From: Cellvibrionales bacterium
Lineage (GTDB): Bacteria; Pseudomonadota; Gammaproteobacteria; Pseudomonadales; Porticoccaceae
Assembly (NCBI GenBank): GCA_002746135.1
Contig: NVWE01000006.1
Location: 43,498 to 77,207 of the forward strand
DNA length: 33,710 nucleotides
Direction: 5' to 3'
Shown: positions 1-33,710 of the stretch, one piece after another
How the letters are laid out: every line of letters starts with the position of its first letter
Position numbering within the stretch: the stretch's first letter is position 1
Made by a program: the position numbers and the translations under genes
The notes under the pieces: model-generated
What the model saw: the letters and a program-made list of their open reading frames with translations, nothing else
What the model was told of the DNA's origin: nothing
The model's database searches: none

Positions 1-194
1 ATATTAGTGCCGACTTTAATCGTGTCTGTCGCCAAAGCAATAGCCTCCGCACAGGCCAGAGCATCACCTCGGCCCTCATTCACCAGCACTGCTTCGTAGC
101 CATGGTCTTCCGCTAACTTGCCAATATCCATTAACTCGCGAGGCGGTGCATCAGTAGCGGTGGATAGTACGATTCCGAGTCTTGTCTGGCTCAT
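1..194 (-). CDS. LLM-class flavin-dependent oxidoreductase, N-terminal fragment (cut by window edge)
   Basis: About 64 N-terminal residues are visible; the gene runs off the left edge. The start ATG at 194 is preceded on the minus strand by an AGAAAGGA ribosome site. The translation begins MSQTRLGIVLSTAT and continues with a helix and the segment GYEAVLVNEGRGDALA. It then reaches ALATDTIKVGTN, the usual beta-1/alpha-1/beta-2 layout of luciferase-like monooxygenases, in which an A-x-x-T-x-x-I-x-x-G-T-x segment follows the first barrel strands. Members use reduced FMN or F420 to oxidise or reduce small organic substrates in the cytoplasm. It lies 89 bp downstream of three SDR genes on the same strand and is probably the distal gene of that unit. 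The cofactor and substrate cannot be told from the fragment. Confidence 0.75.
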   Translation of the reverse strand, partial: MSQTRLGIVLSTATDAPPRELMDIGKLAEDHGYEAVLVNEGRGDALACAEAIALATDTIKVGTN

Positions 195-283
195 GATTTA
201 TCCTTTCTTATTATTTTAATTTAAAATGTAATAGAAAAAAATATCGACCACTCTGGATAATGGCCTGCTACTTTTTGTAACTA

Positions 284-1054
284 TTAAATCATTAAGCCCA
301 TACGCATTCCCGCATCAATGCGAATACATTCACCATTCATCATTGTATTTTCAACTATGTGACAAGCCAATTTCGCAAACTCTTTGGGATTACCGCCACG
401 TTTGGGAAAGGGTACGTTGGCTATCAAACGATTGAAACCTTCTTCACCTGTCTCAGCTTTTGCCAGTGGCGTATCAAAAACACCGGGGCAAATTGTCATC
501 ACACGAATGCCGTAGGGTGCAAGGTCTCGTGCCATCGGTAAAGTCATACCGATAACACCCGCCTTTGAGGCCGCGTAAGCGGTATTACCCACAGGGCCGT
601 CGTAACCAAAAATGGAGGCGACGTTAACAAACACACCGCGTTCACCATCTTCATTGAGTGTATCGAGGGCTATCATATCGGTGCTGGCCAAACGGCAAAC
701 ATCAAAGGTGCCAGTCAAATTCACATTCACCACCCGTAAAAAACTATCGAGGGGATGGGGGCCTTTTTTATTGGTGATTTTACGGCCAATGCCAATGCCC
801 GCTACATTCATCACAATACGCGCCGTGCCTAACTCTGCCTTCACTGTCGCCAACGCTGCTTCAACACTCTCGCCATCGGCTACATCCACTTTTACGGCCA
901 GGCCTCCGACTTCGTTGGCAATGGTTTTGGCGAGGTCGAGGTTAAGATCCAGCACCGCCACTTTAGCGCCCTTGGCCGCCAGCGCACGTACGGTGTCAGC
1001 ACCGAGGCCAGATGCACCACCGGTGACGATGGCAATTTTATTTTTAATATCCAT
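284..1054 (-). CDS. HSD10-type short-chain dehydrogenase (paralogue 1 of 3)
   Basis: A 256-residue classical SDR, a normal length. The Rossmann motif TGGASGLG is at residues 11-18 and Asp36 at the end of beta-2 favours NAD over NADP. NVAG is at 83-86. The catalytic residues are Asn112, Ser147, Tyr160 and Lys164 (YAASK). The TLPMARDLAPYGIRVMTI stretch and the C-terminal NGECIRIDAGMRM resemble type 2 3-hydroxyacyl-CoA / 17-beta-hydroxysteroid dehydrogenase (HSD10), so oxidation of a 3-hydroxyacyl-CoA or an alicyclic/steroid alcohol is the likely role. An AAGGAA ribosome site precedes the ATG. It follows the second paralogue by 38 bp. The P-G-V-F loop carries a Cys (TICPGVF) where the other two copies have Ala. 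Family is certain, substrate unknown. Confidence 0.9.
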   Translation of the reverse strand: MDIKNKIAIVTGGASGLGADTVRALAAKGAKVAVLDLNLDLAKTIANEVGGLAVKVDVADGESVEAALATVKAELGTARIVMNVAGIGIGRKITNKKGPHPLDSFLRVVNVNLTGTFDVCRLASTDMIALDTLNEDGERGVFVNVASIFGYDGPVGNTAYAASKAGVIGMTLPMARDLAPYGIRVMTICPGVFDTPLAKAETGEEGFNRLIANVPFPKRGGNPKEFAKLACHIVENTMMNGECIRIDAGMRMGLMI

Positions 1055-1092
1055 TAAATTTCCTTAATTTTAAATAGGTAAGCACCTACACA

Positions 1093-1848
1093 TTAACCAC
1101 GAAGGGCGCCATCAAGACGAATCACTTCGCCGTTGAGCATGGGGTTCTGGCAAATCTCCAGAGCCATGCTGGCAAATTCTGCGGGGCGACCGGCGCGCTT
1201 AGGGAAGGGTACGGAACCGGCGTAGTCATCGGGTTCACCGCGTAAAACACTGGCGGCCAATGGCGTGTTAAAAACACCCGGTGCAATTGTGGCAACACGA
1301 ATACCGTAGCCCGATAAATCCCGAGCCATAGGCAAAGTCATACCAATCACGGCTGCCTTGGTGGCGGCATAAGCCGTTTGACCAAAGGGGCCATCAAGTC
1401 CGGCAATGGAGGCGACGTTAACAATCACGCCCTGCTCTTCACCTTCAAGCGAGTCAAGCTGGCGAATGGCATCGGCACCGAGGCGGCAAATATTGAATGT
1501 GCCAGTGAGGTTGACGGCAATTTGCTGAGTCAGCGCATCGCGGGGCTGGGGGCCGCCGCCACGTGTTGCCGTGCGCCCGGTAATATCAATACCCGCACAG
1601 TTAATCAAAATACGCGGTGTGCCGTTAATTTCACCCGCCTGTTGCAGCGCTTCGATAACCGACTCTTCAGCGGCCACATCACACTGTACGGCGGCGCAGC
1701 CCAATTCACGCGCGGTGCTTTGCGCTAGTTCGAGGTTGCGATCAAAGATCGCGACTTTCGCCCCTTTTTCACTAAACAGCTTTGCCGTACCGGCACCCAG
1801 ACCCGATGCACCGCCGGTAATAACAACGCTAATGCCATTCACATCCAT
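1093..1848 (-). CDS. HSD10-type short-chain dehydrogenase (paralogue 2 of 3)
   Basis: A 251-residue SDR. TGGASGLG is at residues 11-18, Asp36 marks NAD preference, Asn113 lies in VNLTGT, and Ser147, Tyr160 and Lys164 (YAATK) complete the active site. The C-terminal NGEVIRLDGALRG is the HSD10-like ending, slightly shorter than in its neighbours. One base separates its ATG from the TAA of the upstream paralogue, so the two are almost certainly translationally coupled. The substrate loop differs from both neighbours: TRGGGPQPRDALTQQ replaces a K-G-P-H-x-L-D-x-F segment, and VLRGEPDDYA replaces the loop after TPLA. This suggests a different substrate or reaction direction rather than simple dosage. 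Role in the pathway is inferred. Confidence 0.88.
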   Translation of the reverse strand: MDVNGISVVITGGASGLGAGTAKLFSEKGAKVAIFDRNLELAQSTARELGCAAVQCDVAAEESVIEALQQAGEINGTPRILINCAGIDITGRTATRGGGPQPRDALTQQIAVNLTGTFNICRLGADAIRQLDSLEGEEQGVIVNVASIAGLDGPFGQTAYAATKAAVIGMTLPMARDLSGYGIRVATIAPGVFNTPLAASVLRGEPDDYAGSVPFPKRAGRPAEFASMALEICQNPMLNGEVIRLDGALRG

Positions 1849-1849
1849 T

Positions 1850-2611
1850 TTATGTACCCATCCTAATAGCGCCGTCGATACGGATCATTTCGCCATTGAG
1901 CATGGTGTTTTCGCAGATTTGCTGCACCAGCGAACCAAATTCTAGAGGGTTACCCCAGCGTTTGGGGAAGGGCACGGTGGGAATAATACTGTCGATCCAT
2001 TCCTGGGGAATACCTGCCGCCAAGGGTGTTTCAAACATGCCGGGGGCAATGGTCATCACGCGAATACCGTAGGGCGCAAGGTCGCGGGCCATGGGCAGAG
2101 TCATGCCCTGCACACCGGCTTTTGATGCTGCATAAGCTGCCTGGCCAACGGGGCCATCTTGCGCAACGACGGAGGCGATATTGATCACCACACCGCGCTC
2201 ACCGTCTTCATTTAAGGTCTCGAGGCCGATCATGCCGTAGGCCGCAACGCGGGCAACATTGAAGGTGCCGGTTAAATTCACTTTAATCACGCGCTCGAAT
2301 TCATCCAGCGAGTGAGGGCCTTTCGGACTGGCGGTGCGCACGGCGATATCAATGCCCGCCGCATTTAAAACGATACGCGGCGCACCGAGTTTTTCAACCA
2401 CCTGAGCAATCGCGACTTCAACGGCGGGGCCGTCGCTGACATCACATTCGATGGCAATGCCACCCACTTCTGCGGCTAGCTCAGTGGCCAGAGCCAAATT
2501 GCGATCGAGCAGTGCACACTTGGCACCCGCTTTACTGAGGATTCTGGCGGCACCTGCCCCCAAACCTGATGCACCACCGGTAATTAATGCGACTTGTCCT
2601 TCTACGTTCAT
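1850..2611 (-). CDS. HSD10-type short-chain dehydrogenase (paralogue 3 of 3)
   Basis: A 253-residue SDR with the same frame of motifs as its two downstream neighbours: TGGASGLG at 11-18, Asp36, NAAG at 83-86, VNLTGT, Ser147, Tyr160 and Lys164. Its ending NGEMIRIDGAIRMGT is the closest of the three to HSD10. An AAAGAGGT ribosome site sits seven bases before the ATG. It is the first of the three in transcription order and follows the MFS transporter gene after a gap holding a 12-bp inverted repeat. Expected activity is NAD-dependent oxidation of a 3-hydroxyacyl-CoA or a ring hydroxyl group. The tandem triplet probably arose by duplication followed by divergence of the substrate loops. Confidence 0.9.
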   Translation of the reverse strand: MNVEGQVALITGGASGLGAGAARILSKAGAKCALLDRNLALATELAAEVGGIAIECDVSDGPAVEVAIAQVVEKLGAPRIVLNAAGIDIAVRTASPKGPHSLDEFERVIKVNLTGTFNVARVAAYGMIGLETLNEDGERGVVINIASVVAQDGPVGQAAYAASKAGVQGMTLPMARDLAPYGIRVMTIAPGMFETPLAAGIPQEWIDSIIPTVPFPKRWGNPLEFGSLVQQICENTMLNGEMIRIDGAIRMGT

Positions 2612-2655
2612 GTTCGACCTCTTTAGATTTACGATTAAATAAATAGTTGTTTTGG

Positions 2656-2689
2656 TGCCCCTAAATTTAGGCCCATCAATTTAGGGGCA
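2656..2689. terminator. 12-bp perfect hairpin between the MFS transporter and SDR genes
   Basis: The arms TGCCCCTAAATT (2656-2667) and AATTTAGGGGCA (2678-2689) are exact complements around a 10-base loop. The hairpin lies 31 bp after the transporter stop codon and 44 bp before the first SDR start. No good T-run follows on either strand, so it may be an attenuating or processing hairpin, or an operator, rather than a strong intrinsic terminator. Confidence 0.5.
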
Positions 2690-2720
2690 ATCACATTTTC
2701 ATAGGGCTCAACTCACGGCA

Positions 2721-4034
2721 TTACTCGTGAGGAGCGGGATTCGGCAAGCGTGGTGCTGCCAGCCATAATAGCAGTGGAGATACTACCGCCAACACGGCGC
2801 TGACCACTAACATTGCGCTATAACCGCCGGTGACATCGTAGAGCCAGCCGCCCAACCAGGCGCCGATGGCTGCACCCAGGGAACCGGAAATCGCCAGGGT
2901 ACCGAAGATGGATGGAAAGAAAGGACTGGTGAATAAATCGCGCGATGTGGCGGGGAAAATGGGGGTATTGGCACCGTAACCAAAACCGACAAAAATCGCA
3001 AAGCTCACGGCCACCCACAACGCCAACATAGAGCTGAGATAAACCAGAGCGGCAATCGCCAACAAATTACACACGGCGGCCAAAGTATAGGCTCGCTCAC
3101 GACCGATGCGGTCAGACAGGTTGCCCCAGACCAGCTGCCCGGCAATACTTGAAATACCGATCACACCGGCAATAAATGAGCTCTCAGTTTTAGCAATGCC
3201 CTGATCGACCATAAAGGCAAACTGGTGCATTAAAAGGATTTGCGCGACACAGGCGCCGGTCAAAAAGCAGGCCCCGGCCAGCCAAAAACGCGGCGATCGC
3301 CAAGCCGTTTTAAGTACCCAGTCGTGATAAAGTGGTTCGTCCGGCACGCTTTGCGTTTTGCTAGCAGCGGATACTGGCAGCTTTTCTTCACTTTCTTTTA
3401 CAGGCCCATCTTCGGGCATTTTCAATAAAAACAAGGCAGCGGGAATCACCCACAGTGGCCCAAGTGTAGCCAGAATAATAAAGGTGTGGCGCCATCCATA
3501 AGCTTCTATCCAGGCATTAATTGCCGGTACACCGACTAAAATACCCAGGCCGATGCCTGCCATCGCATAGCCAAGGGCCGTACCCATTTTTGTGGGGTAC
3601 CAGCGTTCTACCATAACGATAAAAGGTATCCAGCCCGCCTGAGAAATACCAATCGCAGAGATAACACCAAAGGTGATGTAAAGCTGCCACCAGGTTTGCA
3701 CCTGCGAGGTGAGTAACATGCCAACAGTAAAAATCAGCCCGCCCAGGGCTATGGTTCGCTGCACGCCAATCTTTTCGACCATACGGCCATTCATCGGCCC
3801 CGCCAGGCCGTGGACGACACTCAAGACAGAGATCGCCCCCGCCGTTAGTGAGCGACTCCAGCCCATATCATCCACCAGGGCAACGAGAAACACTGAGTAG
3901 GCAAACCACACGCCGTAAACAACGCCGAGTGTGACAAACGCAACGAAAATGGCCATCGGCCCATGCCAAGTGCTTTGTTCACCACCCGCCTTCAATTCAC
4001 CCGTATTGGGATCATCCGGGATTTTTTCTGCCAT
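2721..4034 (-). CDS. MFS transporter, monocarboxylate/OxlT-like
   Basis: A 437-residue protein with about twelve hydrophobic segments, a short charged N-terminus and a hydrophilic central loop (near residues 205-240) between two six-helix halves. This is a normal MFS plan. The first helix region (FVTLGVVYGVWFAYSVFLVA) and the following D-x-G-W-S-R-S-x-T-A-G-A-I-S stretch are characteristic of the monocarboxylate/oxalate-formate antiporter branch. An LSDRIGRERAYT segment is the second-half loop motif. It probably sits in the inner membrane and imports an organic acid substrate of the surrounding catabolic genes. It lies between a monooxygenase and three SDR genes on one strand. The ribosome site is weak. 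The transported compound is not known. Confidence 0.85.
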   Translation of the reverse strand: MAEKIPDDPNTGELKAGGEQSTWHGPMAIFVAFVTLGVVYGVWFAYSVFLVALVDDMGWSRSLTAGAISVLSVVHGLAGPMNGRMVEKIGVQRTIALGGLIFTVGMLLTSQVQTWWQLYITFGVISAIGISQAGWIPFIVMVERWYPTKMGTALGYAMAGIGLGILVGVPAINAWIEAYGWRHTFIILATLGPLWVIPAALFLLKMPEDGPVKESEEKLPVSAASKTQSVPDEPLYHDWVLKTAWRSPRFWLAGACFLTGACVAQILLMHQFAFMVDQGIAKTESSFIAGVIGISSIAGQLVWGNLSDRIGRERAYTLAAVCNLLAIAALVYLSSMLALWVAVSFAIFVGFGYGANTPIFPATSRDLFTSPFFPSIFGTLAISGSLGAAIGAWLGGWLYDVTGGYSAMLVVSAVLAVVSPLLLWLAAPRLPNPAPHE

Positions 4035-4180
4035 TGTTATTATCTACTCTATGGGAATGCCGGGGAACCTGTCCGAGAATAGAAAACCTACTATGGAAAC
4101 GCTCCTAGCAGGCTTAGTCAATTCCAAGCATATATATGATTATGACAGCTGCAGCCCAGTCAGTAGCAATCGACAGGTGC

Positions 4181-5395
4181 TCAATAACGCAAAGCAGGCG
4201 TCGGGGCTTTATCCTGTAGAAGAAATTCACCCACACTTCGAATGCGCAAGTTCACAGGGTCGTGCAAACTGAGAGTACGAATATCACGCCAGAAGCGATC
4301 GAGGTTTTGCTCTCTGAGTGAAGCACGTGCACCACAGGCAGTAAAAACCTCCTGACACACTTTAAGACCGGTCTCAGTGGCAACAATTTTGGCCTGAGAA
4401 ACGGCAACTGAGGCTGCCGCACGTAAGCCAGCCATTTCTTCAGGGCTGGCAGTGGCTCTGGCCGCTAGAGCCACATCAACCAAGCGAGCTGCTTCGAAGG
4501 TCATGGCCTCTGCCGCTGCCAATTGGGCACTTAAACCACCGATAATATTGAGAATGTAAGGGTCGTCCACGGCCTTATCGAAATCCAGGCCTGGCCAGGG
4601 GTAAGCACGGGTTTTTTCTTTGACATAAGTAACACCCTCACGCAAGGCTCCTTTAGCAGCACCAATAAATATACTGGTAAAGCCAATTTGCGTAATAGGC
4701 CCTAATAAATTAGTAACGCCCATTTGACGACTTTCATCGGTAATACTGGTCATTACTAATTCAGATGGCGCGAAAACTTTATCAAACACTGTCGTACCAC
4801 TACCTGTGCCTCTTTGGCCCATGGCATCCCAGTCGTCGATTATTTCCAGGCCTTTGGCATCTTTCGGCACGATAGCGAGGCCCAGGTTATTACCGTACAT
4901 GCCAATCACAGCGAGCTGATCACCGGCTAATGAACCTGTTGAGAAAAACTTTTTGCCCGTAATTTCAACGCCACCCTTAACAGGCGTTAGTGTTAGGTCG
5001 TAGCCTTTTTTCAGATTATTCGTTTTTTCAGAAGCAGCGTTACCTAAAAAGCAGTTCCTCTCAACAATATCGGCAAAGATTATTTTCTTTAAACTCTCCG
5101 GTGCCAATTCATCAAGAAAAGATGCGCCAAGCAAACAGTGAACTAAAAACATTTGTCCTATCGCTGGATTACCTTGTGACAAAGACATAATTGCTCGTGT
5201 TACATCTGTACAGGAAGCGCCCATACCCCCGTAACTTAGAGGCACTGAAAAGCCCAACAAACCACTTTGCTTAAGTTTATCCATCTCTTCTTTAGGGTAT
5301 TCTCCCTTTAAATCACGTTCTGCGTAGGTCTTGGCAAACACATCGGACAAATCGTCAATGCGAGATAGAACTTCATTCATACTTTCAATGGGCAT
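4181..5395 (-). CDS. Acyl-CoA-dehydrogenase-fold flavin monooxygenase (SfnB/DszC-like)
   Basis: A 404-residue protein with the ACAD three-domain plan: an N-terminal helical domain, a middle beta domain with GGVEITGKKFFSTGS (residues 141-155), and a C-terminal helical domain. The ending S-L-H-D-P-V (376-381) and the Ser in F-S-T-G (Ser152) match flavin-dependent monooxygenases of the DszC/SfnB/HpaH group. In that group a His replaces the Glu base of true dehydrogenases (family knowledge, recalled). Such enzymes insert oxygen using FMNH2 or FADH2 from a separate reductase; no reductase is visible in this window. The AAGGAAAGG ribosome site before the ATG is strong. It sits 48 bp after the DUF1302 gene, within the same transcription unit. 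A plain acyl-CoA dehydrogenase role is the less likely alternative. Confidence 0.8.
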   Translation of the reverse strand: MPIESMNEVLSRIDDLSDVFAKTYAERDLKGEYPKEEMDKLKQSGLLGFSVPLSYGGMGASCTDVTRAIMSLSQGNPAIGQMFLVHCLLGASFLDELAPESLKKIIFADIVERNCFLGNAASEKTNNLKKGYDLTLTPVKGGVEITGKKFFSTGSLAGDQLAVIGMYGNNLGLAIVPKDAKGLEIIDDWDAMGQRGTGSGTTVFDKVFAPSELVMTSITDESRQMGVTNLLGPITQIGFTSIFIGAAKGALREGVTYVKEKTRAYPWPGLDFDKAVDDPYILNIIGGLSAQLAAAEAMTFEAARLVDVALAARATASPEEMAGLRAAASVAVSQAKIVATETGLKVCQEVFTACGARASLREQNLDRFWRDIRTLSLHDPVNLRIRSVGEFLLQDKAPTPALRY

Positions 5396-5443
5396 TGCCT
5401 TTCCTTAAATGATTTCAGGTTACACAACAGTGCAGTGGATAAT

Positions 5444-7045
5444 TTAGAACTGATAAGTCGCTGTAAATACAGTTTCATTACGGCGAATCCCCGGCTCACC
5501 CAAATACGAGCCAAGGCCCCATGGCCCTGTATCATCACCGTCAGTCCGCCAATATAAATGCTGTTCTACAGCAAAAACCAGGTGTTTTGAAAACAGGTAT
5601 TCCATCTTTATTTTGCTGTAAGAGCCCGTCGAACGAGGGTCATAGGCAAAGACAAATAATGGCTTCCAAAGGCCAGCCGCGCCGTAAGTGGTCGACGCTG
5701 AAAAAGTGATAACAAATTCATCCTGATCGAGTCTATTATTATTTTCACTGACATAACGGTCTGGTACTGTTACGCCATTCACCGTAGCAGGGCTTACATC
5801 ATAAAAAGCGGATCCCTGATAATAGTTATTGTAATCAAGGTAACGGCGCCAGAAAAACTGGGTGGATATAAAGAATGTACGTAGCTTATTTAATGCAGGG
5901 ATCCAGGTCGGCCGATCGATACCAATCATCACCACCGACTGTTTAGCCGTATCAAAGCTATTTCCATTTGGGTTTGCTCTATCGGGGGCCCCAGCAGCGA
6001 TAGCAACGGGGACACCCGAGGTAATCGTCGATTCAAGACGAAAAACCGATTGTGTATATCGATCTTCCGAAAAACTTGCCGTGACACCAAACACATTGAT
6101 ACGGGGATTAACTGTCTCAACATCTACATTAAATACACCAAGGCTATCAAGCCCTGCTGATTTAACTTTCACACCGGTAGTCTGTGAGAAACCATAATAA
6201 TAATTGACACTAAAATCGACTTCATTCCAGATACCCTTAAAACGAAAGCCACCCTGCATATTACTGAGTTTCCTATCATCTGGAGCACCATCGGTAACCG
6301 TCACGTTAAGGTCATGCAGCGTGTTACCAATAAGGACGGAGTTCGCATTATGACTTTGAGAACCAAGACCTCTAATTGCCCAGGGACGGGGATAGCGAGT
6401 CGCCGCTTTAGTCGCCTGAAAATCATCCGGGATAAGTATAAGCTCAAGAAAGGTCTCATCAAATGGCCCGATCTTACCAACATCCCATATACCCCTGGCC
6501 ATCCATAACGGAATACGAATGTCTTCCCAAGATTCACGGGTACCGTGCCATGTTCTATCTAGAGGGTTAATGACATCGAGGGCACGAAAGTTGTCTGTCT
6601 CACCCCAAACAACTTGTTGCTTGCCAAGACGAAGGGAAAAAGGTGCCATCGAAAAATCAACGAAGGCTTCACGTATTTTGTATTCCTCTTTCCCTCTATC
6701 ATGCAACGATCCATAGCTATCGCGAATATCATAGGCGGAGTCATAAACAGCACGACCAAGAAAGGTAAAGGTTGCCTCGTCAATAGGGCCGGATGCGAAA
6801 CGATTAAACATCTGTCCATCTTTCAGAAAATAGTATTTCCCCTCTAACTGGGCCGTATTTCTCTGATGAGTAAGTTCACCATCATGGAAAAAAGAAGCCC
6901 CGTTTTTCATGATATTGTAGGCCTTCACAAAGCCTTCAAGTTCCAAATCTTCACCGACATTCACAATACCCCACGACAACATTGACGCGAAGGTTGTACT
7001 TGAAATAATTAAAATTTTGGCGATTTTCTTTCGACACATAAACAT
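5444..7045 (-). CDS. DUF1302 outer-membrane beta-barrel protein
   Basis: A 533-residue exported protein. I chose the ATG at 7045 because GAGG lies eight bases upstream and because it places a signal peptide (positive CRKK then a hydrophobic run) at the very N-terminus; an ATG 36 bp further upstream has no good ribosome site. The body is rich in alternating beta strands, with RLGKQQVVWGETDNFRALDV and NPLDRTWH, the hallmark of DUF1302. It ends in a strand with a terminal Phe (TATYQF), as outer-membrane barrels do. DUF1302 genes usually pair with DUF1329 genes, as here, and are repeatedly found with steroid, terpene or hydrocarbon catabolism. A channel or export role for hydrophobic compounds is inferred, not shown. 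Confidence 0.85.
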   Translation of the reverse strand: MFMCRKKIAKILIISSTTFASMLSWGIVNVGEDLELEGFVKAYNIMKNGASFFHDGELTHQRNTAQLEGKYYFLKDGQMFNRFASGPIDEATFTFLGRAVYDSAYDIRDSYGSLHDRGKEEYKIREAFVDFSMAPFSLRLGKQQVVWGETDNFRALDVINPLDRTWHGTRESWEDIRIPLWMARGIWDVGKIGPFDETFLELILIPDDFQATKAATRYPRPWAIRGLGSQSHNANSVLIGNTLHDLNVTVTDGAPDDRKLSNMQGGFRFKGIWNEVDFSVNYYYGFSQTTGVKVKSAGLDSLGVFNVDVETVNPRINVFGVTASFSEDRYTQSVFRLESTITSGVPVAIAAGAPDRANPNGNSFDTAKQSVVMIGIDRPTWIPALNKLRTFFISTQFFWRRYLDYNNYYQGSAFYDVSPATVNGVTVPDRYVSENNNRLDQDEFVITFSASTTYGAAGLWKPLFVFAYDPRSTGSYSKIKMEYLFSKHLVFAVEQHLYWRTDGDDTGPWGLGSYLGEPGIRRNETVFTATYQF

Positions 7046-7133
7046 GTAGTTAACCTCGATACGAAAGTGGTTTTTTGACATAACGGAAGCCTGACTCTCA
7101 AGCCTCCGCTTTCAAATAGATTGCTACAATTGC

Positions 7134-8465
7134 TTAGCGACGACCGCTAATCATATTACGCAACGAATAAAACTGCTTAGCCCGTGCTGCGGTAAATTCT
7201 TTCTTGTTTGTAAAGCAGTGGGTCATCGTTGCATGGGGTTTTTTGGCATTGATATCCGTTTGCCCCAAATGTAAAAATACAGAATGGCCTACACTTTTAG
7301 AATAATCCTGCTTAATAAAAGGCGCCTGTGCTGGCGGCTCTTTATCGTAATCTTCAGAATATTTCAGGAAGTGTTGATTCATACGAAACAACTGATCATC
7401 TTTTTTATCAAAAGCGAACATCCAGTGCGTCCAGTAGGTTTCAGCATCAACAAAAACCACCCGCGCACTGTAAGGATGATCTTCACTTTTTGGCTTAATC
7501 AAAACAACATGAGTATCGCGCACTTCCCAGCGTGTCTTGTGCGGCACCCATAAACTGTCCCCGCCAAATTCAGGGTTAGATTCAACATTAATCGTTGCCA
7601 ATATTTTTCGTTTACCCAAATACTCCCAGGTATTTTCGTAAACCTTACCGCCAAAACCATTATTATCCTCACGGATCATATCCATACCCATCAACTCACC
7701 GGTTCGCTCAGAGGCAAGTGTTCGGCGTGGCTTTCGCTGTGCTGGCATATACAACCAGCCCGAGTTTTCTCGGCGATGGTCAACATAGGTGATGGACATA
7801 TCTTTTGCCCCGGCCATATCCCGCGGCGAACGGAACTCCATAACCCGCTTACTTTTAACCTCTTCATAACCCGGCACTAAACTATGGTCACCCCGTGCAT
7901 AAGTTGCAGATGTGTTGGTATATTCCATAATGCGATCAAGCTTACCGCTTTCACCCCGCAACCAGGTCACCATAGGCATATCAAAATCATTAGTGCCGGG
8001 GCGCCAAAGCATATTCCAGATAACTTTTTGACCTGCGACAGGGTCGTCGGCCTTTATTTCAGAAAAAGGAAACCCACCCCCCGTAAATCCAACGAGAGTA
8101 GCGTCTTCATCTAATTTATAGTCAACCGCCATATTTTTACCCCAGTGATCAGGTGCAGGGTAGTTTCTGGTTACTCCGATCTCCATATCCATATTATCGA
8201 AAAAATAATACTTCCATGCTGTATGGGGAATAAGCGCTTCAAGCTTTTGCCCCCGATCATTTATGGTGAGATGTTGGCCTGGGGTTAATTCAGCATCAGG
8301 GCGGGAATTTTCAATCCAGTCACGTAAGGACTGATAGCTTTGATCTTCCGCATGCAACGACAAGGGCAAGCACAGTGATGTCGCCATAGCCAATGCGGGA
8401 AGCACCTTCCCAGAAATCCGATGGTTCGCGATGTGTTTAAGAGGAGCTATATTATCTGTATTCAT
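7134..8465 (-). CDS. DUF1329 exported protein (LolA/LppX-like fold expected)
   Basis: A 443-residue protein, normal for DUF1329. A hydrophobic signal segment at residues 21-37 ends in LHA with predicted cleavage after Ala39. The mature part carries the family's typical stretches, including DHRRENSGWLYMPAQRKPRR around residue 230 and WEYLGKRKIL. A very strong AAGGAAGGGAA ribosome site precedes the ATG. It is the first gene of the leftward unit and is followed after 88 bp by the DUF1302 barrel. The family is thought to act in the periplasm with DUF1302 and often with an RND/MMPL transporter to move hydrophobic cargo. No RND gene is present in this window, so the partner is elsewhere or absent. 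The function is inferred from genomic association only. Confidence 0.85.
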   Translation of the reverse strand: MNTDNIAPLKHIANHRISGKVLPALAMATSLCLPLSLHAEDQSYQSLRDWIENSRPDAELTPGQHLTINDRGQKLEALIPHTAWKYYFFDNMDMEIGVTRNYPAPDHWGKNMAVDYKLDEDATLVGFTGGGFPFSEIKADDPVAGQKVIWNMLWRPGTNDFDMPMVTWLRGESGKLDRIMEYTNTSATYARGDHSLVPGYEEVKSKRVMEFRSPRDMAGAKDMSITYVDHRRENSGWLYMPAQRKPRRTLASERTGELMGMDMIREDNNGFGGKVYENTWEYLGKRKILATINVESNPEFGGDSLWVPHKTRWEVRDTHVVLIKPKSEDHPYSARVVFVDAETYWTHWMFAFDKKDDQLFRMNQHFLKYSEDYDKEPPAQAPFIKQDYSKSVGHSVFLHLGQTDINAKKPHATMTHCFTNKKEFTAARAKQFYSLRNMISGRR

Positions 8466-8795
8466 GATTTCCCTTCCTTCTAATTTGTGAAGAAAAAATC
8501 AATTAAGCAACACCTTTAAATCCCGAAATTTTTTCCGTTTTTTATTTTAAATAGTGGTGCATTAATTAATTTTATTTTCAACACGCCCTGATCTTTGAAA
8601 ATTGCTGAAGTCGGCACGACGTACGGCCATTCACAGCCATCTTATTATCAACTTTTATTTATATACGAACAAATTGATGCTATCTCACGTCCCCCTAAAT
8701 ATCAAGCCTCTGTGCATTCCTTCAACAAAAATGATCAGACTCATACAATAAAACAGATTCAATCGACTCGATAAATCATGGTACTGCATCCGCGC
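8466..8795. other. AT-rich gene-free leader region
   Basis: About 330 bp upstream of the DUF1329 gene without a convincing reading frame. The part next to the start is strongly AT-rich (poly-T and ATTAATTAATTTTATTTT tracts near 8520-8580) and presumably carries the promoter of the leftward unit. I could not pick a -35/-10 pair with confidence. The right part, 8700-8795, may include the decayed tail of the cytochrome gene described next. Confidence 0.4.
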
Positions 8796-9123
8796 TTATG
8801 AACCTGTGCTCTCTCGCCTAAAGACCTTCCCACACACTGGCATTTTACGGGAACCATGCGCCTGAATCAGCTGCTCACCCTGAATATGTCTTTTCACTCG
8901 TGCATCAGGAAGTACCCTGCCGTTGCGAGTACTGAGCTGCGTCAAATCAGCAGATGGCGACTTGAAAGCCAGGCAGGCAGGGCCATCCATGACAGGAAAA
9001 ACAGTAACTCATATAGAGATCTCCACCCCAGTCAACAGTAGAGCTATCCTCTGCAGCCGCCTGCCCAACAGTGGGAAGCATGAACAGAGCAACAACGAGT
9101 GAAATACCAACACGGATTTGTAA
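8796..9123 (-). pseudogene. Decayed c-type cytochrome gene
   Basis: Read from 9123 leftward, one frame gives a signal peptide (IRVGISLVVALFMLPTVGQA followed by AA), then DWGGDLYMSY and the heme-binding motif C-F-S-C-H (codons 9003-8989). It hits a stop at about 8949. Immediately after the heme histidine, the frame starting at 8990 continues as a typical cytochrome c553-like body: F-K-S-P-S-A-D-L-T, then L-S-T-R-N-G-R, then a distal S-R-K-M-P-V-C-G-K-V-F with the likely axial Met. The gene is thus split by a short deletion and frameshift just after C-x-x-C-H. No ATG precedes the signal peptide, the usual MPVWG is MPVCG, and the C-terminal helix is missing or scrambled. It begins 18 bp after the stop of the ACAD-fold gene on the same strand, so it was probably the last gene of that operon. 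Its lost role would have been periplasmic electron transfer. Confidence 0.75.
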
Positions 9124-9141
9124 TTACAAACGCCAAGACAA

Positions 9142-10299
9142 TTAGAATGCCGCTTCCAGTGGATCGCCACCCAGCATCACTAATCCGGCAGAGTGATGAA
9201 AGCTACGGCGTGCATCAATCGCGGACACGACGGCATGAATATTTGCCAGACATCGTTCCAATGCATGCCCCTCCATAAAGGCTGCACTAGAACCTTTGGT
9301 ATAAAGCAGACTAACCATTTCTCGCGCCACATCACCCGCATAAAAAGCAGACGAATACATTTCAGCTTTTAAGGCATTCGGAATAGCTTCACCATTTTTC
9401 AGCTTTTCCCAAACCTTATCAAAGGCCTCAAGAGAGCCCGCACGTATCCCCCGCAAAGCGGCGCTTGCATTAGCAAGAGCCAGTTGAGTTTCCGTTTGAT
9501 CGCGAAACGTCTTACCCGTTCTCGTTGACACCTTGGCTTTAATTTCTTCACAGGCCGACTCAATAGCACCCTGTAATACACCAACTGCAGCCGCCGCAAA
9601 AATAGGCAAGGTCAACAAGGAGGCGGGGCAGCGGAAGAGAGGTCGGTCAATTAGTGTTGTACTGCTGGGGGAGTGAGCCAGCACTTCGGAAACAAACACA
9701 TCTTTCGCGGTGGCCTGATTACTGCCCGTGCCGCGCATGGCGGCAGCGTGCTGCCAGGTCAACTTAATATCCAGTTGCTCAGTAGGCACTAAAAACATAC
9801 GCACATCGGGGCGACCATTTTCTAACATGCGCGGCTTATCACCTTCCTGCACGATGCCCGCCAAAGCACACCAGAGAGAGTCATTACAGCCTGTTACTAC
9901 CGGCCACATACCATTGAGCTTATAACCACCATCAACTGGCGTCGCCTTTGCCAGGGCAACGGCTGAAAAACCAAAGTTCCTGTCCGGCTCAACGAACAAG
10001 GCATTGCGCTCCGCTTCAGGCAGAGCAGCCGCAAACAAGCAAGGCGCCATTGAGTTAACGATATACCAACCGACCGCAGGGTCTGCAGCACTAATCGCAA
10101 CAGTGGCGCGAAAGGCATCTGAAGGCGTAAGCTCAAGTCCACCAACCTCTTTGGGCGCAAACATCCTGAACATGCCGGCTTTACCAGCGGCACTCACGAC
10201 TTCGCTATTCAGCTGCGCATTGACCTCCCCCTCACGGCGGTGCTTTGCAATTAAAGGCTGTAAATCTATCGCGATTTCTTCAATGGTTTTATTCGTCAT
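9142..10299 (-). CDS. ACAD-fold flavin-dependent monooxygenase (HsaA/HpaH-like)
   Basis: A 385-residue protein of the group D flavin monooxygenase type. It has an N-terminal helical domain, a middle domain opened by DGGYKLNGMWPVVTGC (residues 123-138), and a C-terminal helical bundle ending with DARRSFHHSAGL (362-373). The G-x-W-x-x-x-x-G-C signature and the terminal R-R-S-F-H-H are seen in phenol/HSA hydroxylases and indole-acetate-type monooxygenases rather than in acyl-CoA dehydrogenases. Such enzymes need a flavin reductase partner, not found here. It is 29 bp downstream of an amidohydrolase and is followed by a decayed cytochrome c. It differs strongly from the other ACAD-fold monooxygenase at 4181-5395, so the two are not recent duplicates. 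The substrate, possibly aromatic or cyclic, is unknown. Confidence 0.8.
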   Translation of the reverse strand: MTNKTIEEIAIDLQPLIAKHRREGEVNAQLNSEVVSAAGKAGMFRMFAPKEVGGLELTPSDAFRATVAISAADPAVGWYIVNSMAPCLFAAALPEAERNALFVEPDRNFGFSAVALAKATPVDGGYKLNGMWPVVTGCNDSLWCALAGIVQEGDKPRMLENGRPDVRMFLVPTEQLDIKLTWQHAAAMRGTGSNQATAKDVFVSEVLAHSPSSTTLIDRPLFRCPASLLTLPIFAAAAVGVLQGAIESACEEIKAKVSTRTGKTFRDQTETQLALANASAALRGIRAGSLEAFDKVWEKLKNGEAIPNALKAEMYSSAFYAGDVAREMVSLLYTKGSSAAFMEGHALERCLANIHAVVSAIDARRSFHHSAGLVMLGGDPLEAAF

Positions 10300-10328
10300 T
10301 TGTTTATCTCTTATGAGTTAATACAGGT

Positions 10329-11474
10329 TTATAAATTAAATAAATGTCTGGCATTTTCACCCAGTACTGCTCGCTGTAAGTGCTCAGGTAAGTGGCTAAC
10401 ACTCTGGGCAATATGCCCCGGCGCTTCTAAATCGGCATCGATATGGGGAAAGTCGGAACCCCAGAGAATGCGATCTTCACCCACCAGTTCCAACATCGAA
10501 CCAATGGTGCGCTCCTCTGGTTCGGCGACAAACCACAGGTTGCGTCGAAAATAATCACTGGGTTTTTCCAGTTTTAAAGGCGTATCAAAGGTACTAAAGT
10601 GCTTGTATTTTGCATCCAGCCTGTCCATGGCATAAGCGGCCCAACCACAACCGGCCTCTATTGCCACCAGCTTTAATTTTGGGAATTTATCGAACAGACC
10701 ATCCATCACCATGGCCATACAGGCGGGCATCACCTGTGAGGTCGCACCGAGAGCAAAAGTAAAACTGCGGTTCGCCGGGGTGTCGTACCAATCGCCGACA
10801 AACCCAGTGACCAAACGTCGGGTGCGCACCACAACGTGTGTCAACAGCGGCACCCCCGCCTCTTCTATGCGCGCCCATAGAGGATCGAAGTAACCATCAG
10901 CAAAGGCCTTTCCATCAACCCGTTCCGGGGCCAAAAACACGCCTTTAAAACCCTGTTTAAGCCTTAACTCCAGCTCTTTTACCGCCTCATCAATATCCCG
11001 CAAATTGAGGTGGGCGGCGATCACCAAACGTTCACGGTCAGCGGCCTGAAAATCATACACCCAGTTGTTATAAGCCCGGCAATAGGCGTTAGCAAGCTTG
11101 TTATCCGGCACATCCCAGAAAATCCCAATCGTTGGCAACACCAGCCCGGCGCTTAAACCCCATTGATCAAAATGCGCAATACGATCTGGCCCAAACATGC
11201 TGCCCGCTGGCGCACCGTCGAGATAGCTTAAGGTCGACGTGGGGTCAAAAGCTTTTTGGCGATCGAGTTCCGCACCACCCAATGCAGCCGTACAATTGGG
11301 CAATACAATTTCATTATCGACATAGAGTTGATCAATGCCCTGGGCATTTTTTTTAAATTTAATGGCCCGGTGTTTAAACTCAGCCTCGAGATAATTTTCC
11401 CACAAATCCGGCGGCTCAAGAATGTGCGCATCGGCATCAAATAGAAAAATATCATTTCTTATAGCCGTATTCAT
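10329..11474 (-). CDS. Amidohydrolase-2 family metal-dependent hydrolase/decarboxylase
   Basis: A 381-residue TIM-barrel enzyme. The opening FDADAHILEPPDLW gives the D-x-H metal pair at Asp15 and His17. His213 lies in LTHVV, Glu273 in AIEAGCGW, and Asp341 in WGSDFPH; together these form the expected amidohydrolase_2 metal site. The family includes ACMSD-type decarboxylases and C-C or ring hydrolases working on acids produced by ring cleavage. An AGAAGGAAG ribosome site precedes the ATG at 11474. A terminator lies upstream, so this gene and the following monooxygenase probably have their own promoter (see 11499-11527). Decarboxylation versus hydrolysis cannot be distinguished from sequence. 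Confidence 0.85.
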   Translation of the reverse strand: MNTAIRNDIFLFDADAHILEPPDLWENYLEAEFKHRAIKFKKNAQGIDQLYVDNEIVLPNCTAALGGAELDRQKAFDPTSTLSYLDGAPAGSMFGPDRIAHFDQWGLSAGLVLPTIGIFWDVPDNKLANAYCRAYNNWVYDFQAADRERLVIAAHLNLRDIDEAVKELELRLKQGFKGVFLAPERVDGKAFADGYFDPLWARIEEAGVPLLTHVVVRTRRLVTGFVGDWYDTPANRSFTFALGATSQVMPACMAMVMDGLFDKFPKLKLVAIEAGCGWAAYAMDRLDAKYKHFSTFDTPLKLEKPSDYFRRNLWFVAEPEERTIGSMLELVGEDRILWGSDFPHIDADLEAPGHIAQSVSHLPEHLQRAVLGENARHLFNL

Positions 11475-11498
11475 TGCGCTTCCTTCTTCTTTATTATT

Positions 11499-11527
11499 TT
11501 TATAAAAATTTATTATCGTAAGTAGAA
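11499..11527 (-). promoter_or_regulatory. Possible sigma-70-like promoter for the amidohydrolase/monooxygenase pair
   Basis: On the minus strand TATAAA (11504-11499) is preceded by a 17-base spacer and TTCTAC (11527-11522). The -10 matches five of six consensus bases, the -35 only two. The position is sensible: after the terminator of the upstream unit and about 25 bp before the start codon. Confidence 0.3.
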
Positions 11528-11546
11528 CGCTCTAGCGGTGTAAGGT

Positions 11547-11585
11547 GAAAAAACCCCACAACAAAGTAGATTGTAGGGTTTTCTC
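11547..11585 (-). terminator. Imperfect hairpin terminator after the amidohydrolase-3 pseudogene
   Basis: The arms GAAAAAACCCCACAA (11547-11561) and TTGTAGGGTTTTCTC (11571-11585) pair with two mismatches around a nine-base loop. On the minus strand the stem runs into a T-rich tract. It closes the transcript of the broken amidohydrolase gene. Confidence 0.65.
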
Positions 11586-11610
11586 AACAATAGATGACAA
11601 ACTTTAAAAA

Positions 11611-13106
11611 CTAAGCCCGAGCACCTTCAGGGCTACCACGCAGTATCCTGCCCGGCAGCGTATCATTGGCAGGATTTAGCTGGTCGACATTATTCATCCG
11701 CAGTACAACACCGTTAACAATTACAGCATCAATACCACTTGCCTCGGAAATAAGACGGTCTGCACCATCGGGTAAATCATTCACCCGCTGTAGATCGCCC
11801 GCACCGACGGTGTCAGCAGCGAGACCAATATCCAGACGACCATAATCAATAATATTAATAACACCGGCCACCCGTGATGCGAGCATCCAGATGGCGCGCT
11901 CTAGCTCTATGGCCCCCTTATCGCGCACCCAATGGCCCAGTAGGTAAGTGGCATAGCAGGAATCGCACAACTGGCTGGCGTGCGCCCCACCATCGGAAAG
12001 ACCAATCACAGTATTCAGGTCTTTCAGTAATTTTTCGACTTCCACTTCGTCGTAACTACCAATTGGGCTGCGAATACGTAAGCCAAGGTCACTATCGAGC
12101 GCCATATTCAATAAAGTATCAACCGGATCCTCACCACGACTTTTAGCGAGGTTGAATAACTTCTGCTCTTTCAACGAAGGATCAACAGGGTATTCAGAAA
12201 TCACCGTATCATGCTAGCCACCGAGTACAACAAATTTACCGGTTAACACTTCGGCTTTAAAGTTGGCCCGAAATTCAGGGTCAGCATAGAGTTTTTTACA
12301 GCCTTCAATATCAGCTGCTGAAACAGGCTTGAACGCTTCCATACTTTCGAAGAGGAAAGGCGCTTTCATATTCATATCAAAGCTGAGTGAACGAGGACTG
12401 ACCTGAGGGAAAACACGAGCACCCGCTGCATTGATTTCAGCTGAACGGGAAAATTGATCGTGCAGCACATCGGTACCAATGGTCGATTGAATAATGCCCT
12501 GCTTTTCTTCACCGATGACTTTAACGATCTCAAGAATTTCATCTTTGTAATTCGCCAGCCGACTAGGCACGGGTTTACCGCCAGCACCAATGTGGGTCGA
12601 TGCTTTAGATGTCGCAAAACCAATTGCTCCGGCCTTCAGTGCATCGCGAACGATTTCGCGCATTTGCTTCACTTCTTCAGGCGTCGCCTCACGCTCGGTG
12701 GAAGCATCACCCATCACATAAAGCCGGGTGGGTGTGTGGCCAATCAATGCTCCGACATTAATACCGACACCAATATTCTCAAGGGTTTGCATATACTCGG
12801 GAAAGGTTTCGAAGGGCCATTCTTTGCCCAAACCCGCAATTACCCAACAACACTGTGGTGACACCGTGCCAGGGAGAGCTCGTCATCATTTGATCCCACA
12901 GCACTTGCGCATCATAGTGGGTGTGGTTGTCGATAAAGCCAGGGCAGACAATTTTACCCGCAGCATCGATGGTTTTTTTTCGCGCTACCTGGGGCATCGC
13001 CCACAGCCACTATTTTGCCGTCGACAATACCGACATCACCTTTGTAGCGCGGCGTATTCGTACCGTCAACAATGGTGCTGCCGCTAATTTTCAGGTCGTA
13101 CTCCAC
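11611..13106 (-). pseudogene. Broken N-acyl-D-amino-acid deacylase-like amidohydrolase (amidohydrolase-3 family)
   Basis: The likely start is GTG at 13106, six bases after AAGGTG, giving MEYDLKISGSTIVDGT as in the family. Three lesions follow. First, an extra base in an A8 run (T's at 12973-12980) shifts the frame after GDAPGSAKK; the next frame continues [20 protein letters not shown] with the metal-binding H-T-H. Second, after LGNCGFG (about 12830) the frame shifts again into [16 protein letters not shown], and about 30 codons usually found between these blocks are missing. Third, an in-frame TAG at 12214-12216 interrupts VVLGG-stop-HDTVISEYP, at a position where Trp (TGG) is commonly found. 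The C-terminal metal-site segment GLSDGGAHAS is still legible. Total span equals about 498 codons against roughly 570-590 for intact relatives (recalled). It lies between two intact amidohydrolase-2 genes. Confidence 0.85.
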
Positions 13107-13128
13107 AACCTTCACCTTATTTTTAAGC

Positions 13129-13163
13129 AAAAAAAACCCGGCGCCATTAACACCGGGTTTTTT
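13129..13163. terminator. Bidirectional-looking intrinsic terminator after the 13188-14333 amidohydrolase
   Basis: The arms AAAAAACCCGG (13131-13141) and CCGGGTTTTTT (13153-13163) are exact complements with an 11-base loop. On the minus strand a run of eight T's (plus A's at 13129-13136) follows the GC stem, as in a good rho-independent terminator. It separates the intact amidohydrolase from the pseudogene downstream. Confidence 0.85.
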
Positions 13164-13187
13164 ATTTACATCAGAGTATCAATGCTC

Positions 13188-14333
13188 TTATGCCGGAATT
13201 TTATCAACCGGCAAGTTGTAACACTCAATGATGTTCTCTCGCATAATCCAGCGCGCCTGCTCAGCGCTCAAGCCGCTGGCATGCTTCGCCACCAACTCCT
13301 GAGACCAGGGCCATGTGGCATCACTGTGAGGGAAATCATTGGCCCAAACCAATTTTTTCGGATTCATCAAGTTAGTCACGTTAAAGGCCACCCAGTCATC
13401 CTGGAAAGTCAACCATACGTGATCGTTGAGGTAGTCACTGGGCATTTTTTCCAGATCCTTACCACCGCCCAGCCACAAACCATGACGCTCGTAGGCGTGA
13501 TCCATGCGGTAAGCATAGTGAGGCAGCCAACCGGCATCCGCTTCAGCCGCAATAAACTTCAGCGTGGGGTGACGATCAAAAATACCACCGAGAACAAACA
13601 GACCCATCACATCCTGTACACCACGAATGATGTTAAGGAAGCCATTAATTTTGTTACCACGGGCTTCGAGGATTTCGTCAACCGATCCGCCTTTAGAGGT
13701 GAGGATATGGAAAGACAAGGGCATTTCAAGCTCAGCCGCACAGGCCCACAGATCATCATACATGGGGTGATCATAGTCTTCGTGTTGGGGGTTGCCGGGC
13801 ATCATAATGCCGACAAAACCCTTTTTCTTGGCATCTTCAATATCTTTAATGGACTGCTCAACGGTCTCACAAGCCGTTTGGCCCAAACCGAACAAACGAC
13901 CTTCAGGGGCATCTGAGACATAGCTTTGCAGCCATTCGTTGTAAGCGTGGAAACAGGCCGTTTTATAGGCAAAATCTTTATGGTTACACAACGCCATACC
14001 GACCGATGGATAGATGATTTCAGCAACCACACCATCGCGATCCTGATCAGCAACGCGACAACTTGCATCCCAACCACTGCGATGCAGAGATTCGAAAGTA
14101 GCGCCTTCGCGACAGTCAGCCAGTTCCTGAGGTGTTAAACCCGCAGCTGCAACCAGACCCAAAGGAATAGTGGACTTCATACCAGGGATGACATAAATAT
14201 CGTTACCCAAAGCATCGCGCTCAATAGTAGGCGCTCTGTCCCTGAATTTAGGGTCAATGTATTTGCTATAACAATCTGCAGGCTCAACAATGTGAGAATC
14301 CGCAGAAATAAAACCGAAATCAAAGCTACTCAT
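13188..14333 (-). CDS. Amidohydrolase-2 family metal-dependent hydrolase/decarboxylase
   Basis: A 381-residue TIM-barrel enzyme of the same family and length as the product of 10329-11474 but well diverged from it. The N-terminus ISADSHIVEP gives Asp12 and His14. His209 lies in LSFHILT, Glu264 in AAEADAGW, and Asp333 in WANDFPHSDATWPWS, a variant of the amidohydrolase_2 signature in which a T-W-P segment follows the metal Asp. All expected metal ligands are present. Probable role: hydrolysis or decarboxylation of a cyclic or ring-cleavage acid in the cytoplasm. It is transcribed leftward with a strong terminator after it, and two inverted repeats lie 100-200 bp upstream, so it may be individually regulated. 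Exact substrate unknown. Confidence 0.86.
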   Translation of the reverse strand: MSSFDFGFISADSHIVEPADCYSKYIDPKFRDRAPTIERDALGNDIYVIPGMKSTIPLGLVAAAGLTPQELADCREGATFESLHRSGWDASCRVADQDRDGVVAEIIYPSVGMALCNHKDFAYKTACFHAYNEWLQSYVSDAPEGRLFGLGQTACETVEQSIKDIEDAKKKGFVGIMMPGNPQHEDYDHPMYDDLWACAAELEMPLSFHILTSKGGSVDEILEARGNKINGFLNIIRGVQDVMGLFVLGGIFDRHPTLKFIAAEADAGWLPHYAYRMDHAYERHGLWLGGGKDLEKMPSDYLNDHVWLTFQDDWVAFNVTNLMNPKKLVWANDFPHSDATWPWSQELVAKHASGLSAEQARWIMRENIIECYNLPVDKIPA

Positions 14334-14431
14334 AGTCTCTTACTCCGCTCCATCAATAGAATAGTGAAAAGTTGATGTTAAGAAACAGCCCACTTCAATG
14401 TCCGCCAGAGGGCGAATTTGACACCGAAGAG

Positions 14432-14466
14432 GTGACTCTCGTTACCATGGAGGCAATGAGAGTTAC
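14432..14466. repeat. Near-perfect inverted repeat upstream of the amidohydrolase
   Basis: GTGACTCTC (14432-14440) and GAGAGTTAC (14458-14466) are complementary at eight of nine positions with a 17-base spacer, about 100 bp upstream of the amidohydrolase start. The arm length and centre-to-centre spacing would suit a dimeric regulator. No regulator gene is present in the window. Confidence 0.4.
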
Positions 14467-14495
14467 CAACTGTTAACCTAGCAGTATTAAGCAGG

Positions 14496-14533
14496 GTGTT
14501 GACATAAATTGCAAGCGTGATTTATGTCAACAC
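14496..14533. repeat. 14-bp perfect inverted repeat, possible operator or hairpin
   Basis: GTGTTGACATAAAT (14496-14509) and ATTTATGTCAACAC (14520-14533) are exact complements with a 10-base spacer. Both arms contain TTGACA on their own strand, so a -35-like hexamer points inward from each side. It lies 163 bp upstream of the amidohydrolase start and 28 bp from the MITE-like element. With no T-run on either side, an operator fits better than a terminator. Confidence 0.55.
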
Positions 14534-14560
14534 TGACCCTTTCGCTAGAAACAGTTCTTA

Positions 14561-14772
14561 GCAGGTTGTTGAAACTCGCTGAGTCGAGCCAGATACAAGG
14601 CAAAATTTAGCGAACAAGTAGCGTTCATCTCATGAGCCTTGATTTATGGTACTGAAGATATAAGCAGAGCCTGCCCCACGAAGTGCTTTGGGTACATTGA
14701 GTTTAGTTTTCCTCTCCCCCTTGAGGGGTGAACGCCGTAGATGGCCGAGTCAGTAGAGTTTCAACAGCCTGC
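14561..14772. mobile_element. 212-bp MITE-like non-coding element
   Basis: The termini GCAGGTTGTTGAAACTC (14561-14577) and GAGTTTCAACAGCCTGC (14756-14772) are inverted repeats matching at 16 of 17 positions. The interior has no reading frame and includes a small hairpin (CCCC-TTGA-GGGG near 14717-14728). Similar GCAGG-T/C-TGTTGAAA ends are familiar to me from dispersed non-autonomous repeats in marine gammaproteobacteria. No clear target-site duplication was found. The right end lies only eight bases from the stop codon of the SDR gene at 14781. Confidence 0.6.
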
Positions 14773-14780
14773 CAGAGGTG

Positions 14781-15545
14781 CTAACAGGCGACAGCACCGC
14801 CATCGACAACCATAGGGTGGCCGGTGACGAAGGAGGCCTGGTCGGAGCACAGCCACACAGCAGCTTCGCCAATTTCTGTCGGCACACCGAAACGACCGAT
14901 GGGCTCAAAACCGAGCATCGCTGCTTCCATTTGAGGCTTGGCTTCAAACATACGCTCCAGCATTGGCGTGCGAACTACCCCCGGACAAACCGCATTAACA
15001 CGGATATTTTTGGTGCCATATTCCAGCGCGGCGGTCTTGGTCAAACCCAATACCCCGTGTTTCGCGGCGACATAAGCACCAGCATTTTTCGAACCCACCA
15101 GGCCAGCAACCGAAGCCGTACTAACAATAGCACCGGCACTTTTCTGCTCAAGAAACTGGCGTATTTGATATTTAAGGCAGAGGAATACGCCTTTTAGATT
15201 GACGTTATAATTAAGATCAAAGTTATCTTCGGTGCACTCGTGAATTCGCGTCCAGTCACCTTCGACACCGGCATTGTTATAGGCGCAATCGAGACGCCCG
15301 TAGGTAGCGACTACCTGTTTTATCAGGTTTTCGACATCCGCCGCTTTAGAGACATCACAGCGTACAAACACGGCTTCACCTCCAACTTGCTGAATGAGTT
15401 TGACCGTCTCCTGGCCATTTTCTTCCTGCAGGTCAGAGACCACAACTGTAGCACCCTCACGCGCAAATATTTGTGCGGCAGCGCGGCCAATGCCTCCGGC
15501 AGCACCCGTGACAACAGCAATTTTACCTTCAACGATTCCAGACAT
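14781..15545 (-). CDS. Classical SDR oxidoreductase
   Basis: A 254-residue classical SDR. TGAAGGIG is at residues 13-20, Asp38 at the end of beta-2 favours NAD, and NNAG is at 90-93. Asn116, Ser145, Tyr158 and Lys162 (YVAAK) are the catalytic set. PG-V-V-R-T-P-M and the C-terminal LCSDQASFVTGHPMVVDGG are typical of the glucose/cyclohexanol-type cP1-like SDRs. AAGGAG six bases before the ATG is a strong ribosome site. It follows a closely related SDR on the same strand after 65 bp; both share YNNAGVEG/FNNAGIEG, CTE-x-NFDLN and the LCSDQASFVTGH ending, so they are duplicates. They belong to a different SDR branch from the HSD10-like triplet. Substrate unknown, probably a ring or chain alcohol. 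Confidence 0.87.
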   Translation of the reverse strand: MSGIVEGKIAVVTGAAGGIGRAAAQIFAREGATVVVSDLQEENGQETVKLIQQVGGEAVFVRCDVSKAADVENLIKQVVATYGRLDCAYNNAGVEGDWTRIHECTEDNFDLNYNVNLKGVFLCLKYQIRQFLEQKSAGAIVSTASVAGLVGSKNAGAYVAAKHGVLGLTKTAALEYGTKNIRVNAVCPGVVRTPMLERMFEAKPQMEAAMLGFEPIGRFGVPTEIGEAAVWLCSDQASFVTGHPMVVDGGAVAC

Positions 15546-15564
15546 TTTCTTCTCCTTTTTAAAT

Positions 15565-15625
15565 GAAAACTATTTATTGAGCGAAACTATTTCTATTGGG
15601 GAAAACTTTTTTATTGAGCAAAACT
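15565..15625. repeat. Short imperfect direct repeat duplicating the 3' end of the upstream SDR gene
   Basis: Positions 15565-15588 and 15601-15625 share GAAAACT-A/T-TTTATTGAGC-G/A-AAACT with a one-base length difference. The right copy holds the last codons and stop of the SDR gene at 15611. The left copy would read Ser-Phe-Ala-Gln-stop in the same sense, an echo of that gene's C-terminus left in the intergenic space. Confidence 0.6.
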
Positions 15626-16378
15626 GCCACCATCCACAGACATGGAATGACCGGTAACAAAAGAAGCCTGATCTGAACACAGCCAAACGGCTGCCTCGGC
15701 AATTTCAGAAGGTTTGCCCAAGCGACCAACGGGTTCCATTTTGCGCATCATTTCATAACCTTTTTCTGAACCCTTGACGATTCGATTAAGCATCGGGGTT
15801 TCAATAGCACCTGGGCACACTGCGTTGACGCGAATATCCTTTTTGGCAAATTCCAGCGCCGCCGACTTAGTCATACCGATAACACCGTGTTTGGCAGCCA
15901 CATAGGCATTACCCCTTGGTACACCCACTAGCCCGGCCAAAGAAGAGGTGTTAACAATCGCCCCCGATGAACCCTGGCGCAGAAATTGTTCAATTTCATA
16001 TTTCATACACCACCAGACTCCCTTCAGATTGACCGCTATATTCAAATCAAAATTTTCTTCGGTGCAGGTAATGGTTGTTGCCTGAGTATCGCCCTCTATG
16101 CCAGCATTATTAAAGGCCGCATCAAGCCGACCATAAACATCAACTGCGCCGTTGATTAAAGCTTCAACCTCAGGGCCTTTCGAAACATCGCATTTGATAA
16201 AGGCCGCCTCACCCCCAGCAGTCTTGACCAGCGCAACCGTTTCATCGCCACCGCTCACATTGATATCCGACACCACTACTTTTGCGCCTTCTCGAGAAAA
16301 TATTAACGCGGCTTCACGACCAATACCCGAGCCTGAACCCGTAATAACAACGACTTTGTCCTGCATTTTTCCGCTCAT
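15611..16378 (-). CDS. Classical SDR oxidoreductase (duplicate of the adjacent SDR)
   Basis: A 255-residue SDR starting at the ATG at 16378. I preferred it over an upstream in-frame start at 16450 because GGAG lies six bases before it and because the result, MSGKMQDKVVVITGSGSGIG, is a normal SDR N-terminus; the longer form would add 24 unusual residues. TGSGSGIG is at 13-20, Asp38 at the end of beta-2, and Ser146, Tyr159 and Lys163 form the active site. It is first in a two-gene leftward unit with the SDR at 14781 and is divergent from the enoyl-CoA hydratase gene, so the two directions may share control. Likely NAD-dependent alcohol dehydrogenase activity in the cytoplasm; substrate unknown. 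Confidence 0.87.
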   Translation of the reverse strand: MSGKMQDKVVVITGSGSGIGREAALIFSREGAKVVVSDINVSGGDETVALVKTAGGEAAFIKCDVSKGPEVEALINGAVDVYGRLDAAFNNAGIEGDTQATTITCTEENFDLNIAVNLKGVWWCMKYEIEQFLRQGSSGAIVNTSSLAGLVGVPRGNAYVAAKHGVIGMTKSAALEFAKKDIRVNAVCPGAIETPMLNRIVKGSEKGYEMMRKMEPVGRLGKPSEIAEAAVWLCSDQASFVTGHSMSVDGGSFAQ

Positions 16379-16570
16379 AAACAACTCCATTAGTTTTTCA
16401 ATAATTACATTATGTAGCCGCACGCTAATTGTCACCTCGAGATGTGTCAATCGACGTCTTTTTTATATTCCCGACCCTTCAGTCAACATTTTGCCATTGC
16501 CTAGGTCCATGGCTCGCGGTATCTTTCCAATCCTGCTGGCGAGAAGCTAGCCATCACTCATAACAACAAT
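16379..16570. promoter_or_regulatory. Divergent promoter region between SDR and enoyl-CoA hydratase
   Basis: About 190 bp separate two divergent genes and must hold at least two promoters. On the minus strand GTGACA and CATAAT occur with a 15-base spacer (between about 16434 and 16408), a usable but suboptimal pair. TTGACA also occurs on that strand at 16450-16445. On the plus strand I saw no convincing pair. Confidence 0.35.
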
Positions 16571-16581
16571 GGAGAAAAACT

Positions 16582-17379
16582 GTGAGTATTTCTGAATTAG
16601 ATGACGACCTGCTATACGAGAAAAAGGGCAAGTTAGCCTACATGACCTTCAATCGCCCGACGGAAATGAACTCCATCACTCCCAAGATGCTGGCGGAGAT
16701 CGACTTGATCGCCGACGATTTTAATAATGACAATGACCTGCAAGTGCTCATTGTCACCGGTGCGGGTGAGCAGTCTTTCTGTGCGGGTGCCGACTTGAAA
16801 AAGACCATCACCCAGCTGACCGAAAAAGCCGATAAAGGCGAGCGCTTCATGAAAGACCCGAGCAAGCGCTTCTTCCACGGTGTATTCAAACCCATCATCG
16901 CCGCCGTGAATGGCTTTTGCCTGGCGGGTGGTACCGAAATTTTGCAGGGCATGGATATTCGGGTCGCCGCAGAACACGCGCGTTTCGGCCTGCCGGAAGT
17001 ACACTGGGGCATTATTCCCGGCGGTGGTTCCCACGTGCGTTTGCCTCGGCAAATCCCCTATTGCCATGCGATGGATATTCTTCTCACCGGCCGCCAGATT
17101 ACCGCCGAAGAAGCCCTGAATTTCGGTTTAATTAACAAAGTCGTACCGGCTGATCAGGTGATGGCAGAGTGTGAAAAATACGCAGAGATGATTTGTGCCA
17201 ATGGCCCATTGGCCGTGCAAGCTGCGAAAGAAGCCGCCATCAGCACCTATAACATGGGTTGGAGCGAAGCATTTTCAACAGAGGCTGTTATTGCCGAGCG
17301 CATTTTCAAAACTGAAGACGCCGTCGAGGGACCCAAAGCCTTTGCCGAGAAACGCCACCCGGTGTATCACGGTAAATAA
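16582..17379 (+). CDS. Enoyl-CoA hydratase/isomerase family protein
   Basis: A 265-residue crotonase. It starts at GTG, with GGAG seven bases before. The first oxyanion-hole segment is CAGADLK (residues 67-73, Ala-Gly-Ala-Asp-Leu). The second is GFCLAGGTEI (111-120), carrying Glu119, and PEVHWGIIPGGGSHVRLPR carries Glu139. Both glutamates match the hydratase pair of the family, so hydration of a 2-enoyl-CoA, or hydrolysis of a cyclic CoA ester, is possible. It acts on a CoA thioester in the cytoplasm. It is divergent from the SDR pair, and a hairpin after the stop closes it as a single-gene transcript. It fits a beta-oxidation-like phase of the surrounding pathway. True substrate unknown. Confidence 0.9.
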   Translation: MSISELDDDLLYEKKGKLAYMTFNRPTEMNSITPKMLAEIDLIADDFNNDNDLQVLIVTGAGEQSFCAGADLKKTITQLTEKADKGERFMKDPSKRFFHGVFKPIIAAVNGFCLAGGTEILQGMDIRVAAEHARFGLPEVHWGIIPGGGSHVRLPRQIPYCHAMDILLTGRQITAEEALNFGLINKVVPADQVMAECEKYAEMICANGPLAVQAAKEAAISTYNMGWSEAFSTEAVIAERIFKTEDAVEGPKAFAEKRHPVYHGK

Positions 17380-17422
17380 TCAATAACACAGTCGGAATAA
17401 CCCTATCATTTCCGTTTAAAAC

Positions 17423-17448
17423 TACCGCCTGCAATAGAGCAGGCGGTA
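17423..17448 (+). terminator. Hairpin terminator after enoyl-CoA hydratase
   Basis: TACCGCCTGC (17423-17432) and GCAGGCGGTA (17439-17448) pair exactly around a six-base loop, 44 bp after the hydratase stop. The following T-tract is short (TTCCTC), so efficiency is uncertain. Confidence 0.65.
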
Positions 17449-17478
17449 TTCCTCAACACTCCGCTACCGAGAAACGCC

Positions 17479-17949
17479 ATGAAAACCACACCCAAACTTA
17501 TTATAAAACATCTCTTTCCATTGCTACTTCTTATGGTTTTCAACAACGCCCATGCCACTGCGACCTACAAAGTTCATCTCACGAAAAACTTCAATGGCGC
17601 CAACATCCTTGCCGAACCTAATAAGGTTAACGCGCCGGGCTCACTGACCATTCTTAAACTGAGAAATTTTGATAAACGAACAGTTAAGTGCAAGGCAATC
17701 TTTGACCCCCGCATCGAACAAGAAAAATCATTTACAAGACAGCTAGAGCCCAATACGAAAATTTCTATTCGCTATACAACGGCAAGAACGCCCAATCAAT
17801 TAAACATCAAACTGGTTTGTAAGCCCATCGGAGATCTGCCACCAGCTGACGCCGAAGTACCTGCAGCAGACACCACAGTGCATGCATCAGAAATAGAAGC
17901 ACCGAAGAAAACCCCTAACAAGGACATTTTCACGGTCTCAAAGCCATAG
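17479..17949 (+). CDS. Small exported protein of unknown function
   Basis: A 156-residue protein with a clear signal peptide: MKTTPKLIIK, a hydrophobic run (LFPLLLLMVF) and cleavage after AHA at about residue 26. The mature part looks all-beta, with two cysteines (VKCKAIF and LVCKPIG) that could form a disulfide. A Pro/Ala/Glu/Lys-rich tail without structure fills the last 40 residues. The core loosely recalls small exported Pseudomonas proteins that databases mislabel as 3-phosphoglycerate kinase (a similar N-G-x-x-I/V, C-x-A-x-F and I-K-L-x-C pattern); this is from memory. The ribosome site is weak. It is convergent with the SulP gene, whose stop is 20 bp away. Likely periplasmic; role not known. 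Confidence 0.7.
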   Translation: MKTTPKLIIKHLFPLLLLMVFNNAHATATYKVHLTKNFNGANILAEPNKVNAPGSLTILKLRNFDKRTVKCKAIFDPRIEQEKSFTRQLEPNTKISIRYTTARTPNQLNIKLVCKPIGDLPPADAEVPAADTTVHASEIEAPKKTPNKDIFTVSKP

Positions 17950-17968
17950 GGCTTATCTTGCTTAAGAT

Positions 17969-19717
17969 TCAACTAGAAGGACAAATCAGTTGTTCGACTG
18001 CTTTGTCTGTCGATAAATACACCCGCTCTTCGCCGAGCCGATCATAGAGCTGGGTGCCGCACAGCCTGTCCAGCACAGGCCCTTTGACCTCGGCCAGATG
18101 CAAACGCACCCCAGATGACGACAATTCCTGCTCTATCGTTTCCAGCATTTCAAGGCCGCTGGTATCGACATAAGCCACCCCAGAAAATATCAGCACCACA
18201 TCGGTAATGTCACTATCGAGCACCAGGTTGTGCAGCTCTGTTTCAACGCGAGGTGTATTGGCAAAATAGATATTTTCATCAATTCTAACCAATAGCAGGT
18301 GCGGCCATGTTTCCACCTTGTGACGATGAATATTACGATAGTGCTCAGTACCCCCAATGCGTCCAACAACGGCGATATGGGGCCTGCTAGTGCGGTACAA
18401 AAACAACACTAGAGCAAGGCCGACCCCGAGCATTAGTCCGTGTTCAATGCCAAAGGCCAGTACCCCCACCAATGTCGCCCCCTGAGCGATACCGTCGCCT
18501 TTGTCATAGGACCAAGTGTGCTTTAAACCTTTAATATCAATCAACTGCCACACGGCAACCACAATGATTGCCGAAAGCACCGCTTTGGGCAAATTTTCTA
18601 ATAATCCGGTAAACAGGAAAGCTGCTAGTCCCACTAGTGAGGCTGTCACAATCGCCGCCAACTGGGTGCGGGCACCGGCATCAAAGTTGACCATTGAGCG
18701 GGAAAAACCGCCAGCGACAGGCATTGTTCCTGCACAGGCTGCTGCTACATTCGCGAGGCCGAGGGCTCTAAATTCCTGATCGGGATCTATTTTCTGACGA
18801 CGTCGAAAGGCCAATACTTTCGCCACGGAAATACTCTCAACATAGGCAATCACCGCAATCATTCCCGCTGCCGGGAGCAGCTCTGTCCAGCCTTCTGCTT
18901 TCAAAAAATCGACGCTTGGCATTGGCAGCCCCTGTGGCACCAGGCCAACCACTGCAATATCAAAGCGCACCTGGGCATCTATCAACCAGGACAGTAATAT
19001 GGCAAAAATAACCACAAAGAGAGGTGCTGTGCGACCGAGTATTAACGCACTTTGCTGCTTCATACCCAGCGTTGTCAGCAACACAACCAAAGGCTGGCGA
19101 GCAAGAATTAACAGCACGACGGCGGCACTACCAAATAAGCCTGCTGCTAAATTGTAAGTATGAATATTGTCGATCAAGGTTTGTAACAGTACCGCAAAGC
19201 TAACACCACGGGGCACACTAATACCCGTTAGCGCCGCCAGTTGCGTACCGACGATAAATATAGCGGCACCCGTGGTAAAGCCCGTCAACACCGGGTGGCT
19301 AATAAAGTGGGTTAACCAGCCTAATCGCAAGAAGCCCATGCACAGCATAATAAAGCCGGTCAACGCGGAGAGAATTAAAGCGCCGGTTAAATATTTATCA
19401 GGATCACCCCCCGCATAGGGCGCTAGCGCAGCGGCAACCATTACTGCAGCAACCGCCACCGGGCCCACGGCCAGCGCTCTACTCGTACCTGTAAACGCAT
19501 AAATGATCGGCGGTAACACGCTGGCGTAAAGGCCGACTTCGGGGGGTAAACCGGCCAATAAGCTATAGGCCAACGCTTGAGGAATGAGGAGAATTGCTGT
19601 TATCGTGCCAGCGAGAAGATCCTGGCTAAACTCCACTTTGTCACTTTTCCGAAGATCACCGAGCAAGGGGAAAAAGCGCGCGTAGACCGCCTTTTTAGAA
19701 GAAAGCTTTTGGTTCAT
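17969..19717 (-). CDS. SulP/SLC26 family anion transporter with STAS domain
   Basis: A 582-residue inner-membrane protein. I chose ATG at 19717 because AGAGG lies eight bases upstream; a GTG at 19735 would add six residues. About ten to twelve membrane spans occupy residues 20-430. FSQDLLAGTITAILLIPQAL and AYSLLAGLPPEVGLYASVLP are the family's first-helix motifs. ALAVGPVAVAAVMVAAAL and a SRSMVNFDAGARTQLAAI stretch are also typical. The C-terminal STAS domain (about 440-560) includes GVAYVDTSGLEMLETIEQEL. Such proteins transport sulfate, bicarbonate or dicarboxylates, often coupled to Na+ or H+. No carbonic anhydrase or sulfate-assimilation gene is adjacent, so the anion cannot be assigned. 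Confidence 0.9.
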   Translation of the reverse strand: MNQKLSSKKAVYARFFPLLGDLRKSDKVEFSQDLLAGTITAILLIPQALAYSLLAGLPPEVGLYASVLPPIIYAFTGTSRALAVGPVAVAAVMVAAALAPYAGGDPDKYLTGALILSALTGFIMLCMGFLRLGWLTHFISHPVLTGFTTGAAIFIVGTQLAALTGISVPRGVSFAVLLQTLIDNIHTYNLAAGLFGSAAVVLLILARQPLVVLLTTLGMKQQSALILGRTAPLFVVIFAILLSWLIDAQVRFDIAVVGLVPQGLPMPSVDFLKAEGWTELLPAAGMIAVIAYVESISVAKVLAFRRRQKIDPDQEFRALGLANVAAACAGTMPVAGGFSRSMVNFDAGARTQLAAIVTASLVGLAAFLFTGLLENLPKAVLSAIIVVAVWQLIDIKGLKHTWSYDKGDGIAQGATLVGVLAFGIEHGLMLGVGLALVLFLYRTSRPHIAVVGRIGGTEHYRNIHRHKVETWPHLLLVRIDENIYFANTPRVETELHNLVLDSDITDVVLIFSGVAYVDTSGLEMLETIEQELSSSGVRLHLAEVKGPVLDRLCGTQLYDRLGEERVYLSTDKAVEQLICPSS

Positions 19718-19845
19718 CCCAGAAACCTCTATCACTTATATTAGGACTTTATTATATATTTCTTTTTAGCCTATGGATATTCTTCTTTGCTATAAGCCAG
19801 GCCGCCACCTTATCTTTAGACAAGCAAGACTCACTCCAGAAAGAT
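19718..19845. promoter_or_regulatory. Divergent promoter region with a TATAAT on the sulP side
   Basis: AT-rich 128-bp gap between divergent genes. On the minus strand a perfect TATAAT lies at 19756-19751, about 34 bp before the sulP ATG, without a recognisable -35 at 17 bp. On the plus side no clear pair was found. Confidence 0.4.
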
Positions 19846-20688
19846 ATGATGTCTTTTTCAAAGATTATAAAAACAAGTACCCATAAAATGGCTAACCTTA
19901 CTCAAATTGTTGCTGACCTCCGCGCAGAAGGCGACGAACTCTACCAGTTTCTATTAACACTTGAAGAGGCTGACTGGTCTCGCACCACTGCTTTCAAATC
20001 CTGGACGGTGAACGATGTTGTCGCCCACCTCTACTTCGGCGACTATCTGGGGGTTACCTCCCATAAAGATGGGCAGGCCTTTAAAGACTTTATGGCCGAA
20101 GTACAGGGCTCGGGACTGACACTAGCGGCATTTACCCGTCAATGGCTCGACAACCTGAGCGGTACTGAGATGCTAGAGCGATGGCGAGGACTGTTTGTTG
20201 AAATGTGTGATTTGTTTGCCGCCAGCGATCCCAAATTACGACTCACCTGGGCAGGCCCCGACATGGGCATACAGATGTTTACTACGGCCCGCTTAATGGA
20301 AACCTGGGCTCATAGCTGGGCGATTTACGATCTGCTTGGCAAGCAGCGCTTGCAAAATGACAGCATCAAGCACATTGCCACCATCGGCGTAAAAACCTAC
20401 CAATGGACTTTCGTTAATCGCCAGTTAACCCCACCTGGACCACCGCCACACATCAGCTTACGGGCACCCTCAGGGGAGCTTTGGGTATGGAACACAGAGC
20501 AGAAAGATAACAGGATTAGCGGTAGCGCCGTGGAGTTTTGTCAGGTCGTAACACAAGTGCGCAACATCGCCGACACCCAGCTCGAATTGACCGGGGAGCC
20601 GGCAAAACAATGGATGGCTATCGCGCAGTGTTTTGCAGGGCCAGCGGAGGAACCGCCGTTAAAAGGGCTCAGAACGCCCCAAGAATAA
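19846..20688 (+). CDS. TIGR03084/DinB-like (mycothiol-maleylpyruvate-isomerase fold) protein
   Basis: A 280-residue protein. The N-terminal four-helix DinB/MDMPI-like domain is seen in L-R-A-E-G-D-E-L, the signature W-T-V-N-D-V-V-A-H-L around residues 60-70, and RLMETWAHSWAIYDLLG in the middle. The histidines of A-H-L and W-A-H-S are the probable metal ligands. A C-terminal SCP2-like alpha/beta part follows (ISLRAPSGELWVW and later E-F-C-Q-V-V-T). I recognise this as the TIGR03084 family, common near CoA-ester and terpenoid or steroid catabolism genes in actinobacteria and marine proteobacteria. Start choice is uncertain: ATG 19846 has AGAAAGA nearby, while ATG 19888 better matches the family N-terminus but lacks a ribosome site. 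The reaction is unknown. Confidence 0.75.
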   Translation: MMSFSKIIKTSTHKMANLTQIVADLRAEGDELYQFLLTLEEADWSRTTAFKSWTVNDVVAHLYFGDYLGVTSHKDGQAFKDFMAEVQGSGLTLAAFTRQWLDNLSGTEMLERWRGLFVEMCDLFAASDPKLRLTWAGPDMGIQMFTTARLMETWAHSWAIYDLLGKQRLQNDSIKHIATIGVKTYQWTFVNRQLTPPGPPPHISLRAPSGELWVWNTEQKDNRISGSAVEFCQVVTQVRNIADTQLELTGEPAKQWMAIAQCFAGPAEEPPLKGLRTPQE

Positions 20689-20735
20689 AGGCAAGTTCAA
20701 AAACGTGGCCACAGCGAAAGTGCAGCCAGCACCAA

Positions 20736-21062
20736 CTAGTTACCACCCCGGTAGGTGTTTGCAGTGCAACCCAGGCACCGCACGAAAGTTGCCTTCGCAG
20801 GCCCTATGACCAAAGCATCAGCTGACTCTCCCACATTGCCGCCTAAAGCGGAAAAAGGCAGGGCAACCAACCAGATAATAGAACCGACAATAGTAGTCGC
20901 CAACAATACCGGCCGACCAATCAACAGATCTGCTGTCATATCAATACCGCTGGGACCATGAGCATCCGCCTCATAACCCCAGGCCGGCTGACACATCAAC
21001 AAGGCCGCCGATATGGCAAGTGCACGCAATGTCTTCATGTTTTTAATCATTTCAAGTATCAC
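20736..21062 (-). CDS. Small exported/membrane protein, conserved in gammaproteobacteria
   Basis: A 108-residue protein if read from GTG 21062, chosen because GGAGGAG lies exactly six bases upstream; an ATG at 21038 is the alternative. A signal peptide (MKTLRALAISAALLMCQPAW then G) precedes a short mature region. One transmembrane hairpin follows: LLIGRPVLLATTIVGSIIWL then VALPFSALGGNVGESADALV. The R-P-V, L-P-F-S-A-L-G-G-N and P-A-x-x-T-F-V-R pattern is a conserved small-protein family I know from Pseudomonas and relatives, sometimes mislabelled as a multidrug transporter. The usual ending R-P-L-G is changed to R-C-L-G-C here, adding two cysteines near the C-terminus. Function unknown. It is convergent with the TIGR03084 gene. 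Confidence 0.7.
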   Translation of the reverse strand: MILEMIKNMKTLRALAISAALLMCQPAWGYEADAHGPSGIDMTADLLIGRPVLLATTIVGSIIWLVALPFSALGGNVGESADALVIGPAKATFVRCLGCTANTYRGGN

Positions 21063-21323
21063 AATCAACTCCTCCAGGGGCTTTACACGCTTTAATAAAA
21101 CCGCATGCATTTTTGTCCATTCATTCTGCCTTACCCAGACACAATCAAGTTATTAGTCGAGGCTCATACAGATCGAAACCAGTATAGGTATCAAAATCGT
21201 TGAAAACAATCATCCGATCTGCCAGCTTGTGATCAAGGTCAACTTAACAAAATCCTGGCACGGTTAAGCAGTAAATCTTATATCCAGTTTGACGCGCACG
21301 TCAAGAAGAGACACCCTTGTACA

Positions 21324-21914
21324 ATGATAACACTTGATGAAATTCGCGACGCCCTCGACACTCGCCAGCATAAGCCCGCCAGGTTCAAAGCCTCATCACG
21401 ACAGGCCTCTGTAGCCATGATCCTCTGTGGTGAAGAAAACAACCTGGAGGTTTGCTTTATTCGCCGCGCCGAACGAGCAGGTGACCCCTGGTCAGGACAG
21501 GTCGCCTTCCCCGGTGGCAAAGCTGACCACGATGACGAAGATGCCCATTCGGTAGCGGAGCGTGAAACCCATGAAGAGGTGGGCCTCAAGCTCAATGCCA
21601 GCCATCGCGTTGGCCCTCTGCCCACACGACAGGTCGCCACTCGCAATCTGGTACTTTCCCCCTTCATCTATCACGTTGGTGCCGATGAAAAGGCCACTGC
21701 CTTTGTTCGCGAACCGGACGAAGTTGCCCATGTATTCTGGGTGCCCATGCGCCACCTGTTTACACCGAGTTCTGCGACAGAGCTAGAATACCCAACGATG
21801 GGTTCAGGGATGACTTACCCCGGCATTCGTTATAAAGAGGATGTCATCTGGGGCTTAACCCTTAGCGTGCTAGAAAGTTTTGCGCAAATAATGCGTCGCG
21901 AACTGGCCGCTTAA
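21324..21914 (+). CDS. Nudix hydrolase, CoA pyrophosphatase (NudL-like)
   Basis: A 196-residue cytoplasmic hydrolase. SGQVAFPGGKADHDDED leads into the Nudix box, with R-E-T-H-E-E-V-G-L supplying the metal-binding glutamates. The preceding F-I-R-R-A-E and later LPTRQVATRNLVLSPFIYHV match the NudL/CoAse branch, which splits CoA or acyl-CoA into phosphopantetheine and 3',5'-ADP. The Q-V-A-F-P-G-G stretch and length support this branch. A perfect palindromic terminator follows the stop. It stands as a single gene, and the region upstream (21111-21323) holds nothing else I can identify. A housekeeping role in CoA turnover is likely, though it suits a genome with heavy CoA-ester catabolism. Confidence 0.85.
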   Translation: MITLDEIRDALDTRQHKPARFKASSRQASVAMILCGEENNLEVCFIRRAERAGDPWSGQVAFPGGKADHDDEDAHSVAERETHEEVGLKLNASHRVGPLPTRQVATRNLVLSPFIYHVGADEKATAFVREPDEVAHVFWVPMRHLFTPSSATELEYPTMGSGMTYPGIRYKEDVIWGLTLSVLESFAQIMRRELAA

Positions 21915-21945
21915 GAGCGTAACAACACACTAATAAGAACTATAT

Positions 21946-21971
21946 AAAAAGGCCGCAATTGCGGCCTTTTT
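21946..21971. terminator. Perfect 26-bp palindromic bidirectional terminator
   Basis: AAAAAGGCCGCAA / TTGCGGCCTTTTT is fully self-complementary, with A- and T-runs on both flanks. It sits between the convergent Nudix gene (plus) and monooxygenase gene (minus), 31 bp after the former and 44 bp after the latter, and serves both. Confidence 0.9.
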
Positions 21972-22015
21972 ATGCGTTGCCCATAATTGATACGGGCCTA
22001 TATTAAAAATCCGAT

Positions 22016-23665
22016 CTAGGCAGTTTTCAGCGTAAAGCCTTCATAGCCCTTGGAGACAACCTCTTCGCACTCTTCACGGTAGGTTTTAGTGCCCGCTAAA
22101 TAAGGCATAAAGCCCCTTGGCTTACCTTCAACATTGGTACCCAGGTACCATGAGTTACAGGTTGGCGCCGTCATCATCGAACCCTCGGCCGCCTTGTTGA
22201 CGTGCTCAACCCAAGCGTCCTGAGCTTCCAGCTCTGGTTCGATGGTTTTGACATTGTTTTCTATCAAGTGGGCAATGCAGTTGTCAATCCACTCCACATG
22301 CTGCTCAATGGAGTGCAGTACATTACTCACTACCGAGGGGCTACCGGGGCCGGTAACCGTAAAGAAGTTGGGGAAGCCCACACTCTGTAAACCCATGTAC
22401 ATGCGCGGCCCATCTTTCCAGGTATCGGATAAAAGCACATCATCGCGACCGCGAATATTTAAGCGTTTGATGGTGCCCGTCATGGCATCGAAACCGGTGG
22501 CATAAACCAGCACATCAAACTCGTACTCACCATTGGTGGTGCGCAAACCAGTAGCCGTCACCTCTTCCACTGCGTTATCACGTAGATCGACGATAGAGAC
22601 ATTGTCCTGCTTAAACGCTGAATAGTATTCGGTATCAATTACCGGACGCTTACAGTGCAGAGGGTAGTTTTTCGGTGACAGGGCATCTGCTTTTTGCTCA
22701 TCGCCGAGGTACTCTGCCAAAAACTCACGATACAGCGTACAAGCAATTTCATTGGCTTCGGCATTGTAGTAAGTGTCAACATACAGAGTCAGTACATTGA
22801 TACCAAAGTCTTTGATTTCCTGCTTGCGCTGCTCAGGGGTGATATCCATCAGCTTTTTGCTGGGCCGAGGTGTTGGCGCCGCGTTGGGATCTTTGTCTTT
22901 CTTCGGGCCACGGTAGTTACAAATGCCCATTTCATTATTGCGTTGCTGCTCGCGAATGTCCGCGTAGTCGACCTTGGCCTGGGCCAGGAAGTCGGGGTTC
23001 ATAGGCGCGTTCTTGGCCGGAAAGGTATAGACCGGACTGCGCTGGAAGGCGATGAGTTCTTTAGCCTGCTTGGCGATCTGAGGAATAGCCTGCACGCCGG
23101 AAGAACCACAGCCAATAATCGCAACGCGCTTACCGGTCAAATCAACACCGTCACGCGGCCACTGAGCCGTGTGGTAGATATCGCCTTTAAATGTATCGGC
23201 ATTTTTAAAGCCCGGGTAGTTGGGCTCATTCAAGCAACCGGTCGCCATAATGCAGTATTTGGCTTTATAAACGTCGCCCTGATCAGTAGTTACTGTCCAG
23301 ATATTGGCGGCTTCGTCATAAATAGCATCTTTAACTTTCGTGTTAAATTTGATGTCTTTACGCAGGTCAAAACGATCAGCCGTATGGTTCAAATATTGCT
23401 CAATTTCAGGCTGACCTGCCATCACTTCCGACCAGTCCCACTCCTGCTGTAACTCATCAGAGAAGGAAAAGGAGTATTCAATAATGGGTAGATCCGCACG
23501 ACAACCTGGGTAGCGATTCCAGTACCAGGCGCCACCAACGCCGGAACCGGCTTCGATGGTCTGAATCTTCATGCCTCGGTCATTCAGGCGCTTGGTCATG
23601 TACAACCCCGCCATGCCTGCGCCGACAACAACGGCATCGAGCTCTATTACTTGTGAATCACTCAT
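22016..23665 (-). CDS. FAD-dependent Baeyer-Villiger monooxygenase
   Basis: A 549-residue flavoprotein. The FAD dinucleotide motif GAGMAG is at residues 15-20, with GGAWYWNRYPGCRAD (44-58) after it. The Baeyer-Villiger fingerprint FKGDIYHTAQWP is at 159-170 and matches F-x-G-x-x-x-H-x-x-x-W-P. The NADPH motif GCGSSG is at 185-190. C-terminal GPGSPSVVSNVLHSIEQHVE is typical of the cyclohexanone/steroid-type enzymes. It should convert a ketone to an ester or lactone with NADPH and O2 in the cytoplasm. It is transcribed as a single gene after a candidate TATAAT element at 23776-23771. It fits conversion of a cyclic ketone made by one of the SDRs into a lactone, but no lactonase is next to it. 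Family assignment is secure, substrate inferred. Confidence 0.92.
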   Translation of the reverse strand: MSDSQVIELDAVVVGAGMAGLYMTKRLNDRGMKIQTIEAGSGVGGAWYWNRYPGCRADLPIIEYSFSFSDELQQEWDWSEVMAGQPEIEQYLNHTADRFDLRKDIKFNTKVKDAIYDEAANIWTVTTDQGDVYKAKYCIMATGCLNEPNYPGFKNADTFKGDIYHTAQWPRDGVDLTGKRVAIIGCGSSGVQAIPQIAKQAKELIAFQRSPVYTFPAKNAPMNPDFLAQAKVDYADIREQQRNNEMGICNYRGPKKDKDPNAAPTPRPSKKLMDITPEQRKQEIKDFGINVLTLYVDTYYNAEANEIACTLYREFLAEYLGDEQKADALSPKNYPLHCKRPVIDTEYYSAFKQDNVSIVDLRDNAVEEVTATGLRTTNGEYEFDVLVYATGFDAMTGTIKRLNIRGRDDVLLSDTWKDGPRMYMGLQSVGFPNFFTVTGPGSPSVVSNVLHSIEQHVEWIDNCIAHLIENNVKTIEPELEAQDAWVEHVNKAAEGSMMTAPTCNSWYLGTNVEGKPRGFMPYLAGTKTYREECEEVVSKGYEGFTLKTA

Positions 23666-23770
23666 GGTTTTACCTCGTCATAGTATTGATGATTAAAGGG
23701 TAAGAAAAACAATAGGTTCAATATGCTGCCGATAACTACGCCAACATATTGACTAAAAATTTGGATAAAC

Positions 23771-23776
23771 ATTATA
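23771..23776 (-). promoter_or_regulatory. Candidate -10 element (TATAAT) for the monooxygenase
   Basis: A perfect TATAAT on the minus strand about 105 bp upstream of the monooxygenase start, after the terminator of the upstream peroxiredoxin gene. No matching -35 at 16-18 bp was seen, so an activator may be needed or the hit may be chance in an AT-rich gap. Confidence 0.35.
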
Positions 23777-23859
23777 GAAGAGTTAAAAAAGAATACCCAG
23801 CATAAGCGAAAGCAATGCTATGTCAGCTATTAACGGTATATACGCTCCGAGAAGAAAGT

Positions 23860-23890
23860 AAAAAGCCAGCATCTTGCGACACTGGCTTTT
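23860..23890 (-). terminator. Intrinsic terminator after peroxiredoxin
   Basis: AAAAGCCAG (23861-23869) and CTGGCTTTT (23882-23890) pair exactly around a 12-base loop, 21 bp after the peroxiredoxin stop. On the minus strand the stem is followed by TTTTACTTTC. Confidence 0.75.
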
Positions 23891-23911
23891 CAGGATGTAC
23901 CGTTGGCGAGC

Positions 23912-24394
23912 TTACAAATTGGCGAGTACATTCTCCGCCGAGCTCACAGCAAAAGCACCGCCTTCTTCGATAAAGGCCTGGGTCACCGTGTTGTCCTCGA
24001 TCACCAGTGCAAAACGACTACCGCGCACGCCGAGTCCACGGTCAGACAAATCTAATTCAAGGCCAAGTGCCTTACTGTAAACACCGCTACCATCGGCCAG
24101 CATGGCAACTTTACCTGCGGCAGCGTTTTGCTTGCCCCAGGCGTCCATCACAAAAACATCGTTCACGGCCATACAGGCGATGAGGTCAACACCCTTGGCT
24201 TTCAGCGCAGCGGCTTGTTCGATAAAGCCCGGCAGATGCTCTTTAGAACAAGTTGGGGTAAAAGCACCCGGCACAGAAAACAGGACAACTTTCTTTCCAC
24301 CGAAGAGATCATTAATGCTATCAGAGCCAGGGCCATCGGCATTCATTACGGTTAAGCGGCCTTCGGGTAATTTATCACCTACTTGAATTGCCAT
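23912..24394 (-). CDS. Prx5-type peroxiredoxin
   Basis: A 160-residue thioredoxin-fold peroxidase. PGAFTPTCSKEHLPGF (residues 42-57) is the Prx5/hybrid signature with peroxidatic Cys49. A second Cys (Cys74, in LIACMAVND) is in the core and is not the usual C-terminal resolving position. SDRGLGVRGSRFAL supplies the conserved Arg. It reduces H2O2 and alkyl peroxides with glutathione or thioredoxin. AAGGAG lies before the ATG. It is a single gene with its own terminator, flanked by the monooxygenase and a kinase. Protection from peroxide released by uncoupled flavin monooxygenases is a reasonable but unproven link. Confidence 0.92.
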   Translation of the reverse strand: MAIQVGDKLPEGRLTVMNADGPGSDSINDLFGGKKVVLFSVPGAFTPTCSKEHLPGFIEQAAALKAKGVDLIACMAVNDVFVMDAWGKQNAAAGKVAMLADGSGVYSKALGLELDLSDRGLGVRGSRFALVIEDNTVTQAFIEEGGAFAVSSAENVLANL

Positions 24395-24521
24395 CGTTCT
24401 CTCCTTTTAATATCATTTTTGAGTTATTGGGTTTTCTACCGAGAGGATTATGGCATTGCCCCTCTGCGTAGTCACTGACAATAAAACCCTTGGCTTTAAA
24501 GGGATAAACCTATGCCTGCTC

Positions 24522-24557
24522 AACCCTCAAGACCCTCAAGACCCTCAAGACCCTCAA
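24522..24557. repeat. Four-copy 9-bp tandem repeat just upstream of the kinase gene
   Basis: Four units of GACCCTCAA occur head to tail; the first begins with A instead of G and the other three are identical. It lies 32 bp before the kinase start codon, so it would be in the leader of that mRNA. A 9-bp unit keeps frame, and in one frame it reads Asn/Asp-Pro-Gln repeats, but no convincing gene uses it. Confidence 0.85.
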
Positions 24558-24588
24558 CAAGCCATCCATTACAGGCCTGTAAAAACCG

Positions 24589-25494
24589 ATGAGCCAATCT
24601 CAGTTACCACAGCAATTCAAAAGCTTTATTGAAAAGCACAAGCTGCCCGCGACCTTCACCGACACCATTGATGAGTACTATCACCCCCTAGCTCAGTGGA
24701 TAAACAGTCACCGCCCACAAGACCGCACCTGGATTATTGGCCTCAACGGGGCTCAGGGTACGGGTAAATCAACGTTAAGCGCGGTGCTAAAAATCATCCT
24801 CGAAGCGGATTACAACTGTAGCACTGCAGTCATTTCCCTGGACGACCTCTACTTGCCTCGAGAGGATCGCAAGGTATTAGCACAAACTATCCACCCCCTG
24901 CTGCAAACTCGGGGTGTACCCGGTACCCATGACACCGAACTTGGCATCCATTTACTGGATACGCTTTGTAAGCTGCAGGCAAACCAAAGCGTATCTCTAC
25001 CCCGCTTCGATAAAGCCGGTGACGACCGTCTGCCAGAAACAAACTGGGCGCTTTTCAAGGGCCCCGCCCAGGTCATTATTTTCGAGGGCTGGTGCATCGG
25101 TTCAACAGCCAGCCCTGAGCAAGCGCTGGTCGATCCGATCAATACACTGGAAGCCAAAGAAGACAGCGATGGAAAATGGCGGCGCTACGTCAATCATCAA
25201 TTACAAACCGGCTATAAACAGCTCTTCGCCCCCATCGAAAAAACTATCCTCTTGCAAGCCCCCGGCTTTGATTGCATCCATCGCTGGCGCTGGGAGCAAG
25301 AACAAAAGCTGATCGCCAACACTAACCAGGCGGGGTCGACACAAATAATGGACGAAGCTGACATCAGGCACTTCATTCAACATTTTGAACGGCTGACCCG
25401 ACAGAATCTCAGGCAATTACCCGCGCTCGCTGACATCGTACTGTCGCTGAATAGTGAGCATCACATTATTGATAGCCACTACAAAAACCCTTAA
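24589..25494 (+). CDS. P-loop kinase, D-glycerate 3-kinase-like
   Basis: A 301-residue kinase of the phosphoribulokinase/uridine-kinase class. Walker A GAQGTGKS is at residues 54-61. S-L-D-D-L-Y-L-P around residue 83 carries the substrate/Mg acidic pair. R-F-D-K-A-G-D-D-R-L (about 143-152) and F-E-G-W-C-I-G complete the glycerate-kinase-like pattern also found in plant GLYK and yeast YGR205w (family knowledge). It probably phosphorylates glycerate or a similar small substrate with ATP in the cytoplasm. No Shine-Dalgarno sequence precedes the ATG, and a 9-bp tandem repeat sits in the leader. A bidirectional terminator follows. A wider kinase specificity cannot be excluded. Confidence 0.78.
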   Translation: MSQSQLPQQFKSFIEKHKLPATFTDTIDEYYHPLAQWINSHRPQDRTWIIGLNGAQGTGKSTLSAVLKIILEADYNCSTAVISLDDLYLPREDRKVLAQTIHPLLQTRGVPGTHDTELGIHLLDTLCKLQANQSVSLPRFDKAGDDRLPETNWALFKGPAQVIIFEGWCIGSTASPEQALVDPINTLEAKEDSDGKWRRYVNHQLQTGYKQLFAPIEKTILLQAPGFDCIHRWRWEQEQKLIANTNQAGSTQIMDEADIRHFIQHFERLTRQNLRQLPALADIVLSLNSEHHIIDSHYKNP

Positions 25495-25538
25495 AACAAC
25501 AGGTTTTGAAAAGGACTTACATAAAATAACGCCATTAA

Positions 25539-25574
25539 AAAAGCCGGTAATTCCTTAGAGAATTACCGGCTTTT
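25539..25574. terminator. 15-bp perfect bidirectional terminator
   Basis: AAAAGCCGGTAATTC (25539-25553) and GAATTACCGGCTTTT (25560-25574) pair exactly with a six-base loop, between the convergent kinase (plus) and acyl-CoA dehydrogenase (minus) genes. A- and T-runs on both sides make it work in both directions. Confidence 0.9.
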
Positions 25575-25615
25575 AACCGTCGCCTTTACATTACTCGTGC
25601 AAAGGGGCATTTACC

Positions 25616-26776
25616 TTATTTATAAGCAACACCAATGCTGCCAATGGTTTCACGGGTAACAATAGTTTTCATGATTTGCGCAGTACCGTCACCAATTTGC
25701 AAGCCCATCACATCAATCATGCGCTGCATATGAGGCATTTCGTGACCCCAGCCATAATGGCCGTGTTGCACCAAACATTCGTGAATAATATCGGTGCCCC
25801 ACTTGGGCGCCATCCACTTCACCATGGCCGCTTCCTTGGTATGGGGTAAACCCTGATCACGCAAAGCCAAACCTTGATAGCACAGAGCACGAACAGCAGC
25901 GAGACGGCTGTCGTGCTCGGCTAAAGGGAAAGTGGTGCCTTGGAATTTTGCCAGCGGCTTACCGAAGGCCTCACGCTCTTGAATGTACTGCCAGGTTTCA
26001 TTGACTGAAGCCTGGGCACAGGCAATGCACTGCAGGGCGATAAGGAAACGGCTGAGGTCGAAACCCGCCATTACTTTAGTAAAACCTTCGCCTTCATTAC
26101 CCAGCAGTGCGGATTCAGGGATTTCCACGTCATCAAAGAATACCGAACCACGGCCTACAGAAGATGAACCCACATCATCAAAGCGAGTACAAGTTACACC
26201 GGGTAAATCGAGAGGTACTAAAAAGGCTGACACGCCATGAGCACCGGGGGTATCTTGATCCGTACGGGCAAACAGCAGTGACATTTCAGCCTGCGCGCCG
26301 TAGCTAATTGAGGTTTTCTCGCCATTGAGAATGTACTTATCACCCTTTTTAGTCGCTTTCAAAATTAGGTTTGCCGCATCGGAACCGCCACGGGGTTCTG
26401 TCAAACCCAGCTGCACAATCAGTTCTCCCGCTGCCATTTTAGGCAATACGTCTTCTTTCGTTTCTGCACTACCGTATTTCTCAATCACGCAGCCAATTAA
26501 AGGCGTGGTCATGCAGATATAGGCCAAATTGATATCCGCGTAGGCAATGGCCTCACAGATCACACCCTGCACCATACTCGACGCACCAATACCGCCATTC
26601 TCTTCGGCGAAGATCGGCGCGATCAAACCCAGCTGGCCCATTTTTCGGAGTAGACCCCGGTCGAGCGCCTCATCTTTTGAGCGGCCCATATAGCCTTCGG
26701 CCAGTTGCTCACGCGCAAAGCGCTCGGCGGTATCTTTAATGAAATTTTCTTCTTCACTTAACCACGGCAGAGTCAT
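25616..26776 (-). CDS. aliB: Acyl-CoA dehydrogenase, cyclohexanecarboxyl-CoA dehydrogenase-like
   Basis: A 386-residue flavoprotein with the full ACAD plan. Signature 1 LTEPRGGSD is near residues 125-133, YILNGEKTSISYGAQAE begins the middle domain, REAFGKPLAKFQGTTFPLA is in the C-terminal helices, and HGHYGWGHEMPHMQRMIDVM follows. At the position of the catalytic Glu in I-Y-E-G-T it has G-D-G-T, with Asp363. I recall that Asp in this position marks cyclohexanecarboxyl-CoA dehydrogenases. The next gene in the unit (transcribed first) is an AliA-like CoA ligase, which supports the same assignment. Electrons would pass to ETF. The gap to the ligase is 130 bp. The symbol is by resemblance and should be treated as tentative; a short branched-chain acyl-CoA substrate is the main alternative. 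Confidence 0.75.
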   Translation of the reverse strand: MTLPWLSEEENFIKDTAERFAREQLAEGYMGRSKDEALDRGLLRKMGQLGLIAPIFAEENGGIGASSMVQGVICEAIAYADINLAYICMTTPLIGCVIEKYGSAETKEDVLPKMAAGELIVQLGLTEPRGGSDAANLILKATKKGDKYILNGEKTSISYGAQAEMSLLFARTDQDTPGAHGVSAFLVPLDLPGVTCTRFDDVGSSSVGRGSVFFDDVEIPESALLGNEGEGFTKVMAGFDLSRFLIALQCIACAQASVNETWQYIQEREAFGKPLAKFQGTTFPLAEHDSRLAAVRALCYQGLALRDQGLPHTKEAAMVKWMAPKWGTDIIHECLVQHGHYGWGHEMPHMQRMIDVMGLQIGDGTAQIMKTIVTRETIGSIGVAYK

Positions 26777-26906
26777 AACAATCCTCGTCTATTCACTATT
26801 AATAACACCCGCCACTACGCGGGCCGAAACCACTTAATATTTTTTACATGAAGACCACGTCAAAATCCATAGTCTCTTATTGAAGCAACTACCTGAAATC
26901 TCGCAA

Positions 26907-28550
26907 CTAGGAATGGCGACTAAAATTTTTCGCTATTTCTCGCAACTGAAATTTTTGAATTTTCCCGCTGGCGGTACGGGGCATGTCATTTATTATTTCG
27001 AGATGTTCCGGCAAATAGTTTTTCGCCAATTGGTTTTCCAGTAGATAATCAATCATATCTTGAAAGGTGAAATCGACACCTTTATTTAAGGTCACGAAAC
27101 AGCAGCCAAGCTCACCAAGTCGCTCATCGGGCATAGCAACTACAGCGCAATCGACAATATCTGGGTGTTTATAGAGAATATTTTCAACCTCTACCACCGG
27201 GATGTTTTCACCGCCGCGAATAATAATATCTTTTGAGCGACCGGTAATACGAATATAGCCATCTACGTCCATTCGCGCTAAATCACCTGTATCGAAAAAA
27301 TCATTCTCGTCAACATCGTAAGCTTCGGGGCGCTTTAAATAACCGATAAAGGTTGAGGGGCTTTTTTCAAACAAGCGACCCTCTTCACCTCGAGCGACCT
27401 CCTGGCCCTGCTCGTCGACAATTTTCACTTCGCAGGCGGGCACTGCCACGCCATCACTACCAAATATTTTTTCAGGATGGTCTGTCAGCTTTGTCGTGGT
27501 CACCACACCGCACTCGCTCATACCCCACACGGCCATCAGCTTGATCGACAGTGCCGCTGTCGCCTTCTCTGCCAGTGCACTGGGGATGGGTGCTCCGCCA
27601 CATACAAATAGCCGAAAGCGTTCAGAGTTATATTTATCCCGTTGTTCCGAATTGCTCAAATCTGCCAGAAAGGGTGTGGCACCCATCGCAAAAGAAGCAT
27701 TCTCTTCAGCCATTAATTGCCAGCCCAGATCAACATTCCAGACATCGAGGAAGATCATTTTTGTTTTCAGCACCATCGGCATCCACATGCCGTACATAAA
27801 GCCGGTTAAATGAGCGAGTGGTGAACCCATAAAAATGTCGTCATCCTGAGATAGCTCACTGCGCTCAATCATTGCATGCACACTAAACAGGAAGGTATTG
27901 GCACAGTGCATCACGCCTTTAGGCATGCCGGTAGTACCCGAGGTATACAGCATCAACACCACATCATTGGGGTCAAGCTGTCGCTCTTTAAACAAAGCAG
28001 CGCTATCGCTTGTCAAATTATGATTTAACAAGGCGCTCTCGAAACTATTTTCAGCATCACTACCAACGACGAACAAGTGCTCGAGCTTAGGCAGCTTGTC
28101 ACGCATGCCTTCAATCATCAGCTCATGATCAAAACCGCGAAAGTTTTTGGGAACAATTAATACTTTCGACTCGGCAAATTCGACCATAAAGGACAATTCA
28201 TGCTCACGGAAAATGGGCATCAAGGGATTGCTCACCGCGCCAATGCGCAAGCAAGCTAAATTGATGACAACAAACTCCCACCAATTGGGCAATTGAAAAG
28301 ACACAACATCCTGTTTTTCAATTCCGTAGTGAGCCAACGCCACAGCAACACGCTCAGCCTTTTCTGCGATCTGACGGTAAGTCATCAAAAATTTTTCGCC
28401 GCTTTCAGTGCGGTAATCGACGACAGCAATAGCGTCAGGATTCGCGAGCAGAGCCGCGTCAAAATAGTCCAGCAGATTTTCATCCTGCCACAAGCCTTCT
28501 GCTCGCATCGTATCGATTCGTTGCTGCGAGATAATGGGATCAACAATCAT
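26907..28550 (-). CDS. aliA: Acyl-CoA synthetase, cyclohexanecarboxylate-CoA ligase-like
   Basis: A 547-residue AMP-forming ligase. The phosphate-binding loop YTSGTTGMPKG is at residues 202-212. WGMSECGVVT lies in the middle and the hinge is DVDGYIRITGRSKDIIIRGG. PRTASGKIQKFQLRE provides the adenylation Lys at about 530. VSFQLPNWWEFVVINLACLR followed by I-G-A-V-S-N-P-L-M-P-I-F-R near residues 83-115, and NFRGFDHELMIEGMR, resemble cyclohexanecarboxylate-CoA ligases (AliA) and FadK-type enzymes. It activates a carboxylate with ATP and CoA in the cytoplasm. It is the first gene of a two-gene unit with the dehydrogenase at 25616. An alicyclic acid is the favoured substrate; a short-chain fatty acid is possible. 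Confidence 0.8.
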   Translation of the reverse strand: MIVDPIISQQRIDTMRAEGLWQDENLLDYFDAALLANPDAIAVVDYRTESGEKFLMTYRQIAEKAERVAVALAHYGIEKQDVVSFQLPNWWEFVVINLACLRIGAVSNPLMPIFREHELSFMVEFAESKVLIVPKNFRGFDHELMIEGMRDKLPKLEHLFVVGSDAENSFESALLNHNLTSDSAALFKERQLDPNDVVLMLYTSGTTGMPKGVMHCANTFLFSVHAMIERSELSQDDDIFMGSPLAHLTGFMYGMWMPMVLKTKMIFLDVWNVDLGWQLMAEENASFAMGATPFLADLSNSEQRDKYNSERFRLFVCGGAPIPSALAEKATAALSIKLMAVWGMSECGVVTTTKLTDHPEKIFGSDGVAVPACEVKIVDEQGQEVARGEEGRLFEKSPSTFIGYLKRPEAYDVDENDFFDTGDLARMDVDGYIRITGRSKDIIIRGGENIPVVEVENILYKHPDIVDCAVVAMPDERLGELGCCFVTLNKGVDFTFQDMIDYLLENQLAKNYLPEHLEIINDMPRTASGKIQKFQLREIAKNFSRHS

Positions 28551-28614
28551 CTAATTCTCCAACCCTGTTTAGCGCACGGTGCGCGTTATATTTATTTTCA
28601 CTGGATACGTACTA

Positions 28615-29151
28615 TTATTTCAGAAAATGTTCTCGGTAATATTTTAACTCGGCTATCGAGTCACGAACATCATCCATCGCCAAATGACTGGCCTTCTTTT
28701 TAAAGCCTTTTAATATTTCCGGACGCCAGCGCCGGGCGAGCTCCTTGATACTGCTGACGTCGAGGTTACGATAGTGGAAGTAATCTTCGAGTAGCGGCAT
28801 TTCTCGCGCCATAAAGCGACGGTCCTGACAAATGGAATTGCCGCTCATGGGCGACTTGCCGGCCCCGACCCAATCGCGAAGAAAATCGATCGTTTGTTGC
28901 TCTGCATCCGTGGCACTTAAACGGCTATTGGCAACGCGCTCAATCAAACCGGATTGGCCGTGCTGGCGTGTATTCCACTCATCCATTGCTGAAATCACAT
29001 CATCGGACTGATGGATAGCCAATATCGGCCCCTCCGCCAGAGTGTTAAGTTCTGAATCTGTTACCAGGGTGGCAATCTCGATGATGCGATCATTGTCTGT
29101 ATCCAGGCCGGTCATTTCCAGGTCGATCCAGATTAAATTAAGGTCGTTCAT
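28615..29151 (-). CDS. orn: Oligoribonuclease
   Basis: A 178-residue DEDDh 3'-5' exoribonuclease that degrades 2-5-mers of RNA and linear pGpG from c-di-GMP. The metal ligands are Asp10, Glu12, Asp110, His156 and Asp161, all present. [23 protein letters not shown] and [12 protein letters not shown] are near-identical to E. coli Orn. The ATG at 29151 is chosen because it gives the Orn N-terminus and AAGGAAG lies before it; an earlier in-frame start would add eight basic residues. It overlaps the 3' end of the MscS gene by 14 bp, so the two are translationally linked. Orn removes the pGpG product of EAL enzymes, a point of interest given the HD-GYP gene nearby. Confidence 0.97.
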
Positions 29152-30211
29152 TGTCTTCCTTCTGCTGATTTTCACGGGCTTTGTCGATAATGTTATCCAG
29201 CGATTTAATACGTTCGCCAGCTTCTTGAATGCGCAGCTTAATTTGCGCCTGCTGTCCTTTATCTACGTCTTCCAGAGACAGCTTATGCTCGTCAATCATT
29301 GCTTTCAGGCCGTCAACATCGTCGAGTAAAGAGCGAATCTTAACGACTTTTTCTGCCTTATCAAAAATTTTTGACTCAGGCGATTCCTCATCGTCATCTT
29401 TGGCAACAGTGTACTTCGGGGCAGCACTAAAAACTTGCCCCGCCGGTAACTGCCGTTGATTCATAAAGCTCGGCGAAACAATTTCAATGCCTGCGGCATG
29501 TAACTGATCGAGCACGGCCTTTTTCAAGCGGGTACGCTGAGTTAATAGCTGATTAACGTCAGTACAAATGCCCCCTGTTTTGTAAACGATGGAGTAATCC
29601 CCAAGCGTCAAAATTTGTACAAAAGGCTCATCCAGCCCCGCCTCTTGTGTTGCCAGTTTTAAAAGAGGCTCAACTTTATGCCAGGCAACATCGTAACCAA
29701 GGGAAACTTCACAAGAGGTAAATGTGCCCGAAGAGCCCACCACCGTTAGAGGATGGGTAGCGAGGTAAAGGTTAGGCAGCGTTATCAAGTCTCTGTCCTG
29801 AGACTGGATCTCTGTGTGAAACAAGCCGCTTACAGTCACTCGCCCAAAGTGCTCACCGACACGAATAAAATCCCCATGCCTGAAACTCTTAACCGACCGC
29901 AGCATAAAGCCGGCCATAGCATTGGATACAAAAGTGGCCGAAGATAAGGCAAAGACACCGGTAAACACCAAGCCCAGCAAACCCAGTAAGTCACCCTTTG
30001 TCGTATCACCAACAGGTAGTGTAAGAATCACTAAAACCACGGCAATGACAGTAAAGCTCAGTAAAATAAGCTGACGACTCAGGGGCGATACCCCACTGTC
30101 TTTACGCCGTATTAATAGCCAACGTGTCACCCACAAAACAAAGGCACAGGTGGCGAGCATTGCCAGCAGGGGTAAATAAAGCCGAAAGGTATCTAACGCG
30201 AGTCCAACCAA
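29138..30211 (-). CDS. MscS family mechanosensitive ion channel
   Basis: A 357-residue inner-membrane channel. Three hydrophobic segments are at about 10-33, 47-67 and 74-103. The pore helix [20 protein letters not shown] leads into the beta domain with [20 protein letters not shown], which is typical MscS. An unusually long charged C-terminal extension (about 285-357) looks like a coiled coil and is absent from E. coli MscS. The best start is TTG at 30211, with GGAGG ten bases upstream; no in-frame ATG or GTG precedes it before a stop. It protects against hypo-osmotic shock. It is divergent from rsgA and shares its 3' end with orn. Confidence 0.88.
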
Positions 30212-30290
30212 GGGCCTGGGGCCTCCATATCATCGATCAACATTATGCTATATGCTTGGCCGCACTGACAGTACTGGGAACCAGGAGGGC

Positions 30291-31298
30291 ATGGCAAAAC
30301 GTAAAATCACTGACCAGCAACAACGCCGTATTCGCCGTAAGCACTCGACCAGCATCGACAGCGCGGGTAAGCAGAAACGCGGAGAAAAGCTCCTGCAATC
30401 CGGCGAACTCGGCCCAGAGCAAGCGGGTCTTGTCAGTACTCGCTACAGCAACCAAGTCGATATCATCACCTCTCCCACGTCTGCACCGCAACGCTGTTAT
30501 TTGCGCTCCAACTTAGAATCTGTGGTTACTGGCGATAACGTCATTTGGTGTCCCGGCGAGCCTTACGGCGTGGTTTCTGCCGTGCTACCGCGCCAAACAC
30601 AACTCGATCGTCCCGATAGCCGAGGTAAACTCCGGCCCGTCGCAGCCAACATAGATCGTATTGTCATCGTCATTGCCTCTGAACCAAGGCCTCATGCCAA
30701 CCTGATTGATCGCTACCTGGTTGCGATTGAGCACCGGGGTATTCAGCCAATACTACTGCTCAACAAAACCGATCTCGAGTCAGACAACAAACAGCTAGCC
30801 CAGGACCTTGTCCGCACGTATTCTGACTTAGGCTATCAAGTTATAGAGGTTTCAGCTCAATCAAGTAACGGTATCGAGCAACTGACAAACGCACTACAGC
30901 AGCACACTAGCGTCTTTGTTGGGCAATCAGGCGTGGGCAAGTCATCCCTTATCAATGCCATTTGCCCTGCTGCAGAAGCCGCTATTGGTGGCCTTTCAGA
31001 AGCTCACACTAAGGGGCGACATACCACGACCACTGCCAATTTATTCTCCCTGCCCGGTGGCGGCCAACTGATTGACTCACCGGGTATCCGCGAGTTCGGA
31101 CTCATTCACCTGGACGAAGGCGACATCGCTCAGGGCTTTATCGAATTCCGCCCCTTGCTTGGCCATTGTAAGTTTCGAGATTGTCGCCACCAGAACGACC
31201 CGGGCTGCGCACTGCAAAGCGCACTTGAAGCAGGTAAAATATCCCCGCAAAGGATGCAGAGCTACCAGCTTATTAAGCAGAGTCTGATAAGCGAATAG
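30291..31298 (+). CDS. rsgA: Ribosome small subunit-dependent GTPase A
   Basis: A 335-residue circularly permuted GTPase that assists 30S subunit maturation. A basic N-terminus (MAKRKITDQQQRRIRRKH) is followed by an OB fold at about 45-110. NKTD is at 158-161, the P-loop GQSGVGKSS at 211-219, switch region GRHTTTT at 242-248, and DSPG at 262-265. The zinc knuckle has Cys293, Cys298, His300 and Cys306. I placed the start at ATG 30291 rather than 30252 because it gives the conserved RsgA N-terminus and follows AGGAGG, though the spacing is tight. It is divergent from the mscS-like gene and next to orn, a common gammaproteobacterial neighbourhood. Confidence 0.95.
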   Translation: MAKRKITDQQQRRIRRKHSTSIDSAGKQKRGEKLLQSGELGPEQAGLVSTRYSNQVDIITSPTSAPQRCYLRSNLESVVTGDNVIWCPGEPYGVVSAVLPRQTQLDRPDSRGKLRPVAANIDRIVIVIASEPRPHANLIDRYLVAIEHRGIQPILLLNKTDLESDNKQLAQDLVRTYSDLGYQVIEVSAQSSNGIEQLTNALQQHTSVFVGQSGVGKSSLINAICPAAEAAIGGLSEAHTKGRHTTTTANLFSLPGGGQLIDSPGIREFGLIHLDEGDIAQGFIEFRPLLGHCKFRDCRHQNDPGCALQSALEAGKISPQRMQSYQLIKQSLISE

Positions 31299-31398
31299 AC
31301 GAGTACGCCTCTGTCATCAGTACAATCCAATACTTAATGATGTCGCACTGATCAACAACCATTCACCTGAGACCAACCGTAGAGCTCAATTAAAGCCC

Positions 31399-32244
31399 AT
31401 GCCCAGTTATTCTGATAAAACTTTCTTCCTCTTGCAAAAGATAATGCCCCAGCACCAACTCTCGCGGCTCATCGGTAAAGTTGCCGACGCAAAAACACCC
31501 TGGCTTAAGAACCTGCTAATTCGCCAGGCTATCCGCACCTATAACATCGACCTTTCCATTGCTGAGCGTGAACAACCTGAGCAATACTCTAGCTTTAATG
31601 ATTTTTTTACGCGCTCACTGAAGCCCAGTGCACGACCAATTTGCGAGCAAGCAAGCGCTATCATTTCCCCTGCCGATGGCATTCTCAGCCAATTTGGCTC
31701 GATCACAAATGATCAATTCATTCAAGCCAAAGGCCAGAACTACACCACAAGTCGCTTGCTCGGGAATGATTACACCCTGGCCTCTGAGTTTTCGGGCGGC
31801 AGCTTTGCCACCATTTATTTGTCGCCCAGTGACTACCACCGAGTACACATGCCCTGGGGTGGGCGACTTATCGAAACACGTTATATCCCCGGCAAATTGT
31901 TCTCTGTTAATCAGGCAACTGCCGATGGAATCCCAGAACTGTTTGCTCGGAATGAACGTCTAGTCTGCATTTTTGAAACAAGCAAGGGAAAAATGGCTGT
32001 TATTTTAGTTGGCGCCATGCTGGTAGCAGGTATAGAGACAAGCTGGAGAGATCATTACTCACCCGCCACACGAGCAATGGAGGATTTTTCAGAGCAATCA
32101 ACAAACCTCGAAAGAGCCGATGAGCTCGGGCTCTTTAAGTTTGGATCAACTGTTATTCTTTTATTTAATGAGTCAATCACCTTCGACAAGCCATTAACTA
32201 ACGGTGACAAGATTTTGATGGGCGAACGCCTAAGCCTCGCTTAA
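31399..32244 (+). CDS. psd: Phosphatidylserine decarboxylase proenzyme
   Basis: A 281-residue inner-membrane-associated enzyme making phosphatidylethanolamine. It is autocleaved at Gly249-Ser250 to form the pyruvoyl group. The catalytic set is Asp93 (SPADG), His150 (SDYHRVHMP) and Ser250. The cleavage motif is F-G-S-T where E. coli has L-G-S-T. N-terminal SSFNDFFTRSLKP and the LVGAMLVAGIETSW stretch are typical. The length is as expected (about 280-320). It follows rsgA by 100 bp on the same strand and is convergent with the HD-GYP gene, with only six bases between stop codons. No terminator fits in that gap. Confidence 0.96.
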   Translation: MPSYSDKTFFLLQKIMPQHQLSRLIGKVADAKTPWLKNLLIRQAIRTYNIDLSIAEREQPEQYSSFNDFFTRSLKPSARPICEQASAIISPADGILSQFGSITNDQFIQAKGQNYTTSRLLGNDYTLASEFSGGSFATIYLSPSDYHRVHMPWGGRLIETRYIPGKLFSVNQATADGIPELFARNERLVCIFETSKGKMAVILVGAMLVAGIETSWRDHYSPATRAMEDFSEQSTNLERADELGLFKFGSTVILLFNESITFDKPLTNGDKILMGERLSLA

Positions 32245-32250
32245 TACGCG

Positions 32251-33663
32251 TTAAGACCCAAGATGGAGGCGCTGACGCCAACCAGATAACAAACCCTTCG
32301 AGCCCTCGAGCTCCTGCGCCATGAAAAGATGGGCAATTTTTGTAAGATCGACATCGTAGCCACTAGGCTCAAGATCCCGAGCGATCGCCGCACGCTCAAC
32401 CAAGGTACTATTTTCGTCAGCCCTGTTGCCAAGAATCTGTCGTGTTTTTTCCTCATCTTTTAGATCGATAGCGATGACCGTATCTGTCAATTCAATGCCT
32501 TCTCGGTCTAAGACCACGACCTTAGGCGTTAAGCGAGACTTTGGATGCTGCTCGGTTACAACACCAATATCACCGGTAGTTAATTCGACCAGAGTACCCA
32601 CTGGATACAAACCTATCGACTGAATAAAGTTCACCACCAAGTCATCGGAAAACTGCTTGCCACGCATACCGTACAATACACTCACAGCACGTGATGGAGA
32701 CAATGGTTCGGCTACCTCACGAGGGTAACAAATACTATCGTAGGTGCTAGCGATACCAACAATCCTTGCCAACAAGGGTATTTTCCCCCCGGTAAGACCC
32801 TCAGGATACCCACTACCGTCATTGCGTTCCGCCTGATACCGAACCACAGAAATAACTCGAGGCTCCACCGCCTGAGTCTGCCTCAATATATCCACACCAT
32901 AGGCAATGTAGTTGCGGTATTCCTTCTCCTCAGCATCATCTCGCTTTTCTTTTCGTAGCAAACGATTCGAGAGCTTTGTCTTGCCAACATCCTTCAATAA
33001 GGTACTCATGCACAGCACTGCGATTTCATCCTTGGGCATACCTATGTAGCGAGCAAATTGTACCGCCCATAATGCCGAACGCAGGCTGTGATCATAGCTA
33101 TGGGCATCCTGTTCGCGTAAGCGAACCAACCAGGTAAAAGCATCGGGACAGCGCAATACACTATCAACCATATCACCGACGCTGTCTTTCAAGCGCCCAT
33201 AGTCAACAGCCTTACCACGGCCTATTTGCTTGATCACAAGGGTCAGAGAGCCCTTTAAACGGCCGACTATTTTTTTCGCCTTTACGGATTCTTTCCGCAG
33301 AGACGCGCTGGTTTCATAAACACCCTTGCGCACAACAAGTGGCGTCGCCGTGGTTTGCTGTCTGTTCTTTTTTATGGGTCTACTGGCCAGTCGTGCAGTA
33401 GACCTGGCCAATGGCTCAAACAATGTCTTCTTTGGCTCACTTGAAACAGCCGGGGCAACGGTCTTTCCCAGAGGGGCTCGCCCTTTCTCGATATCAACAA
33501 AAACATGATTACAGTATGTTTTTAATTGATTTATTTCCCCAGGCGAACGGATGTAAAAGCCTTGTAGGGCAAAGGGTGTCTGCGACCACGGGCAATCGAG
33601 ACGAGAGACGTACATCCCCAGTAAAAGATGATTAACGCTGACCTGAACTTGTTTAATCGCCAT
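32251..33663 (-). CDS. DUF3391 plus degenerate HD-GYP domain protein
   Basis: A 470-residue cytoplasmic protein. ATG at 33663 is preferred, with GAGAG upstream; a GTG at 33678 would add five residues. Residues 1-65 (QVSVNHLLLGMYVSRLDCPW) are a DUF3391 domain, followed by a low-complexity basic linker (75-130). The HD-GYP domain is at about 170-365, with GSGYPEGLTGG (283-293). The metal site is broken: His192 is kept, but the HD pair is Lys224-Asp225 (LLKDVGK), the usual H-P is Tyr252, and the H-H-E is Gln277-Ala278-Glu279. It is therefore unlikely to hydrolyse c-di-GMP and may bind it or serve as a scaffold. It is convergent with psd; its promoter would lie beyond 33663. Confidence 0.9.
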   Translation of the reverse strand: MAIKQVQVSVNHLLLGMYVSRLDCPWSQTPFALQGFYIRSPGEINQLKTYCNHVFVDIEKGRAPLGKTVAPAVSSEPKKTLFEPLARSTARLASRPIKKNRQQTTATPLVVRKGVYETSASLRKESVKAKKIVGRLKGSLTLVIKQIGRGKAVDYGRLKDSVGDMVDSVLRCPDAFTWLVRLREQDAHSYDHSLRSALWAVQFARYIGMPKDEIAVLCMSTLLKDVGKTKLSNRLLRKEKRDDAEEKEYRNYIAYGVDILRQTQAVEPRVISVVRYQAERNDGSGYPEGLTGGKIPLLARIVGIASTYDSICYPREVAEPLSPSRAVSVLYGMRGKQFSDDLVVNFIQSIGLYPVGTLVELTTGDIGVVTEQHPKSRLTPKVVVLDREGIELTDTVIAIDLKDEEKTRQILGNRADENSTLVERAAIARDLEPSGYDVDLTKIAHLFMAQELEGSKGLLSGWRQRLHLGS

Positions 33664-33710
33664 AACACACTCTCGCACTCTTCTATATCCAGCACCACCA
33701 TAGTTAGCTT

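Follow-up and report, generated by a model that had tools for sequence, protein, structure and literature searches.

What, if anything, lies in the gap on the minus strand between an intact gene at 9142–10299 and the DUF1329 gene at 7134–8465, where no ordinary gene is found? The window considered here, meaning the whole stretch of 33,710 nucleotides that was analysed, comes from a draft genome (31 contigs, 94.63% complete, 3.35% contamination). The gap almost certainly holds an inactivated small cytochrome c gene, a former member of a DUF1329-DUF1302 module; its loss is probably recent and later than the split of this lineage from its sister genome, G001. The intact gene upstream of it encodes an acyl-CoA-dehydrogenase fold (the nearest NCBIfam model is HsaA, at 119 bits against a cut-off of 450) and is also the upstream neighbour of the cytochrome in G002, a genome of the same genus. 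The intact module partners, the LolA-like DUF1329 gene (Pfam E 2.8e-29) and the DUF1302 gene at 5444–7081 (Pfam E 3.1e-21), also on the minus strand, are found in a conserved order.

Two reading frames on the minus strand share what is left of the gene. The first, from 9123 to 8986, opens with a hydrophobic stretch and continues into the haem-binding motif CFSCH at 9003–8989, exactly where an earlier note had placed it. The stretch described in that note as a good signal peptide is signal-peptide-like when judged by eye. An in-frame TAA at 9126–9124 precedes this piece, and no ATG, GTG or TTG occurs in its frame before an internal ATG at 9081. The claim that it lacks a start codon is thus correct for the ordinary starts, but the rare starts ATC, ATT and CTG do occur. 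The second frame was correctly described as a 64-residue open reading frame that includes MPVCGKVF; it lies at 8990–8796 and continues into HGSRKMPVCGKVFRRESTGS. The cytochrome body itself occupies 8984–8799 and includes HGSRKMPVCGKVF.

The link between these pieces and a cytochrome comes from relatives rather than from domain models. For example, Pfam gave the haem piece only E 0.02–0.05 and the 64-residue frame no match, and NCBIfam found nothing in the body piece. Neither window piece reaches the Pfam cut-off for PF00034 or PF13442; the intact G002 orthologue passes both, and all five intact orthologues match both Cytochrom_C and Cytochrome_CBB3 at E ≤ 0.01. In G002, an open cytochrome frame of 150 amino acids is flanked by the same pair of genes, with the order unchanged (locus L058, the same stretch as L020 of JAGPUW010000004.1), so that the intact orthologue that the note had proposed to look for in a sister genome does exist. 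The two window pieces share 65% and 75% identity with its protein, and a tblastn search with it against the window gave a linked two-frame match (E 2e-39), far beyond what chance would give. A profile of the five intact relatives, searched against the whole genome, also found two pieces (E 1.4e-31 and 1.3e-15, the latter for the haem-binding piece).

At E ≤ 0.001 the body piece has matches in 10 of the 97 genomes, the window's own genome being counted in both numbers. Identity is 73–75% in G002, G010 and G037 and 52–73% in G030, G017, G042 and G046, with the matches in G042 and G046 cut by contig ends. Weak matches are present in G005 and G082 (39% and 44%), G002 carries a second, weak copy (40%), and one plasmid record is 37.6% identical. 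The five intact copies (G002, G010, G037, G017 and G030) align over their length, and C-x-S-C-H, a GxGDGPA stretch, HGSR-x-M and W-G-K are invariant among them.

Measured against these five copies, the window's gene is damaged in several places. The first lesion is the missing start. Immediately after the haem motif, at 8988–8984, 17 nucleotides present in all five orthologues are deleted, removing part of the invariant GxGDGPA stretch and breaking the frame. The note had placed the second half one base out of frame, which is correct as the net effect, but the break itself is this deletion. At 8834–8832, Cys replaces the Trp of MPVWG that is invariant in all five relatives, and at 8798–8796 a TAA stands at a codon that is Glu in all five. 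Behind this early stop, a remnant of the C-terminus (ARMQY...ESV) continues over 8795–8755 with a further loss of one base near 8777–8776; tblastn reaches 8757, and the nucleotide alignment shows the rest. The remnant that the note had bounded at 8796–9123 is therefore real, but its end lies beyond the TAA, and the whole gene, a monohaem cytochrome c pseudogene with a signal-peptide-like start, covers about 9123–8755 by two-frame tblastn with the five intact orthologues, nucleotide alignment and profile match.

The note's central claim, a cytochrome c pseudogene, is borne out by the intact sister orthologue together with the two-frame matches. As in other bacterial pseudogenes, homology to an intact gene extends across disabled frames and there is more than one disabling lesion; the CxxCH motif of c-type cytochromes is kept as CFSCH, and no uninterrupted frame leads from the signal peptide to the C-terminus, because the frame is broken and stops early. 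The window's lineage would thus have lost the start and the 3' end of the gene as well as the 17 nucleotides that follow the haem motif, and, judging from these lesions, the locus should make no cytochrome.

Could the gene be intact and merely misread? The genome is a draft, and one frame break in the remnant of a neighbouring Amidohydro_3 gene falls in a run of A and could be a sequencing error. Several lesions together rule out a single sequencing error or slip, however, and a misassembled or misread gene would have to account at once for the 17-nucleotide deletion, a nonsense codon, the lack of a start, the replacement of an invariant Trp and the loss of one base. Furthermore, 11 neighbouring open reading frames of the cluster align nearly full length to their relatives, so the damage is local; that these 11 have no internal stops is no control, since they were selected as open frames. 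An assembly or sequencing error is thus very improbable. Another thought is that both pieces are still made, through frameshifting or as two peptides. Both are well conserved and piece 1 has the rare start codons ATC and ATT. Against this, piece 1 is without an ordinary start, and the lost 17 nucleotides cover some of a segment that does not vary among the five relatives; MPVWG has also lost its invariant Trp, and a stop truncates the tail. A working split or recoded cytochrome is scarcely credible, and the gene is best read as dead.

What did this cytochrome belong to? The note had called it an electron acceptor of this operon, which the distribution of the genes does not uphold. A DUF1329 orthologue is found in 10 of 97 genomes (E ≤ 1e-60). 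In four of these (G002, G010, G017 and G037) an intact cytochrome adjoins it, and in two more (G042 and G046) the adjoining cytochrome is cut by a contig end. One carrier, G030, has an intact cytochrome on another contig, away from DUF1329; in another, the window's own genome, it is dead; and the remaining two, G001 and G027, have the DUF1329-DUF1302 pair with no cytochrome found. Conversely, all eight genomes with a cytochrome match of at least 52% identity have a DUF1329 orthologue, compared with 2 of the other 89 (the window's own genome is included in the 97).

The catabolic genes do not follow the same pattern. In G010, G017 and G037 the cytochrome, DUF1329 and DUF1302 genes lie away from the catabolic cluster, and none of the window's catabolic proteins matches above 150 bits within the 13–14 kb around the module there. 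G037 has its oxygenase orthologue on another contig, and no such orthologue reaches E ≤ 1e-60 in G010 or G017. In the reverse situation, loci L019, L021, L022 and L023 carry two oxygenase-like genes side by side, with the module and the cytochrome both absent. Across genomes, then, the cytochrome follows the DUF1329-DUF1302 pair and not the catabolic genes, and it therefore belonged with that pair. A small, probably secreted cytochrome c with one haem would have formed a three-gene module with the DUF1329 and DUF1302 proteins, and in this genus the module is located within a catabolic cluster. That the acceptor became unnecessary, as the note suggested, is plausible.

The cytochrome would most likely have served the handling of a hydrophobic substrate, as a periplasmic redox step that can be dispensed with; the function of the module is taken from other species. 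One could go further and see a dedicated cytochrome c as a functional component of the outer-membrane module formed by DUF1329 and DUF1302 in this gammaproteobacterial family. It would add to the handling of hydrophobic substrates a periplasmic redox step that lineages drop again and again while retaining the membrane pair; this is a tentative idea that we consider rather doubtful. Beyond this family, the flanks of 31 other cytochrome loci (28 plus three weaker ones, with the weak copies of G002 and G005 from within the family included) gave no tblastn match to the window's DUF1329 protein, although these flanks span at most 1.5 kb, and less at contig ends, so that a distant DUF1329 gene would be missed.

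The note had also suggested that the cytochrome moved elsewhere. The body piece finds only itself in the genome at E ≤ 10, and the next thing that the profile finds is a haem motif in a 312-residue frame on contig 6, at E 0.025. With no replacement from the same family found by either search in a genome that is 94.6% complete, the suggestion is unsupported. The 5% or so of the genome that may be missing could conceal a relocated or duplicated copy, and there are other c-type cytochromes in the genome (five PF13442 matches), but no other member of the family was found by the body or profile searches and such a replacement is improbable. As a separate observation, two Cytochrome_CBB3 matches in this genome, at loci L001 and L002 on contigs C7 and C9, have equal scores and equal open-frame lengths, as if duplicated.

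The death of the gene was probably recent, for which the codon-position pattern is an indirect sign. In the final 100 aligned codons the window and G002 show 80 differences, 48 of them at third positions, much as between the live copies of G002 and G010 (47 of 75). Mostly third-position differences, as between live copies, suggest that the window's gene died not long ago; the sign is indirect because the G002 branch contributes to the pattern. The rate of protein change adds little. Amino-acid changes in the cytochrome number 17 on the window's branch and 6 on that of G002 (82 columns), and in DUF1329 and DUF1302 together 48 and 23, so the excess over the module partners is not significant (Fisher p 0.62) and the case for relaxed selection rests on the lesions and not on rate. 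Both trees of cluster genes give the window the longest branch in the genus. Pairwise synonymous divergence (NG86 dS) is undefined or above 1.4 in every pair printed, and no date is therefore put on the loss.

The order of events can be approached through the sister genome. The tree of DUF1329 plus DUF1302 places G001 as sister to the window (support 100/99); in that of three catabolic genes, the neighbours of the window are G001 plus G005 (89/93), which are themselves paired (90/92). Both trees were rooted at their midpoints. G001 has no cytochrome match in the search of 97 genomes with the body piece, and its 619-nucleotide gap contains no detectable cytochrome remnant, scoring 24 against the G002 gene, a value reached by 17 of 200 plain shuffles. 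For comparison, a dyad stretch in the same gap scores 53 against G002 and 41 against the window, reached by none of 200 shuffles. One old loss shared by the window's genome (G000) and G001 was considered and judged unlikely. Synonymous divergence between the two is 1.7 to 2.5 in four genes (NG86), near saturation, and the window's copy still has the codon pattern of a live gene, which argues for two separate losses. The loss in the window would thus have come after the split from G001, and G001 would have lost its gene separately.

The dyad lies upstream of DUF1329. In the window it occupies 8705–8674 on the minus strand as TTGATATT-N15-TAGCATCAA, conserved in an alignment of six loci, and could serve DUF1329-DUF1302 as an operator or promoter. 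The pattern TTGNTNTT-N15-TANNATCAA, drawn from the same six aligned loci, matches exactly once in the window and in none of 100 window shuffles, and the same match is the only one in the whole genome. A scan of 58 genomes gave 9 matches, spread over 7 of them; the reversed pattern, as a control, gave 3. Four of the 9 stand beside DUF1329, one each in G000, G001, G002 and G010, and the other five are elsewhere; the DUF1329 carriers G017, G027 and G030 have no match, and G037, G042 and G046 lie outside the 58. The dyad is present both where the cytochrome is dead (the window) and where it is gone (G001). With DUF1329 and DUF1302 intact and the dyad kept, the membrane part of the module is probably still functional in the absence of the cytochrome.

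The cytochrome is not the only casualty in this neighbourhood. At 13130–11614 on the minus strand lies an Amidohydro_3 pseudogene whose remains are spread over three frames, with parts missing and a stop codon inside, recognized by tblastn with the intact 577-residue G002 orthologue (L058:10748-12478), which matches Pfam PF07969. This second pseudogene indicates that the cluster is being trimmed in the window's lineage. Gene content of the cluster varies between these lineages: Amidohydro_3 has no match in the searched stretches of G001, L019, L021 and L023, and the Amidohydro_2 gene at 10329–11474, intact in the window, is absent from the G001 and L023 stretches. In L023, the G005 orthologue of window 4181–5395 (L023:9249-10460, plus strand) has an internal stop at codon 43 and is possibly broken.

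The loss of the cytochrome is an unremarkable instance of gene decay within a catabolic cluster and not a new system; another gene has been caught soon after its death. It can have a modest use as a natural knock-out, since DUF1329-DUF1302 is retained with the cytochrome in some genomes and without it in others, which allows a clean comparison to ask whether this little-understood pair has a redox step. It also illustrates that an intergenic gap that looks blank can hide a gene missed by Pfam alone and found by comparison with orthologues.

How does the module compare with known systems? Like other small c-type cytochromes (PF00034 Cytochrom_C and PF13442 Cytochrome_CBB3), the family has a single CxxCH and, in most intact orthologues, a C-terminal Met-Pro-Val-Trp-Gly, the Met of which we take to be the distal haem ligand; unlike them, the window's copy is dead. 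The profile has 21 matches in the PDB, the best stretches of which fall within profile positions 13–96 (the best is 6h5l_B, E 1.8e-9 over 37 positions), and its C-terminal part is without a match there. For the membrane pair, the excerpt of a study of Castellaniella defragrans describes AmeA and AmeB, the DUF1302 and DUF1329 proteins of a monoterpene efflux cluster, as tied to growth on monoterpenes, alongside AmeC and the inner-membrane RND transporter AmeD (PMC6394551). The window shares the adjacent DUF1302-DUF1329 pair with this Ame system, as far as the excerpt describes it, but no RND gene is present among the 26 window frames scanned by Pfam, and the partner in the window's module was a cytochrome c. 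In Pseudomonas putida, according to the excerpt of a second study, the DUF1302 and DUF1329 proteins PP_0765 and PP_0766 are needed for the use of Tween20 and have been proposed to be part of a substrate transport system (PMC10866462). These two protein families are the same as those of the window's pair. In that excerpt the P. putida pair is linked by phenotype with an efflux transporter and a periplasmic protein, with no cytochrome mentioned (PMC10866462).
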